This document shows, piece after piece, positions 1-64,000 of a DNA stretch of 64,000 nt. The notes below the pieces were generated by a model. The model searched no databases. It had not been told where the DNA came from and was given only the letters and a program-made list of their open reading frames with translations. Made by a program: the position numbers and the translations under genes. Origin of the DNA: Pectobacterium carotovorum (GTDB lineage: Bacteria; Pseudomonadota; Gammaproteobacteria; Enterobacterales; Enterobacteriaceae); NCBI RefSeq assembly GCF_900129615.1, contig NZ_FQWI01000005.1, positions 186,001 to 250,000 on the forward strand, given 5' to 3'. Positions within the stretch are counted from its first letter, which is position 1. Each line of letters starts with the position of its first letter.

Positions 1-100
1 ATAGCGTAGGCTAAACACAAAATATATTTTAACCTTATCAACTTGAGTTGTTGATTTGTGCAAAAGTTTTATTTTTTATCTGTAAAGTTGAGGTGTGGCT

Positions 101-556
101 ATGGCGACGAAACCAGACAGTAGAATCAGTTGGCTACAGCTACTCCAACGTGGGCAGCATTACATGAAAACGTGGCCAGCAGAAAAGCGGCTGGCGCCTG
201 TATTTCCTGAAAACCGCGTGGCGCGAGCGACGCGATTCGGTATCCGCATCATGCCGCCGCTGGCGGTGTTTACCTTAACGTGGCAGATTGCGCTCGGTGG
301 CCAGCTCGGCCCGGCCATCGCCACCGCGCTGTTTGCCTGTAGCCTGCCGTTGCAGGGGCTTTGGTGGCTGGGTCGCCGTTCTGTGACGCCTTTACCGCCG
401 ACGCTGGTGCAGTGGTTCCATGAGATTCGCCATAAGCTATTGGAGTCAGGCCAGGCATTAGCGCCATTGGAAGAAGCGCCAACTTACCAAGCGTTGGCGG
501 ATGTGCTGAAGCGTGCGTTTAACCAGCTTGATAAGACCTTCCTGGATGATTTGTGA
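101..556 (+). CDS. yfbV: UPF0208 inner-membrane protein YfbV
   Basis: A 151-residue protein that matches E. coli YfbV along its length, including the shared RGQHY.KTWP and KRLAPVF segments near the N terminus and the [10 protein letters not shown] terminus. Two hydrophobic segments, about residues 46-65 and 69-91, predict a small integral inner-membrane protein with both ends on the same side. In E. coli it lies beside ackA-pta and has been linked to chromosome domain organisation; its biochemical role is not settled. An in-frame GTG lies at 95, but the GAGG at 90-93 is almost in contact with it and sits 7 bases from ATG 101, so ATG 101 is preferred. The divergent neighbour expected to the left is outside the window. 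Confidence 0.93.
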
Positions 557-720
557 TCGGCGTCAGGCTGTGTGCGGGTTGATGGCTATTTTGTTCTTTC
601 CCCTGTTTCAAATCAAAGAAGCGGTGGCTACCGCTACCGTGACACGATTCAGTATGCGATTCTGAGGCCAATACCTATTTAGCGATATTGGCTTACACCA
701 AAGAGGTTCAGGAGAGCAAC

Positions 721-1215
721 ATGGAAATGACAAATGCCCAGAGATTGATCCTTTCAAATCAATATAAAATGATGACGATGCTCGATCCCGACAACGCCGA
801 GCGCTATCGCCGGTTACAAACCATTATCGAGCGTGGTTATGGTTTGCAGATGCGCGAACTGGACCGTGAGTTTGGCGAGCTGACCGAAGAGGTGTGCCGC
901 ACCATTATTAACATCATGGAAATGCATCATGCTTTGCAGGTGTCGTGGACCAATCTGAAAGATAAGCAGGATTTGGATGAGCGTCGCCTGACCTTCCTGG
1001 GCTTTGATGCCGCAACGGAAGCACGCTACCTCGGTTTTGTACGCTTTATGGTACATGTTGAAGGTCGCTATCCCCACTTTGATGCGGGTACGCATGGGTT
1101 TAACGCTCAGACAAAAATGTGGGAAAAATACAACAGAATGCTGGCTGTTTGGCAATCCTGCCCGCGCCAGTATCACTTGAGTGCAGTTGAGATCGCACAG
1201 ATCATCAACGCCTGA
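721..1215 (+). CDS. yfbU: UPF0304 family protein YfbU
   Basis: A 164-residue soluble protein, the same length as E. coli YfbU and close to it throughout (starts [11 protein letters not shown], ends EIAQIINA). It is helical and charged, without membrane segments or recognisable catalytic motifs. E. coli YfbU has been connected with growth inhibition and cell death phenotypes, but no activity is established. ATG 721 is preceded by CAGGAG, a good ribosome site; the reading frame extends upstream to 688 without support. It lies only 21 bases before the yfbT start, so the two are probably co-transcribed. Confidence 0.92.
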
Positions 1216-1236
1216 TTAATGAAAAAGGGGCTTTCT

Positions 1237-1893
1237 GTGGAGTGTAAAGGTTTTCTGTTCGACCTCGATGGTACGCTGGTTGATTCACTGCCTGCTGTAG
1301 AACGTGCGTGGATTAACTGGGCAAAAGATCACGATATTGAACCACAGGAAGTGCTGGATTTTATTCATGGCAAGCAGGCAATCACCTCCCTGCGTCACTT
1401 TCTTCAAGGGCAAAGCGAAGAAACGATTCAACAAGAGTTTGATGCGCTGGAAAAAACAGAAGCGTCTGACACGCAGGGCATTGTTGCCATGCCAGGGGCG
1501 AAGGCGCTGTTGGAACGTTTGGATGCGCTGGATATTCCCTGGGCGATTGTGACATCCGGCACGGTGCCGATTGCCAGCGCCCGTCATCATCGCGGAGAAC
1601 TGCCTGCTCCTCGTGCCTTTATTACAGCGGAGCAGGTTGCTAAAGGTAAACCTCACCCCGATGCCTATTTACTTGGTGCACAGCAGCTAGGGCTGAAGCC
1701 GGAAGAGTGTGTCGTCGTTGAGGATGCACCCGCAGGCGTGCTATCGGGCTTGGCGGCTGGCTGCAAGGTCATTGCGGTGAAGGCACCAGCAGACACGCCG
1801 AAACTGGATCAGGTCGATCTGATCCTTGATTCGCTGGAGCAGATAGAAATAGAACCATCACCGAACGGCGCTAAGGTGCTTCTGCGCCGGTAG
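1237..1893 (+). CDS. yfbT: HAD-family sugar phosphatase YfbT
   Basis: A haloacid dehalogenase superfamily phosphatase of 218 residues. Motif I is DLDGT at residues 9-13 with Asp9 as nucleophile and Asp11 as acid/base; motif II is the TS at 106-107; motif III is Lys138 in KGKP; motif IV is the ED at 162-163 in VVEDAPAG. The helical cap lies between motifs I and II, as in the beta-phosphoglucomutase-like subgroup. E. coli YfbT (HxpA) dephosphorylates small sugar and polyol phosphates. GTG 1237 is chosen because AAGGGG (1225-1230) lies six bases before it and the protein then starts like the E. coli one; ATG 1219 has no ribosome site. An intrinsic terminator follows. Confidence 0.92.
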   Translation: MECKGFLFDLDGTLVDSLPAVERAWINWAKDHDIEPQEVLDFIHGKQAITSLRHFLQGQSEETIQQEFDALEKTEASDTQGIVAMPGAKALLERLDALDIPWAIVTSGTVPIASARHHRGELPAPRAFITAEQVAKGKPHPDAYLLGAQQLGLKPEECVVVEDAPAGVLSGLAAGCKVIAVKAPADTPKLDQVDLILDSLEQIEIEPSPNGAKVLLRR

Positions 1894-1938
1894 GTTGTCT
1901 GTAACATAATGACAAAACTGTGACTAAATATGATCAGA

Positions 1939-1961
1939 CCTCGCATCCGCGAGGTTTTTTT
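1939..1961 (+). terminator. Intrinsic terminator after yfbT
   Basis: CCTCGC (1939-1944) pairs with GCGAGG (1949-1954) around a four-base loop and is followed by seven T residues. It ends the yfbU-yfbT transcript. It also overlaps the upstream extension of the yfbS reading frame, which argues against any yfbS start upstream of it. Confidence 0.85.
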
Positions 1962-2016
1962 ATGGCATGCTGAATCACCACCTCTCAATATGCATTTTTC
2001 TGTCAGGGGAACCGTT

Positions 2017-3849
2017 TTGAATAGCGAACTTCTCTGGGTTTTATCCCTGTTGCTGATCGCCATTGTGTTGTTTACCACCAATAAATTACGCATGGACGTC
2101 GTCGCGCTGTTGGTCATCATCGCGTTTGTACTGAGCGGTACACTGACGCTATCTGAAGCGTTGGTAGGGTTCAGCGATCCTAATGTGATATTGATTGCAG
2201 CCCTGTTTGTGATTGGTGAGGGGTTGGTTCGTACCGGTGTTGCTTATCAGGTCGGTGATTGGTTGGTCCGCGTGGCGGGCAGCAGTGAGATGAAGATGCT
2301 GATCTTACTGATGGTCACCGTTGCGCTGCTGGGGGCTTTCATGAGCTCCACTGGCGTTGTCGCGATTTTTATTCCCGTTGTGCTCAGCGTTTCCGCCCGG
2401 ATGAAAATTTCCCCCGGAAGGCTGATGATGCCGCTGAGTTTTGCCGGATTGATTAGCGGCATGATGACGTTGGTCGCGACGCCGCCGAATATGGTGGTGA
2501 GCAGTGAGCTGATGCGTGAAGGTGTTGCGGGCTTTGGTTTTTTCAGCGTGACGCCGATAGGGATGGTGGTATTGCTGCTGGGTGTGGCGTATATGATGGT
2601 GGCGCGTTACTGGCTTGGCGATGCCGAGACGGCAGCAGCAAAAGAGATGTGGAAGAGAAGAACGTTTCGCGATCTGATTCGTGATTACCGACTGACGGGC
2701 AGGGCGCGTCGGCTGGCGATTCGACCAGGATCGCCTTTTATCGGCCACCGTCTTGATGATTTACGCTTGCGTCAGCGCTTTGGTGCGAACGTGGTCGGGA
2801 TTGAGCGCTGGCGTAAATTTCGTCGTGTGATGATCAGCGTGGCGGGCAATACCGAACTTCGCCTGAATGATGTCTTACTGATCGACATGTCGGCGTCTGA
2901 GGTGGACTTACGCGAATTTTGCACCGCACAGCGGCTTGAACCGATGGTGCTGCGCGGTGAGTATTTCTCCGAGCAGGCGCGTGATGTGGGAATGGCGGAA
3001 GTCTCGTTGATTCCCGATTCTGAACTGTTGGGGAAAACGCTGTATGACGTCGGGTTCCGAAGCCGCTACGGCCTGAGTGTCGTGGGGATTCGCCGGTCAG
3101 GTGAAGCGATGGAAGGTATCCTGGCTGATGAGCCGCTCCAGCTCGGTGACATTCTGCTGGTGATGGGCGACTGGCGCATGATTCGACAACTGCACACACA
3201 GAAAAACGACTTCCTTTTACTTAATCTCCCTGCTGAGGTGGATGACGTGGCGCCCGCGGTAAGTCAGGCGCCACACGCGCTGTTTTGTCTGGCGCTGATG
3301 GTAGCGATGATGCTGACGGATGAAATACCGAATGCGGTTGCCGCACTGATCGCCTGTTTGCTGATGGGGAAATTCCGCTGTATCGACATGGAAAGCGCCT
3401 ACCGGGCGATCCACTGGCCGAGTATTATTCTTATCGTCGGAATGATGCCGTTTGCGCTGGCGTTGCAGCAAACGGGCGGTGTGGCGCTGATCGTTAAAGG
3501 GCTGATGGATGTTGCCGGGAACGCCGGGCCGCATGTGATGCTGGTGTGCTTGTTCGTGTTGTGTGCCGTGATCGGTCTGTTTATTTCCAACACGGCGACG
3601 GCGGTGCTGATGGCACCGATTGCGATTGCCGCAGCGAAACAGATGGGCGTGTCGCCTTATCCTTTTGCGATGATCATCGCGATTGCAGCCTCTGCCGCCT
3701 TTATGACCCCAGTGTCATCACCGGTGAATACGCTGGTACTGGGGCCGGGCGGTTATAAATTCGGGGACTTTGTACGCATTGGCGTCCCCTTTACCGTTCT
3801 GGTGATGGTGGTCAGCGTGGTGATGGTACCGTGGCTGTATCCGTTCTGA
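2017..3849 (+). CDS. yfbS: SLC13/DASS-type transporter YfbS with two TrkA-C domains
   Basis: A 610-residue membrane transporter of the divalent anion:sodium symporter superfamily, the same length as E. coli YfbS. The N-terminal half has about five hydrophobic segments, including the [13 protein letters not shown] loop and the [15 protein letters not shown] motif. Two cytoplasmic RCK/TrkA-C-like domains follow (roughly residues 200-290 and 300-390). A second membrane half contains the repeated [15 protein letters not shown] and [15 protein letters not shown] motifs. The substrate is unknown; related proteins carry sulfate or dicarboxylates. The start is unusual: TTG 2017 has AGGGG seven bases upstream and aligns with the E. 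coli N terminus. ATG 1990 is an alternative but has no ribosome site. Confidence 0.9.
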
Positions 3850-3878
3850 CGGTGCTTTTCCGTTATAGCGGACGCTCG

Positions 3879-4478
3879 TTATAACGGAGAATCCTGACTG
3901 ATTTCGTCAAGCGACAGGCTAAAGCTGGGAACGAACACCGTCATGAAATAGTCCATTTCCGGGCTGTGGCGCAGCTGCAAGGTTTTTTCCAGTCGTGCTT
4001 TGGCAAGCGTGAATTCCGCATTGCCTGCGGATAATTCTTCCAGACATTTCAGGTAGGCGCACAGGGCATCTGCCTGTTTAACGATGAGGCGTTCTTCTTC
4101 GCTGGTGTAGTGGTCATCCAGCAGCATGCGATAATCCTGCTGCAACTCTTCCGGCAACATTTCAACCAGTTTCTGCTGTGCAATCTTCTCTATCTTCTTG
4201 TACTCATGTGCGATCTGCGCGTTGTAGTACTTGATCGGCGTCGGCATGTCACCGGTCAGCACCTCGCTGGCATCATGGTACATCGCCAGTAGTGCGATGC
4301 GTTCAGCGTTCAGGTTACCCTCGAATTTGCGGTTTTTGATTACCGCCAGCGCGTGGGCGACGAAGGCGACCTGAAGACTGTGCTCGGAGACATTTTCCGT
4401 GCGCACGTTGCGCATCAGTGGCCAACGGCTGATCAGTTTTAGACGGGATAAATGGGCGAAAAAGTGGCTCTGATTCAT
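3879..4478 (-). CDS. yfbR: 5'-deoxynucleotidase YfbR (HD domain)
   Basis: A 199-residue HD-domain phosphohydrolase. The metal-binding residues are visible as His33, His68-Asp69 (MYHDASE) and Asp137 ([10 protein letters not shown]), the same positions as in E. coli YfbR. That enzyme dephosphorylates deoxyribonucleoside 5'-monophosphates and takes part in dUMP and thymidine metabolism. The gene runs convergent to yfbS, and its last codons overlap an inverted repeat at 3860-3887 that may separate the two transcripts. The start is ATG 4478. Confidence 0.95.
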
Positions 4479-4573
4479 GGCGATCTCTCAGACAACAGCA
4501 CGGTGAAATAGCGATATCGTGGGCATCTATTGTGGGCACTTGCCGGAGATTATGCAAACGAAGGTCAGATTTT

Positions 4574-4596
4574 CGCCGGGCGACGATGGCCCGGCG
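4574..4596 (-). terminator. GC-rich hairpin after alaA, possible terminator
   Basis: CGCCGGGC (4574-4581) and GCCCGGCG (4589-4596) form a perfect eight-base-pair stem with a seven-base loop, 24 bases past the alaA stop codon. There is no T tract on the reverse strand, so it may be a weak or factor-assisted terminator, or a 3'-end stabilising hairpin. Confidence 0.4.
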
Positions 4597-4620
4597 AGGG
4601 TAGGTTCGATGACTGCTGGG

Positions 4621-5835
4621 CTATTGGTGATAGTGCCCCAGGAAACGCCCTAATTTGTGGATCGCCATGTCCAGCTCATCAATACGCGGCAGCGTGACGA
4701 TGCGTACGTGGTCCGGGTAAGGCCAGTTAAACGCGGTTCCCTGCACCAGCAACACTTTCTCCTGCAACAGGAGATCCAGCACCAGTTTTTGGTCGTCGTG
4801 GATATTAAAGCGCTTGGCATCAATGCGTGGGAACATATAGAGCGCGCCGCGTGGTTTTACGCACGATACGCCGGGGATCTGATTGATCAGTTCCCAGGAA
4901 CGGTTGCGCTGCTCGTAAAGGCGTCCGCCGGGTTGAATAAATTCGCTGATGCTCTGATAGCCACCCAGCGCGGTCTGAATCGCATGCTGCATCGGTACGT
5001 TGGCACACAAACGCATAGAGGCCAGCATTTCCAGCCCTTCAATATACCCTTTTGCGTGTTTTTTCGGGCCGTTCAGTACCATCCAACCTTGACGGAAACC
5101 CGCTACGCGGTAGGTCTTGGAAAGCCCGTTGAACGTGACGGTCAGCAAATCCGGCGCGAGTGCGGCAATAGAGTGGTGCTGCGCATCGTCATACAGAATT
5201 TTGTCGTAAATTTCGTCGGCGAAAATGATCAGGTTATGTTCGCGTGCAATCGCCACGATATCCAACAGCAGCTCTTTGCTGTAGACCGCACCCGTTGGAT
5301 TATTCGGGTTGATGATGACAATACCGCGAGTATTGGACGTGATCTTTTTGCGGATATCATCCAAATCGGGGAACCAATCGGAGGACTCATCGCAGAGATA
5401 GTGAACGGCATTGCCGTTAGACAGGGAAACCGCTGCGGTCCAAAGCGGGTAATCCGGCGCAGGAACCAGCATTTCATCGCCTGGGTTAAGCAACGCCTGC
5501 ATGGATTGCACGATGAGTTCGGAAACACCGTTACCAATATAGACGTCTTCAACCGTAATATCGCGCATATCCCGCGCCTGATAGTGCTGAACGATGGCTT
5601 TGCGGGCGGAATACAGACCTTTTGAATCACAGTAGCCCTGTGCGGTAGGCAGATTACGGATCACATCGACCAGAATTTCGTCCGGTGCCTCGAAGCCGAA
5701 AGGGGCAGGGTTGCCAATGTTCAGTTTAAGGACTTTATTACCTTCTTCTTCAAGCCGCTTGGCTTCCTTTAAGACTGGGCCACGGATGTCATAGCATACG
5801 TTCTCCAGTTTCTTGGATTTTTCAATCGGAGACAT
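4621..5835 (-). CDS. alaA: Glutamate-pyruvate (alanine) aminotransferase AlaA
   Basis: A PLP-dependent fold-type I aminotransferase of 404 residues, nearly identical in layout to E. coli AlaA (formerly YfbQ), which converts pyruvate and glutamate to alanine and 2-oxoglutarate. Lys240 in NGLSKTYRVAG is the PLP lysine. NPNNPTGAVY (about 176-185), FADEIYD (205-211) and the GFRQGW that follows the lysine are the usual PLP- and carboxylate-binding motifs. The reading frame extends 63 codons upstream, but the protein homologous to AlaA starts at ATG 5835 (MSPIEKS), with AGAAGG about a dozen bases upstream. It is divergent from lrhA across a 500-base region, the same arrangement as in E. coli. Confidence 0.95.
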   Translation of the reverse strand: MSPIEKSKKLENVCYDIRGPVLKEAKRLEEEGNKVLKLNIGNPAPFGFEAPDEILVDVIRNLPTAQGYCDSKGLYSARKAIVQHYQARDMRDITVEDVYIGNGVSELIVQSMQALLNPGDEMLVPAPDYPLWTAAVSLSNGNAVHYLCDESSDWFPDLDDIRKKITSNTRGIVIINPNNPTGAVYSKELLLDIVAIAREHNLIIFADEIYDKILYDDAQHHSIAALAPDLLTVTFNGLSKTYRVAGFRQGWMVLNGPKKHAKGYIEGLEMLASMRLCANVPMQHAIQTALGGYQSISEFIQPGGRLYEQRNRSWELINQIPGVSCVKPRGALYMFPRIDAKRFNIHDDQKLVLDLLLQEKVLLVQGTAFNWPYPDHVRIVTLPRIDELDMAIHKLGRFLGHYHQ

Positions 5836-6336
5836 AAATAGTACGAGCCTTCTGCAGAGAGCGCATATTCCCAGACGGAATAGCATAACCTGCTTAATGT
5901 ACTCTTCCTGCAGTACCTTTTGAAGAATGATTATCGCTTTTGCTGCAAATGGTTGCGCATCTGCACTATATGGTTGTGTACTCGTTGGATGGTGCGATAT
6001 GGTAGGGGGCGGACAACTGTTCATGCCGCACTTTTTTAGCGCCAGAATAGGGTGACAGGGAGAGCGTGTTTATTTAAGTGTGGAGCGTATTTATTTCGCA
6101 AGATGAAATAAAGGGAAGGTGCCGTTGTTATTGAATTAAGGATTAAGGCTGGTGAGTCATTTAATTACATGATGTCTTACCAATGGAAAGGCGATAGTGG
6201 TAACGAAATATAAGTATTTTTTTGCCCTTATCGTGCGTCTGCGATAGTGTCTTTAAATGTATCGGTCATTACCTGTACATGTAATAAAACACCAGGAATA
6301 TTTTGTTAAAATTAAAATAGATAAGTGAAAAATCGT
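5836..6336. other. alaA-lrhA divergent intergenic region
   Basis: About 500 bases between two divergent genes, becoming AT-rich towards lrhA. It must hold the alaA promoter (reverse) and the lrhA promoter (forward). The upstream extension of the alaA reading frame falls here and shows no protein-like similarity. No repeat, RNA gene or recognisable operator was identified. In E. coli the lrhA upstream region is also long and carries LrhA and RcsB control sites; none could be placed here by eye. Confidence 0.5.
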
Positions 6337-7287
6337 ATGACCAGTGCAAATCGACCAGTACTTAATCTCGATCTTGATTTACTGAGGACGTTTGTTGCCG
6401 TTGCAGATTTAAATACATTTGCAGCGGCGGCGACCGCAGTCAATAGAACCCAATCGGCTGTCAGTCAACAGATGCAGCGGCTGGAGCAACTCATCGGAAA
6501 GGAGCTTTTTGCCCGACACGGGCGTAATAAATTGCTGACCGAACATGGTATCCAGTTTCTGGGTTATGCCAGAAAAATATTACAATTCAATGATGAAGCT
6601 TGTATTTCATTAATGTACAGCGATATTCAGGGTACGCTGACCATCGGGGCGTCTGACGATACTGCAGACACCATCCTTCCTTATATTTTGCATCGGGTGA
6701 CATCCGTATTTCCTAAACTCTCCGTCAATGTCAGCGTAAAACGTAGCGCTGAAATGATGGAAATGTTGAATCAGGGGAAAATAGATCTGGTTATTACCAC
6801 AATGAACGGTGTGGTGTTTCCGCATGTGTTATTACGCAGTTCTCCAACGTTATGGTATTGCGCGGCGGATTATCAGTTCCGATCGCAAGAACCTGTACCT
6901 CTGGTTGTTCTGGATGAGCCGAGTCCTTTCCGGACGTTGGCTACGCAGCAACTGACGGCCGCAGGGATCCCCTGGAGAATTGCGTATGTGGCTTCAACGC
7001 TGTCTGCTGTACGTGCCGCGGTGAAGGCCGGAATGGGTATTACCGTGCGGTCGGTGGAAATGATGAGTCCAGAATTGCGGGTGTTGGGCGAAGAGGAAGG
7101 GTTGCCGAGATTGCCTGAAACACGTTATTTCCTCTGCCAGAATCCTAATCAGGAGAATGAGCTGGCAACGGCAATTTTCAATGTGATTGAATCAGGGAAG
7201 CCCTCTCACATTACGCCTGTCAGCATGTTAACAAACAGCACGAATGAAAAACTGTCTTCCGACCCGTCGCTGAAGGATGCGATCTAA
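6337..7287 (+). CDS. lrhA: LysR-family regulator LrhA/HexA
   Basis: A LysR-type transcription factor of 316 residues. The winged helix-turn-helix covers about residues 12-72, with the strongly conserved [19 protein letters not shown] and [14 protein letters not shown] segments shared with E. coli LrhA. The effector domain (about 95-290) is less conserved, and the C-terminal tail is divergent. In Pectobacterium the homologue is HexA, and in Dickeya PecT; both repress secreted plant-cell-wall-degrading enzymes and motility. That role is established for those proteins and inferred here. ATG 6337 matches the family start (M.SANRP); the in-frame GTG at 6325 has no better ribosome site. The place between alaA and nuoA is conserved with E. 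coli. Confidence 0.93.
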
Positions 7288-7306
7288 TCGTAATGGGTAG
7301 TTAACT

Positions 7307-7342
7307 ATCATTCGGGGAGGGTAGGGATGCACCCCGAATGAT
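7307..7342 (+). terminator. Hairpin after lrhA
   Basis: ATCATTCGGGG (7307-7317) and CCCCGAATGAT (7332-7342) form a perfect 11-base-pair stem with a 14-base purine-rich loop, 20 bases after the lrhA stop codon. No T tract follows, so termination efficiency is uncertain, but position and stability suggest it closes the lrhA transcript. Confidence 0.5.
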
Positions 7343-7964
7343 GATGATTTATGACTAAGGTGTTAAACCCGCATCGGCAGCGCCTTCTTGGCCTGATTTC
7401 TTCACGCCGATCCCACTTTGCGTTTTCCATTCCACATCAATAGGCTAGGCGCGGCGAGATTAATGATTATCTCTATTTTATAAAACGCCGGTTCTATTTT
7501 TTTAAAATAATGTTATGGAAAATAGCGTCAAACCTTGTCCAGCATCGTCTTGATTTTTTTACTAACTAAATTGGTAAAAATGTGTGCTGGATCAAAAAAT
7601 ACCCCTAATAACCACATGGGGGAACAGGCATTTCCTGTGAAAATGGTATAGTGACGCGGTGAACTTGCTTCCTGTGCTGCTACACACTGGTTAACTAACA
7701 AAAGTACTGACTCGATTTAGCTGCGGGTGAGAACACAAAATGTTAACAAAACAGCGTGCATGTAAAGTAATGTACTGTTATTTTTAGTAAGGTTGAAAAA
7801 AAGGTTACAAATTTAGGGGCTCAACCATACCAAGCAAGGCTTACCTGATACGTTTCCGTGCTTTTTTGTGGTTATTAATCCTTCCTTTTAATCGATGTGG
7901 CGCATTAACTGCCGATAATAGAGCAGAGATGTTACCCGCCACTTTTGATGAGTAAGCAAAGAGA
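7343..7964 (+). promoter_or_regulatory. nuo operon promoter region
   Basis: A 620-base gene-free stretch in front of nuoA, AT-rich between about 7440 and 7900. In E. coli the nuo operon has a long upstream region regulated by ArcA, NarL, FNR, IHF and Fis. Here one TACCCCT heptamer matching the NarL consensus occurs near 7600, followed by a CATGGGGG stretch on the same strand. An exact promoter could not be assigned. nuoA itself has a weak AAAGAG ribosome site directly before ATG 7965. Confidence 0.4.
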
Positions 7965-8405
7965 ATGTCAACAACTACTGAAATCCTCGCCCATCATTGG
8001 GCATTTGGGCTATTCCTTATCATTGCCGTAGGCCTTTGCGTCTTCATGCTGACCGGTGGGTTCTTGCTGGGGGGGAGAGCAAAAGGCAGGGCCAAAAACG
8101 TACCTTATGAATCTGGTATCGACTCCGTAGGTTCAGCACGGTTACGCCTGTCTGCTAAATTTTATCTTGTCGCTATGTTCTTCGTGATCTTCGACGTTGA
8201 AGCCCTCTATCTCTACGCTTGGGCTGTGTCTATCAAAGAAAGCGGCTGGATTGGCTTCATTGAAGCAACCATTTTCATTTTGGTGCTGTTGGCTGGTTTG
8301 ATTTATCTGGTACGCGTTGGGGCACTTGACTGGACCCCGGTACGTTCCAAGAGACAAGTCGTTAAATCAGACATCATCAACACTACCAACAATCATCCGC
8401 AGTAA
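7965..8405 (+). CDS. nuoA: NADH-quinone oxidoreductase subunit A
   Basis: A small membrane subunit of respiratory complex I, 146 residues. It has three hydrophobic helices (about residues 14-36, 66-88, 96-118) and the conserved loop [15 protein letters not shown] between the first two, which lies near the quinone cavity in solved complex I structures. It is first of the 13 nuo genes, all in one direction with little spacing. The C-terminal tail after DWTPVRS is polar and variable, as usual. Confidence 0.97.
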
Positions 8406-8422
8406 CAGCGAGGCATTTTAAG

Positions 8423-9097
8423 ATGGACTATACGCTCACCCGCATAGAGCCGGACGGTGAGAATGACCGTTATCCCCTGCAACGTCAGGAGATCGTTTCC
8501 GACCCTCTGGAGCAACATGTTCACCGCAGTGTCTATATGGGCAAACTGGAACATGCATTACACGATACGGTGAACTGGGGGCGTCAGAACTCCCTGTGGC
8601 CGTACAACTTCGGCCTGTCTTGTTGCTACGTAGAAATGGTGACGTCATTTACCGCCGTTCATGACGTGGCGCGTTTTGGTGCTGAAGTTCTGCGTGCGTC
8701 GCCACGTCAGGCCGACTTCATGGTAGTCGCGGGAACCTGTTTTACCAAAATGGCCCCCGTTATTCAGCGTCTGTACGAGCAAATGCTTGAGCCTAAATGG
8801 GTTATCTCCATGGGCGCATGTGCTAACTCCGGCGGTATGTACGATATCTATTCCGTTGTTCAGGGCGTAGATAAATTCCTGCCTGTTGATGTGTATATTC
8901 CGGGCTGCCCGCCGCGTCCTGAAGCCTACATGCAAGCGCTGTTGCTGCTGAAAGAATCCATCGGTAAAGAACGCCGCCCTCTGTCATGGGTGGTGGGTGA
9001 ACAGGGCGTTTACCGCGCCAACATGCAATCTGAGCGTGAGCGCAAACGCGGCGAGCGAATCGCTGTGACTAACCTGCGTTCGCCTGATGAGATTTGA
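8423..9097 (+). CDS. nuoB: NADH-quinone oxidoreductase subunit B
   Basis: Peripheral-arm subunit of 224 residues that carries the N2 [4Fe-4S] cluster, the last electron donor to quinone. The four ligands are visible: the tandem Cys67-Cys68 (LSCCYVEM), Cys133 ([10 protein letters not shown]) and Cys162 (PGCPPRPE). It starts 17 bases after nuoA. A 98-base gap separates it from nuoCD. Confidence 0.97.
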
Positions 9098-9195
9098 CCT
9101 GTAGATGATAAACCCGGTGACCGTGTAATACCTCGATAATAGTGTGCGGTCATTATCAGCTACAGAAATAGCACATTTAATGTGGTGACATATTT

Positions 9196-10995
9196 ATGAC
9201 AGATTTAACGACACACGATCTCGCTCAGCCAGGCTGGCAAACCCGCGATCACCTTAACGATCCGGTCGTTGGCGAACTGTGTAACCGTTTTGGACCAGAT
9301 GCATTTACTGTACAGGCAACCCGCACAGGGATCCCTGTTGTGTGGGTCAAGCGTGAGCAATTACTGGATGTTGTCGCATTCCTGAAAAAACAGCCGAAGC
9401 CTTATGTCATGCTGTTTGACCTGCACGGTATGGATGAGCGCCTGCGCACCCATCGTGAAGGTTTACCTGCCGCCGACTACTCCGTCTTTTATCACATCAT
9501 TTCCATCGAGCGTAACCGCGACATCATGCTGAAAGTCGCGTTAGCCGAGAGCGATCTGCATGTACCGACCGTGACCAAACTGTTCCCGAATGCCAACTGG
9601 TATGAGCGCGAAACGTGGGAAATGTTTGGTATTACGTTCAATGGTCACCCGCACCTGACGCGCATCATGATGCCGCAGACGTGGGAAGGGCATCCGTTGC
9701 GTAAAGATTATCCGGCGCGTGCGACCGAATTCGATCCTTTCGAGCTGACCAAGCAGAAAGAAGATCTGGAAATGGAATCGCTGACGTTCAAACCGGAAGA
9801 GTGGGGAATGAAGCGCGGTACTGAAAATGAGGACTTCATGTTCCTCAACCTCGGTCCGAACCACCCGTCTTCACACGGTGCCTTCCGTATTATTCTGCAA
9901 CTGGACGGTGAAGAAATCGTCGACTGCGTGCCTGATGTGGGTTACCACCATCGCGGTGCGGAGAAAATGGGCGAGCGCCAGTCTTGGCACAGCTACATTC
10001 CTTATACCGACCGTATTGAATACCTCGGCGGCTGCGTTAACGAAATGCCGTACGTACTGGCCGTGGAAAAACTGGCAGGTATTGAGGTGCCGGATCGCGT
10101 CAAGACGATTCGCGTGATGCTGTCTGAGCTGTTCCGTATTAATAGCCATCTGCTGTACATCAGTACCTATATTCAGGACGTCGGTGCGATGACACCGGTG
10201 TTCTTTGCGTTTACTGACCGCCAGAAAATTTACGATTTGGTTGAAGCGATTACCGGCTTCCGTATGCACCCGGCGTGGTTCCGTATTGGCGGTGTGGCGC
10301 ACGATCTGCCACGCGGCTGGGAACGTCTGCTGCGTGAGTTCCTTGACTGGATGCCGGCTCGTTTGGACACCTATGTCAAATCCGCGTTGCAGAACACCAT
10401 TCTGAAAGGCCGTACTCAGGGCGTCGCCGCCTACAATGCGAAAGAAGCATTGGATTGGGGCGTAACGGGTGCGGGTCTGCGTGCCACGGGTATTGGTTTT
10501 GACGTACGTAAATGGCGTCCGTATTCCGGTTATGAAAACTTTGACTTTGAAGTGCCAGTGGGCGATGGCATCAGCGATTGCTATAGCCGCGTGATGCTGA
10601 AAGTCGAAGAACTGCGTCAGAGCTTACGTATTCTGGATCAGTGCCTCAAGAATATGCCGGAAGGCCCGTTCAAAGCGGATCACCCGCTGACGACGCCGCC
10701 GCCAAAAGAGCGCACGTTGCAGCATATCGATACCCTGATCAACCACTTCCTTCAGGTTTCCTGGGGACCGGTGATGCCTGCCAATGAATCATTCCAGATG
10801 GTTGAGGCAACGAAGGGCATTAACAGCTATTACCTGACCAGTGACGGCGGCACGATGAGCTACCGTACCCGTATTCGCACGCCGAGCTATGCGCATCTGC
10901 AACAGATTCCTTCTGTAATTCGCGGATGTCTGGTATCCGACCTGATCGTTTACCTCGGCAGTATTGATTTCGTAATGTCAGATGTGGACCGCTAA
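9196..10995 (+). CDS. nuoC: NADH-quinone oxidoreductase fused subunit C/D
   Basis: A single 599-residue protein combining NuoC (about residues 1-180, 30-kDa subunit domain with the [14 protein letters not shown] end segment) and NuoD (about 200-599, 49-kDa subunit, descended from the hydrogenase large subunit). The fusion is normal for enterobacteria. NuoD features include [12 protein letters not shown], which contributes the His at the quinone site, and [16 protein letters not shown]; the chain ends SDVDR as in E. coli. It forms the quinone chamber with NuoB and NuoH. The ribosome site before ATG 9196 is weak. Confidence 0.97.
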
Positions 10996-10997
10996 TT

Positions 10998-11543
10998 ATG
11001 CATGATCATAACAATCACGATCATATTGACGCTCAGGGACAACCTGCTGCCGATTCGCTGACAAAAGACAATGCTTTTGTATTGAGTGACGCCGAACGTG
11101 ACGCCATTGAGCACGAAAAACATCACTACGAAGATGCACGCGCCGCGTCGATCGAAGCACTGAAAATTGTGCAAAAAGAACGCGGCTGGGTACCGGATGG
11201 GGCGATCCATGCGATTGCCGATCTGCTGGGTATTCCTGCCAGTGACGTGGAAGGCGTGGCAACGTTCTACAGCCAGATTTTCCGTCAGCCTGTCGGGCGT
11301 CATGTTATTCGCTATTGCGACAGCGTCGTGTGCCACATCAATGGCTATCAGGGCGTTCAGGCTGCACTTGAGCGTAAGCTCAGCATCAAACCGGGACAGA
11401 CAACGTTCGATGGACGTTTCACGCTGTTGCCGACCTGCTGCCTGGGGAACTGTGACAAGGGGCCGTCAATGATGATTGACGAAGATACCCATACCCATGT
11501 GACGCCGGAAGGAATTGAATCGTTATTGGAGCAGTATCAATGA
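10998..11543 (+). CDS. nuoE: NADH-quinone oxidoreductase subunit E
   Basis: A 181-residue thioredoxin-fold subunit of the NADH-oxidising module that holds the N1a [2Fe-2S] cluster. The ligands are in [11 protein letters not shown] and [14 protein letters not shown]. It is slightly longer than the 166-residue E. coli protein because of an N-terminal segment rich in His, Asp and Asn ([11 protein letters not shown]). That segment is an extension of the normally short polar leader; ATG 10998 is the only reasonable start. The gene lies two bases after nuoCD and overlaps nuoF by four. Confidence 0.96.
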
Positions 11544-12889
11544 GTAAAGACATTGTTCTGACTGCTGAGCAGCATCCTCTGACCTGGCGTTTACGTGCAG
11601 ACAAACAGCCGGTATGGCTGGATGAATATCGCAGCAAAAACGGCTATGTCGCCGCGCAAAAAGCGTTAACCGGCATGGCGCAGGATGAAGTGGTCTCACT
11701 GGTTAAAGACGCTGGCCTGAAAGGACGTGGCGGCGCGGGCTTTTCGACAGGCTTGAAGTGGAGCCTGATGCCGAAAGACGAAAGCATGAACATCCGCTAC
11801 CTGCTGTGTAACGCGGATGAGATGGAGCCCGGTACTTATAAAGACCGCCTGCTGATGGAGCAAGAGCCCCATCTGCTGGTTGAAGGCATGCTGATCAGCG
11901 CCTTTGCACTGAAAGCCTACCGTGGTTACATCTTCCTGCGCGGCGAATACATCGAAGCTGCTGTTCATCTGCGTCGCGCAATCGAAGAAGCGAAAGCGGC
12001 TGGCCTGCTGGGCAAAAATATTCTGGGCAGCGGATTTGATTTCGAGCTGTTCGTGCATACGGGCGCCGGGCGTTACATCTGCGGTGAGGAAACCGCACTG
12101 ATTAACTCACTGGAAGGCCGTCGTGCCAACCCACGTTCTAAGCCGCCGTTCCCGGCGTCTGCGGGTGTTTGGGGCAAGCCGACATGCGTCAACAACGTGG
12201 AAACGCTGTGTAATGTACCGGCGATTATCGAGCACGGTGCAGCGTGGTATCAGGGGCTGTCTGCGGGTAAAAGTAAAGATGCAGGCACGAAACTGATGGG
12301 CTTCTCCGGCCGCGTCAAGAATCCGGGTCTGTGGGAACTGCCGTTCGGTACGACTGCGCGTGAAATTCTGGAAGACTACGCGGGCGGTATGCGCGATGGT
12401 CTGAAGCTGAAAGCCTGGCAACCGGGTGGTGCTGGTACGGATTTCCTGACGGAAAGCCATCTCGATCTGCCGATGGATTTTGAGCACATTGCGAAAGCTG
12501 GTAGCCGTATGGGTACCGCACTGGCGATGGCCGTCGATCACGAAATCAATATGGTTTCGCTGACGCGCAATCTCGAAGAATTCTTCTCTCGTGAGTCCTG
12601 TGGCTGGTGTACGCCGTGCCGCGATGGTCTGCCGTGGAGCGTGAAGATTCTGCGTGCGCTGGAGAAGGGCGAAGGCCAGCCTGGCGATATCGAAACGCTG
12701 GAGCAGCTTTGCCGTTTCCTCGGGCCGGGTAACACCTTCTGTGCGCATGCGCCGGGTGCGGTCGAGCCGCTGCAAAGTGCCATCAAGTATTTCCGGGAAG
12801 AATTCGAAGCGGGTATCTCTAAACAGTATTTAGGCAATGTCAAAGCGATTGGCGGTATTCAGCCTAACCTGTTGAAAGAGCGCTGGTAA
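11540..12889 (+). CDS. nuoF: NADH-quinone oxidoreductase subunit F
   Basis: The NADH-binding flavoprotein subunit, 449 residues. [13 protein letters not shown] (about 62-74) is the FMN/NADH glycine-rich loop. [19 protein letters not shown] is the FMN-binding segment. [12 protein letters not shown] with a later Cys in [11 protein letters not shown] ligates the N3 [4Fe-4S] cluster. The start overlaps the nuoE stop (ATGA), suggesting translational coupling. A gap of 177 bases with a short repeat separates it from nuoG. Confidence 0.97.
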
Positions 12890-12957
12890 GCTATCGCTCA
12901 ACACGTGCGAGATGCAGTGAATGTATCCGCAGGGTGGCGCAAATAAGCCCCCCTCAT

Positions 12958-13020
12958 AAACCCAATAGATTTCAAGGCGCAGGTAGCCAACGCATTTGCG
13001 ATTTGAAAGTGAGGGTATAC
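12958..13020 (-). repeat. Short ERIC-like repeat between nuoF and nuoG
   Basis: About 63 bases whose two ends are imperfect inverted repeats (ACCCAATAGATTTCAAG at the left, CTTTGAAATC-like end with GAGGGTATAC at the right when read outwards). Read on the reverse strand, the segment ATACCCTCACTTTCAAATCG followed by GCGTTGGCTA resembles the left end of the full ERIC element at 41823-41947. The central ERIC core is missing, so this looks like a deletion derivative. It sits inside the nuo operon and must be transcribed, so it would fold as a hairpin in the mRNA ahead of nuoG. Confidence 0.6.
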
Positions 13021-13066
13021 AGAATTTTTGATTAGCGCTCGTGGTAACACGGGCCATTATGGAAGC

Positions 13067-15802
13067 ATGCTGACTATGGCTACTATTCATGTAGACGGCA
13101 AAGAGTATGAAGTAAACGGAGCAGACAACCTTCTGGAAGCTTGCCTGACTCTGGGACTTGATATTCCTTACTTTTGCTGGCACCCCGCGCTCGGGAGCGT
13201 CGGATCCTGCCGCCTCTGTGCGGTAAAACAGTACCAAAACGCGGAAGATACCCGCGGTCGTCTGGTGATGTCTTGTATGACACCGGCAACCGAAGGAACG
13301 TTCATCGCGATTGAAGATGAAGAAGCGAAACTATTCCGTAAGACGATAGTTGAGTTTCTGATGACCAACCATCCGCACGATTGTCCGGTGTGTGAGGAAG
13401 GCGGTAACTGTCATTTGCAGGATATGACGGTGATGACGGGACAGAACTTCCGTCGCTATCGCTTCACCAAACGTACCCACCGCAATCAGGATCTCGGGCC
13501 GTTCATTTCTCATGAGATGAACCGTTGTATCGCGTGCTATCGCTGCGTGCGTTACTACAAAGATTACGCGGATGGCAAAGATCTCGGCGTTTACGGCGCA
13601 CACGACAACGTCTACTTCGGTCGCCCGGAAGATGGCACGCTGGAAAGCGAGTTCTCTGGCAACCTGGTTGAAGTGTGTCCTACCGGTGTCTTCACCGATA
13701 AAACGCACTCCGAGCGCTATAACCGTAAATGGGATATGCAGTTTGCACCGAGCGTCTGCCAGCAGTGCAGCATCGGCTGTAATACCAGCCCCGGTGAACG
13801 CTATGGCGAACTGCGCCGTATCGAAAACCGTTTCAACGGTAGCGTAAACCACTATTTCCTGTGTGACCGCGGTCGTTTTGGTTACGGCTATGTCAACCAG
13901 AAAGACCGTCCGAACCAGCCGCTGCAACGTCGTGGTGATGACTGGATCGCGCTGAATGCCGATCAGGCATTGCAAGGTGCGGCGGATGTGCTGCGTCAGG
14001 CGAAGAAAACGATCGGTATCGGTTCACCGCGCGCCAGCATTGAAAGCAACTTCGCATTGCGTGAGTTGGTGGGTGCCGAGAACTTCTACACAGGTATCGC
14101 GCAGGAAGAACAAAGTCGTCTGCAACTGATCCTGAAGGTGCTGCGCGAAAGCGGTGTGAGAACACCGGCGCTGCGTGAGATCGAAGGCTACGATGCGGTT
14201 CTGATTCTGGGTGAAGACTTGACGCAGACGGGCGCGCGTATCGCACTGGCCGTTCGTCAGGCCGTTAAAGGCAAAGCTCGTGAAATGGCGGCCGCACAGA
14301 AAGTGGCTGACTGGCAGATTGCGGCGATCATGAACATTGGTCAGCATGCCAAGCACCCGCTGTTTGTCACCAACGTCGATAACACCCGTCTGGACGACAT
14401 CGCTGCATGGAACTACCGTGCGCCGGTTGCCGATCAGGCACGTCTTGGTTTTGCCATTGCACATGGTCTGGATAGCAGCGCTCCGGCAGTTACCGATCTG
14501 GCTGCGGGTCTCGACCAGAAAGTCGATATCATCGTACAAGCGCTGGCCGGTGCGAAAAAACCACTCATCATTTCCGGCACCAATTCAGGTAGCGAGGAAG
14601 TGATCTCTGCGGCGGCAAACGTTGCCAAAGCGCTGAAAAATCGCGGTTCTGAGGTCGGTATTACCTTTGTTGCACCTGCTGCTAACAGCATCGGGTTGTC
14701 AATCATGGGTGGCGGTTCGCTGGATGACGCGCTGACGCAGTTGGAAAACGGCGACGCTGACAGCGTGGTGGTTCTGGAGAACGATCTCTACCGCCATGCC
14801 CCAATCGCTCGCGTTGACGCGGCGCTGGAAAAAGCTGAGAACCTGATTGTGGTTGACCATCAGCGTACTCGCATCATGGATAAGGCTAGCATCATTCTGT
14901 CTGCTGCCAGCTTTGCTGAAAGCGACGGTACGTTGGTGAATCAGGAAGGCCGCGCTCAGCGCTTCTTCCAGGTTTATGACCCAACGTACTACAACGACAA
15001 GATTGTGATGCTGGAAAGCTGGCGCTGGCTGCACTCGTTGTATATCACCTATAACAGCCGTCAGGTTGACTGGACGCAGTTGGATAACGTGATTGATGCG
15101 TGTGTTGCTGCTCTGCCGCAGCTGGCTGCAATCAAAGATGCCGCGCCGGACGCGTCGTTCCGTATTCGTGGTCAGAAACTGTCACGTTCACCGATTCGTT
15201 CCAGCGGACGTACTGCAATGCGTGCCAATATCAGCGTGCATGAACCACGTCAGCCCGTCGATAAAGACACGATGTTTGCCTTCTCAATGGAAGGGAACAA
15301 CAGCCCGACAGCTAATCGTCAGCAGATTCCGTTTGCCTGGGCACCAGGCTGGAACTCACCACAAGCCTGGAACAAATTCCAGGACGAAGTGGGCGGACAT
15401 TTGCGTCATGGCGATCCAGGTGTGCGTATGATCGAAGCCGGAGAAGGTTCGCTGGCGTATTTCGATAACATTCCTGCGGCTTTCGTCCCACAAGCGGGTC
15501 AATGGCGCGTTGCGCCGTATTATCACCTGTTTGGTAGTGATGAAATGTCACAGCGTTCTGACGTGATTCAGCAGCGTATGCCAGAGCCTTACGTGATGGT
15601 GAACCCGGCTGATGCGGCAACGCTGGGCGTGAACGCTGGTGCGTTGCTTGAGTTGACCTGTGCAGGACAAACGCTACGTCTGCCACTGCGCTTAAGTGCG
15701 GCATTGAGTCAGGGACAGGTTGGTTTACCGCTGGGCTTACCGGGTATTGCACCGGTGCTGGCGGGTGCAACCGTTGAAAATCTGCGGGAGGCCGCACAAT
15801 GA
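13067..15802 (+). CDS. nuoG: NADH-quinone oxidoreductase subunit G
   Basis: The large iron-sulfur subunit, about 911 residues. The N-terminal ferredoxin-like domain has the [2Fe-2S] N1b ligands ([20 protein letters not shown]). [12 protein letters not shown] gives the His/Cys-ligated N5 cluster, and [11 protein letters not shown] with VCPTGVF gives N4. [12 protein letters not shown] near residues 225-240 is the extra N7 cluster of the enterobacterial type. The rest is a molybdopterin-oxidoreductase-like fold without cofactor. ATG 13067 matches the E. coli N terminus ([10 protein letters not shown]); ATG 13076 is a close alternative and has GGAAG ten bases upstream. The frame opens earlier, at 13028, without support. 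Confidence 0.95.
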
Positions 15803-16773
15803 GTTGGTTAACGCCGGAATTAATCGAGATTCTGATCTCCGTCGGAAAAGCGATCGTGATTCTGCTGGTTGTGGTGACCTGTGGCGCATTCATGAGTATG
15901 GGTGAACGTCGACTGCTCGGCCTCTTCCAGGGACGTTATGGACCGAACCGGGTAGGTTGGGGCGGTTCATTGCAGCTTGTCGCTGACATGATCAAGATGT
16001 TCTTCAAAGAAGACTGGGTGCCGAATTTCACCGATAAGGTGATCTTCACGCTGGCACCGATGATCGCGTTTACGTCAATGCTAATTGCCTTTGCGATTGT
16101 GCCGATCACGCCAACCTGGGGTGTCGCCGATCTGAACATCGGTATCCTGTTCTTCCTGATGATGGCAGGTTTGGCCGTTTACGCGGTGCTGTTTGCTGGC
16201 TGGGCGAGTAACAACAAATACTCGCTGCTGGGTGCGGTACGTGCTTCTGCTCAGACCGTAAGCTACGAAGTGTTCATCGGCCTGTCGCTGATGGGTGTTG
16301 TCGCGCAAGCGGGCTCGTTCAACATGCGCGACATCGTCGATTCTCAGGAACACCTGTGGAACGTTATCCCGCAGTTCTTCGGCTTTATTACGTTTGCCAT
16401 CGCAGGCGTGGCGGTGTGTCACCGTCACCCGTTTGACCAGCCTGAAGCTGAACAGGAACTGGCCGATGGTTACCACATTGAATACTCCGGTATGAAATTC
16501 GGTCTGTTCTTTGTCGGGGAATATATCGGGATCGTGACTGTTTCCGCGCTGATGGTGACCTTATTCTTCGGTGGCTGGCATGGTCCAATCCTGCCTCCGT
16601 TTGTCTGGTTCGCGCTGAAAACAGGCTTTTTCATGATGATGTTCATCCTGATTCGTGCTTCGTTACCCCGTCCGCGTTATGACCAGGTGATGTCTTTCGG
16701 TTGGAAAGTCTGTCTGCCGATAACGCTTTTGAATCTGCTGGCGACAGCGGCCGTCATTTTGTACAACGCTTAA
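15799..16773 (+). CDS. nuoH: NADH-quinone oxidoreductase subunit H
   Basis: Membrane subunit of 324 residues with about eight hydrophobic helices. It joins the quinone-reducing arm to the proton-pumping arm. Conserved cytoplasmic loops are visible: [19 protein letters not shown] (about 34-52) and the quinone-site loop [23 protein letters not shown] (about 213-235), rich in essential acidic residues. It overlaps nuoG by four bases (ATGA). Confidence 0.97.
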
Positions 16774-16790
16774 GAAGGGGTGAATAAACC

Positions 16791-17333
16791 ATGACATTGA
16801 AAGAGTTAGTGGTTGGTTTCGGCACCCAGATACGCAGTATCTGTATGGTGGGATCGAATGCTTTTAAGAAGCGCGAAACCAGAATGTATCCAGAAGAGCC
16901 TGTGAATCCACCGCCGCGCTACCGTGGTCGTATCGTGCTGACGCGCGATCCAGATGGTGAAGAGCGTTGCGTTGCCTGCAACCTGTGTGCGGTGGCCTGT
17001 CCGGTCGGCTGTATCTCATTGCAGAAAGCGGAAACCAAAGATGGTCGCTGGTATCCAGAGTTCTTCCGCGTCAACTTCTCGCGCTGCATTTTCTGTGGCT
17101 TCTGTGAAGAAGCCTGCCCGACAACCGCTATCCAGCTGACGCCGGATTTCGAGATGGGCGACTACAAACGTCAGGATCTGGTGTACGAGAAAGAAGATTT
17201 GCTGATATCGGGGCCGGGTAAATATCCGGAATACAATTTCTACCGGATGGCTGGTATGGCAATCGATGGGAAAGACAAAGGCGAAGCTGAAAACGAAGCC
17301 AAACCCATTGATGTCAAAGGCCTGTTGCCCTAA
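16791..17333 (+). CDS. nuoI: NADH-quinone oxidoreductase subunit I
   Basis: A 180-residue 8Fe ferredoxin-type subunit that carries clusters N6a and N6b. The two CxxCxxCxxxCP motifs are [15 protein letters not shown] (around residue 60) and [15 protein letters not shown] (around 99). A short amphipathic N terminus attaches it to the membrane-facing side of the peripheral arm. It starts 17 bases after nuoH. Confidence 0.97.
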
Positions 17334-17342
17334 GGAGCTAGC

Positions 17343-17903
17343 ATGGAATTCGCTTTTTATACCACAGGCTTGATTGCGATACTGGCGACACTGCGCGTCA
17401 TTACGCATACCAATCCTGTGCATGCATTGTTGTATATGGTCACCTCGCTCATGGCGATTGCGGGCGTATTTTTCTCGCTGGGGGCTAATTTTGCCGGCGC
17501 GCTGAGCATCATCGTGTATGCGGGTGCCATCATGGTGCTGTTTGTGTTCGTGGTCATGATGCTCAACCTCGGTAATTCCGTAGAAGAACAAGAGCGGAAT
17601 TGGCTGAAACCCAGCGTCTGGATCGGTCCGAGCATTCTTTCACTGGCGTTACTGGTGATTGTCGTCAATGCCATTCTTAGCCTGAAAGAGCAGGGCATCA
17701 CGGGTACGCCTGTTGAGGCGAAAGCCGTGGGTATCAGCCTGTTTGGGCCTTATGTTCTGGCCGTTGAATTAGCATCAATGCTGCTGCTGGCGGGATTGGT
17801 TGTCGCTTTCCACATTGGTCGTGAAGATAAACGTGGTGACGTTGTCAGTAAAGAAGGCGCAAACCAGGACGTTGAGAAGAAAATAACGGGGGAACGCGCA
17901 TGA
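17343..17903 (+). CDS. nuoJ: NADH-quinone oxidoreductase subunit J
   Basis: Membrane subunit of 186 residues with five hydrophobic helices; the third contains the conserved [17 protein letters not shown] stretch with its flexible glycine. The hydrophilic C-terminal tail (from about residue 160) is variable. AAGGAG just upstream of ATG 17343 is a strong ribosome site. The stop overlaps the nuoK start (ATGA). Confidence 0.96.
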
Positions 17904-18202
17904 TTCCGTTACAACATGGATTGATTTTAGCCGCCATTCTGTTTGTTCTGGGGCTGACTGGTCTGTTGATTCGTCGTAACCTGCTGTTTATGTTGATCAG
18001 TCTTGAAATTATGATCAACGCTGCCGCGCTGGCCTTTGTCGTCGCAGGCAGTTACTGGCAGCAGCCGGATGGTCAGGTGATGTACATTCTGGCGATTACG
18101 CTGGCAGCGGCTGAGGCCAGTATTGGTCTGGCACTGTTGCTGCAAATGTATCGTCGTCGTCAGACCCTGAATATTGATACAGTCAGTGAGATGCGCGGAT
18201 GA
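17900..18202 (+). CDS. nuoK: NADH-quinone oxidoreductase subunit K
   Basis: A 100-residue membrane subunit with three helices, homologous to MrpC of cation antiporters. The two buried glutamates of the proton path are in helix 2 ([11 protein letters not shown]) and helix 3 ([11 protein letters not shown]). Four-base overlaps with both nuoJ and nuoL indicate translational coupling. Confidence 0.97.
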
Positions 18203-20046
18203 ACTTACTCTATTTAACAATACTCTTCCCGCTGCTCGGCTTTCTGTTGCTGGCATTTTCCCGCGGTCGCTGGTCTGAAAATACGTCCGCGACCGTCGGT
18301 GTTGGCTCGATTGGTCTGGCAGCGTTGGTTACCGCTTGGGTTGTGGTCGATTTCATGGGCCAACAGCACGGCGGCGTGACCTTCTTTAATCAGCATCTGT
18401 GGACATGGATGGCCGTCGGCAACTTCGACATCAGCGTCACGCTGACGCTTGATGGCCTTTCGGTGACGATGCTGTCCGTTGTAACGGGTGTCGGCTTCTT
18501 TATCCACCTGTTTGCCTCCTGGTACATGCGTGGGGAAGAGGGATATTCCCGCTTCTTCGCCTACACCAACCTGTTTATCGCGAGTATGGTTGTTCTGGTA
18601 CTGGCTGATAACCTGTTGTTGATGTACCTCGGTTGGGAAGGGGTGGGGCTGTGCAGTTACCTGCTGATCGGTTTCTACTACACCAATCCGAAGAACGGCG
18701 CGGCGGCGATGAAAGCCTTCATCGTTACGCGTGTGGGTGACGTCTTCCTGGCCTTTGCGCTGTTCATCCTTTACAAAGAGCTGGGTACGCTTAACTTCCG
18801 CGAACTGATGGTATTGGCACCGCAGAAACTGGCTGAAGGTTCACCAGAAATCACCTGGGCTACGCTGATGTTGCTGGGTGGTGCGGTCGGTAAATCGGCA
18901 CAGCTGCCGCTGCAAACCTGGCTGGCAGATGCGATGGCTGGTCCAACACCGGTATCCGCACTGATCCACGCCGCGACGATGGTTACCGCAGGTGTTTACC
19001 TGATTGCGCGTACTAACGGCCTGTTCCTGATGGCCCCGGATGTTCTGCATCTGGTAGGTATCGTGGGTGCAGTCACGCTGGTGCTGGCGGGTTTTGCCGC
19101 TCTGGTTCAAACCGACATCAAACGCGTCTTGGCTTACTCTACTATGAGCCAGATTGGTTACATGTTCCTGGCGCTGGGCGTTCAGGCATGGGATGCCGCG
19201 ATTTTCCACCTGATGACGCACGCGTTCTTTAAAGCCTTGCTGTTCCTCTCTTCTGGTTCGGTGATTTTGGCCTGCCACCACGAGCAGAACATCTTCAAGA
19301 TGGGCGGCCTGCGTAAAACGATTCCGCTGGTTTATGTTTGCTTCCTGGTCGGGGGCGCGGCGCTGGCTGCACTGCCGCTGGTTACCGCAGGCTTCTTCAG
19401 TAAAGACGAGATTCTGGCTGGCGCATGGGCAAATGGTCACATCAATCTGATGGTGGCTGGATTGGCTGGTGCCTTCATGACCTCGCTGTATACGTTCCGT
19501 ATGATTTTCATCGTGTTCCACGGTGAAGAGAAAACCAAGGCGCATGCAGGAAAAGGCATTTCTCACCACTTACCGCTGGTTGTGCTGATGATTCTGTCCA
19601 CCTTTATTGGTGCGATGATTGTTCCGCCGTTGCACGGTGTATTGCCAGCGACGACTGAGCTTGAACATGGCCAGTTGATGACGCTGGAAATTACCTCTGG
19701 CGTGGTGGCGATTGCCGGTATTCTGCTTGCTGCTGTGCTGTGGCTGGGTAAACGTCAGGCGGTGAGCAGCATCGCGAAGAGTGCACCAGGTCGTTTCTTC
19801 TCGACCTGGTGGTTCCACGCGTGGGGCTTCGACTGGTTGTACGACCATGTCTTTGTTAAACCGTATCTGGCTATCGCGAAGCTGTTGCAGCGTGATCCGT
19901 TAAATGCATTGATGACGCTTCCGGCTACGATTACTCGTTGGGGTAACCGTGGGCTGGCGCTCAGTGCGAATGGTCAATTGCGCTGGTACGTTGCTTCAAT
20001 GGGCTTTGGTGCCGTGCTGGTGCTGGCCTTGTTACTGCTGGTCTAA
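18199..20046 (+). CDS. nuoL: NADH-quinone oxidoreductase subunit L
   Basis: The distal antiporter-like proton-pumping subunit, 615 residues. It has about 14 core helices and the long lateral helix plus anchoring helix in the last 100 residues. Conserved features include [21 protein letters not shown] (helix 5 glutamate), the helix 7 lysine in [38 protein letters not shown], and [16 protein letters not shown]. It overlaps nuoK by four bases and is followed by a 100-base gap before nuoM. Confidence 0.97.
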
Positions 20047-20146
20047 GGCAGTATCCGGTAACGTATGAAAGGTAGGGCATTCCGCAGACAGGGATGCCCG
20101 CCACGGCAAGTTTTCAGATTTCTTTAATTTAGGGACACAAAACGCC

Positions 20147-21682
20147 ATGCTACTACCTTGGCTAATTCTTCTCCCCTTTATCGGCGGTCTGCTGTGCTGG
20201 CAGTTAGAGCGTTTTGGTACGAAAGTACCGCGCTGGATAGCGTTGATTGCAATGGGGCTGACACTCGCACTGTCTCTGCAACTGTGGTTGCAAGGCGGTT
20301 ATTCGCTGACCGCACCAACAGGCGTACCACAATGGCAATCCGAGTTTTATGTGCCATGGATCCCGCGCTTCGGCATCGGTATTCATCTTGCGCTGGACGG
20401 CCTGTCACTGCTGATGGTGGTGCTGACGGGGTTGCTGGGCGTGTTGGCAATCCTCTGTTCCTGGAATGAAATTCAGCGCTATCAGGGCTTCTTCCACCTG
20501 AACCTGCTGTGGATTCTGGGCGGCGTTATTGGCGTGTTCCTTGCCATCGACATGTTCCTGTTCTTCTTCTTCTGGGAAATGATGCTGGTACCGATGTACT
20601 TCCTGATTGCACTGTGGGGCCATAAAGGCTCCGACGGTAAAACCAGAATTACAGCGGCGACCAAGTTCTTCATCTATACCCAGTCAAGCGGACTGATCAT
20701 GCTGATCGCGATTCTGGCGCTGGTCTTTGTGCATCACAATGCCACTGGCGTTTGGACGTTCAACTATGAAGACCTGCTGAAGACGCCGATGTCATATGGT
20801 GTTGAATATCTGCTGATGCTGGGCTTCTTCATCGCGTTTGCTGTAAAAATGCCTGTCGTGCCGTTGCACGGTTGGCTGCCAGATGCACACAGTCAGGCAC
20901 CAACTGCGGGTTCTGTTGACCTGGCAGGGATCCTGTTGAAAACGGCGGCCTATGGCCTGCTGCGTTTCAGCCTGCCGCTGTTCCCGAACGCCTCCCATGC
21001 TTTCGCACCGATCGCTATGTGGCTGGGTGTGATTGGTATCTTCTACGGTGCCTGGTTGGCGTTCAAACAGACGGATATCAAACGTCTGATTGCTTACACC
21101 TCGGTGTCCCATATGGGCTTCGTGATGATTGCCATCTATTCCGGTAATCAGCTGGCTTATCAGGGTGCGGTGATTCAGATGATTGCGCACGGCTTGTCCG
21201 CTGCCGGTCTGTTCATTCTGTGTGGTCAACTGTACGAACGTCTGCATACCCGTGACATGCGTGAAATGGGTGGCCTGTGGGCGCGCTTGAAGTTCCTGCC
21301 TGCGCTGTCTCTGTTCTTTGCTGTGGCAACCTTGGGGATGCCGGGTACGGGTAACTTTGTCGGCGAATTCATGATTCTGTTCGGCAGCTATCAGGTTGTG
21401 CCGGTGATTACGGTGATCTCAACCTTCGGTCTGGTATTTGCGTCGGTCTACTCACTGATCATGATTCAGCGTGCTTATTACGGTACGCCTAAATCTGATG
21501 AACCATTGAAGAGTATGTCGCTTCGCGAATTGTCTATCGTGATGCTGTTGGTGGTATTACTGGTGTTGTTAGGGGTTTACCCGCAACCGATTCTGGATAC
21601 CTCCAGTGCCGCGATGTCAAATATCCAGCAGTGGTTTATGTCGTCTGCTCCAGATTCAATTATTTCAACAACAAGGCCGTAA
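20147..21682 (+). CDS. nuoM: NADH-quinone oxidoreductase subunit M
   Basis: Antiporter-like proton-pumping subunit of 511 residues and about 14 helices. FFFWEMMLVPMYFLIALWG holds the helix 5 glutamate, and AVKMPVVPLHGWLPDAHSQAPTAGSV the helix 7 lysine region. The 100-base gap after nuoL contains a hairpin (GGGCATTCC at 20075-20083 with GGGATGCCC at 20091-20099, one G-U pair), which may tune mRNA stability or translation of the distal genes. The ribosome site before ATG 20147 is weak (AGGGAC). Confidence 0.96.
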   Translation: MLLPWLILLPFIGGLLCWQLERFGTKVPRWIALIAMGLTLALSLQLWLQGGYSLTAPTGVPQWQSEFYVPWIPRFGIGIHLALDGLSLLMVVLTGLLGVLAILCSWNEIQRYQGFFHLNLLWILGGVIGVFLAIDMFLFFFFWEMMLVPMYFLIALWGHKGSDGKTRITAATKFFIYTQSSGLIMLIAILALVFVHHNATGVWTFNYEDLLKTPMSYGVEYLLMLGFFIAFAVKMPVVPLHGWLPDAHSQAPTAGSVDLAGILLKTAAYGLLRFSLPLFPNASHAFAPIAMWLGVIGIFYGAWLAFKQTDIKRLIAYTSVSHMGFVMIAIYSGNQLAYQGAVIQMIAHGLSAAGLFILCGQLYERLHTRDMREMGGLWARLKFLPALSLFFAVATLGMPGTGNFVGEFMILFGSYQVVPVITVISTFGLVFASVYSLIMIQRAYYGTPKSDEPLKSMSLRELSIVMLLVVLLVLLGVYPQPILDTSSAAMSNIQQWFMSSAPDSIISTTRP

Positions 21683-21688
21683 TTCGCC

Positions 21689-23146
21689 ATGACAATAACT
21701 CTTCAACAACTAATTGCGCTATCGCCGCTGTTGATCGTCGGATTGACGGTAGTGGTTGTGATGCTGTGCATTGCGTGGCGACGCAACCATTTTGTCAACG
21801 CAACCATGACGGTTATCGGCCTGAATATTGCGTTGCTGTCACTGTACTTTGTCGGCCAGGTTGGCCCAACGGACGTGACGCCGCTGCTGCGTGTTGATGG
21901 CTTCTCGATGTTCTATACCGGACTGGTTCTGCTTGCCAGTCTGGCAACCAGCACATTTGCCTACCCGTGGCTGCAAGGCTACCCAGACAATCGTGATGAG
22001 TTCTACCTGCTGGTTCTCATTGCCGCGTTGGGTGGGATTTTGCTGTCGAGCGCTAACCATCTGGCTTCGCTGTTCATCGGGATCGAACTGCTTTCTCTCC
22101 CGCTGTTTGGTCTGGTCGGCTATGCCTTCCGCCTGAAACGTTCGCTGGAAGCCAGTATTAAATACATGCTGCTGTCGGCAGCCGCGTCTTCCTTCCTGCT
22201 GTTTGGTATGGCGCTGATTTATGCTGAATCAGGCGATATGAGCTTCGCCAGCCTCGGCAAGAGCCTAAGCGATCACCAAATCCATGAGCCGCTGTTGCTG
22301 GCAGGTCTGGGGATGATGATTGTCGGTCTGGGCTTCAAGCTGTCTCTGGTTCCGTTCCAGCTGTGGACGCCTGATGTGTATCAGGGGGCGCCTGCGCCCG
22401 TGTCTACGTTTCTGGCGACGGCCGGTAAAATTGCCGTTTTCGGTGCAGTCATGCGTCTGTTTCTGTACGCGCCGATGGCTGACAGCGAGTCCGTCAGAAT
22501 TGTGCTGGGTGTCATCGCGTTCGCGTCTATCCTGTTCGGTAACGTGATGGCGGTATCGCAAACCAACATCAAACGTCTGCTCGGCTACTCTTCCATCGCG
22601 CACTTGGGCTATTTGCTGGTTGCCCTGATCGCGGTTCAGAGCCATCAACTGGCGCTGGAAACCGTCGGTGTTTATCTGGTGGGTTACCTGTTCAGCAGCC
22701 TGGGCGCGTTCGGTGTGGTTAGCCTGATGTCTAGCCCGTACCGTGGCCCGGATGCCGATTCACTGTTCTCTTACCGTGGTTTGTTCTGGCATAAACCAAT
22801 CCTGTCTGCGGTGATGACGGTGATGATGCTGTCGCTGGCGGGCATCCCGATGACGCTGGGCTTCTTCGGCAAATTCTATGTGCTGGCGGTCGGTGTTAAT
22901 GCTGAACTGTGGTGGCTGACTGGTGCGGTCGTGCTGGGTAGTGCCATTGGTCTGTACTACTATCTGCGTGTGATGGTGAGTTTGTTCCTGAATGCGCCGC
23001 AGGTGTTGCAGCGTGATACGCCAAACAACTGGGCTTTAACTGCGGGTGGTGTGGTCGTGCTAATCTCCTCCATCGCCGTACTGTTCTTTGGTTTGTATCC
23101 GCAGCCGCTTATCTCTCTGGTGCAATTGGCGCAGCCAATGATGTAA
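21689..23146 (+). CDS. nuoN: NADH-quinone oxidoreductase subunit N
   Basis: Third antiporter-like membrane subunit, 485 residues and about 14 helices, lying between NuoK/J and NuoM in the complex. [18 protein letters not shown] contains the helix 5 glutamate, and [25 protein letters not shown] the helix 7 lysine. It starts six bases after nuoM and is the last gene of the operon; a strong terminator follows at 23178. Confidence 0.97.
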
Positions 23147-23177
23147 CCGCTGACGAGAGTCTGCTTGAGTAATGAAG

Positions 23178-23208
23178 CGCCGTTGATGAGAATCAACGGC
23201 GTTTTTTT
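23178..23208 (+). terminator. Intrinsic terminator of the nuo operon
   Basis: CGCCGTTGAT (23178-23187) and ATCAACGGCG (23192-23201) make a perfect ten-base-pair stem with the tetraloop GAGA, followed by seven T residues. It lies 31 bases after the nuoN stop codon. Confidence 0.93.
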
Positions 23209-23210
23209 AT

Positions 23211-23278
23211 GGCGAGCTTCCTGCTCGCCACCCTTCGGGCCGTCGCAAGCGACGTTGAAAAACGCTCCCTGCGTTTTT
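23211..23278. repeat. Three tandem hairpins after the nuo terminator
   Basis: Directly after the nuo terminator come three perfect short inverted repeats: GGCGAG..CTCGCC (23211-23229), CGTCGC-AA-GCGACG (23241-23254) and AAAAACGC..GCGTTTTT (23258-23278), the last followed by more T residues and so able to act as a second terminator. The tight series without coding content looks like a repetitive extragenic palindrome-type element rather than chance. No second copy lies in this window. Confidence 0.55.
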
Positions 23279-23407
23279 TTATGGAAGCAAAATACGTTTT
23301 AGGAATGATCTGGTCTGTTGAAGCCGTAGGAACGGCGCAAAATTGTCTATAGTTAATTAGGCAACGATTTATAACTAATGACTTTTCATAACAGAAGGGA
23401 GCACTTT

Positions 23408-23719
23408 ATGGCAGCGACCAAAAAACAGCCTGAAGAAATTCGTGTCGATGATGATTTAAAACTTCTGTCTGAAACGCTGGATGAGGTATTGCGCTATACG
23501 GGCGATCAGGCAGACCAAGCCTACCTTGATTTGAAAAAGGGCGCGGAAAAAGCGCTGCTGGAAGTCAAAGCCCGCATTGGTGTGACTGACAGCTATTATG
23601 CGCGCGCCAAGCAGGTGGCTGACAAAGCCGACGTCTATGTGCATGACAAACCCTGGCACGGTATCGGTATCGGTGCCACAGTCGGTCTGGTGTTGGGATT
23701 GCTGCTGGCTAAGCGCTAG
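23408..23719 (+). CDS. elaB: Stress-related inner-membrane protein ElaB (DUF883)
   Basis: A 103-residue member of the ElaB/YqjD/YgaM family. A charged helical N-terminal part (about 1-78) is followed by the conserved VHDKPWHGIGIGATVGLVLGLLLAKR end: the WxGIGxGA membrane tail anchor ending in basic residues. E. coli ElaB is a tail-anchored membrane protein that also binds ribosomes in stationary phase. GAAGGGAGCA before ATG 23408 is a strong ribosome site; the in-frame ATG at 23378 lacks one. Confidence 0.92.
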   Translation: MAATKKQPEEIRVDDDLKLLSETLDEVLRYTGDQADQAYLDLKKGAEKALLEVKARIGVTDSYYARAKQVADKADVYVHDKPWHGIGIGATVGLVLGLLLAKR

Positions 23720-23798
23720 TTCCTTCCAATCTAGTTTCTGGTAATTGAGTTTCTGGTAATAATGTAGCGGGGTTACCCGCTACATCTCACGGTATCCT

Positions 23799-25496
23799 CT
23801 AGCCCTGAATCTTATCCTCTTTCTCCGGCATTCCTTGTACCCAATAGATGGCTTCAAACGGGCGTAGCGCCAGTATGGCGGGCTGAGGCTGTGCATCAGA
23901 GTAATTGCTGAATAATAGTCGCCAGCGGCGGTCATGGGTATCAATTGGAGGCTGCCAGCGCTGAGTCTGTTTGCTGAGATTTGCCAGAACCAGAAGCCGC
24001 TGTCCCTCCCAGATGCGCTGATAGCACCAGACGTTAGGGTGATCGGGGAGCAAATCCTGATAGTCCCCATACGTCAGCAGCGGAAGTGCTTTACGCATAG
24101 CAATAAGCTGCTGGTAGGTATAGAAAACGGAGTCTTTATCCGCCAGCGCCTGTGCTGCGTTGATGTGGTCGACATTCTGGCATGGGGTTATCCACGGCGT
24201 GCCAGTCGTAAACCCAGCATGATGGCTGTCATCCCACTGCATCGGCGTGCGGCCGTTATCGCGTGATTTGCTAGCGAGGATTGCTAAGGTTTGTTCGTCC
24301 GGCTGACCCCGTTCGCGCTGTTCAGCAAACTGATTCAGGCTTTCAATATCGCGGTATTGTTCAATCCGCGTATAGCCTGGATTGGTCATACCCAGTTCTT
24401 CACCCTGATAGATATAGGGCGTGCCTTGCATACCGTGAAGCACCATCGCCAGCATCTTGGCGGATTGCACACGGAATTTGCCTTCGTCACCAAAGCGCGA
24501 CACGATGCGCGGCTGGTCGTGATTACACCAGAACAGCGCGTTCCAGGCATGGTTGTGCATCCCCTGCTGCCAGTGATTAAAGATCTGTTTGAGTTGGATA
24601 AAATCAGGTTCCGCCAGCGTCCATTTTTCCCCATTCGGATAATCGACTTTCAGATGATGGAAATTGAACGTCATGGAGAGTTCATTGCCGGCCAGCGCGG
24701 CGTAGCGGCGGCAGTGCTCCAGCGAGGTGGATGACATCTCACCGACGGTCATCAAGCCACGGGGTTGAAAAACATCCCGGCTGAACTCCTGTAGGTAATC
24801 ATGAATCAGGGGGCCATCGGTATAGAAACGGCGTCCATCGCCCTGAGCATCAGATGGGAAATCCTGCTGCTTGGAAACCAGATTGATGACATCCAGCCGC
24901 AGTCCGTCCACACCTTTATCCGCCCAAAATGCACAGACCTGCTTTAATTCATCCCGTACGCGCGGGTGTTCCCAATTCAGGTCGGCCTGTTCAGTGGCGA
25001 AAAGATGCAGATAGTACTGTTTGCTTTCTTCGTGCCACTGCCAAGCCGGGCCGCCAAATTTTGAACGCCAATTATTAGGTAGCGCTCCGTCATTACCATC
25101 ACGCCAGATATAAAAATGACGGTACGGACTACGGCGATCCTGTGCGTTCTGGAACCAGTGGTGTTGCGTAGAGGTGTGGTTGAACACCATGTCCATGACG
25201 ACACGGATACGGCGCTGATGCGCTTCCGCGATCAATGTTTCCATATCGGCCATCGTGCCATAGGCTGGGTCGATGGCGCAGTAGTCGGCGACGTCATAGC
25301 CGTTGTCAACCTGAGGAGAGAGGTAAACTGGTGTCAGCCAGATCGCATCGACGCCCAGCTGTTGCAGGTAATCGAGCCGGGCGGTGATGCCAGCGATGTC
25401 GCCAATGCCATTGCCGGTACTGTCCTGAAAGCTCTTCGGGTAGATTTGATAAATCACGCCGTTTTGCCACCAGGGAAGCGAGGCGTTCATGGTCAT
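23799..25496 (-). CDS. treC: Trehalose-6-phosphate hydrolase TreC
   Basis: A cytoplasmic GH13 alpha-glucosidase of 565 residues that splits trehalose 6-phosphate to glucose and glucose 6-phosphate. The catalytic triad is visible: Asp202 (GLRLDVINL, nucleophile), Glu253 (TVGEMSS, acid/base) and Asp327 (CNHDQPR). FNHTST and the early QIYPKSF are family motifs. Identity to E. coli TreC is high over the whole length. ATG 25496 has AAAGGAG seven bases upstream. It is downstream of treB, separated by 67 bases containing a perfect hairpin (AGGCCGTG/CACGGCCT, 25519-25538) that may act in differential mRNA stability. A 9-base-pair palindrome at 23763-23784 separates it from convergent elaB. Confidence 0.95.
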   Translation of the reverse strand: MTMNASLPWWQNGVIYQIYPKSFQDSTGNGIGDIAGITARLDYLQQLGVDAIWLTPVYLSPQVDNGYDVADYCAIDPAYGTMADMETLIAEAHQRRIRVVMDMVFNHTSTQHHWFQNAQDRRSPYRHFYIWRDGNDGALPNNWRSKFGGPAWQWHEESKQYYLHLFATEQADLNWEHPRVRDELKQVCAFWADKGVDGLRLDVINLVSKQQDFPSDAQGDGRRFYTDGPLIHDYLQEFSRDVFQPRGLMTVGEMSSTSLEHCRRYAALAGNELSMTFNFHHLKVDYPNGEKWTLAEPDFIQLKQIFNHWQQGMHNHAWNALFWCNHDQPRIVSRFGDEGKFRVQSAKMLAMVLHGMQGTPYIYQGEELGMTNPGYTRIEQYRDIESLNQFAEQRERGQPDEQTLAILASKSRDNGRTPMQWDDSHHAGFTTGTPWITPCQNVDHINAAQALADKDSVFYTYQQLIAMRKALPLLTYGDYQDLLPDHPNVWCYQRIWEGQRLLVLANLSKQTQRWQPPIDTHDRRWRLLFSNYSDAQPQPAILALRPFEAIYWVQGMPEKEDKIQG

Positions 25497-25563
25497 GAGG
25501 TCGCTCCTTTATTACAGTAGGCCGTGCAAGCACGGCCTGGGTTGAAACAATAATTATATGCCG

Positions 25564-26982
25564 CTATGCAGGATCGAGTGTGCCATTGCGGGTTTTGCGT
25601 TTATAGACCAGCGATGTCAATACAATCGGAATGACGGTGGCAACCAGCGTGGCAAGGGCGAAGATTCCCCAAAACTGTGGTTTGATGGAGAGAATACCCG
25701 GTAGCCCACCTACGCCGATGCCATTTGCCGTGACGCCGTACAGCCCGCAGATGAGTGCAGCCGCAGCGGAGCCGATCATGGCGCACAGCATCGGAAAGCG
25801 GTATTTGAGGTTGATACCGTACATGGCGGGTTCGGTCACGCCAAGAAAGGCGGAAATCGCCGCAGGAACAGAAATTTCGCGTTCGTTGGCTTTCCGGCTG
25901 ACGAGAATCACCCCAACGACGGCAGCCGCCTGTGCGATGTTGGATAGCGCAATGAGCGGCCAGACGGGGGTGCCGCCCATGCTTTGAATCATCTGCATAT
26001 CAATCGCTAACGTTGTTTGGTGCACGCCCGTGATGACCAGCGGCGCATACAGGAACCCAAACAGCGCGGCGCCAACGGGAGCGAAGCTGCCTGTCATCAC
26101 TGCCTTAACGGCCCAGGCGACGCCATCGCCAATCATACGACCAAAGGGACCAATCAACGTGTGTGCCAGGAAAACGGCCAGAATGAGTGAGGTTACGGGC
26201 ACGACCACCAGATAGAGGTAATCCGGCACGATTTTTTTCAGCCGCGTTTCGATCAGGGCCAGCGCCATCCCGGCCAATACGGAAGGGATGACCTGTGCCT
26301 GATAGCCTATCTTCTCGATCGTGAACCAGCCGAAATTCCACACTTCAGGCGTTTGCTGACCGATGAGGTAGGCGTTCATTAGCTGTGGCGATACCAGCGT
26401 GATACCAAGCACGATGCCGAGGATGGGCGTGCCGCCCATTTTGCGTACGGTTGACCAGCAGACCGCAACAGGAAGATAGAAGAAGATAGCTTCGCCCAGC
26501 AGCCAGAGGAAATCGTAGATGGTTTGCCAGGTCGGGTAGAGCTGTACCAGCGTTTGCCCGTCGCGCATTGGAATATCGCCAATCACGTTACGTGCGCCGA
26601 GGATCAAGCCCCCGCTGATGAGTGCGGGAAGCAGAGGAAAAAAGATCTCGGCAAAATGTGAAATGCTGCGTTCAAACCAGCTCATGTTCTGGCGAGCGGC
26701 GACTTTGGCTTCTTCTTTATTAATCTCGCCTTTTCCCGTGGTGGCGAGCAGCGCTTTGTAATACTCATCCACGTTGGTGCCGATCACGACCTGAAATTGT
26801 CCGGCGTTGGTAAAACACCCTTTAACAATACGTAGCTCTTCAATGTTCTTGGGATGGGCTTTGGATGAGTCGTGCAAGACGAAGCGGAGACGAGTAATGC
26901 AGTGCGTGACCGCTGCGATGTTCTCACGCCCGCCGACCAGTTCGATCAGACGGTCAATATCCTGTTGCTTAACTTTACTCAT
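25564..26982 (-). CDS. treB: PTS trehalose-specific EIIBC component TreB
   Basis: A 472-residue membrane permease of the sugar phosphotransferase system that imports trehalose as trehalose 6-phosphate for TreC. The EIIB domain comes first, with phospho-cysteine Cys28 in THCITRLRF. The EIIC domain (about 105-460) has roughly ten membrane segments and the GITLVSPQLMNAY and TEPAMYGINLKYRFP motifs. No EIIA domain is present, so phosphate must come from the glucose EIIA protein, as in E. coli. ATG 26982 has AAGGA seven bases upstream; the frame extends further without support. The repressor gene treR, next to treB in E. coli, is absent here. Confidence 0.95.
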   Translation of the reverse strand: MSKVKQQDIDRLIELVGGRENIAAVTHCITRLRFVLHDSSKAHPKNIEELRIVKGCFTNAGQFQVVIGTNVDEYYKALLATTGKGEINKEEAKVAARQNMSWFERSISHFAEIFFPLLPALISGGLILGARNVIGDIPMRDGQTLVQLYPTWQTIYDFLWLLGEAIFFYLPVAVCWSTVRKMGGTPILGIVLGITLVSPQLMNAYLIGQQTPEVWNFGWFTIEKIGYQAQVIPSVLAGMALALIETRLKKIVPDYLYLVVVPVTSLILAVFLAHTLIGPFGRMIGDGVAWAVKAVMTGSFAPVGAALFGFLYAPLVITGVHQTTLAIDMQMIQSMGGTPVWPLIALSNIAQAAAVVGVILVSRKANEREISVPAAISAFLGVTEPAMYGINLKYRFPMLCAMIGSAAAALICGLYGVTANGIGVGGLPGILSIKPQFWGIFALATLVATVIPIVLTSLVYKRKTRNGTLDPA

Positions 26983-27197
26983 AGTCATGTCCTTTTTATC
27001 TTTTAGCGCAGACGTCGTGGACGCGAAGCAAGTACAGCCAGAGAAAAGCATAGTCTGTTAACGGTGGTTTTGCCGTGAAAGAAAAACGCATTGGGCTGTT
27101 TTTAAAAGAGAATGTTCAGGCATGCGGTGTGCTGCACAAATCTGCGACGTGTGGGTAGACAAAAAGGAAAGGGGGATGAATAGGTATGAGAGAGGAT

Positions 27198-27230
27198 GAA
27201 AAAACAAAAGCCGCCTCTAGGAGGCGGCTT
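27198..27230 (-). terminator. Terminator of the small gene at 27252-27350
   Basis: On the reverse strand a perfect ten-base-pair stem (AAGCCGCCTC, three-base loop, GAGGCGGCTT; forward positions 27208-27230) is followed by TTTGTTTTTT. It starts 21 bases past the stop codon of the 32-residue gene and isolates it from treB. Confidence 0.9.
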
Positions 27231-27251
27231 CAGAGATTGTTTATATCACAA

Positions 27252-27350
27252 TCAGAACGGGCTGATGATTGACCCAATACGTTCACAGTAACTGACATAA
27301 ACATCTCCCATTCTTTTAAAGAATTTGCTGATTCTGCGCATCATTTTCAT
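27252..27350 (-). CDS. Unrecognised 32-residue basic/amphipathic small protein
   Basis: A short frame encoding 32 residues: a basic start (MKMMRRISKFFKRMG) followed by DVYVSYCERIGSIISPF with one Cys. I do not recognise the family. Support for a real gene is strong for its size: TAGAGGAG lies seven bases before ATG 27350, an intrinsic terminator starts 21 bases after the stop, and the upstream region has CRP-like palindromes and a plausible promoter. The sequence could form an amphipathic membrane-associated helix, like several CRP- or stress-regulated small proteins in E. coli such as AzuC, but there is no clear sequence match. It lies between treB and the acetyltransferase gene, in the same direction as both. 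Confidence 0.75.
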   Translation of the reverse strand: MKMMRRISKFFKRMGDVYVSYCERIGSIISPF

Positions 27351-27379
27351 TATCAGGCTCCTCTAACGGGTTAGTTAAG

Positions 27380-27456
27380 TGTGATGTTCATCACGTTTTT
27401 AATGGTAGCGAAGATGAAATTGGATTTCAACATTTTTGTGATATCAGTCACAAAAA
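27380..27456 (-). promoter_or_regulatory. CRP-like sites and promoter of the small gene
   Basis: Two CRP-type palindromes are present. The stronger, TGTGATATCAGTCACA (27437-27452), has exact TGTGA-N6-TCACA form, and its arms extend to nine bases on each side (TTTTTGTGA/TCACAAAAA, 27433-27456). The second, TGTGATGTTCATCACG (27380-27395), has one mismatch. Between them, on the reverse strand, TTGAAA (27425-27430) and TACCAT (27402-27407) are spaced by 17 bases and form a plausible sigma-70 promoter. With a start near 27395, the first site would be centred about 49 bases upstream and the second would cover the start. An activator/repressor pair is an inference. Confidence 0.65.
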
Positions 27457-27555
27457 TATAACAATATGGCAAAGGTAATGCGTCGTGAAGAGAAAGAATC
27501 TGATGCGCAGCCGGGAGGTCAGCGCATCAGGTGATGGAAGGTATACGGGGTAATA

Positions 27556-28116
27556 TCAGGCAGGATAGTGATAAATATTGTGATTGAACCACTGCTCGCC
27601 AATCTGCTCGGCGTCTTTCTCCGTGTGGTGAAAGTGGAAGCCAAGCCGTTGAGCGACAGCGTTGCTACGCGTGTTGGCGGTTGAGGCTCTGATGACGCAG
27701 CGGTCAATGAGGCTCGCACCGGTATAGGCCGTTATCAGCGTGCTGACGGCCTGAGAAACGATGCCTTTGCCTTCAAATGCTTCGGCGATCCAATAACCGA
27801 TGACGCCTTCTTTATCTTGAATCGTGTTGAAGGAAACGATGCCAGCCAGCGCGTCGTCCCAGCGGATAACGTAGACGGCGGCCGTTTTGTCGAAGAATGC
27901 TTTTCTGTTGGCGCGAATGGTTTCACGTGTGTCATCGACGGTCTTAACAGAATCCGGCCAGGGTAACGTACGCCGCAGACGCGCTTTTTCCTGCTGAATC
28001 AGGGTAAAGAGCACATCGGCATCGCTTTCTTCCTGGATCGTGAGGCACAGATGGGGCTGATGACGCAATGCATACAGTGCATCTGTAAATGACGTATCGG
28101 CAAATGGCGCTGCCAT
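27556..28116 (-). CDS. GNAT-family N-acetyltransferase, RimL-like
   Basis: A 186-residue acetyltransferase of the RimJ/RimL type. The acetyl-CoA-binding segment is IGYWIAEAFEGKGIVSQAVSTLI (about 112-134), with the usual G-x-G pattern, followed by NTRSNAVAQRLGFHF near residue 150. It resembles E. coli RimL (acetylation of ribosomal protein L7/L12), but the level is compatible with another small-molecule or protein acetyltransferase, so no symbol is given. AGGAGG precedes ATG 28116. It begins only 12 bases after the stop of the PhzF-family gene, so both form an operon. Confidence 0.85.
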   Translation of the reverse strand: MAAPFADTSFTDALYALRHQPHLCLTIQEESDADVLFTLIQQEKARLRRTLPWPDSVKTVDDTRETIRANRKAFFDKTAAVYVIRWDDALAGIVSFNTIQDKEGVIGYWIAEAFEGKGIVSQAVSTLITAYTGASLIDRCVIRASTANTRSNAVAQRLGFHFHHTEKDAEQIGEQWFNHNIYHYPA

Positions 28117-28128
28117 AAAATCCCTCCT

Positions 28129-29025
28129 TTATCCCTCCAACGTACCGTCAACGATCGTGACGCTGTGCCCGCCGATCCACGGTTCATCGTTCAGATAAGT
28201 GACGGTAATTTGACCATCACACTGTAGCATGGTGCCCTGTCGTGCAAGATAACTGAGTGGTGCGGTGACGTTATTCGTCGAGTGCTGCTGGCGAAGCAGC
28301 GCAGCCAGACAGGCATTGGCGCTGCCGGTAACCGGATCTTCCTTGAGATGACCGCGTTCGATGTAGAAGGCACGAATCTCATAGTCGGCAGGCGTTGCGC
28401 CATCGTGTGGGCCATAGACAGCGATGCCGTTGGTCTGGCTGAGGTTTTGCACGGCTGAGAGTGCTTCAGCATCTGGTGTGATGTTCAGACAGGTGTCGGC
28501 GCTGTCTACGCGAATCACGAGCCAGCGAATGCCCATATGTACTGCGGTGGGCGGGTAGCGGGTATCGATAGCGGCACGATCAAAACCAGTAATACCCAGC
28601 GTTTTTTCCAGCAGTGGCAGGTGTTCATCGTCAAAGGGAACGAGGGTGGCCTGAGGCGCGTGAAAAGCGAGGCTCTTATCCTCACCGATGTTGATCGGTA
28701 CGAGGCCAATACCGCATTGTTGTACCAACTGGCCCGGAGATTTAGGGCGCAATCCTTCTTCCAGCAGGGCATGTGCGGTGCCTAGCGTAGGGTGTCCGGC
28801 AAAGGGCAGCTCCGATTCTGGCGTAAAAATGCGGACGTGGTAATCCGCTAAAGGATCGGTGGCTGGCAGGACAAACGTGGTTTCTGACAGGTTTGTCCAG
28901 CGAGCGATCTCCTGCATTTGCGCATCGGTTAATCCCTTCGCCTCCATAATGACGGCAAGCGGATTGCCCTTGAAAGGCTGCTGGGTGAAAACATCGACCT
29001 GTTTGAAACGACGTAGTATAGGCAT
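28129..29025 (-). CDS. PhzF-family isomerase/epimerase-like protein
   Basis: A 298-residue protein of the PhzF phenazine biosynthesis-like family (YddE/YfhB type), with the diaminopimelate epimerase-like two-domain fold. The N-terminal signature is [20 protein letters not shown]. Glu47 or 48 in [10 protein letters not shown] corresponds to the catalytic acid of Phz[14 protein letters not shown] (about 75-87) and [14 protein letters not shown] are the phosphate-loop-like motifs of the two domains. No phenazine genes are nearby, so the substrate is unknown. It is first of a two-gene operon with the acetyltransferase, suggesting a joint role in modifying a small metabolite. Confidence 0.88.
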
Positions 29026-29142
29026 CGCATTTCTCTCCTGTATGCGCTATCGCTTAAATATTACTCAAAACTAACCGCGATCCTATCGCGCGCTTGTGGC
29101 ATAATGCGCGCCAAATCACATTCCGACTCGAGTATAAGTGCT

Positions 29143-30735
29143 GTGTTAAGTACCAACAATATCACCATGCAGTTCGGCAGCAAGCCGTTGTTTGAAAACA
29201 TTTCCGTTAAATTTGGCGGCGGCAACCGTTACGGTTTGATTGGCGCGAATGGCTGCGGAAAATCTACATTCATGAAGATTCTCGGCGGCGATCTGGTGCC
29301 GAGCGGCGGTAACGTCTTCCTCGATCCTAATGAACGTCTGGGTAAACTGCGTCAGGATCAGTTCGCTTTTGAAAAATACAGCGTGCTGGATACCGTTATC
29401 ATGGGCCACGGTGAGCTGTGGGCGGTAAAAGAAGAGCGCGACCGTATCTATTCATTGGCTGAAATGAGTGAAGCCGACGGCTATAAAGTTGCCGATCTGG
29501 AAGTGCAATACGGTGAGATGGATGGCTACAGCGCAGAGTCACGCGCGGGCGAACTGTTGCTGGGCGTGGGGATTCCCGTTGAGCAGCACTATGGTTTGAT
29601 GAGTGAAATTGCTCCCGGCTGGAAACTGCGTGTCCTGTTGGCGCAGGCGCTGTTTGCCGATCCCGATATTCTGCTGCTCGACGAACCGACCAACAACCTG
29701 GATATCGATACGATCCGCTGGCTGGAGCAGGTGCTGAACGAACGTAACAGCACCATGATCATCATCTCGCATGACCGTCACTTCCTGAACATGGTGTGTA
29801 CGCACATGGCGGATCTGGACTACGGCGAGCTACGTATTTATCCTGGCAACTATGATGAATACATGACGGCCGCGACGCAGGCTCGTGAGCGCCTACTGGC
29901 CGATAACGCCAAGAAGAAAGCGCAGATTTCCGAACTGCAATCGTTCGTCAGCCGCTTTAGCGCTAACGCCTCTAAATCTAAGCAGGCGACATCGCGCGCA
30001 CGCCAGATCGATAAAATCCAACTGGATGAAGTGAAAGCGTCCAGCCGTCAAAACCCGTTTATCCGTTTTGATCAGGATAAGAAACTGTTCCGTAATGCGC
30101 TGGAAGTTGAAGCGTTGAGCAAAGGTTTTGATAATGGCCCGCTGTTTAGCAAGCTGGGTCTGATGGTCGAAGTGGGTGAGAAAGTCGCTATTCTGGGTGC
30201 CAACGGTATCGGTAAATCGACATTGCTGAAAACGCTGGTCGGTGATTTCGAGCCGGATAGCGGTACGGTGAAATGGTCTGAAAACTCAAAAATTGGCTAC
30301 TACGCGCAGGATCACGAATACGAATTCGATGAGACGCTGACCGTTTTTGACTGGATGAGCCAGTGGAAACAGGAAAAAGACGACGAGCAAGCCGTGCGCA
30401 GCATACTCGGTCGTTTGCTGTTCAGCCAGGATGATATCAAGAAGAAAGTGAAGGTATTATCCGGTGGTGAAAAAGGCCGCATGCTGTTCGGCAAGCTGAT
30501 GATGCAGCGTCCGAATATTCTGGTGATGGATGAACCGACCAACCACCTTGATATGGAATCCATTGAATCGTTGAATATGGCGCTGGAAATGTACGAAGGG
30601 ACGCTGCTGTTCGTCTCTCATGACCGTGAATTTGTCAGTTCGTTGGCGACTCGTATTCTGGAGATTACGCCAAATAAAGTGATCGATTTCACCGGTAACT
30701 ATGAAGATTACCTGCGCAGTCAGGGTATTCAGTAA
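29143..30735 (+). CDS. ybiT: ABC-F family ATPase YbiT
   Basis: A soluble 530-residue ABC-F protein with two ATP-binding domains and no membrane part, exactly the length of E. coli YbiT. Walker A motifs are GANGCGKST and GANGIGKST; Walker B/H-loop pairs are [17 protein letters not shown] and [17 protein letters not shown]. The basic interdomain linker (about 240-320) is the P-site tRNA interaction motif region. ABC-F proteins act on ribosomes; the YbiT role is regulatory and not fully defined. The start is GTG 29143, matching the E. coli N terminus; the frame extends to an ATG at 29104 that would add 13 unrelated residues. A strong terminator follows. Confidence 0.93.
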
Positions 30736-30743
30736 GCCCCATA

Positions 30744-30795
30744 CCGACTTTCAGGCCTAAATCATGGCCTGAAGGTCGGCTATTTTCCTTTCTTT
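30744..30795 (+). terminator. Intrinsic terminator after ybiT
   Basis: CCGACTTTCAGGCC (30744-30757) pairs with GGCCTGAAGGTCGG (30766-30779), 14 pairs including one G-U, with an eight-base loop and a T-rich tail. It lies nine bases after the ybiT stop. Confidence 0.92.
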
Positions 30796-30923
30796 CGTTC
30801 TTTTTATGCTCTGTTTATTTCTTTTCGCTGATGCCATCGGACGGAAACATTCATCGATCCTGCCTGTATTTATTACCCAAATTAACGAACTTTAATAAAC
30901 GCTGTTTTTTTTTCGTACTTGTT

Positions 30924-31085
30924 AAAAAAACAAAGAGGGATACACCGTAACCCTCTGAAATAAAATAGCGGTATGGTTTTTGGGCATGATTTTCAGTTTG
31001 CACAAAAGAAAACAATTTGTTAATCCCTGTCGTTATTTTTCTGTATTCAAATTCAGCCCATTCATTTACGTTTTCTCCTCGTTGC
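30924..31085 (-). ncRNA. Candidate small RNA or leader transcript divergent from hutW
   Basis: On the reverse strand, AGAGGG..CCCTCT (forward 30934-30956) is followed by TTGTTTTTTT, a clear intrinsic terminator with no annotated gene before it. Upstream, towards hutW, lies about 130 bases of non-conserved sequence, and an AT-rich region shared with the hutW Fur-like box could serve as its promoter. A GAGGAG followed by a ten-codon frame (MNGLNLNTEK) occurs near the 5' end. A longer 84-codon frame through the terminator (30851-31105) is not convincing as a protein. I did not recognise any known small RNA such as RyhB. The 5' boundary is a guess. Confidence 0.4.
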
Positions 31086-31087
31086 CA

Positions 31088-31106
31088 AATAAAAATAATT
31101 ATCATT
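31088..31106 (+). promoter_or_regulatory. Putative Fur box upstream of hutW
   Basis: The 19 bases AATAAAAATAATTATCATT match 13 of 19 positions of the Fur consensus and lie 34 bases before the hutW start. Haem-utilisation genes are classical Fur targets, so context supports it. The region is AT-rich throughout, which lowers the specificity of this match. Confidence 0.5.
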
Positions 31107-31139
31107 TAATTTATTTTATTGATTATTTGGGGGCCGTTA

Positions 31140-32453
31140 ATGAACATCGATTTGACGCCGTATTATGCCGAGCCCGGTGAGCAGCCTTTTGGCGCCCGAC
31201 GTATGGCAATGCCTTGGCGCAACCATGTGCCGCTTTCACCAGAACAGATTCCGGCCGGTTGGCAGACGCTTAAGCAGCAGACCGTGCCTGCGCGTAAGCG
31301 TCTGCTCTACCTGCACATTCCTTTCTGCGCCACGCACTGCACGTTCTGCGGTTTTTACCAAAACAAACTGCGTGATGACAGCACGGCGACCTATACCCGC
31401 TATTTGTTGCAGGAATTGGCGATGGAAGCGGACAGCCCGCTGCATCAGTCTGCGCCGATTCATGCGGTGTATTTTGGTGGTGGTACGCCAACGGCGCTGG
31501 CGGCCGATGAACTGTCACAGATCATTCGCGCGATCCGTACCTCTCTGCCGCTGGCACCAGACTGTGAAATCACGGTGGAAGGGCGGGCGATGGATTTTGA
31601 CGATGAGCGAATCGATGCCTGTCTGGATGCGGGAGCGAACCGCTTCTCCATTGGGATTCAGACGTTCGATACCCGTATTCGTCAGCGTATGGCGCGTACG
31701 TCGGATAAGCAGCAGTCAATTCGCTTCCTTGAACGCCTGTGCGAGCGAGACAGAGCTGCCGTAGTGTGCGATCTGATGTTCGGCCTGCCGGAACAAACGC
31801 CGGAGATCTGGCGCGAAGATCTGGCTATCGTCAGTGATTTACCGTTAGACGGCGTCGATCTGTATGCGCTTAATCTGTTACCGACCACGCCGCTGGCGAA
31901 AGCGGCCGAAAACCAGCGTGTCGCGTTACCTGATGTGGTGGCCCGTCGTGATTTTTACCGGACTGGCGCGGCATTTCTGGCCGATGCTGGTTGGCACCAG
32001 CTTAGCAACAGTCATTGGGCGCACACCACGCGTGAACGCAACTTGTACAACCTGCTGATTAAACAGGGCGCGGACTGTCTGGCAATGGGAAGCGGTGCGG
32101 GCGGCAATATAAACGGGCAAGCCTATATGATGGAACGTAGCCTGGAGCGCTACTATCAGCAGATCGATCAGGGGCAAAAACCGATCATGATGATGACGCT
32201 AGCCAGCCCTACCGGGCCGTGGCAGCATCAGCTTCAGGCGGGAATTGAGGTTGGTCGTATCAAGCTGCCTCAACTGACTCGACATGCCCGTGAACTTCAG
32301 CCGTTACTCAGCCAGTGGCATCAGGCCGGGTTGACCTGTGACGATTCCACTTGCCTGCGCCTGACCAATGATGGCCGCTTCTGGGCGAATAACCTGATGC
32401 AGGCATTACAACAAATTATCCCCCAGCTTAATGCCGAAGAGCATGCGCACTAA
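31140..32453 (+). CDS. hutW: Haem-degrading radical SAM methyltransferase HutW/ChuW
   Basis: A 437-residue class C radical SAM protein of the HutW/ChuW family, related to HemN. The [4Fe-4S] cysteines are Cys63, Cys67 and Cys70 in HIPFCATHCTFCGFY; YFGGGTPT follows. The E. coli O157 homologue ChuW opens the haem ring anaerobically to release iron and forms the tetrapyrrole anaerobilin. It is followed by hutX and a chuY-type gene, the same order as chuW-chuX-chuY. ATG 31140 has a G-rich ribosome site (TTGGGGG) just upstream; the frame runs back to 31119. No haem receptor or ABC transporter gene is adjacent, unlike most chu/hut loci. Confidence 0.9.
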   Translation: MNIDLTPYYAEPGEQPFGARRMAMPWRNHVPLSPEQIPAGWQTLKQQTVPARKRLLYLHIPFCATHCTFCGFYQNKLRDDSTATYTRYLLQELAMEADSPLHQSAPIHAVYFGGGTPTALAADELSQIIRAIRTSLPLAPDCEITVEGRAMDFDDERIDACLDAGANRFSIGIQTFDTRIRQRMARTSDKQQSIRFLERLCERDRAAVVCDLMFGLPEQTPEIWREDLAIVSDLPLDGVDLYALNLLPTTPLAKAAENQRVALPDVVARRDFYRTGAAFLADAGWHQLSNSHWAHTTRERNLYNLLIKQGADCLAMGSGAGGNINGQAYMMERSLERYYQQIDQGQKPIMMMTLASPTGPWQHQLQAGIEVGRIKLPQLTRHARELQPLLSQWHQAGLTCDDSTCLRLTNDGRFWANNLMQALQQIIPQLNAEEHAH

Positions 32454-32467
32454 CCGGAGACGCAACG

Positions 32468-32968
32468 ATGACCATGACACTGAATGAATTACTGGCAACC
32501 AACCCTGATGGCACACTGGAAGAGATTGCCGGAAAGTATAATACCTCGCTGTTTGCGGTCGTTGAGGCTTTGCCTGCGGCTCAGCGTACGCTGGCAACGG
32601 GCGATCGTTTCGATCAGGTCTGGGACACGATTGCGACCTGGGGTGAAGTGACGCTTATCAGCCACACGGCAGACGCGATTCTGGAATTCAAGAGCGAGTT
32701 ACCAACCGGTACGCACCGCCACGGTTACTTTAACCTGCGCGGCAAAAATGGCCTGAGCGGGCATATCCGTGCAACGAGCTGTCAGCACATTGCATTTATT
32801 GAGCGCAAGTTCATGGGGATGGACACCGCGTCCGTGGTGTTCTTTAATACCAGCGGTGCAGCGATGTTTAAAATTTTCCTTGGACGAGACAGCCACCGTC
32901 AACTGCTGAGCGCTCAGGTTGAGGCGTTCCGCGCGCTGGCGAGTGAATTACAACCGGAGCAGGTATGA
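32468..32968 (+). CDS. hutX: Haem utilisation carrier protein HutX/ChuX
   Basis: A 166-residue protein of the HutX/ChuX family, with the conserved HRHGYFNLRG, HIAFIERKFMGMDTASV and FKIFLGRD.HRQLL segments. Homologues bind haem as dimers and pass it to degrading enzymes, protecting the cell from free haem. GGAGA lies seven bases before ATG 32468. The stop overlaps the next gene by four bases. Confidence 0.92.
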   Translation: MTMTLNELLATNPDGTLEEIAGKYNTSLFAVVEALPAAQRTLATGDRFDQVWDTIATWGEVTLISHTADAILEFKSELPTGTHRHGYFNLRGKNGLSGHIRATSCQHIAFIERKFMGMDTASVVFFNTSGAAMFKIFLGRDSHRQLLSAQVEAFRALASELQPEQV

Positions 32969-33594
32969 CGTGGTTACTTTTCGGCGCAGGCAATGGGGTC
33001 GGCGCCTGCTTATTACAGCGCGCCATTGAGTGCGAGCAGGCGGTCGTACTCGTCTTGCGTAATCCTGAACAGGCCAAACACTGGCGTGAGCAGGGAATGA
33101 CGGTAGTGGAAGGCGATGCCTGCGACCCGGAAACGGTAGCGGAAGCCTGTCGTGTGGCGGGGCCTTCTGCCATTGTGGTATCGACAATGGGCGGCGGCAC
33201 GGTAAATTATCAGGGCCATCGCACGGTGATCGATGGCGCAGAGCAGGCTGGCATCAAGCGTATGCTGCTGGTGACGTCACTGGGCTGCGGCGATAGCTGG
33301 CCGCTGTTGTCGCCACGCGCCAGAGCCGCATTTGGCTTCGCGGTACGTGAGAAATCACTGGCAGAAAGCTGGTTGCAGAGCAGTACGTTGGATCACTGTA
33401 TCGTTCGTCCCGGCGGTCTGCTGGACGTGGTCGCGACGCACAATGCAAAACTGACGCAGGGTACTGCTACGCTGGGATTGGTATCACGCTGGGATGTCGC
33501 GCTGGCGGTTGATCAACTGTTGCAGCAACCCGTGTTTGGCAATCACATCTACAATCTGATCGATCCCGATCTCACGATGCCCGCCATTCCGTAA
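32965..33594 (+). CDS. NAD(P)-binding reductase, ChuY-type (anaerobilin reductase-like)
   Basis: A 209-residue Rossmann-fold protein of the atypical short-chain dehydrogenase type (biliverdin reductase B/ChuY-like). The nucleotide-binding loop is LLFGAGNGVGACL (about 4-16), and VVSTMGGG ends strand 4. In E. coli O157, ChuY reduces the anaerobilin made by ChuW with NADPH. Four-base overlap with hutX (ATGA) and the conserved order support the same function. The gene could equally be called chuY; general NAD(P)H-reductase families are similar, so the exact substrate remains inferred. Confidence 0.85.
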   Translation: MTWLLFGAGNGVGACLLQRAIECEQAVVLVLRNPEQAKHWREQGMTVVEGDACDPETVAEACRVAGPSAIVVSTMGGGTVNYQGHRTVIDGAEQAGIKRMLLVTSLGCGDSWPLLSPRARAAFGFAVREKSLAESWLQSSTLDHCIVRPGGLLDVVATHNAKLTQGTATLGLVSRWDVALAVDQLLQQPVFGNHIYNLIDPDLTMPAIP

Positions 33595-33618
33595 CTCTCG
33601 CTATTTTGTCGTCAATGT

Positions 33619-33641
33619 TGCCGGGAGAATCCCTCCCGGCA
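33619..33641 (+). terminator. Hairpin after the hutWXY operon
   Basis: TGCCGGGAG (33619-33627) and CTCCCGGCA (33633-33641) form a perfect nine-base-pair stem with a five-base loop, 24 bases after the last stop codon. No T tract follows. Confidence 0.5.
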
Positions 33642-33754
33642 TCAGTCAAACTGTTATAGTCAATCTGTCGAAAACTGTATCTGTTATCTCTCATGTGGCT
33701 ATGTTCTAATCGATGCAAGCAGTGTTGTATTCCTCAAGCACGATGGTGATGACG

Positions 33755-34231
33755 ATGGATGAAGTAAAACGCCTTCTGACCGAAGAGATTGAACGTATTA
33801 ATCGGGAAGAAAAACGCGACAATAAAATACGTTTTAGCCGCAAATTCATGCAGTCTCACCCCTATCTGTTTGCCGCGATGCTGGTGAGCTACGTGCCAGT
33901 CGCGATCATCCTTTTTTATGCCCCTTATTTTGGTTTGCCCTACCTGCTCGGCTTTACCGTTTTCCTGCTGGCGATGACGCTGGCCCTCTCTGTGGATATC
34001 AACCCGACCTATCGCTTTGAAGACATTGATACCCTGGATCTCCGCGTTTGCTATAACGGCGAGTGGTTTACTGTCCGCCACGTGTCGCAGGACACGCAGG
34101 ATAAGCTGTTACACAACGAGCAGGTGCCGTCAGCCGTGAAAGCGGGGATAGAGAAAATTCGACGCACCAAAGGTGACGTTGATTTTTACGACGTCTTCTC
34201 GCTGGCCTACCACCAACAGCCTTCCCGTTAG
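33755..34231 (+). CDS. ylaC: Inner-membrane protein YlaC
   Basis: About 158 residues, similar to E. coli YlaC: N-terminal EVKRLLTEEIERINREEKRDNK, two adjacent hydrophobic segments (about 38-58 and 60-80), then the conserved RFEDIDTLDLRVCYNGEWF segment and a soluble C terminus. Its function is unknown. Three in-frame ATGs (33743, 33749, 33755) compete, none with a good ribosome site; 33755 is chosen because it aligns with the E. coli start. Confidence 0.85.
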   Translation: MDEVKRLLTEEIERINREEKRDNKIRFSRKFMQSHPYLFAAMLVSYVPVAIILFYAPYFGLPYLLGFTVFLLAMTLALSVDINPTYRFEDIDTLDLRVCYNGEWFTVRHVSQDTQDKLLHNEQVPSAVKAGIEKIRRTKGDVDFYDVFSLAYHQQPSR

Positions 34232-34317
34232 CAGGCTCTTTCTGCCCTCAAACTGCTCCATTTCACGATGACCAAATAATGCGCATGGCTTTTTCTATGC
34301 GCAGATTTTCATGGTGG

Positions 34318-34460
34318 CTGGTTTTCGTCGAGATACTGGTTTTCATGAAGGCCAATATACTGGTTTTCATGTAGTCATAATGCTACGTTCGTTATAAGCA
34401 GCGAGCGCCGCATTCTTGTGGTTTTTCAGACCGATGGTTTTTCAGGTTGATGGTTTTTCA
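34318..34460. repeat. Two families of short direct repeats upstream of the amidotransferase gene
   Basis: TACTGGTTTTCATG occurs at 34334-34347 and 34358-34371 (24-base period), with a degenerate CTGGTTTTC at 34318. TGGTTTTTCAG occurs at 34419-34429 and 34435-34445, and TGGTTTTTCA again at 34451-34460 (16-base period). All are in the same orientation, in non-coding DNA that ends 20 bases before the amidotransferase start. Binding sites for a regulator or replication slippage products are both possible. Confidence 0.6.
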
Positions 34461-34480
34461 AATACGGGCAGAACAGGACG

Positions 34481-35203
34481 ATGAGCGAAAAGGTATTGCT
34501 GGTGATTCAGTTGGGCCAACCGCCGGAAGGCATCGCGTCTCAGGTGGGGCAGCAGGGAAAGTGGTTTACCGATGCGGTGCAGGGTAAGACGCAGCCGGTG
34601 AAGGTGGTTCGTCCCGATCTTGGGGAGCCGCTACCGCCGTTTGATACGCTGGCGGCGGTGGTGATTTCCGGCTCGTGGTCGATGGTCACGGATCGGCTGG
34701 ATTGGAGTGAATACACCGCGGGCTGGTTGCGTGAAGCGTATTACGCGGATGTTCCGCTGCTGGGCGTGTGCTATGGGCATCAACTGTTAGCCGATGCGCT
34801 GGGCGGCAAAGTAGGGGATAACCCGAACGGCAAGGAAGTCGGCGTTCAGGTTGTGACAACCCATGAAGCTGCCGCGCACGATATCTTACTGCGTGATTAT
34901 CCGCAGCAGTTTGGCGCTTATCTGACGCATCAGCAATCCGTGCTGGAACCGCCAGCGGGCGCGCAGGTTCTGGCGAGTTCAGAGATGGATGGCTGCCAGA
35001 TTATCCGCTACAGCGATAAAGTGTTGACCGTACAATTTCATCCGGAATTCAGCGCGGACATCATGCTGACATGCCTGCGTCATAATGAAACGGCCCTGCG
35101 ACAGGGTGGGTGGGATGTCGATCGGATGATGGATATTCCGGAGGAACCCGTCTGGGCGCGCAAGATCCTGCTGGATTTTGTACAACGCTACGCGGCGAAA
35201 TAG
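34481..35203 (+). CDS. Class I glutamine amidotransferase-like protein
   Basis: A 240-residue stand-alone class I glutamine amidotransferase domain. The nucleophile elbow is GVCYGHQLLADALGG with Cys at about residue 97; the His-Glu pair is in VQFHPEFS (about 185-192). It resembles the YfeJ-type GMP synthase-like proteins found in Salmonella. The acceptor enzyme is unknown. It precedes a MocR-type regulator gene by about 110 bases in the same direction, suggesting control by, or a shared pathway with, that regulator. Confidence 0.85.
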   Translation: MSEKVLLVIQLGQPPEGIASQVGQQGKWFTDAVQGKTQPVKVVRPDLGEPLPPFDTLAAVVISGSWSMVTDRLDWSEYTAGWLREAYYADVPLLGVCYGHQLLADALGGKVGDNPNGKEVGVQVVTTHEAAAHDILLRDYPQQFGAYLTHQQSVLEPPAGAQVLASSEMDGCQIIRYSDKVLTVQFHPEFSADIMLTCLRHNETALRQGGWDVDRMMDIPEEPVWARKILLDFVQRYAAK

Positions 35204-35311
35204 CCCTCGAACAACGCGTTATTGTCGATAAAGCGTCCTTCTCGATCGTCACTCATCGGTGATGGTCGAGCCAAAAATCATGACAGACTCATCCACCGAA
35301 ACCGTAGCGCT

Positions 35312-36763
35312 ATGGCAAAGTTTGAACAGCTCGCTCACCAAATCCGTGAGCAGCTTCAGGAAGGGATCTGGCAGCCGGGCGATAAACTGCCCTCGCTGCG
35401 GGAAAAATCACTGCACTCGGGCATGAGCCTGATGACCGTGCTGCACGCGTATCAGCTGCTGGAAAGTCAGGGGCTGATTGTGTCGCGTCCGCAGTCGGGT
35501 TATTACGCGGCACCGCAGCTGTCCGCATTACCGGCAGACAGCCTGCATTCGCCCGTGGGGCAGGAGCGCGTTCAGTTGACCGAAGACGTGGACGTCAATG
35601 CCTTCATTTTTGATGTGCTTCAGGCCAGCAAAGATCCGGCGGTGATGCCGTTCGGATCGGCGTTTCCCGATCCGCAGCTCTTTCCACAGCGTCAACTGAC
35701 GCGCTCGCTGGCCTCGGTGGCGCGTCATATGCAGCCACAGAGCGCGCTGGATAATTTGCCGCCGGGTAATGAGAGCCTGAGGAAGAACATCGCCCAGCGC
35801 TATGCGTTGCAGGGGATTGCCGTCTCGCCCGATGAGATTGTGATTACGGCGGGGGCGATGGAGTCCCTCAATCTCAGTCTTCAGGTACTGACGGAGCCGG
35901 GCGATTACGTGGTGATCGAATCCCCGGCTTTTTACGGTGCGCTACAGGCGATCGAACGCCTTAAACTCAAAGCGATTGCGATAGCGACCGATCCGCAGCA
36001 GGGCATCGATCTTGACGCGTTGCAGCAGGCGCTGAATGATTACCCGATCAAAGCCTGCTGGTTGATGACCAATTTTCATAACCCACTTGGCTGCACGCTG
36101 TCCTGGGAGAAGAAACAGCGGCTGGTGGCGATGCTGGAGACACACGGTGTTGGGCTGGTAGAAGATGACGTCTACAGTGAGCTTTACACTGGCCTGCAAC
36201 GTCCGCTACCCGCAAAAGCGTTAGATAAAAAAGGCACGATTCTGCACTGCTCCTCGTTTTCTAAAAATTTGGTGGCAGGGTTCCGTATTGGCTGGGTAGC
36301 GGCAGGGAGCCATGCGGGCAGCATTCAGCGTTTACAGCTGATGAGTACATTATCAACCAGCGCACCGATGCAGCTGGCGATTGCGGATTATCTGGCGACC
36401 AGCAGTTATGACAGCCACCTGCGCCGTCTGCGGCGAGCGCTGGAGCAGCGCAAACATGCGGCATTACAGTCGCTACGCCGACACTTTCCCGGTGAAGTCC
36501 GCATTAATCATTCGCAAGGCGGTTATTTTCTCTGGCTGGAGTTGCCTGAAGGTGTCAGCAGCACGGAACTATACCGTCGTGCGCTGGAGTGGGGTGTCAG
36601 CATTGCGCCGGGGAAAATGTTCACGACCGGCGACAAATACGATCGCTATTTCCGCTTTAACGCGTCCTACGAATGGGACGATCGCTGCGAACAAAGCGTG
36701 ATCGTCTTAGCATCGCTGATTCGGGCGCAGATAGGCGAGCGTCTGACCCGATCACCCCTTTAG
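35312..36763 (+). CDS. MocR-type GntR/aminotransferase regulator, YdcR-like
   Basis: A 483-residue fusion of an N-terminal GntR winged helix (about 1-70; WQPGDKLPSLREKSLHSGMSLMTVLHAYQLLESQG) and a fold-type I aminotransferase domain (about 110-475). The PLP lysine is in HCSSFSKNLVAGFRIGW. It is close to E. coli YdcR along its length. MocR proteins use a PLP-bound amino acid or vitamin B6 vitamer as signal. The start ATG 35312 matches the YdcR start (M.K..QLA.Q.REQ); the frame opens at TTG 35222, which would add 30 unrelated residues. The likely targets are the adjacent amidotransferase and itself, by analogy. Confidence 0.85.
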   Translation: MAKFEQLAHQIREQLQEGIWQPGDKLPSLREKSLHSGMSLMTVLHAYQLLESQGLIVSRPQSGYYAAPQLSALPADSLHSPVGQERVQLTEDVDVNAFIFDVLQASKDPAVMPFGSAFPDPQLFPQRQLTRSLASVARHMQPQSALDNLPPGNESLRKNIAQRYALQGIAVSPDEIVITAGAMESLNLSLQVLTEPGDYVVIESPAFYGALQAIERLKLKAIAIATDPQQGIDLDALQQALNDYPIKACWLMTNFHNPLGCTLSWEKKQRLVAMLETHGVGLVEDDVYSELYTGLQRPLPAKALDKKGTILHCSSFSKNLVAGFRIGWVAAGSHAGSIQRLQLMSTLSTSAPMQLAIADYLATSSYDSHLRRLRRALEQRKHAALQSLRRHFPGEVRINHSQGGYFLWLELPEGVSSTELYRRALEWGVSIAPGKMFTTGDKYDRYFRFNASYEWDDRCEQSVIVLASLIRAQIGERLTRSPL

Positions 36764-36999
36764 AGGTGTGGAGATGCTTGCCGCTTTTCTGCTACTGTTC
36801 CCGTCATGGCGGAAGGTGGCGGCATTGATGGCGAAAAACAGCCATAACCTTGCCGGAAATCAGGAAGTCGATAGGCACGATGCGTATAATCCCGGCTAAA
36901 GCTGAGCGATACCTGCTATCTTTCGGACCGCACTGGCGGCCTTCCTGCACCCCGAAATCTATCGGATAGACAACGTAAATAACAGGAAAAACCACCCTG

Positions 37000-37929
37000 A
37001 TGAGTATTCGCATTGTTCCTCAGGAACAGTTAGAACAGAACGAAAAATCGATGACGGAAGGGAACATCCCTCCGCTGCTGTTTGCCAATCTGAAAAGCCT
37101 GTACAGCAGCCGCGCAGAGCGTCTGCGTCAGTTAGCTGAAGAGCACCCGTTGGGGGATTATCTCACCTTCGCCGCAGGCGTGGTGGAAGCCCAGCAGAAG
37201 GTATTGCACGATCATCCGTTGAAGCTTGACCTGAGTGACGTGCTGAAACAGTCCGGCGAACGTCCACCGCTCGATATCGCGGTGTTCCCGCGTGATGCGC
37301 ACTGGCACACGCTGCTGCGTGCGCTGATCGAAGAATTAAAACCGGATGCCAGCGGGCAGGTGTTATCCACGCTGGAGAATCTGGAAAAAGCCTCAGAGCA
37401 GGAGCTGGAAGAACAGGCAACGGCACTGCTGCAACACGAGTTTCGTGCCGAGAGCAATGACAAAGCCCCGTTCATCTGGGCGGCTTTGTCGCTGTTTTGG
37501 GCGCAGATGGCAAGCCAACTGCCCGGTAAAGCGCGTGCAGTACCCGGCGAGCATCGCCAGTTCTGCCCCGTGTGTGGCAGTATTCCGGTATCTGGCGTGG
37601 TGCAGTTAGGCACCTCCAGCGGGCTGCGTTATCTGCACTGTAATCTGTGCGAGAGCGAATGGCACATGGTGCGGGTGAAATGCAGCAACTGTGAAGAGTC
37701 GAGCGAGCTGAACTATTGGTCGCTGGATAGCGAAAATTCCGCTATCAAAGCGGAAAGCTGTGGTCACTGTGGCACGTATCTGAAACTGTTGTATCAGGAA
37801 AAAGATCACCGTGTAGAAGCCGTCGCTGACGATTTGGCATCGCTGGTGCTGGATGTGAAAATGGAGGAAGAAGGTTTTTCTCGCAGTAGCATCAATCCCT
37901 TCCTGTTCCCGGAAAGTTCGATCGAATAG
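37000..37929 (+). CDS. fdhE: Formate dehydrogenase accessory protein FdhE
   Basis: A 309-residue protein with four rubredoxin-like CxxC pairs: Cys189/192, Cys214/217, Cys228/231 and Cys254/257. It matches E. coli FdhE in length and order. FdhE binds iron and helps assemble or activate the Tat-exported respiratory formate dehydrogenases. In E. coli it follows fdoGHI; here the upstream gene is the MocR-type regulator, separated by 236 bases with no gene, so fdhE stands alone and the formate dehydrogenase must be encoded elsewhere. A terminator follows. Confidence 0.93.
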
Positions 37930-37939
37930 CCAGTTTCAT

Positions 37940-37975
37940 CGGTGAAGCACGTTTGGGCTTCACCGCCTTTCTTTT
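37940..37975 (+). terminator. Intrinsic terminator after fdhE
   Basis: CGGTGAAGC (37940-37948) and GCTTCACCG (37957-37965), perfect nine-base-pair stem with an eight-base loop, followed by CCTTTCTTTT. It separates fdhE from the convergent DUF202 gene. Confidence 0.85.
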
Positions 37976-37982
37976 AGAAAAT

Positions 37983-38309
37983 CTATCCTTGCCACACGCC
38001 GCTGAAGTGCAGCAGCAAGACCAGCGCAGTTATCGCGATTGACGATGACGTAAGGGCGATCAGCCCGTGGCTGACGCGTGATAGCACCGGTTGGCAAGAG
38101 GCGTTAAAGCGGTAGCGCAGAATCGCCAGCACCGACATCAGAGCGGAGACGCACAAAAGCAGGATGGCGCAGGCAAAAACAGCGCGGCTGTCATCTACCA
38201 TGCTCAAACGAAAACACAGCAGGCTATTTATCAACATCACAAACAGGGTGCGTGTCCAGGCCATGCCGGTTCGCTGCGGCTGTAAACCGGGATCGCGTGT
38301 TGTCTCCAT
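37983..38309 (-). CDS. DUF202 membrane protein, YidG-like
   Basis: A 108-residue membrane protein with three hydrophobic segments and the DUF202 signature DPGLQPQRTGMAWTRTLF near the N terminus, as in E. coli YidG. Function unknown. It is the second of two DUF202 genes, separated by three bases from the other, downstream of cydX. Confidence 0.85.
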   Translation of the reverse strand: METTRDPGLQPQRTGMAWTRTLFVMLINSLLCFRLSMVDDSRAVFACAILLLCVSALMSVLAILRYRFNASCQPVLSRVSHGLIALTSSSIAITALVLLLHFSGVWQG

Positions 38310-38312
38310 GTG

Positions 38313-38678
38313 CTACCCGAACAGGATCATGGCGGCAAGCGCGATGGCAATGAGGGTGATAAACAGCGTCACGATCAGCAGCATTGGTGTGTACGGCATA
38401 TCACTTTCCTGACGCATGGCTTTCTCATTGCTGACCCAGCGACGATAGGCCAGACCGCCGAGCAATGCCGCACAGACGACTAGCAGCAGAGCCAGCCCCT
38501 GACGCACCAGCGGATCGATATGAACGGTAAATTGATCGATACCCACTGCACCTGCAAGAAACGCCAGCGCGGTGCGAATCCACGCCAGAAAGGTGCGCTC
38601 ATTCGCTAATGAAAAACGGTAGTCTGGGGTTTTCCCCTGACTCCACCACGGCGTTTTGTCCTGTCTGGGTGTTGTCAT
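38313..38678 (-). CDS. DUF202 membrane protein, YidH-like
   Basis: A 121-residue membrane protein with three hydrophobic segments and the DUF202 signature DYRFSLANERTFLAWIRTALAFLA, close to E. coli YidH. The yidH-yidG pair is conserved as a unit. The frame continues upstream to an ATG at 38711, but ATG 38678 gives a protein near the E. coli length. Its position just after cydABX on the same strand suggests an accessory role near the oxidase, which is an inference only. Confidence 0.85.
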   Translation of the reverse strand: MTTPRQDKTPWWSQGKTPDYRFSLANERTFLAWIRTALAFLAGAVGIDQFTVHIDPLVRQGLALLLVVCAALLGGLAYRRWVSNEKAMRQESDMPYTPMLLIVTLFITLIAIALAAMILFG

Positions 38679-38782
38679 GTCGTTGTCTGATTTCAGGTTA
38701 AAAGAGGGCATCCGATTGGGCGCAGCGTCTGCATTCTAGCGCCCTTAGCGGGTTTCGTCTGCCCTGATGACTGTATCAGTAC

Positions 38783-38810
38783 AAGATGAAGCGCCCGATG
38801 GTGGCGCTTC
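38783..38810 (-). terminator. Hairpin between cydX and the DUF202 pair
   Basis: GAAGCGCC (38788-38795) pairs with GGCGCTTC (38803-38810), a perfect eight-base-pair stem with a seven-base loop, six bases past the cydX stop on the reverse strand. The tail ATCTTGT is only weakly T-rich, so read-through into the DUF202 genes is possible. Confidence 0.5.
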
Positions 38811-38816
38811 GTTCTC

Positions 38817-38921
38817 TCAAGGGGCGTCTTTGCCCGCTTCATGGTTCTCAACCGCCAGCGCGGTGACCAGCGCGAACGCGCAGGCCAACAGCGTGCCCAG
38901 TATCCAGGCGAAATACCACAT
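38817..38921 (-). CDS. cydX: Cytochrome bd oxidase small subunit CydX
   Basis: A 34-residue single-span protein beginning MWYFAWILGTLLACAFA, nearly the same start as E. coli CydX. CydX packs against CydA and stabilises the haem b595/d site. GGGGAGA lies seven bases before ATG 38921, and the gene begins 19 bases after cydB. E. coli has ybgE next; here it is absent and DUF202 genes follow. Confidence 0.93.
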   Translation of the reverse strand: MWYFAWILGTLLACAFALVTALAVENHEAGKDAP

Positions 38922-38940
38922 TGTCTTTCTCCCCAAATCG

Positions 38941-40080
38941 TTAGTAAACGGAGTGCTTATTTTCTTCGATGTAACGCGCATCGACCCGACCAAACATCTT
39001 GTAGTAACACCAGCTGGTATAAAGCAGGATGGTGGGAACAAAAATGCAGGCCAGAATGGTCATCACCTGAAGCGTAAGCTGGCTGGACGTCGCATCCCAG
39101 ATGGTCAGGCTGACATTGGGATCGAAGCTGGAGGGCATCACAAATGGGAACAGCGTAATTCCTGCCGTCAGAATCACGCAGACAATCGTCAATGACGAGG
39201 TCAGAAAACCCCAGCCGCAGCGGTTCAAACGCGAGAAGAGACAGGTGAACCACGGCAGAACCACACCCAATGCGGGGATTGCCCACAGCGCGGGATGCGC
39301 ATTAAAGTTGGTTAACCAGGCACCGGCCTGCTGGACCACGTCTTTATTCAGTGGATTAGACGGAGCCGCTTTATCCAGCGTCGAGGTAATCAGGTAGCCG
39401 TCGATTCCGGTAACGACCCACAGGCCAGCCAGTAAGAAGGTGAGGCTCATCAGCGCGCTGGCGATTAGGACGGTTTTTTGCGCGCGACGCTGAAGTGCAT
39501 CTGTGGTGCGCATTTGCAGGTAAATCGCGCCGTGTGCGACGATCATGGCGACACTCACGACGCCAGCCAGCAGCCCGAACGGGTTCAACAGGCCAAAGAA
39601 CCCGCCGTGGTAGGTGAGGCGCAAATATTTATCGACGCTCAGCGGCACGCCCTGCAACAGGTTGCCTAATGCGATGCCGAACACCAGCGTAGGGACGAAG
39701 CTGCCGATGAAAATGCCCCAGTCCCACATGTTGCGCCAGCGGCGATCTTCCAGCTTGGAGCGGTAATCAAAGCCAACCGGGCGGAAAAACAGAGCGGCCA
39801 GCACCAGAATCATGGCGAAGTAGAAACCGGAAAACGCGGCGGCATAAACTATCGGCCAGGCGGCGAACAGTGCGCCCGCAGCGGTGATCAGCCAGACCTG
39901 ATTACCGTCCCAGTGCGGGGCGATCACGTTAATCATCACCCGCCGTTCGGTATCGGTCTTGCCGAGCAGGCGCAGCAGAATGCCCACGCCCATATCAAAG
40001 CCGTCAGTGATGGCGAAGCCGATGAATAACAGGCCAATCAATCCCCACCAAATCAGACGTAATGTTTCATAATCCAGCAT
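38941..40080 (-). CDS. cydB: Cytochrome bd oxidase subunit II CydB
   Basis: A 379-residue membrane subunit with about nine helices, starting MLDYETLRLIWW and containing the family motif AITDGFDMGVGILL and PHWDGNQVWLITAAGALFAAWP. It forms the heterodimer with CydA that oxidises ubiquinol and reduces oxygen to water. It starts 14 bases after cydA and is followed closely by cydX. Confidence 0.95.
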   Translation of the reverse strand: MLDYETLRLIWWGLIGLLFIGFAITDGFDMGVGILLRLLGKTDTERRVMINVIAPHWDGNQVWLITAAGALFAAWPIVYAAAFSGFYFAMILVLAALFFRPVGFDYRSKLEDRRWRNMWDWGIFIGSFVPTLVFGIALGNLLQGVPLSVDKYLRLTYHGGFFGLLNPFGLLAGVVSVAMIVAHGAIYLQMRTTDALQRRAQKTVLIASALMSLTFLLAGLWVVTGIDGYLITSTLDKAAPSNPLNKDVVQQAGAWLTNFNAHPALWAIPALGVVLPWFTCLFSRLNRCGWGFLTSSLTIVCVILTAGITLFPFVMPSSFDPNVSLTIWDATSSQLTLQVMTILACIFVPTILLYTSWCYYKMFGRVDARYIEENKHSVY

Positions 40081-40094
40081 TATTATGGCTCCCG

Positions 40095-41672
40095 TTAAGG
40101 TTTTGCAGGTGTCGCGAGGGATTGTGTCGTCGGTTGTTCAAAGTGGTAGCGGCCGGTTTTCAGGCTGCTTGGCCCCAGTCGGGCAAACTTGAACATCAGA
40201 TACATTTCTGCGATCAGAAACAGCGTGTACAGTCCGCAAATCAGTCCCATCGACAGCAGGATGTCGTGTGCTTCCAGAGACGAATTGGCGATGGCGGTAG
40301 GCAGAACTTCACCGACTGCCCACGGCTGGCGGCCGTACTCGGCGACGAACCAGCCGGATTCAATCGCGATCCAGGGCAGGGGGATGCCGTACAGCGCCAC
40401 GCGGTGCAGCCATTTTCGCTGCCCCATGCGGCCGCGTATGACGCTCCAGAACGACAGAGCAAAAATGCCGAGCATCAGCACGCCACAGCCCACCATCAGG
40501 CGAAAAGCGATATACAGCGGCGCGACGCGGGGAATCGAATCTTTGGTTGCCTGCTGAATCTGGTTTTCGCTGGCGTTGGCGACATCATCGGTATAGCGCT
40601 TAAGCAGAAGGCCGTAGCCAAGATCGCGCTTGGCAGCCTCAAATTCCGCGCGAACGGCGGGGTCGGTATTACCTGAGCGCAGTTCCTCCAGCAGACCATA
40701 GGCCGTCATGCCGTTACGAATGCGAATCTCATGTTGCGCCATCAGGTCTTTAATGCCGACGACGGGTTTGTCGAGCGAACGGGTGGCGATTAGCCCCAGC
40801 AGGTAGGGAACGTGGACCGCATAATCGTTCTGCATCGTTTCCTGATTGGGGATGGCGAACAGCGTGAAAGAGGCGGGTGCAGGCTGTGTTTCCCATTCGG
40901 CTTCGATCGCGGCCAGCTTGGTTTTTTGTACGTCTCCCATCACATAGCCGGATTCATCACCCAACACGATTACGGACAGTACCGAGGCCAGACCAAAACT
41001 GGCGGCAATCGCGAACGAGCGTTTGGCAAAGGCGATATCGCGGCCTCTCAGCAGATAGTAAGAGCTGATCCCGAGTACAAACATCGCGCCGGCGGTGTAG
41101 CCCGCTGCCACGGTGTGGACGAACTTCACCTGCGCGACCGGGTTCAGCACCAGTTCGGCGAAGCTCAGCATTTCCATGCGCATGGTTTCGTAATTGAATT
41201 CGGCGGCAATCGGGTTTTGCATCCAGCCGTTGGCGACCAGAATCCATAGGGCGGAAAAGTTGGAGCCTAGCGCGACGAACCAGGTCACCAGCATATGCTG
41301 GACTTTGGTCAGACGATCCCAGCCGAAAAAGAACAGGCCGATTAGCGTGGATTCGAGGAAGAACGCCATGAGCCCTTCCATCGCCAGCGGCGCACCAAAA
41401 ATATCGCCCACGTAGTGAGAATAGTAAGACCAGTTGGTGCCGAACTGGAATTCCAGCGTCAGACCGGTTGCCACGCCCAGCGCAAAGTTGATGGCGAACA
41501 GCTTGCCCCAGAATTTGGTCATATCCTTATAGATTTGCTTGCCGGTCAACACATAAGTCGTGTTCATAATGGCCAGCAGGAAAGACAACCCCAGCGTCAG
41601 CGGGACGAAAAGAAAGTGATACATGGCAGTCAGGGCAAATTGCAGCCGCGACAGCTCAACGACATCAAACAT
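40095..41672 (-). CDS. cydA: Cytochrome bd oxidase subunit I CydA
   Basis: A 525-residue subunit that carries haems b558, b595 and d. Haem ligands are present: His19, His186 and Met393. Glu99 and Glu107 of the proton path are also visible. The periplasmic Q-loop (about 250-385) is of the long type, with [22 protein letters not shown]. The sequence is closer to E. coli CydA (bd-I) than to AppC. AGGAG precedes ATG 41672. The tolQRAB genes that usually accompany the housekeeping cydAB are not here, so this may be a second bd locus; that needs the rest of the genome. Confidence 0.95.
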
Positions 41673-41822
41673 GTTACGCTCCTAGCTTCAGGCAGGAAAA
41701 TGCTGTTATTCCGATGCTTGCCGGAATAAATAGTGATGAATAAAATGCGAATAAATTACCGCCGACGGTATTTGCATCCGTCAGAAATTAACGTTACTGA
41801 TTGAAGTGAGATAAGAATGAAT

Positions 41823-41947
41823 ATACCCGTCATACTTCAAGCTGCTTGTGCGTTGGCTGCCCTTACTCACCCCAGTCACTTACTGCTGTAAGCTCCTGGG
41901 GATTCGCGCAGTTGCCGCCTTCACGCAACTCGAATTATTTAGGGTAT
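41823..41947. repeat. ERIC element (enterobacterial repetitive intergenic consensus)
   Basis: A 125-base imperfect palindrome. Its centre contains CTCACCCCAGTCACTTA (41866-41882) and TAAGCTCCTGGGGATTC (41889-41905), the two well-known ERIC core segments, and its ends are the inverted ATACCCGTCATACTTCAAG and its partner ending TTTAGGGTAT. ERIC sequences are non-coding, about 127 bases long and found in transcribed intergenic regions of Enterobacterales. Here it lies 150 bases upstream of cydA. Confidence 0.93.
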
Positions 41948-42276
41948 AGTGAATAAAACGTGCGGGGATTATAGCGTGCAAAAACTGAAGGATAAATAGT
42001 ACAGTTTGTTGATTCGGTTTTTTTATCTTTTATGTCATTATTTTGGTTTTATATTTTAATTTCACATTTTCTCTTGGTGTTTAATTTTATTTGATTTTAA
42101 TTATTGGTTTTTCATTCTGCTCTTTTGTTGGTGTTGAAAATTTAATTTAATTAAAATAGTACAGATTTGAAATGTATAAATATAACAGTTTCATTTTTTA
42201 TTTTATTTTACATTTGGCGATGAAAGTAATGGAAAATTATCAGAATGTCCTTACTAAAGATGCGGATATGATGTGC
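41948..42276. other. AT-rich gene-free stretch
   Basis: About 330 bases with very low GC content and many T runs, between the ERIC element and the hairpin that follows the tail fibre genes. The only open frame (from 42172) runs into the tail fibre assembly gene on the opposite strand and through that hairpin, and is not protein-like. The composition contrast with both neighbours fits the edge of an inserted segment or an H-NS-bound region. No promoter or RNA gene was identified. Confidence 0.5.
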
Positions 42277-42303
42277 GTGTGCCGTATGCTAAATACGGCA
42301 CAC
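42277..42303 (-). terminator. Perfect hairpin after the tail fibre assembly gene
   Basis: GTGTGCCGTAT (42277-42287) and ATACGGCACAC (42293-42303) form an 11-base-pair perfect stem with a five-base loop, 34 bases past the stop of the tail fibre assembly gene. No T tract follows on the reverse strand; it probably still marks the 3' end of the cassette. Confidence 0.55.
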
Positions 42304-42336
42304 CTAATTGATATGATGAAATACGGGTGCCAGCGA

Positions 42337-42954
42337 TTACATGGAAGGGGCTTCTGGCCACACGACGGATGCAGCGGTGAGATCAATGCGGTTCAACGTC
42401 ACCAGATAAATTTTCCATTGGGTTAGCCGCTCTTGCTCTTCATCCGTGGCAATGGCTAAGTCCACTGCGTAGTTCAGCTCGGCAATTTGGGTATTTGCTG
42501 TCGCGCGCCGTGCCGCCAGTTCCTGCTGTAGGCTTTTGGTTGTAGCAAGCTGTTGCGCCTCCAAGCTTGTCACCCAAGTCGTTCCATTCCACTGATCAAA
42601 CTCGGTTGCTGGAGCCAGAAATGTCATATTTTCAGGCAGTTCACCGAACTGTGTCACCGTCTGCGCCTGCCGTGTTTCCGTACTGTAAACCGTCTGGCCG
42701 CGATGGTCTGGCACCTGTTCCCATGCCTTACCGTCTGTACTACGGCGCAAGGCTTGGCCGACAGGCGGCAATTGCGGTTCGTCTGCGTAGCTGTCGGCTG
42801 GCAGGCCAACACCTTGCATCACATACTCATAGCTGGCGCTCTGATATTCCCGCGTAGTCGGATTAACGTGATAAACGGTAATCCACCCCGTGTTGATGGC
42901 TAATCCGTGTTCGTTCAGTTCTGCGTTTTTAATTTGTGTTGAATAGTTGCTCAT
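42337..42954 (-). CDS. Phage tail fibre assembly protein (Tfa family)
   Basis: A 205-residue protein of the tail fibre assembly (Tfa/gpU chaperone) family. The C-terminal part is typical: an Ala/Gln-rich helical segment followed by TDEEQERLTQWKIYLVTLNRI and VWPEAP near the end. These proteins fold or cap the receptor-binding tip of the fibre encoded just upstream. The start overlaps the stop region of the fibre gene (42954), so the two are translationally coupled. No other phage genes are adjacent. Confidence 0.88.
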   Translation of the reverse strand: MSNYSTQIKNAELNEHGLAINTGWITVYHVNPTTREYQSASYEYVMQGVGLPADSYADEPQLPPVGQALRRSTDGKAWEQVPDHRGQTVYSTETRQAQTVTQFGELPENMTFLAPATEFDQWNGTTWVTSLEAQQLATTKSLQQELAARRATANTQIAELNYAVDLAIATDEEQERLTQWKIYLVTLNRIDLTAASVVWPEAPSM

Positions 42955-44786
42955 TATGCTGCTCTCACGATGTAGTTAAAGGCGATATTGCGGGGGCGGT
43001 TTTCGTTAGCTGTTGGGACGACGCGTGATGCGTCTAATTTTGAGCGATACCAAGCGTTTGCATCGCCGCTATTCACTACACTCAGGTAGATATCAGTATC
43101 GCGTAGTTTTTCACTCTCGTCGTAATACAACGCACCTGCTGACGAGTTTGTTTTTATTTTTCCGTCCGCGTCATAACCATAAAATAAGCTGCCCGTTATG
43201 TTTCGAATTGCATCGCCCTGTGCTGACATCAACGCACGCCCAGCATCAACCCCACGACCGTCATCCCAGCCGCGCACGAACTCGCCGCGCAGGTCTGGCA
43301 GGAAAGATGACGGATAGCGGGACGCTAAAATCGGATACAGTGATTTATCAAATGCCTGGCCATTGCATTTCAGCCAGCCTTCTGGCGCGACGGCGCCGGG
43401 GAATAGTTGCGGCATGCCTGCCAGCTCAGATGTGGGCACAGCGCCAATCGCGGATGGCGTCAGGTTCCCTGTCGTCCACACGTCGTGATAGTTGTGTTGT
43501 AACTTTTTCGACAGAAAAATAACATCTGACAACGTTTCTCCGGGCGCGGGCGGGATGACAGCCAGACGTGAGTTATAATCTGTATCGCTTTTTCCATCGG
43601 TATGAAAGTCAATATAACAATGCGATGGATTTCCATTAACAGAACCGTATTCAATCACATAATCATCGTATGAATCAGGATCATGGATTTCTATAATTCT
43701 GGATGGGATACGCGTGATGTGTGCATGAGAAAAAATGGGCGTTACCCACCCTTGCCAACTGCCACCTTTCAATACCACCCATGCTGATTTTGATGGGGTA
43801 GTGACATCGACGACGCTCAGTACACCAAACCCATCCGTCGATGATTTCCATTCCATGATGCTTGGGCCAAAACCAACAGGTAGTCCCGTGACATTATTCG
43901 GATCGGCTTGATATAAATTTGATGCTGTATTGCCCTTAAAATAATCAAGAATATTGACGCGGCTTATTTGCACGGCTTTGCTGCCCCATGCCGATTCAAT
44001 GATTCCGATATTCTTGCGGAACAATGCAGCATTCGAAATATCCGCACCGTTCTGATCTTTTGCCAGCTTACCCGCTAGTGCATTCAGCACCGTTGTGCTG
44101 AAGTTCGGATCATTACCTAATGCGTTCGCCAATTCTTGCAGCGTATCGAGCGCCGCAGGAGAACCATTAACCAATGCTGCTACGACGGCTTTCACAAAAG
44201 CCGTTGTCGCCAATTGTGTGTCATTAGAGCCGGATGCAGCAGTCGGCGCGGTTGGTGTTCCTGTGAATGCCGGACTCGCTTTTGGGGCATATTGAGGGTG
44301 CGCATCGAGGATGGAAGCATGAGCATTCAGCTTACTGGCCGCGTCAGTTTTCACATCAGCAATCGCATTCAATACGGTTGTGCTGAAGTTAGGGTCATTA
44401 CCTAACGCATTCGCCAACTCTTGCAGCGTATCCAGTGCCGCCGGAGAACCATTAACCAATGCGGCTACGGCGGCTTTCACAAAGGCCGTTGTCGCCAATT
44501 GTGTGTCATTAGAGCCGGATGCAGCCGTTGGCGCTGTGGGCGTTCCTGTCAGCGCCGGGCTATTTTTTGGGGCATATTGTGAATGCGGATCGCTGGCTGC
44601 GAGATGGGTTTGCAAACTATCGCCAGTCGTTTCCTGCATTTTTTTCAGGTAAGCCGTGCGGCTGGCTAACTGCTCTGCCTGACGGTTGGAAATTCCCCCT
44701 GGACCTGCGATAACGCGATCCGCTACTTCAAGCTGATAAATCCCATCAACCCAGTTTTCTTGTTCAGATAAATTCGCCACGCTCAT
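42954..44786 (-). CDS. Phage tail fibre protein with tail-collar domain
   Basis: A 610-residue tail fibre. The N terminus is a baseplate-attachment-like segment. Residues 68-142 and 163-237 are two near-identical repeats (Q-YAPK-SPA-TGTPTAPTAAS..) of the phage fibre repeat type. A variable middle follows, and the C terminus has the collar-domain motif PGAVAPEGWLKCNGQAFD, FLPDLRGEFVRGWDDGRGVD and RPRNIAFNYIVRA. Such proteins bind the host receptor in phages or R-type bacteriocins such as carotovoricin. Here the fibre and its assembly protein are the only phage-type genes between cydA and nasR, so the cassette is isolated. It looks intact, without frameshift. Confidence 0.9.
   Translation of the reverse strand: MSVANLSEQENWVDGIYQLEVADRVIAGPGGISNRQAEQLASRTAYLKKMQETTGDSLQTHLAASDPHSQYAPKNSPALTGTPTAPTAASGSNDTQLATTAFVKAAVAALVNGSPAALDTLQELANALGNDPNFSTTVLNAIADVKTDAASKLNAHASILDAHPQYAPKASPAFTGTPTAPTAASGSNDTQLATTAFVKAVVAALVNGSPAALDTLQELANALGNDPNFSTTVLNALAGKLAKDQNGADISNAALFRKNIGIIESAWGSKAVQISRVNILDYFKGNTASNLYQADPNNVTGLPVGFGPSIMEWKSSTDGFGVLSVVDVTTPSKSAWVVLKGGSWQGWVTPIFSHAHITRIPSRIIEIHDPDSYDDYVIEYGSVNGNPSHCYIDFHTDGKSDTDYNSRLAVIPPAPGETLSDVIFLSKKLQHNYHDVWTTGNLTPSAIGAVPTSELAGMPQLFPGAVAPEGWLKCNGQAFDKSLYPILASRYPSSFLPDLRGEFVRGWDDGRGVDAGRALMSAQGDAIRNITGSLFYGYDADGKIKTNSSAGALYYDESEKLRDTDIYLSVVNSGDANAWYRSKLDASRVVPTANENRPRNIAFNYIVRAA
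44076..44585 (-). repeat. Internal direct repeat within the tail fibre gene
   Basis: Two copies of about 225 bases (44361-44585 and 44076-44300, offset 285 bases) encode the two fibre repeats. They are highly similar at the DNA level, for example around TTAACCAATGC and CGGCTTTCACAAA. They could recombine to lengthen or shorten the fibre shaft. Confidence 0.85.
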
Positions 44787-45005
44787 GCGCTCCTGAGGCT
44801 ATAAAACAGTGTTAGTAACGATGCAGAGCGTACCTTCTGAGATGGCGAGGGTTTAGCAACAGAGTTTAAAAATTGAAGTGAAACGTGTACGAAATCGGCA
44901 GACATCGTGCGGACAACATGTCCTTGCTTCCCGCCAAATGTGAGCTGATGCAAATGGCGCGCTAATTGCATAGTCCGGACTGTGGTTTTTTCAGGAGAGA
45001 CAGCA

Positions 45006-46295
45006 ATGGTGGCGGAGCCTTCAACGACAATTCGATTTTTACTTGCCTCGCGCCAGTGTGAGCTGAACAGCCTGCGCTACCTGCTGCAAAGCGGTGAGTT
45101 GGTGGGCAAAATCAGTCAACTCGTTCATCTATTGCAGCGTGAACGGGGAACGGCCAACCTGTTTCTTTGCTCCGATGGTCGACTGTTCGCCGACGAACTG
45201 GCGCTACGTGAGAAAGACGTGCAGGTGGCGCAGACGCATTTGATGACGCATCTGGCCGGATTGGAAAAAATGACGGCGGAGTTGCCACAGGCGAGCCGTT
45301 TATTCAGCCGTGTTGCCAGCGTGGTTTATGCGCTGAGCCTGCTGCCCGCGCTGCGTCAGCAGATTCGCCAGCGTTTGCTGCCTCAGCCGCAGGCGATGAC
45401 GTTTTTCAACGACATTGTCCGCAACCTGCTGGCGCTGGTTTTTGAGGTCTCAGATACGGCGGCCGATCCGGGCATTTCCCGCGCGCTGATTGCCATGTTC
45501 AGCTTTATGCAGGGGAAAGAGCTGGCGGGGCAGGAGCGAGCTATCGGTGCGGCGGCCTATGCGGCGGGCTGCGTCGATGAGGAAACCCGGCAAAAGCTGC
45601 TGGATTTGATTGAACGGCAGGAGCGCTGTTTCGATACCTTTCTGAGTTTTAGCGATGAAGAAAACCAGCAGCGCTGGCGCGCTATCGCGGTAGACAGCGA
45701 ATTTGAGCGCCTGCGCCGCATTGTGTGCACCCGCAGCCCGATAGAAAAGCTGCCGGAAGCCGATAGCCTGCACTGGTTTTCGATTGCCACGCGGCGCATC
45801 GATGAAATGAAGCAGATGGAAGATGAGTTGGAGCAGACGCTGATGCAGCGCTGCCGTACCCGTATTGCGGCTGCTGAGAAAGCATGCAGCGATCAGCGCG
45901 CGGATCTCGAAGAACTGATGGCGCAGCAGGAGAAGGACGAGCCCGGTTATTCGATATTTATCGCTGGCCATGATGTAGAAGGGCAAAGTGCGCAGCCCGG
46001 CTGGCTACATAGCGATGGTGTCAGCCCACAGTTGGGGCGCTCGCTGCTGTCGCTGGTGCAGCAACAATCGCGGCGCTTACAGGCACAGGATCATGAATTG
46101 GCTGCGCTGCGAGCCACGTTGAATGAAAGAAAGCAGATCGATCGTGCGAAGGGTTTGCTGATGCAGCACCGTGGATTAAGCGAAGAAGAGGCCTACAAAA
46201 CCCTGCGCCGCATGGCGATGAGTCAGAATAAAAAGCTGATTGACATTGCGACGGCGATGCTCGCGGTGGCCGATGTATTTGGTGATACCCCTTAA
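45006..46295 (+). CDS. nasR: Nitrate/nitrite-responsive antiterminator NasR
   Basis: A 429-residue regulator with an N-terminal NIT nitrate-sensing domain (about 30-280, all helical, with the ISQLVHLLQRERGTANLFL segment) and a C-terminal ANTAR RNA-binding domain (about 360-425: ALRATLNERKQIDRAKGLLMQHRGLSEEEAYKTLRRMA). In Klebsiella, NasR binds nitrate or nitrite and then an RNA hairpin in the nasF leader, preventing termination. The layout here (nasR directly upstream of nasF, same strand) and the leader terminator at 47131 fit that mechanism. ATG 45006 has AGGAGA nine bases upstream; the frame opens earlier at 44982. Confidence 0.93.
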   Translation: MVAEPSTTIRFLLASRQCELNSLRYLLQSGELVGKISQLVHLLQRERGTANLFLCSDGRLFADELALREKDVQVAQTHLMTHLAGLEKMTAELPQASRLFSRVASVVYALSLLPALRQQIRQRLLPQPQAMTFFNDIVRNLLALVFEVSDTAADPGISRALIAMFSFMQGKELAGQERAIGAAAYAAGCVDEETRQKLLDLIERQERCFDTFLSFSDEENQQRWRAIAVDSEFERLRRIVCTRSPIEKLPEADSLHWFSIATRRIDEMKQMEDELEQTLMQRCRTRIAAAEKACSDQRADLEELMAQQEKDEPGYSIFIAGHDVEGQSAQPGWLHSDGVSPQLGRSLLSLVQQQSRRLQAQDHELAALRATLNERKQIDRAKGLLMQHRGLSEEEAYKTLRRMAMSQNKKLIDIATAMLAVADVFGDTP

Positions 46296-46497
46296 GAGGT
46301 ATATGCACATGAACTGTGCGTGTTCTGCTTGCTTGCGGTGCAAGGCATCGTCCCGTGAGGAGGAAATCTCAGAGTCAATGGCAGTATGAAGTGGTTTCGT
46401 GCGTAAAAATATCGTCATTTCTATGCTACGTCGTAGCACACGCACGACACGGGGCGCTCAGTCGCCGCCGCCCCGTGACCCGAGGCTTTTTCGCGGG

Positions 46498-46633
46498 AAA
46501 TTACGCCGCTGCGCGGTTCCTTCGGAAAATCAGTCGCCTGACGGACCGTGGCTGACGCGTTCCCGACGCGGCAGCCACTTTCGCAGCGTCCATGCTGCTC
46601 ATCCTGGAGACTGATTTGTCCTCAGCGTAATTT
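46498..46633 (-). repeat. 136-bp structured element, copy A
   Basis: A 136-base segment bounded by perfect nine-base inverted repeats (AAATTACGC and GCGTAATTT). A second internal stem pairs AAATCAGTC (46527-46535) with GACTGATTT (46609-46617). Two small hairpins occupy the centre: TGACGCGTTC/GACGCGGCA-type and GCAGC..GCTGC. It is an inverted copy of the element at 46733-46868, sharing the core TGACGCGTTCCCGACGCGGCA. Similarity continues outside the inner boundaries, including a flanking hairpin CACGGGGCG..CGCCCCGTG at 46448-46477. It lies in the nasR-nasF gap and encodes no credible protein. Confidence 0.8.
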
Positions 46634-46732
46634 ACGCGACAGAAAAGACAAACCACTATTACCCTCTTTCTGTCGTGGTCATAAATCATAAAATATCACT
46701 ATTTATTAATGTCTTACTTTCGCATGGCGTAA

Positions 46733-46868
46733 AAATTATGCAGCGGCGGACATGACCGCCGAGTGAGCGGCATGGATGCCGCGAAAGTCAGTGCCGCGTC
46801 GGGAACGCGTCACTGGCGGCTCGATTAGCGGTCATGTCCACCGATGGCACCGCGTAGCGGCATAATTT
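46733..46868 (+). repeat. 136-bp structured element, copy B (inverted)
   Basis: Exactly the same length as copy A and in opposite orientation. Its end repeats are AAATTATGC and GCATAATTT, so the C-G pair of copy A is a T-A pair here. The internal stem is GGACATGACCGC (46748-46759) with GCGGTCATGTCC (46828-46839), 12 perfect pairs, unlike copy A in sequence but at the same place. A central hairpin GCGGCAT-GG-ATGCCGC is also perfect. The outer flanking hairpin is CGCAGGGC..GCCCTGCG (46886-46915). Preserved pairing with changed sequence indicates selection for structure. Confidence 0.8.
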
Positions 46869-47040
46869 AGCCAGAAGCCAGGGTTCGCAGGGCTGCGGCG
46901 CTTGAGCGCCCTGCGTCGGGCGCGTGTACGGTATTGCATATCATGGTGGTGGTATGGCGCACGAAACTGTCTCTGAGTCTGTATAGAAATGTGACTAAGA
47001 GACGGCTCCTGCGAAGTGGAACGCTCAAAAGTGTGATAGC

Positions 47041-47056
47041 TGGCACAAACCTTGCT
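47041..47056 (+). promoter_or_regulatory. Sigma-54 promoter of the nas operon
   Basis: TGGCACAAACCTTGCT matches the sigma-54 consensus TGGCAC-N5-TTGCT exactly in its -24 GG and -12 GC elements (GG 47042-47043, GC 47054-47055, ten bases between). Transcription would start near 47067 and give a leader of about 160 bases before nasF. Sigma-54 control implies NtrC activation under nitrogen limitation, as for Klebsiella nasF. A half-site-like CATGGTGGT occurs near 46942, but a complete NtrC site could not be defined. Confidence 0.85.
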
Positions 47057-47130
47057 TTAACTCATTAGCAACAACCAAACATTCATAATGCGTTTCGGGC
47101 CAACGGCGGTGCGGAAGGTGTTAATCGGAC

Positions 47131-47188
47131 AACGGCGTCCATAAGCGTGCAGATTCTGCATGGGCTTGTGGACGCCGTTTTTGTTTTT
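47131..47188 (+). terminator. Leader terminator (attenuator) before nasF
   Basis: AACGGCGTCCATAAGC (47131-47146) pairs with GCTTGTGGACGCCGTT (47164-47179), 16 pairs with one wobble, enclosing a small inner hairpin TGCAG-ATT-CTGCA. It is followed by a T tract (TTTTTGTTTTT). It lies between the sigma-54 promoter and nasF, so it would block the operon unless read through: the expected target of NasR. Just upstream, ATCGGA (47124-47129) could form the A1/G4 hexaloop of an ANTAR hairpin whose right arm overlaps the terminator stem. Confidence 0.88.
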
Positions 47189-47225
47189 ACCGCCTGAAAA
47201 GGTGTTTTGCGCAAGGGTGTCGTTG

Positions 47226-48485
47226 ATGAGTGATTCCAAAACCAAAAGCATGACCGTCTCTCGCCGCCAGTTTCTGTTGGGGAGTGCTGCACTGGGAGGC
47301 AGCCTGATGCTGCCGGGGTTGATGAATAGCGCCTGGGCTGCCGGTTCCGACGCACCGGAGAAAAAGGAAATTCGGGTTGGGTTTATCCCGTTGACGGACT
47401 GCGCCTCGGTCGTGATGGCGGCAGTGAAAGGCTTCGATAAGAAATACGGCATCACCATTGTTCCCAGCAAAGAAGCCAGTTGGGCCGCTGTGCGCGACAA
47501 ACTGGTATCGGGTGAACTGGACGCCGCACACATTCTGTACGGGCAGCTGTACGGTCTGCAAATGGGGCTGTCTGGATCGCAGAGCAACATGGCTGCACTG
47601 ATGACGCTCAACCAGAACGGACAAGGCATCACGCTGGCGAACCAGCTGCGTGCAGCCAACGTCACGGATCTCGCCGCGCTGCAAAAGTATATCGCAGCTA
47701 GCCCTGCGGGCACTTATACCTTCGCGCAAACCTTCCCAACCGGCACGCACGCCATGTGGCTCTATTACTGGCTGGCCTCCGCCGGCATTCATCCGCTGAA
47801 CGACGTGCGCACCGTGGTGGTGCCGCCGCCGCAGATGGTGATGAACATGAAGATTGGCAACATGGTTGGCTATTGCGTCGGCGAACCGTGGAACCAGCGT
47901 GCCATCAGCGAAAACATCGGCTTTACTGCCGCCGCCTCGCAAGACATTTGGCCGGATCACCCGGAAAAAGTTCTGGGCACCCGCGCTGACTGGGTAAACG
48001 CCAACCCGAATAGCGCCCGCGCGCTGACCGCCGCGATCCTCGATGCCTCACGCTGGATTGATGCCTCTGATGACAACCGCCGCGAAACAGCAGGCGTCGT
48101 TGCCGGACGAGCGTACATCAATGCCAAAGAAGAAACCATCGTCGGACGCATGCTGGGCCAGTACGAGAACGGGCTGGGGAAAAGCTGGAAAGACGAACAC
48201 GCGATGCGTTTCTACCACGACGGTTCCGTGAACTACCCGTACCTGTCCGACGGCATGTGGTTCCTCACCCAGCACAAACGCTGGGGCTTGCTCACTGAAG
48301 AGCCGGATTATCTGGCTGTCGCGAAGCAGGTTAACCGTATTGATATCTATAAGCAGGCGGCCGATGCCGTGGGGAATGTGCCATTGCCCGGTAGCGACAT
48401 GCGCAGCAGCGTGCTCATCGATGGCCGTCGCTGGGATGGTAGCGATCCAGCGGGTTATGCCAACAGTTTTAGCGTGAAGAAATAA
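47226..48485 (+). CDS. nasF: Nitrate ABC transporter substrate-binding protein NasF
   Basis: A 419-residue NrtA/NasF-type periplasmic nitrate-binding protein. The N terminus carries a twin-arginine signal (SRRQFLLGSAALGGSLMLPG, cleavage after about AWA), so export by Tat is expected. The mature part has the nitrate-binding family motifs IRVGFIPLTDCA, GTHAMWLYYWLASAGI and GNMVGYCVGEPWN. ATG 47226 has AAGGG eight bases upstream; the frame runs back into the leader terminator at 47160, so an earlier start is unlikely. First gene of the nas operon. Confidence 0.93.
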   Translation: MSDSKTKSMTVSRRQFLLGSAALGGSLMLPGLMNSAWAAGSDAPEKKEIRVGFIPLTDCASVVMAAVKGFDKKYGITIVPSKEASWAAVRDKLVSGELDAAHILYGQLYGLQMGLSGSQSNMAALMTLNQNGQGITLANQLRAANVTDLAALQKYIAASPAGTYTFAQTFPTGTHAMWLYYWLASAGIHPLNDVRTVVVPPPQMVMNMKIGNMVGYCVGEPWNQRAISENIGFTAAASQDIWPDHPEKVLGTRADWVNANPNSARALTAAILDASRWIDASDDNRRETAGVVAGRAYINAKEETIVGRMLGQYENGLGKSWKDEHAMRFYHDGSVNYPYLSDGMWFLTQHKRWGLLTEEPDYLAVAKQVNRIDIYKQAADAVGNVPLPGSDMRSSVLIDGRRWDGSDPAGYANSFSVKK

Positions 48486-48497
48486 GTGAGGTTGATG

Positions 48498-49412
48498 ATG
48501 AAAAACCAGGCCCAGGTCATTCCAATTACCGCGGATAACGCCCCGGAAACCGTACACAGCGCCGACATTACGCCGCTGCCAACTAAACCCGCAACGCCTG
48601 CAAAAGCACCGGCGGCACCGGCTTTCGCCTACCGCCCGCTGCTGCGCAAGCTGTTTCAACAACTTTTCCCTGCGGTACTGGGGCTGGGGCTGCTGGTTGC
48701 GGTCTGGCAGATTGCCGCGCTCAACAGCGAAAACTTCCCGACGCCGTGGACGACCTGGCTTGCGGCGCTCAGCCTCTTTGCCGATCCGTTTTACATCGCA
48801 GGGCCGAACGATCAGGGCATCGGCTGGAACGTATTGGCCTCGTTGCAACGTGTTGGCATCGGCTTCGGACTGGCGGCACTGGTCGGCATTCCTGCTGGTT
48901 TCCTGATTGGTCGTTTTACGTTTCTGGCCAACATGCTTAATCCGATCATTTCGCTGCTGCGTCCGGTCAGCCCGCTGGCCTGGCTGCCTATCGGCCTGCT
49001 GCTGTTCCAGCGTGCCGAGCCGGCATCCAGTTGGACCATTTTTATCTGCTCAATCTGGCCGATGATCCTCAATACCGCCGAAGGCGTGCGCCGCATCCCG
49101 CAAGATTACCTGAACGTGGCGCGCGTCCTGAAGCTCTCAGAATTCACCATCATGCGCAAGATTCTACTGCCGGCGGTGCTGCCTAACGTGTTGACTGGTG
49201 TGCGTCTGTCGATTGGTGTCGCCTGGCTGGTGATTGTGGCGGCGGAAATGCTGACCGGCGGCGTCGGTATCGGCTTCTGGATTTGGAACGAGTGGAACAA
49301 CCTGAATGTGGAAAACATCATCATCGCCATCGTGGTGATTGGCGTTATCGGTCTGCTGCTTGAGCAGGGACTGGTGTGGATTGCTAACCGTTTCAGCTAT
49401 GACAACCGCTAA
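48498..49412 (+). CDS. nasE: Nitrate ABC transporter permease NasE
   Basis: An NrtB-type inner-membrane permease of about 304 residues with six hydrophobic helices after a Pro/Ala-rich cytoplasmic N terminus (about 1-45). The EAA loop that contacts the ATPase is EGVRRIPQDYLNVARVLKLSE..ILLPAVLPNVLTGVRLSIG. TGAGG lies six bases before ATG 48498; ATG 48495 and GTG 48486 are alternatives. It follows nasF by 12 bases and is followed by nasD. Confidence 0.92.
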   Translation: MKNQAQVIPITADNAPETVHSADITPLPTKPATPAKAPAAPAFAYRPLLRKLFQQLFPAVLGLGLLVAVWQIAALNSENFPTPWTTWLAALSLFADPFYIAGPNDQGIGWNVLASLQRVGIGFGLAALVGIPAGFLIGRFTFLANMLNPIISLLRPVSPLAWLPIGLLLFQRAEPASSWTIFICSIWPMILNTAEGVRRIPQDYLNVARVLKLSEFTIMRKILLPAVLPNVLTGVRLSIGVAWLVIVAAEMLTGGVGIGFWIWNEWNNLNVENIIIAIVVIGVIGLLLEQGLVWIANRFSYDNR

Positions 49413-49422
49413 GGAGCCGACG

Positions 49423-50217
49423 ATGCGTACAACACCCATTATTCAAGTGCAACAGGTGAGCCAGCGTTTCAATACCGCCAGCGGTGAGTTTCTGGCGCTG
49501 GATCAGGTGAGTTTTGATATTCACACCGGTGAAACGATCAGCCTGATCGGCCATTCCGGCTGCGGCAAATCTACGTTATTGAACCTGATTGCTGGCCTGA
49601 CGCTGCCGAGCAGCGGCGGCCTGCTGTGTGACAACCGTGAAATCGACGGCCCGGGGCCGGAGCGCGGCGTGGTCTTTCAGAACCACTCGCTGCTGCCGTG
49701 GCTGACCACCTACGAAAACGTGGCGCTGGCGGTACGCCAGGTGTTTCGCGGTCAGATGAACAAACGCGAAATGCACGAATGGATTACCCACAATCTTGAA
49801 CTGGTGCATATGGAGCATGCGCTGAACAAGCGGCCGAATGAGATCTCCGGCGGGATGAAGCAGCGTGTAGGTATCGCCCGCGCGCTGGCCATGAAGCCGA
49901 AAGTCCTGCTGATGGATGAACCGTTCGGCGCGCTGGATGCGCTGACCCGAGCACATCTTCAGGATGCGGTGATGGAGATTCAGCAGCGGTTGCAAACCAC
50001 GATTGTGCTGATCACTCACGACGTCGACGAAGCGGTGCTGCTGTCGGATCGCGTGCTGATGATGACCAACGGCCCAGCGGCGACGGTTGGTGAAATTATG
50101 AAAGTTGAGCTGGAACGTCCGCGCTCACGCGTCGTGCTGGCCGACGATCCACGCTACCACCACTACCGTCAGCAGGTGCTGCATTTCTTATATGAAAAAC
50201 AGCCTAAAGCAGCCTGA
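49423..50217 (+). CDS. nasD: Nitrate ABC transporter ATP-binding protein NasD
   Basis: A 264-residue ABC ATPase of the NrtC/NrtD type. Walker A GHSGCGKST, Q-loop VVFQNHSLLPWL, signature EISGGMKQRVGIARAL, Walker B VLLMDEPFGALD and H-loop LITHDVDEAV are all intact. AAGGAG seven bases before ATG 49423 decides the start; the frame extends back into nasE. It energises nitrate uptake by NasF-NasE. Confidence 0.94.
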   Translation: MRTTPIIQVQQVSQRFNTASGEFLALDQVSFDIHTGETISLIGHSGCGKSTLLNLIAGLTLPSSGGLLCDNREIDGPGPERGVVFQNHSLLPWLTTYENVALAVRQVFRGQMNKREMHEWITHNLELVHMEHALNKRPNEISGGMKQRVGIARALAMKPKVLLMDEPFGALDALTRAHLQDAVMEIQQRLQTTIVLITHDVDEAVLLSDRVLMMTNGPAATVGEIMKVELERPRSRVVLADDPRYHHYRQQVLHFLYEKQPKAA

Positions 50218-50233
50218 CAGCGAGGCCGGAACG

Positions 50234-53200
50234 ATGATGAAACCGCATCTGATTGTGATTGGTAACGGGATGGCGAGTGCGCGATTCGTCGATGTGCTGC
50301 GCCAACTGGTTGCAACGCGCTTCCGAATCACCGTGATTGGTGATGAACCGCGCGCCAGCTATAACCGTATCCTGCTGTCGCCGGTATTGAGCGGCGAAAA
50401 AGCGTTTACGGATACGCTACTGACGCCAGCGACTCTCGACGACGATGCGGCGCTGCCGGTGAGTTATCTGCTGGGTGAGCGGGTAACCCATATCGATCGC
50501 CAGCAGCGTGAGGTGACAACGACGCAACGGCAACTGCATTACGATCATCTGGTGTTGGCGACCGGCTCCACGCCGTTTATGCCGCCGATGCCGGGTATCG
50601 ATCTGGCGGGCGTGTGCGGTTTCCGCACGCTGGATGATGTTGAGCTGATGTTGGCGACGATTCGCCAGTCCGTTCCTGCGGTGGTGATTGGCGGTGGCCT
50701 GCTCGGCATTGAAGCCGCCGCGGCGCTGAAACTGCGTGGTGCCGACGTCACGTTACTGCATCGCGTCCCGGTTCTCATGGAGCGCCAACTGGACGCCACG
50801 GCGAGTGACCTGCTGTGCGACAGCCTGCGCGAACGCGGCATTGCCTGCGAGACGGATGTGCAGGTGGTGGCGCTGCATGGCGATGAACGCGGGGTGACGG
50901 CGGTCGCGCTGGCTGATGGTCGCACGATTCCGGCGGGGCTGGTGGTGGTGACCGCGGGCGTGATTCCCGCCAGCCACCTGGCGCGCGAATGCGGCTTGCC
51001 CTGCAACCGTGGCGTGCTGGTGGATGGGCAACTGCAAACCGCCGACCCCTATATCAGCGCGATCGGCGAATGCTGCGAACTCAATGGCGAAACCTTCGGG
51101 CTGGTTGCCCCGTGTTTTGCCCATGCCACGCTGCTGGCGCAGCGCCTTGCCGGGCATACACCGGCAGACTACCAGCGTGAGCAGGCGGCGACGCGGCTGA
51201 AGGTCACCGGTATTGGCGTGGTCAGCGGCGGCGATATTAACGTTACACCGGATGATGAGGTGTACACCCTTTTTGATCCGCAGACGCAGCACTATCGTCG
51301 TCTGCTCGTTCGCGACGGTCGGCTGAGCGGTGTTCTGCTGTATGGCGACACTGACGACAGCCAGCGTCTGCTGGCCGCGATGGATAGCGCGACAGAAGGC
51401 GAGATGATTCCGCCTGCCTCGCTGCTTTTCGGCCTTTCTTCCCCTGATTCTGACCCACAGCCTGAAGCTGTAAGGATTCCTGTCATGAGCAAACCTATTT
51501 TGGTGGTCGTCGGCCACGGTATGGTCGGCCACTATTTTCTTGAACAGCTGGTTGAACGTGACCTGCATCAGCATTACCACATCGTTGTATTCGGCGAAGA
51601 ACGTCATGAAGCCTATGACCGCGTTCACCTCTCCGAGTATTTCTCCGGCCGCAGTGCCGCTTCGCTGTCGCTGGTGAAAGACGGTTTTTTTGCCGAGAGC
51701 GGCATTGAACTGCGCAGTGCCAGCGAGATCGTGGCTATCGATCGTGAACGTCAGTGCGTGTGTGATGCGCAGGGCAGAGAAACTGCCTACGACAAACTGG
51801 TGCTGGCGACGGGATCTTATGCGTTTGTTCCGCCGATTCCCGGCAATACGCGCCCCGGCTGTCTGGTGTATCGCACGCTGGACGATCTGGATGCGATTGC
51901 GGCACAGGCTAAAAAGGGCAAGTCTGGCGTGGTGATTGGTGGCGGCTTGCTGGGGCTGGAAGCCGCAAACGCCCTGCGTCAACTGGGGCTGGACACGCAT
52001 GTGGTGGAGTTTGCTCCGCGTCTGATGGCGGTACAGCTGGATGACGGCGGTGCCACCATGCTGCGCCGCAAGATTGAAGCGCTGGGCGTACAGATTCATC
52101 TCAGCAAAGAAACGCGGGAAATCACCGACGGTGAGCAGGCGCTACATCGCCTCTGCTTTGCCGACGGCAGCGTGCTGGAAACCGATCTGGTGCTGTTTTC
52201 CGCCGGGATTCGCCCACGCGACAAACTGGCGGATAGCTGCGATTTAGAGAAAGGGCCGCGTGGCGGTATCGTGATAGACGACCGCTGCCAGACTTCCGAT
52301 GACGCGATTTTCGCCATCGGCGAGTGTGCGCTGTGGAAAGGGCAAATTTTCGGGCTGGTGGCACCGGGCTACCAGATGGCTCGCAGCGTGGCGGATACGC
52401 TGGCGCAGCGCGATACGCCATTTACCGGCGCGGACATGAGCACCAAGCTGAAATTGCTGGGCGTGGAAGTGGCTTCGATTGGCGATGCGCATGGGCGCAC
52501 GGTGGGAAGCCAAAGCTACCAGTGGACGGACGGCCCGAACGAGGTCTACAAGAAAATCGTCGTGTCTGCCGACGGCAAGCGTTTACTGGGTGCCGTATTG
52601 ATCGGCGACAGCAGTGATTACAGCACGCTGTTGCAAATGATGCTCAACGATATGCCGTTGCCTAAACAGCCGGAAGGACTGATTTTGCCCGCGCGTTCCG
52701 GTGATGCGCCGAAAGGATTGGGCGTGGCAGCGTTACCCGCTAGTGCACAGATTTGTTCCTGCCATAACGTCAGCAAAGGCGATATCTCGGCGGCGGTGGC
52801 AGGCGGCTGCGGTGAACTGGGCGCCCTGAAAACCTGCACCAAAGCGGGGACGGGCTGCGGTGGCTGTGTGCCGTTGCTTAAACAGGTGATGGAGTACGAA
52901 CTGACGCAACTGGGCGTCGAAGTGAAGAAGGATATTTGTGAGCATTTCGCCTATTCGCGTCAGGAGCTGTACCACCTGATTCGCGTGCATGAGATCCGCT
53001 CGTTCGACAGTCTCCTTGAGCGTTACGGCCACGGTTTGGGCTGCGAAGTGTGTAAACCGCTGGTGGGCTCTATGCTGGCCTCCTGCTGGAATGACTACCT
53101 GCTGCAACCGCAGCACCTGCCGTTGCAGGATACCAACGATCGTTTCTTTGCCAACATCCAAAAAGACGGCACCTATTCCGTTGTGCCGCGCGTTCCGGCG

Positions 53201-54424
53201 GGGGAGATCACACCAGAAGGCCTGATCGCTATTGGGCAGGTTGCGCAGCGCTATAACCTGTACACCAAGATCACCGGCGGCCAGCGGGTGGATTTATTCG
53301 GTGCTCGCTTAGAGCAGCTTCCAGAGATCTGGCGTGAGCTGATCGATGCTGGATTTGAAACCGGCCATGCCTACGGTAAATCGCTGCGTACCGTGAAATC
53401 CTGCGTGGGCTCGACCTGGTGCCGCTACGGCGTGCAGGATTCCACCGGGTTAGCGATCCAACTGGAGCATCGTTACAAGGGGCTGCGCTCGCCGCATAAA
53501 GTCAAAATGGCGGTGTCTGGCTGTACCCGTGAATGTGCGGAGGCTCAAAGCAAAGACATCGGCGTGATTGCCACCGATAAAGGCTGGAATCTGTATGTGT
53601 GCGGCAATGGCGGCATGAAACCGCGTCATGCGGATCTCTTCGCCAGCGATCTGGATACGGAAACCCTGCTGCGCACCATCGATCGGGTGCTGATGTTCTA
53701 TATCCGCACCGGCGATCGCCTTCAGCGCACCAGTACCTGGATGGATAATCTGGAAGGCGGTATCGACTATCTGCGTCAGGTGATTCTGGAAGACAGCCTG
53801 AATATCGGTGAAGAGTTAGATAAAGAGATGCAGCGCGTGGTGGATGCCTACCAGTGCGAATGGCAAACCACGCTGGAAAGCCCAGAACGTCTGGCGCTGT
53901 TCCGCGGCTTCCTGAACAGCGATAGCCCGGATGAAGCGGTGGTGATGGTGCCTGAGCGTGGGCAGATCCGTCCGGCACAGGATCATGAGAAAGCAGTATC
54001 GCCAGAACCCGCTGTGCTGAAACCCGCCGCGCATGAAGCGGAGTGGGTGCAGGTCGCGACGCTGGGTGATATTCCGCGTCATGCTGGCATGGCGGCGCGC
54101 CTCGGACAGCAGCAAATCGCGCTGTTCCACCTGCCGGGTAGCGAGCAGCAGGTGTACGCGTTAGAAAACCACGAACCGGGCAGCGGGGCGAACGTGCTGT
54201 CGCGTGGGCTACTGGGTGACGTGGCGGGTGAGCCGGTCGTGATTTCTCCGCTGTACAAAAAACGCTTCAAACTGCGAGACGGCGTCAGCCCGGATGACAG
54301 TGCGCTGTACGTGCGTGCCTGGCCGGTGCGCGTGGAAGATGACGAGATTTGGGTATGCCGTCAACCGCTGGCCGTGCCTGAAAGCGTCGCTCTGGCAGAC
54401 ACTGCGATGGCGAAAGCATCATGA
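50234..54424 (+). CDS. nasB: Fused NasC-type reductase, nitrite reductase NirB and NirD domain
   Basis: One uninterrupted 1396-residue frame. Residues 1-417 are an FAD/NAD-dependent reductase like Klebsiella NasC (FAD loop IGNGMASARF, NAD loop VIGGGLLGIEAA). Residues 418-1265 are a complete NADH nitrite reductase large subunit: a second FAD loop VVGHGMVGHYF, NAD loop VIGGGLLGLEAA, BFD-type [2Fe-2S] site from Cys841/Cys843 (ICSCHNVS) to CTKAGTGCGGC, and sirohaem/[4Fe-4S] ligands Cys1057, Cys1063, Cys1097 and Cys1101. Residues about 1268-1390 are a NirD-like Rieske fold without iron ligands. In Klebsiella nasC and nasB are separate. A ribosome-like AAGGA precedes an internal ATG at 51485, where NirB would begin, so separate NirB synthesis is also possible. 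It overlaps nasA by four bases. Confidence 0.88.
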   Translation: MMKPHLIVIGNGMASARFVDVLRQLVATRFRITVIGDEPRASYNRILLSPVLSGEKAFTDTLLTPATLDDDAALPVSYLLGERVTHIDRQQREVTTTQRQLHYDHLVLATGSTPFMPPMPGIDLAGVCGFRTLDDVELMLATIRQSVPAVVIGGGLLGIEAAAALKLRGADVTLLHRVPVLMERQLDATASDLLCDSLRERGIACETDVQVVALHGDERGVTAVALADGRTIPAGLVVVTAGVIPASHLARECGLPCNRGVLVDGQLQTADPYISAIGECCELNGETFGLVAPCFAHATLLAQRLAGHTPADYQREQAATRLKVTGIGVVSGGDINVTPDDEVYTLFDPQTQHYRRLLVRDGRLSGVLLYGDTDDSQRLLAAMDSATEGEMIPPASLLFGLSSPDSDPQPEAVRIPVMSKPILVVVGHGMVGHYFLEQLVERDLHQHYHIVVFGEERHEAYDRVHLSEYFSGRSAASLSLVKDGFFAESGIELRSASEIVAIDRERQCVCDAQGRETAYDKLVLATGSYAFVPPIPGNTRPGCLVYRTLDDLDAIAAQAKKGKSGVVIGGGLLGLEAANALRQLGLDTHVVEFAPRLMAVQLDDGGATMLRRKIEALGVQIHLSKETREITDGEQALHRLCFADGSVLETDLVLFSAGIRPRDKLADSCDLEKGPRGGIVIDDRCQTSDDAIFAIGECALWKGQIFGLVAPGYQMARSVADTLAQRDTPFTGADMSTKLKLLGVEVASIGDAHGRTVGSQSYQWTDGPNEVYKKIVVSADGKRLLGAVLIGDSSDYSTLLQMMLNDMPLPKQPEGLILPARSGDAPKGLGVAALPASAQICSCHNVSKGDISAAVAGGCGELGALKTCTKAGTGCGGCVPLLKQVMEYELTQLGVEVKKDICEHFAYSRQELYHLIRVHEIRSFDSLLERYGHGLGCEVCKPLVGSMLASCWNDYLLQPQHLPLQDTNDRFFANIQKDGTYSVVPRVPAGEITPEGLIAIGQVAQRYNLYTKITGGQRVDLFGARLEQLPEIWRELIDAGFETGHAYGKSLRTVKSCVGSTWCRYGVQDSTGLAIQLEHRYKGLRSPHKVKMAVSGCTRECAEAQSKDIGVIATDKGWNLYVCGNGGMKPRHADLFASDLDTETLLRTIDRVLMFYIRTGDRLQRTSTWMDNLEGGIDYLRQVILEDSLNIGEELDKEMQRVVDAYQCEWQTTLESPERLALFRGFLNSDSPDEAVVMVPERGQIRPAQDHEKAVSPEPAVLKPAAHEAEWVQVATLGDIPRHAGMAARLGQQQIALFHLPGSEQQVYALENHEPGSGANVLSRGLLGDVAGEPVVISPLYKKRFKLRDGVSPDDSALYVRAWPVRVEDDEIWVCRQPLAVPESVALADTAMAKAS

Positions 54425-57129
54425 ATGCGCGCGTCTGTCGGACAACCTGTCCGTATTGTGGCGTCGGCTGTGGCGTGCTGGCAGAACACGATGGGCAAGG
54501 TGGGATAAAGACCAGCGGGGATCCCGCACATCCGGCGAATTTGGGGCGCCTGTGCGTCAAAGGCTCCGCGCTGGGAGAGACGCTGGATTTGAAAGGCCGG
54601 CTATTGTGGCCGCTGGTGGAAGGGCGGCGCGTGAGCTGGGAACAGGCGCTCGATACGGTGGCCGAACGGTTGCTGGCGACTATGCAGCAACACGGCCCGC
54701 AGTCGGTCGCGTTTTATGGTTCAGGCCAGCTGTTGACGGAAGATTACTACGTCGCCAACAAGCTGATGAAGGGTTTTATTGGCGTCGCCAATATGGATAC
54801 CAACTCGCGGCTGTGTATGGCGTCGGCGGTGATTGGCTACAAACGCGGGTTGGGGGCGGATGCCGTTCCCTGTAGTTATGAAGATATCGAACTGGCGGAT
54901 GTGGTGGTGCTGGTCGGTTCTAATACCGCCTGGGCACATCCGGTGGTGTATCAGCGACTGGTGCAGGCGAAACAGCAGCGGCCACAAATGCAGGTGGTGG
55001 TGGTCGATCCACGACGTACCGCGACCTGCGACATTGCCGATCTGCATTTACCGTTGCAGCCCGGTAGCGATGCCGGGTTGTTCAATGGCCTGCTGCATTG
55101 GCTGGCACAGGGTTCGCGTATCGATCGCACCGAATTGGCTGAGCGTTTTTCCGGCGTGGAAGAGGCATTACAGTCAGCGCAGGCGTGGTCGGTGGCGCAG
55201 GTCGCGGACTTCTGTCAGTTGGATGACGTCGATATTGAGTGTTTCTATCACCTGTTTAGCACCAGCGAAAAGGTCGTTACGCTCTATTCGCAGGGGGTTA
55301 ACCAATCGTCTTCGGGCAGCGATAAATGTAACGCGATCATCAATGCCCATCTGCTGAGCGGCAAAATCGGCGTGCCGGGTTCCGGCCCCTTTTCGATAAC
55401 CGGACAGCCAAATGCGATGGGCGGGCGGGAAGTGGGCGGGTTAGCCAATCAGCTCGCCAGCCACATGGGTTTTACGCCGCAGGATATCGAGCGCGTAGGG
55501 CGCTTCTGGCAGAGCGATAACGTGGCGACGCAGCCCGGTCTGAATGCGGTGGACCTATTTCGCGCAATAGAACGCGGCGATATTAAGGCGGTATGGGTGA
55601 TGGGCACCAATCCGGTGGTATCGATGCCGGATGCCGACCGGGTGAAACAGGCGTTGGAACGCTGCCCGCTGGTGATCGTCTCCGAGGTGATGCGGCATAC
55701 CGATACCGCAGAAACCGCCGATATCTTACTGCCCGCGTTGGGTTGGGGAGAAAAAGACGGCACGGTAACCAATTCCGAACGTCGGGTGTCTCGTCAGCGA
55801 GCCTTTCTGCCTGCTCCGGGGGAAGCCAAAGCTGACTGGTGGATGCTGAGTCAGGTGGCGCAGCGTATGGGATTTGCCGAGGCATTTGCTTATCAGCATC
55901 CGGCGGAAATTTTTCGTGAACATGCGGCGCTGTCCGGATTTGAGAATGACGGTAGCCGCGCGTTTGATATCAGCGGGCTGGCGACGCTCAGCAATCAGCA
56001 GTGGCAGCAGTTGGAACCGATACAGTGGCCGGTGAATGCGGCATTCCCGAACGGACGCGCCCGACTGGGTGACGATGGCCGATTCTGGCATGCCGATGGT
56101 AAAGCGCGTCTGGTGGCCGTAACGCCGTCGCTGCCGCAAAGCCCGTGGAGCGCGGCGTATCCGCTGATACTGAACACCGGGCGTATTCGCGATCAGTGGC
56201 ACACCATGACACGTACTGGCAAATCGGCTCGGCTGATGCGTCATATCAGCGAACCTTATTGCGAACTGCACCCACAGGATGCGCAGACGCATGATATTCA
56301 GGCGGGCGATCTGGTGCGTCTGTCGTCGGTGCACGGCTGGATGCTGGCGCGAGCGCGACTCGATGCCGGGCAAGCACGCGGCAGCGTGTTTGTACCGATG
56401 CACTGGAATCAGCAGTTTAGCGCTCAGGCGCGGGCTGACAGTTTAGTCGCACCGATTACCGATCCGTATTCCGGTCAGCCGGAAAGCAAACACAGCCGGG
56501 TGCGTATCCAGCCCTGGCATGCTGCATGGCAGGCAACGCTGTTTTTTGCCGATGAACCCGTTTCAGCGCCATTAACTTTATCTGCCGAGCATGACGTTCT
56601 GCCGCCGCCCGCCACCTACTGGAGCAAGATCCCTCATGAAGGCGTGACGCAGTATCTGTTTGCCGATCGTGTACCGGTAGACGATTGGCAGGCATGGCTG
56701 ACCGAGCATTATGGATTGGAAAACATGCAGTGTCAGGTTGCACAGGGCAACGGCGTATTTCACCTGATTGGCTGGCGCGATGGCCGTGTGGTGTTGGCCT
56801 GCTATGTCAGTGCACAGGCGCTGCGTATCGACAGCGATGCGGTGCGTCAGGCGTTTATCACTCCACCGCAGCTACCGCATGAACGCCACGCGTTACTGGC
56901 GGGTCAGGCTCCACAAGGACAGGTGAAGCAGGGAGCCACGATTTGCAGTTGCTATAGCGTTGGCGAAGCGATCATCGTCGGTGCGATTCGTAAAGGCTGC
57001 CACAGCGTGGCAGCGTTAGGCGGCACGCTGAAATGCGGCACCAACTGCGGTTCCTGTATCCCCGAACTGAAGGCGTTATTGAGTCAGCATGTACCAATAA
57101 CGGTCAATGAATTGAAAAAAGCAGGTTGA
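54421..57129 (+). CDS. nasA: Assimilatory nitrate reductase catalytic subunit NasA
   Basis: A 902-residue molybdopterin (bis-MGD) nitrate reductase, cytoplasmic (no signal peptide). The N-terminal [4Fe-4S] ligands are Cys10, Cys13, Cys17 and Cys45 ([15 protein letters not shown]). Molybdopterin-binding motifs include [37 protein letters not shown] and the C-terminal [16 protein letters not shown] region. A BFD-like [2Fe-2S] domain at about 841-880 ([18 protein letters not shown]) is the extra domain of the Klebsiella-type enzyme and receives electrons from NasC. The start overlaps the previous stop (ATGA). Confidence 0.95.
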
Positions 57130-57154
57130 GCGCCACGGCGTAATGAGGTGTGAC

Positions 57155-57988
57155 ATGATGACAACACAATCAATATTGGCCGCAGGCCAGCGCCGTCAGC
57201 CTGTACTCGGCGGTGAAATCTGGTTAGTGGGCGCAGGGCCGGGCGATGCAGAACTGCTGACGCTGAAGGCGCTGCGGGCAATCCAGCAGGCGGATGTGGT
57301 GGTCTACGATCGGCTGGTGTCGGCGGAGATTATGGATCTGGTGCCGGAGCAGGCGCTGTGCATCGACGTCGGAAAAACGCGCGGCTGCCACCGTCTGTCG
57401 CAGGAGAAAATCAATCAACTGTTGGTCGAGTTGGCGCAGGCCGGGCAACGGGTGATTCGTCTCAAGGGCGGCGATCCCTTTATTTTTGGGCGCGGCGGCG
57501 AGGAGATGGATTATGCCCAGCAGGCTGGGATTGTCTGTCATGTGGTGCCTGGTATTACTGCCGCGACAGGCTGTGCGGCGGCGGTGGGACTACCGCTGAC
57601 GCACCGGGCCTGTGCGCAGTCGGTACGCTTCGTGACCGGGCATTCGCGCGATGGCGAACCACAATTGGACTGGCCGACGCTGGCGGACAGCCAGCAAACG
57701 CTGGTGTTCTATATGGGGCTGAGCCACAGCAGTCGACTGTGCCAGCGCCTGATCGAGCACGGGCTGTCCGCGCAGACGCCCGTCGCGATTATCGAACGCG
57801 GCACCCAGCCGGCTCAGCGGCTATTAACCGCAACACTGGCGACCTTACCGGCACTGCTGGCACGCTATCAACCACAGTCGCCTAGCCTGCTGGTGGTCGG
57901 TGACGTCGTCCGCTTCTGCCGTCATCCGGCGCTGCAGGTCGACGCTGCTCCTGCGCGGTTGACGATGGAAAAACATGCAGCAGCCTGA
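57155..57988 (+). CDS. cobA: Uroporphyrinogen-III C-methyltransferase (SUMT)
   Basis: A 277-residue SAM-dependent methyltransferase of the CobA/SUMT family with the motifs [18 protein letters not shown] (about 24-41), [18 protein letters not shown] and [21 protein letters not shown]. It makes precorrin-2, the first step to sirohaem, the cofactor of the nitrite reductase encoded upstream; it lacks the CysG dehydrogenase/chelatase part, so another enzyme must finish the pathway. GAGG is six bases before ATG 57155, which is preferred over the in-frame ATG 57143. It is last in the nas operon. Confidence 0.92.
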
Positions 57989-58050
57989 CGGTAACGGCTC
58001 CCTGCCTACAGCCAGCGCCTTGTTTTAAAAATGAATAGTTTTGCACGTGA

Positions 58051-58482
58051 CTGGTACAGAAGCATATTCGTACCCGTGATATGCTGGAGTTGGCGCGTGA
58101 GATTGGGTTACTATTTGAACGCTGGTCGGTGCCGCTGACGCAGCGTCGTGCGCTGTTATTTTATATTGCACAAGCGGGAAACACATCCAAACCCGCAGAT
58201 TTTATTGATGCACTGGCTGCACCGCTATCAACCGGTCAGGAGGACATTATGACGATTGCAGAACAATTGAAAAAAATGGGATTCGAGGAAGGAATCCAAC
58301 GCGGTATTCAGCAAGGATTGGAGCAGGGCATTGAACAAGGGATGAAAAACAGTGCCAGACAGATTGCCCGAGAGTTGCTGTTAACGGGTATGGATAAAGA
58401 AAAAGTGCGGCAAATTACCCGAATTGAAAACGAAGAGCTGGAGCAGTTAGTCACGGCTATCCTGCATGACACACAGCATTGA
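58051..58482 (+). pseudogene. Remnant of an Rpn-family recombination-promoting nuclease
   Basis: Only the C-terminal part of an Rpn (YhgA-like, PD-(D/E)XK) protein remains: the frame LVQKHIRTRDMLELAREIG starts after a TGA at 58048 and runs to 58482. The nuclease domain, about 170 residues at the N terminus, is missing. The retained part has the usual helical segment WSVPLTQRRALLFYIAQAG and the Gly/Gln-rich repeat region (GIQRGIQQGLEQGIEQG). It lies between the nas operon and yehS. The internal small-protein start is intact and is listed separately. Confidence 0.8.
58249..58482 (+). CDS. RpnS-like small protein from the internal start of the rpn remnant
   Basis: A 77-residue frame starting MTIAEQLKKMGFEEG, with AGGAGG exactly five bases before ATG 58249, a near-perfect ribosome site. 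In E. coli Rpn genes an internal start at this place makes a small C-terminal protein (RpnS) that binds and blocks the full-length nuclease. Here the full nuclease is broken but the small frame is undamaged. Residues 11-33 are a repeat of Gly-(Ile/Leu/Met)-x-(Gln/Arg) units, predicted to oligomerise. Whether it is transcribed is unknown: the original promoter region is gone. Confidence 0.6.
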   Translation: MTIAEQLKKMGFEEGIQRGIQQGLEQGIEQGMKNSARQIARELLLTGMDKEKVRQITRIENEELEQLVTAILHDTQH

Positions 58483-58581
58483 TACTGAGCTAAACAATAC
58501 CGCACTAAAAACTGAGCGTTGCTGATGCCCTTACGAGGAAGGTCAGTCAGGCAACGCCCACGTCTTTCGTTAACGGCGCTT

Positions 58582-59046
58582 TTAGCCTTTGCGTACTCGT
58601 GCCGTCAGCCCTTTCAGGAAGTAGCGGATCACCTGATCGCCGCAGGTGCGATAGTTTTTATGGTCAGGTGCGCGCATCATCGCGGTGACTTCCGGCACTG
58701 AAATGCGAAAATTTTGTGCCAGCAGGATCGCCTGAATATCATCCGTTTTTAGTGAAAACGCGACACGCAGCTTTTTCAGAATAATATTGTTGGTCATCTT
58801 GCGCTCAAACTGCGGTGCAGGCTGGTTTTCATCTTGACCGCGTTTTTGCAGAATCAGCCCGTTCAGGAAATAACTCATCACGATGTCCGGGCAAGGCTGA
58901 TAGCCTTCCTCTCCCTCTTTTTTGACGTAGCTCGCCAACTGCTGGGGAGGGACGGTCATCTCCACCAGCGCCAGGATCTTCAGCAGGTGGTCATTATTGA
59001 AATTCAGCATATAGCGCACGCTGCGCAGGACATCGTTGTTCATCAT
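58582..59046 (-). CDS. yehS: DUF1456 family protein YehS
   Basis: A 154-residue protein with two DUF1456 repeats: NDVLRSVRYMLNFNND..YFLNGLILQKRG and NNIILKKLRVAFSLKTDD..RYFLKGLTARVR, with CPDIVMSYFL and CGDQVIRYFL at equivalent places. Function unknown. Its start near 59046 lacks a clear ribosome site (ATG 59043 is adjacent). It follows mtnD on the same strand with an 84-base gap. Confidence 0.9.
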   Translation of the reverse strand: MMNNDVLRSVRYMLNFNNDHLLKILALVEMTVPPQQLASYVKKEGEEGYQPCPDIVMSYFLNGLILQKRGQDENQPAPQFERKMTNNIILKKLRVAFSLKTDDIQAILLAQNFRISVPEVTAMMRAPDHKNYRTCGDQVIRYFLKGLTARVRKG

Positions 59047-59130
59047 TACGGAAGGGGTCTCGCCGTTCGTCTTGGTACAAAACGCACAGTATAAAGGGAA
59101 CGGCGGAGAAATGCAGAAACGATCGTGGAA

Positions 59131-59652
59131 TTAGTGAAACGTCTCCCGTCCGGTAAAGTGCCCAACCCAGCCTTCTGGATTAGTAAAAATTCGGATCGCA
59201 ACAAAATCAGGGAATTCGCCGCAGTCAAACCAGTGTGGCGTGTTGGCGGGAACGCGTAAGAGATCGCCGGCCTCACAGGTAAGCTGGAAAACCTGCTCGC
59301 CAATCGGCACAAAGAAGCTTCCGCTACCGCGTACGAAGAAGCGAACTTCATCTTCACTATGGGTGTGTTCCTGAAGAAACTTTTCCCGCAGCGCCAGTCT
59401 CTCCGCATGATCTGGCGTCAGGCTGATCACGTCGGCAGAAGTGTAGCCTTCCTGCTGTTTGAGACGTTCAATATCGGCACGGTACTGAGCCAAAATGGTT
59501 TCGCTGCTGGCGTCGAGCGGAGGTGCGTCGGTCTGCCAATGTTCTAGCTGGATCCCAGCGCTGGCGAGCAGGGAAGCGATGTCATTAAACGTGGTGATCT
59601 GCTGGACGGGTTGTGTGATCTGCGGACGGTGGTAAATCGATAGCGTTGTCAT
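59131..59652 (-). CDS. mtnD: Acireductone dioxygenase MtnD
   Basis: A 173-residue cupin that oxidises acireductone in the methionine salvage pathway; Fe2+ gives the keto acid precursor of methionine and Ni2+ an off-pathway product in Klebsiella. The metal ligands His96, His98, Glu102 and His140 (EHTHSEDEVRFF and TPHWFD) are at the same positions as in the Klebsiella enzyme. No other mtn gene lies in the window. It is divergent from a ribose-type ABC transporter operon across 236 bases. Confidence 0.92.
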   Translation of the reverse strand: MTTLSIYHRPQITQPVQQITTFNDIASLLASAGIQLEHWQTDAPPLDASSETILAQYRADIERLKQQEGYTSADVISLTPDHAERLALREKFLQEHTHSEDEVRFFVRGSGSFFVPIGEQVFQLTCEAGDLLRVPANTPHWFDCGEFPDFVAIRIFTNPEGWVGHFTGRETFH

Positions 59653-59888
59653 GTCTGCTTTTCCCTTAGGTATAGAAGAAACTTAACCATTAACTTTATA
59701 TGGATAAAAAACAAGATGCTTTTTTTATAACTTATTCCTGCAAATTCAATAGGTAATAATCATTACATCTGTGTATCAATGCTATTTCTATTTAATCACT
59801 AGCCATTATCATTTTTGTTATTTCGATTTAACTTTTCCCGTTGCTAATCTCTTTCACTGCTAATAATTTTATAAAAACCGGGATAAAA

Positions 59889-60872
59889 ATGATGAAGACT
59901 CGCTTTTCTCGTCTTGCTGCGTGCGTGCTGGCCGCGGGGGTAATGACCTCTGTTCAGGCAGCGGATGAGACACTGTCATTGAAGGGAAAAACCATTGGTG
60001 TCGCCGTCGTGGGGACACAGCATTTTTGGGATCGTGAGGCCTACAAAGGGGCGACCGAAGAGATTGAGAAACTCGGTGGACAGGTCGTGGGCGTGGATGG
60101 CGGGCGTGATAATCAGGTTCATGCCAATAACCACGATATCCTGCTGGCGCGTAAGGTTGATGCGGTGATCAGTATTCTCGGCGACAGCGCGGTAGAGCCG
60201 AAATTTAAAGCGCTGCGTGACGCGAAAATACCGGTTTTTACCGTCGATCATGTCTCGTCTTACTCCATTAATAACACGACGTCGGATAACTACGCGATCG
60301 GTTCGACGATCGGGCGCTACACGGCGGATGCGCTGGGCGGAAAAGGCAATATTGCGGTGTTCAACGCCTTCTCCAACGCGCTGCGCATCTGTGGTATCCG
60401 CTATGATTTGTGGAAATACGTCCTGCAAGATTATCCGGGGATAAAAATCATTCAGCCTGAGCTGGCTGAGCAATATTCCAACTCACCGGAAGATGCGCGT
60501 AAGAAAACCCTTGAGCTGCTGAGCCAGCACCCGAAAGGCACACTGGATGCGATCCATGTTGCCTGCTGGGATCAACCGGCCATCGGCGTAGTACAAGCAT
60601 TGGAAGAAACCGGGCGTGATAAGGATGTGAAGGTCACGGCGATTGATGCCGGGCCAGAAACGCTGGAAATTATGGCTGAAAAAGGCAGTCCGTTTGTTGC
60701 CAACGTTGCGCAGCAGCCGCGTCTGATTGGTACAACATCGGCGAAAAACGTTGCCCGCTATTTCGCCGGTGTCACGCTGTTGCCGCAGACGTTTGTGCCA
60801 GTGTTACCTGTCAAGGGAGAGGCGGAAGCCAAAGCCGTCTATAAACAGCTTGGCTATGGCGAACTGAAATAA
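59889..60872 (+). CDS. Ribose-type ABC transporter substrate-binding protein
   Basis: A 327-residue periplasmic binding protein of the RbsB/type I family. A Sec signal peptide (basic KTRFSR, hydrophobic core, cleavage after about SVQA, residue 24) precedes the mature chain, with GKTIGVAVVGTQHFWDREAYKGA and the hinge segments CWDQPAIGVVQALEE and VTAIDAGPETLE. The sugar is not identifiable. ATG 59889 lies five bases after GGGA; the next codon is also ATG. It is the first gene of an importer operon. Confidence 0.88.
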   Translation: MMKTRFSRLAACVLAAGVMTSVQAADETLSLKGKTIGVAVVGTQHFWDREAYKGATEEIEKLGGQVVGVDGGRDNQVHANNHDILLARKVDAVISILGDSAVEPKFKALRDAKIPVFTVDHVSSYSINNTTSDNYAIGSTIGRYTADALGGKGNIAVFNAFSNALRICGIRYDLWKYVLQDYPGIKIIQPELAEQYSNSPEDARKKTLELLSQHPKGTLDAIHVACWDQPAIGVVQALEETGRDKDVKVTAIDAGPETLEIMAEKGSPFVANVAQQPRLIGTTSAKNVARYFAGVTLLPQTFVPVLPVKGEAEAKAVYKQLGYGELK

Positions 60873-60876
60873 CGCT

Positions 60877-62424
60877 ATGGTGGGATATCACGCAGCCCCG
60901 TCGCCGTCCGGCGGCGGTCTGGCAATGACGCACATCAGCAAGCAGTTTGCAGGGGTTCCTGCGCTGGACAACGTATCGCTAACGGTTCGGCCGGGAGAAA
61001 TTCTTGGCCTGATTGGGGAAAACGGCGCGGGGAAGTCAACCTTAATCAAGGTACTGGCTGGCGTTTATGCCGCAGACGGCGGCGAGATCGCTATCGATGG
61101 ACAGCGGCTGACTGCCGTGACGCCAGCGGTTATTCACGCACACGACATTCGTTTTATCCATCAGGAACTGCATCTGATTCCCCATTTTACCGTGGCGGAA
61201 TCGGTGTTTCTCGGGCAGGAATTTGTGAGCCGCTGGCGAGGCGTCGATCGTCGGGCGATGCAGCGTGAAACGGAACAGTTTTTTCAGCACACGTTCAATT
61301 TATCGATAGATGCTAACCAGCTCATTCGGGATTTAAGTTTGGCGCAACGTAAACTGGTACAGATTGCGCGGGCACTGATTGATGGCAAGGCGCGGCTGGT
61401 GGTGTTTGATGAGCCGACCGCGCCGCTGGAGGCGCGTGAAGCTGCGCAACTACTGCATACGCTCCAGACGTTGAAACAGCGCGGCATCGCCATTATCTAT
61501 GTTTCCCACTATCTCAATGAAATTGCAGATATTTGCGATCGCGTCACCGTGTTACGCAATGGTAAGGGCGTGACGACGCTGGACGATCCTGAGACGAAGG
61601 ATATCGATGGAATGATTCGTCTGATGGTGGGACGGGAGATTGCTAGTCTGTTTGACGGAAAACGAAAGGCAGAGAAAAGTGAGACGCCTTTGCTACAGGT
61701 TGAACAGCTCACGGATCGACAACATTTTCAGCCGATAAGTTTTCAGGTGGCGGCGGGAGAAATCGTCGGCATTGCAGGACTGTTAGGCTCGGGGCGTGAG
61801 GCGCTGATTGATGCGCTCTATGGTATTTCGCCTGCCCGTGAGGGACATATTGCGATCAATGGTCAGACGCTGCGTCCGTGTTCTCCGGTACAGGCCATCG
61901 CACAGAAAATGGCGCTGGTGCCGCGCGATCGGCGTCATGACGGACTGATTTTACCGCTATCGGTGGCGGACAATATCAATCTGGCTTCTTTACCTGCGGT
62001 AGCCTGGCGCGGTTGGCTGCGGCGTAAGCAAGCGGTAGCACAGGCGAATCATCTGGCGCAGACGCTGGATATCCGGCCGCGCGATGTCAGCGTTCCTGTG
62101 CGCAATTTAAGCGGCGGCAACCAGCAGAAGGTGATACTGGCGCGCTGGCTAAAGACCGATACCCGGCTGCTTATTCTGGATGAACCGACACTGGGCGTCG
62201 ATATTGGCGCGAAAGCGGAAATTTATCAGCTTACCCGGCAGCTCGCGGCAGAAGGGCGGGCCGTTATTGTCTCTTCCAGCGATGACGGCGAACTCCTGGG
62301 GCTTTGCGATCGCATTCTGGTGATGTGGCGCGGTGAACTCATCGCCGATGTGCCGACGGAACACCTCTCTCTGGATAGCCTGCTGGCGTTGACCAGCAGC
62401 GGCCGAACGCAGGAGGCGGAATGA
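60877..62424 (+). CDS. Sugar ABC transporter ATP-binding protein, RbsA-type
   Basis: A 515-residue tandem ATPase of the RbsA/MglA class. The first domain has Walker A GENGAGKST (47-55), a degenerate signature DLSLAQRKLVQIARAL and Walker B LVVFDEPTAPLE. The second has a degenerate Walker A-like GLLGSGREAL but a good signature NLSGGNQQKVILARWL and LLILDEPTLGVD, the usual asymmetry of the family. It starts four bases after the binding-protein gene and overlaps the first permease by four. Confidence 0.92.
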   Translation: MVGYHAAPSPSGGGLAMTHISKQFAGVPALDNVSLTVRPGEILGLIGENGAGKSTLIKVLAGVYAADGGEIAIDGQRLTAVTPAVIHAHDIRFIHQELHLIPHFTVAESVFLGQEFVSRWRGVDRRAMQRETEQFFQHTFNLSIDANQLIRDLSLAQRKLVQIARALIDGKARLVVFDEPTAPLEAREAAQLLHTLQTLKQRGIAIIYVSHYLNEIADICDRVTVLRNGKGVTTLDDPETKDIDGMIRLMVGREIASLFDGKRKAEKSETPLLQVEQLTDRQHFQPISFQVAAGEIVGIAGLLGSGREALIDALYGISPAREGHIAINGQTLRPCSPVQAIAQKMALVPRDRRHDGLILPLSVADNINLASLPAVAWRGWLRRKQAVAQANHLAQTLDIRPRDVSVPVRNLSGGNQQKVILARWLKTDTRLLILDEPTLGVDIGAKAEIYQLTRQLAAEGRAVIVSSSDDGELLGLCDRILVMWRGELIADVPTEHLSLDSLLALTSSGRTQEAE

Positions 62425-63413
62425 CTCGCGCCTTACAATCCATCCGCTCGACGCCGCATTTAGCCCGACTTTTCAATCATATTCCCTTACTGCTGTTTGC
62501 GGCGCTGCTGCTGTTTCTCTGCCTGAGTGCGCCTTATTTTCTCAGTTGGCAAAATATCACCATTATTTTACGGCAAAGCGCGCCGCTGGCGATCTTGTGC
62601 TTCGGGCTCGTCTGCGTCATTACGGGCGGCGGTGACGATGTGGTCTCCGGCGGTATCGATCTCTCGCTACCCGCGATTGCGGTACTTGCCGTAGCGATAA
62701 TCAGCGACGGTTTGACGAACGCGGATATCAGCTATTCGTGGTTGATTGTATGCGTGGCAGGGGCCGCGTTACTGGCGGGGGCGGTGAATGCGGCGCTGGT
62801 GGTGGCGATTCGGCTACCGCCGCTGTTGGCGACATTAGCCTGTTCCGTAGCCGTTATTGGACTCACCAATTTGCTGACCCAACAGCGACGCATCAGCGTG
62901 AGCGATCCGGTAATTGTGGCGTTTCGCGATAGCACTCTGCTGGGTCTGCCGCTGGCGGTCTGGTTTATGCTGCTGGTCTTCCTCTTGTTTCAGTTTATCG
63001 TTCACCATAGCCGCTGGGGTCAGCATTTGCAGGCCGCCGGTGGAAACCGCGAAGCGGCGCAGCTGTCGGGCATTTCCCATATGCCATTGGTTATCGGTTC
63101 GTATCTGTTAGGTGCATTGGCGGCGGCACTGGCCTCGCTGACGCTGGTGGCGCAAGGATCCGGCAGCTCGCCCGGTACGGCAGAGCCGCTGTTACTGGAG
63201 ATGGTACTGGCGACGTTTCTTGGCGCGGCGTTCTCTCGCCGTCGGGTGGTCACCATCTGGGGGGCATTGCTGGGCACGCTGCTGGTGAACGCCCTGTCGA
63301 ACGGTCTGGCGCTGCTGCGAGTCGATATCTTCTGGGTCGGCGCGATTAAGGGCGTACTGATTCTGGTGGTGCTCGCCGCCGCCTCGCTACGCAGGCAAAG
63401 GAGTCACGCGTGA
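62421..63413 (+). CDS. Sugar ABC transporter permease 1, RbsC-type
   Basis: A 330-residue permease of the branched-chain/ribose type with about nine helices. The ATPase-contact region is GGNREAAQLSGI, and VSGGIDLSLPAIAVLA is the typical helix 3 motif. It overlaps the ATPase gene (ATGA) and the next permease gene by four bases (GTGA), so all are translationally coupled. Confidence 0.92.
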   Translation: MTRALQSIRSTPHLARLFNHIPLLLFAALLLFLCLSAPYFLSWQNITIILRQSAPLAILCFGLVCVITGGGDDVVSGGIDLSLPAIAVLAVAIISDGLTNADISYSWLIVCVAGAALLAGAVNAALVVAIRLPPLLATLACSVAVIGLTNLLTQQRRISVSDPVIVAFRDSTLLGLPLAVWFMLLVFLLFQFIVHHSRWGQHLQAAGGNREAAQLSGISHMPLVIGSYLLGALAAALASLTLVAQGSGSSPGTAEPLLLEMVLATFLGAAFSRRRVVTIWGALLGTLLVNALSNGLALLRVDIFWVGAIKGVLILVVLAAASLRRQRSHA

Positions 63414-64000
63414 AACCTTCTTCTTTGGCGGCGCAACCTGCGTTGCCGGGCGGCAGACTGGGGCTGTCGTTCTTTATCCGCTATGGTTTTCTGGTCATTC
63501 TGCTGGCTTTTCTGGTGTTTTTCTCGCTGCAAAACCCGATATTTTTGACGTTAGGCAACTGGGGGAATCTGCTGCAAGGTAGCGCGGTGCTGTTGATTGT
63601 GGCGCTGGCCATGACGCTGGTGGTGACGGCCGGTGGGATCGATCTGTCGGTGGGCGTTGCGCTGGATTTTGGCGCCGCCTTCGCGCTGGTGGCACTCAAA
63701 GTCTATGGTCTGCCGTGGCAGGCTGCGGTATTGGCCGCGTTGGCGGGTGGTGCGCTGGTGGGGTTGGTTAACGCGGTGCTGATTATTCATTGCCGGATTA
63801 AGCCATTCCTGGCAACGCTGGGAACCTGGTTTATCGGCAGCAGTATTGAGCGAATCTATACCGAGGGCGGCGGGCCGATCGCTTACCGTCGGATGGCACC
63901 GCAGTACCACGAGCTGGCTGTGGGTGACCTGTGGGGCATTCCGGTGCCGATCGTGATTGTCGCGGTGCTGTGGTTTGCCTATTACCTGTTATTTGAACGG
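63410..64000 (+). CDS. Sugar ABC transporter permease 2, RbsC-type (partial, cut by window edge)
   Basis: An open frame from GTG 63410 to the window end, 197 codons without a stop. AAGGAG lies six bases before the GTG, which overlaps the previous stop. It is a second permease of the same class: VTAGGIDLSVGVALDFGAA matches the helix 3 motif of permease 1, and VNAVLIIHCRIKPFLATLGTW the following segment. Two different permeases in one operon suggest a heterodimeric channel, as in galactofuranose or autoinducer-2 importers. The C-terminal third is outside the window. Confidence 0.9.
   Translation, partial: MKPSSLAAQPALPGGRLGLSFFIRYGFLVILLAFLVFFSLQNPIFLTLGNWGNLLQGSAVLLIVALAMTLVVTAGGIDLSVGVALDFGAAFALVALKVYGLPWQAAVLAALAGGALVGLVNAVLIIHCRIKPFLATLGTWFIGSSIERIYTEGGGPIAYRRMAPQYHELAVGDLWGIPVPIVIVAVLWFAYYLLFER

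Follow-up and report, generated by a model that had tools for sequence, protein, structure and literature searches.

A hairpin-rich, probably mobile DNA repeat of Pectobacterium with covarying stems and invariant GGA loops

Between a nasR-like and a nasF-like gene of Pectobacterium carotovorum lie two inverted elements that differ in their stems and still keep every arm paired. This raises the question of whether such compensatory changes reflect a structured RNA or a palindromic DNA that moves. The locus is part of the 64,000-nucleotide stretch analysed here (the window, in genome G000) and is flanked by genes for a NIT and ANTAR domain protein (nasR-like, 44982-46295) and an NMT1-like protein that weakly matches a Tat signal (nasF-like, 47226-48485). 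The original prediction, made from the letters of the window, described an isolated pair of 136-bp units with an outer flanking hairpin, and took their covariation as a sign that a branched structure, of DNA or of RNA, is under selection.

Results

Both copies and the arms named for them are present where they had been predicted, and they are two copies of one non-coding repeat on opposite strands. The unit, however, is larger than the 136 bp first assigned to it. Its conserved core of ~196 bp spans 46438-46634 in copy A (unit orientation plus; nhmmer model 1-195, E 4e-47) and 46731-46925 in copy B (unit orientation minus; nhmmer model 1-196, E 4e-59), and the similarity extends to TTTCGTGCG, which lies in the conserved 5′ part of the unit, at 46395-46403 (A, plus strand) and 46958-46966 (B, minus strand). 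The A/B similarity covers the outer hairpin, which therefore belongs to the unit rather than to its flank; when it is counted in, A and B can be aligned along their whole length of ~200 bp. An inverted-repeat search found an inner pair, 46553-46601 and 46764-46812 (49 nt, 88%), and an outer pair, 46437-46488 and 46875-46926 (52 nt, 77%). A covariance model built from 51 copies (R1) matches copy B at 168.5 bits (C14:232723-232876, that is, window 46723-46876).

The complete unit consists of the core and the part with TTTCGTGCG, 200 bp or more in total. An exact TTTCGTGCG stands upstream of the core in 109 of 115 copies (orthologues included), and its TCG and GCG parts pair with invariant CGC and CGA as helix 1. 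There follow a variable hairpin (helix 2), a closing stem (helices 3 and 4) with a small hairpin (helix 5), and then two large hairpins, hairpin 2 (helix 6) and hairpin 1 (helix 7); in some copies, GCGCACGAAAC is present on the opposite side. In copy A the large hairpins are read on the minus strand, hairpin 2 at 46548-46578 (loop GGA, the complement of TCC at 46561-46563) and hairpin 1 at 46583-46598 (loop AUGGAC, with GGA the complement of 46589-46591). Copy B has them on the plus strand, hairpin 1 (GCGGC-AUGGAU-GCCGC) at 46767-46782 with GGA at 46774-46776, and hairpin 2 at 46789-46815 with loop GGA at 46802-46804. By eye, copy B also has a terminal hairpin formed by GTCTCTTAGTC and GACTCAGAGAC (46969-47003, read on the minus strand), and in other copies this stem varies with pairing kept, again judged by eye without a count.

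Long forms, 11 of 124 merged copies, have the TTCCC loop of hairpin 2 replaced by a multi-hairpin module of ~75 nt. Orthologous copies differ in its presence (at sites 5 and 6 of the comparison below, and in nas copy A of genome G016), indicating that the module was gained or lost in place. A protein-coding origin of the repeat was rejected, because copies differ by single-base indels and one of 79 profile hits overlaps a large ORF (at least 130 aa).

We considered whether the pair could be chance, or an artefact of assembly at a local inverted duplication. In two relatives the pair is indeed fused (G005, L053 1900-2350) or broken by Ns (G013, L054 1900-2400), perhaps because of assembly trouble at the inverted repeat, a hairpin deletion also being possible. 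The pair is, however, matched whole and end to end in G002, G003 and G004, whose assemblies have one or two contigs, and tens of copies occur elsewhere, so that this explanation is refuted. G000, G003 and G004 carry the pair intact and in the same orientation.

The pair was also not isolated, as had been assumed; the genome holds tens of further copies. With copy A as query, blastn returned 28 matches in its own genome, including A itself and B (weakest E 3.8e-5), a set far above chance. A query of both copies matched all 25 genomes of the genus that were searched and none of 34 from outside the genus (blastn, at most 10 candidates scored per genome). R1, with 120 candidates scored per genome and counts that are lower bounds, found at least 14-43 copies per genome in all 25 Pectobacterium genomes and, for the genome that holds the window, at least 32. 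Of 159 genomes sampled from the family (Enterobacteriaceae), at least 40 matched R1, 2 within the genus and 38 of 157 elsewhere; these too are lower bounds, part of the candidates having been scored. Five genomes outside the genus gave best E-values of 1e-38 to 1e-44 and the other 33 gave 1e-24 to 5e-6; in the latter the matches mostly cover the full model where listed, often with several copies. A scan of named genomes for an exact 21-base core returned 59 stretches. Those with a profile match (56) come from Pectobacterium, Brenneria, Candidatus Symbiopectobacterium and an assembly labelled Serratia marcescens, and those without one (3) from Chloroflexi, Mycobacteriaceae and Halorubrum. Carriage as plasmid or phage cargo was rejected: the window pair has no blastn match in the plasmid or phage collection, and the related loci L226 and L228 are unmatched in plasmids and phages, respectively. 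Among the matches listed from titles and abstract openings of the open-access literature, we found no description of this family in Pectobacterium.

Differences between genomes at orthologous sites were sought in stretches of 351-400 kb around nas in five genomes (372 kb in G000); other copies in these stretches have no orthologous flank for comparison. The copy at C14:157164 of G000 is missing at the orthologous site of all 4 genomes compared (G003, G004, G005 and G013), and the copy at 185159 of G004 is likewise absent in 4 of 4. The site of the latter copy is empty in G003 and holds a YPAL/RU-2-like repeat in G000. One genome-specific copy examined closely replaces an intergenic stretch and is not a clean insertion, and the comparison of species yielded no clean target duplication. 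Judged by eye, and without a control count, sites 1, 2 and 5 show dyad symmetry in their empty alleles.

Orientation differs as well. At site 5, G000 and G005 have the copy on the minus strand and G004 has it on the plus strand; the G000 and G004 copies are 96.1% identical, versus 88.7% for the best other copy, which shows one copy inverted in place between species. At two further sites, G003 and G004 carry different paralogues (83%) that point in opposite directions, and at site 6 orientation is kept. The reading as a mobile palindromic repeat family is thus supported by many copies, by presence in all 25 genomes of the genus, and by differences of presence and orientation at orthologous sites. 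As to neighbouring ORFs, 45 of the 79 profile hits are in convergent and 2 in divergent contexts, while the two tandem orientations hold 15 and 17 with no preference between them (two long copies are counted twice, orthologues are kept in, and ORFs were called crudely).

Two side observations concern the surroundings of copies. In L102 (1864-3230) an insertion that includes an IS110-family transposase (Pfam domains Transposase_20 and DEDD_Tnp_IS110) splits a copy close to its hairpin 1 loop. Near another copy (L006 2192-2373), C4 antisense RNA scores above its gathering score, and isrK and c4-a1b1 match below theirs.

The enlarged alignment allowed the covariation to be measured. The pair set itself came from RNAalifold, run on this alignment with the opposite strand read. 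Across 51 non-redundant short-form copies, pairing holds in 98.3% of 2295 cells, versus 89.0% in shuffles; sliding the partner by 1-3 columns leaves at most 45.9% of cells paired. Both sides are changed in 208 cells, versus 45.5 ± 5.3 in shuffles, and such double changes are present in 24 of 45 pairs. The number of further pair types (47) is not above that in shuffles (44.2). The covariation claimed earlier is therefore real. Further copies exist in related genomes and the larger alignment keeps the pairing, the two points on which the original prediction had staked itself.

The nature of the changes is a different matter. Structural RNAs tolerate G-U pairs on the functional strand. Over 39 pairs of the repeat, 1924 of 1989 cells are Watson-Crick, with 26 G-T (17 of them in two pairs), 17 A-C and 22 other; the 23 variable pairs hold 205 cells with a non-majority Watson-Crick pair, 17 with G-T and 12 with A-C. 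A small control of 15 distinct tRNA genes from the same loci had 23 G-U and 0 A-C among 332 pairs. We had sought a G-U asymmetry that would name the transcribed strand and found none, neither strand showing much. Covariation that is nearly all Watson-Crick, and in which neither strand has an excess of G-U, fits DNA-level recognition of the hairpins, or templated correction between arms, better than selection on RNA, and we infer that pairing is kept in one of these ways. The covariation stood, and the selection on a branched structure that had been read from it is supported only in part.

An alternative is that the family is a dispersed structured RNA whose copies are kept since the two GGA-loop hairpins of their transcripts bind or titrate RsmA. 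We regard this as unlikely. GGA is invariant in both main loops (51 of 51 aligned copies). In alignment A3, in which three rows represent one E. coli site, 20 rows are left once two partial ones are set aside; by eye, 19 of these show GGA in hairpin 1 and all 20 show it in hairpin 2. RNA made by read-through of one strand would present two hairpins of the CsrA/RsmA type with GGA in their loops, at most suggestive of CsrA/RsmA binding by the repeat RNA. At relaxed thresholds, A and B match the Rfam family TwoAYGGAY (RF01731), which shares clan CL00106 with CsrB, at 46514-46630 on the minus strand (37.0 bits) and at 46734-46853 on the plus strand (35.3 bits), below the gathering cutoff of 43; in both cases, as in all 5 relaxed matches to repeat copies, the match falls on the GGA-loop strand. 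A relative in another genus (L228 1096-1177) passes the TwoAYGGAY cutoff at 47.6 bits and has an R1 match there too. TwoAYGGAY is proposed as CsrA-binding from motif matches (PMC4333381) and listed as probably RNA (PMC2864571), and E. coli RrB, a transcript with two GGA loops from between rRNA terminators, is described as binding CsrA in vitro (PMC8144298).

Several results count against the RNA explanation. Rfam at gathering score gave no match to the A/B pair; TwoAYGGAY matches 3 of 19 further repeat loci, at 31-33 bits, and leaves 16 of 19 unmatched at E up to 10; and A and B are not among the matches listed in a genome-wide TwoAYGGAY search (52 of 111 candidates scored). The window repeat and TwoAYGGAY share two adjacent GGA-loop hairpins inside a closing stem, and differ in that the window repeat scores below the cutoff, has GGGA and not AYGGAY as its hairpin 2 loop, and carries extra arms. 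In addition, G-U pairs are few with no strand excess, tandem orientation is unbiased, and a search of 46250-47250 for sigma-70-like promoters, where chance alone would give 0.6, found none. The balance therefore favours a mobile DNA hairpin repeat over a gene-like RNA. Identity of the repeat with the rrnB inter-terminator sRNA RrB was rejected separately, as R1 finds nothing in L278. Elsewhere in the window, nuoG RNA (RF01748) scores above its gathering score at 13022-13065.

Among described mobile repeats, YPAL/RU-2 (the Yersinia palindromic sequence) is the nearest. It is a mobile, non-coding intergenic repeat of ~168 bp with internal inverted repeats, which inserts in or beside dyad symmetries (PMC2229807) with target duplications of variable length (3-26 bp), and the RU-2 sequence printed in PMC2759123 shows, by eye, two hairpins with GGA loops. 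YPAL/RU-2 has also been reported in Erwinia carotovora; the portion of PMC2267715 consulted does not mention Erwinia. The window repeat resembles YPAL/RU-2 in layout and perhaps in target preference, but is longer and has extra stems and TTTCGTGCG. With blastn and nhmmer, RU-2 matches A and B no better than chance, and membership of YPAL by sequence was therefore rejected. It does match elsewhere on C14 of G000, at 97552-97715 (L139 17552-17715) and 177423-177550 (L143 17423-17550), the latter being the site at which G004 has a copy of the window family. R1 does not detect this YPAL-like copy. Given that RU-2 does not link to A and B and that R1 misses the YPAL-like copy, the window repeat forms a new family of the same kind, and is neither YPAL nor TwoAYGGAY.

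Other repeats are more distant. ERIC (RU-1) has site-specific internal insertions. This palindromic enterobacterial intergenic repeat, described as mobile (PMC2229807), differs in length (127 bp) and sequence from the window repeat, judging without alignment from a Salmonella copy printed in PMC2759123. REP elements with their resident Y1 transposase (RAYT) differ in that this enzyme is absent from the window genome; its domain, PF01797, occurs in 8 of 25 genomes of the genus. In E. coli K-12 MG1655, R1 has a full-length match between lysO and aqpZ (63.2 bits, E 3.8e-16), a site with no annotated feature; this repeat may be among the catalogued E. coli repeats (RSA). DNA similar to L234, a relative in another genus, occurs in 5374 of 5426 E. 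coli genomes, at 1-5 places per genome, none covering 80% of the query.

The ends of the repeat, CTG[AT]CTCTTA...TAAGAGACAG, resemble Tn5 ends, and a Brenneria copy (L108, near 3600-4030) has an exact 9-bp direct repeat outside matching Tn5-like ends. The family might, then, be an ordinary DNA-transposon MITE moved by an IS50/Tn5-like transposase. We consider this very unlikely, and the L108 duplication a lead only: a fixed 9-bp test, which took the best pairing of loosely matched ends, found an exact duplication in 1 of 46 copies with candidate ends. The Tn5-type transposase domain (PF02281) occurs in 0 of 25 genomes of the genus, 0 of 14 control genomes and 2 of 119 genomes of the family, and of six such transposase loci fetched, the three viewed had no repeat-like end at fewer than 6 of 19 mismatches. 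For the two domains sought, Tn5-type and Y1, no mobilizing enzyme or autonomous partner of the repeat was found.

Discussion

The family is multi-copy and non-coding, lies mostly in intergenic DNA beside gene ends, occupies polymorphic sites, includes one copy inverted in place between species and carries an optional module of ~75 nt. We think it likely that A and B represent an intergenic DNA repeat, rich in hairpins, mobile but non-autonomous, which is moved in trans and whose pairing matters at the level of DNA. A putative enzyme would recognize the folded or palindromic DNA and insert it beside terminators, as described for YPAL; the arms may be kept matched by the same DNA-level recognition or by templated correction. 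The repeat would in this way have spread to about 30 places in a Pectobacterium genome, with relatives in other genera of Enterobacteriaceae. A point against a DNA repeat is that non-stem motifs, including the GGA loops, are conserved together with their strand, which a purely palindromic role would not require.

A broader scheme would take account of those loops. The window family, TwoAYGGAY, YPAL and the lysO-aqpZ repeat could be branches of one ancient, family-wide mobile DNA repeat with two obligatory CsrA/RsmA-type GGA hairpins, and TwoAYGGAY would then be selfish DNA and not a class of cis-regulatory RNA. We hold this to be possible but doubtful. If GGA hairpins are indeed built into the element, each insertion beside a gene end would add a potential RsmA-binding site to the read-through RNA. 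The findings also make it possible to test directly whether mobile palindromes are tied to the Csr/Rsm network.

The DNA repeat described here belongs to a known kind of element, of which it is a new and unusually clear example. A palindromic repeat that is abundant in Pectobacterium now has a family, approximate boundaries and relatives. Its near-pure Watson-Crick covariation, inversion in place, exchangeable loop module and invariant GGA loops are surprising. That strong covariation can look unlike RNA selection calls for caution in the discovery of structured RNAs, perhaps also for the TwoAYGGAY entry.

Some minor observations concern copies in other genera. By eye, short tandem units with CGAAAC or CGGAACC lie downstream of the repeat in L226, L230 and L234, and GACCTT-like words upstream of it in L228, L230 and L233. 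The copies in L221 (genome G070, with 17 matches) and L085 (the assembly labelled Serratia marcescens 1001295B_180824_A7) appear by eye to be the same repeat copy, and the species label of the latter assembly may be worth checking.
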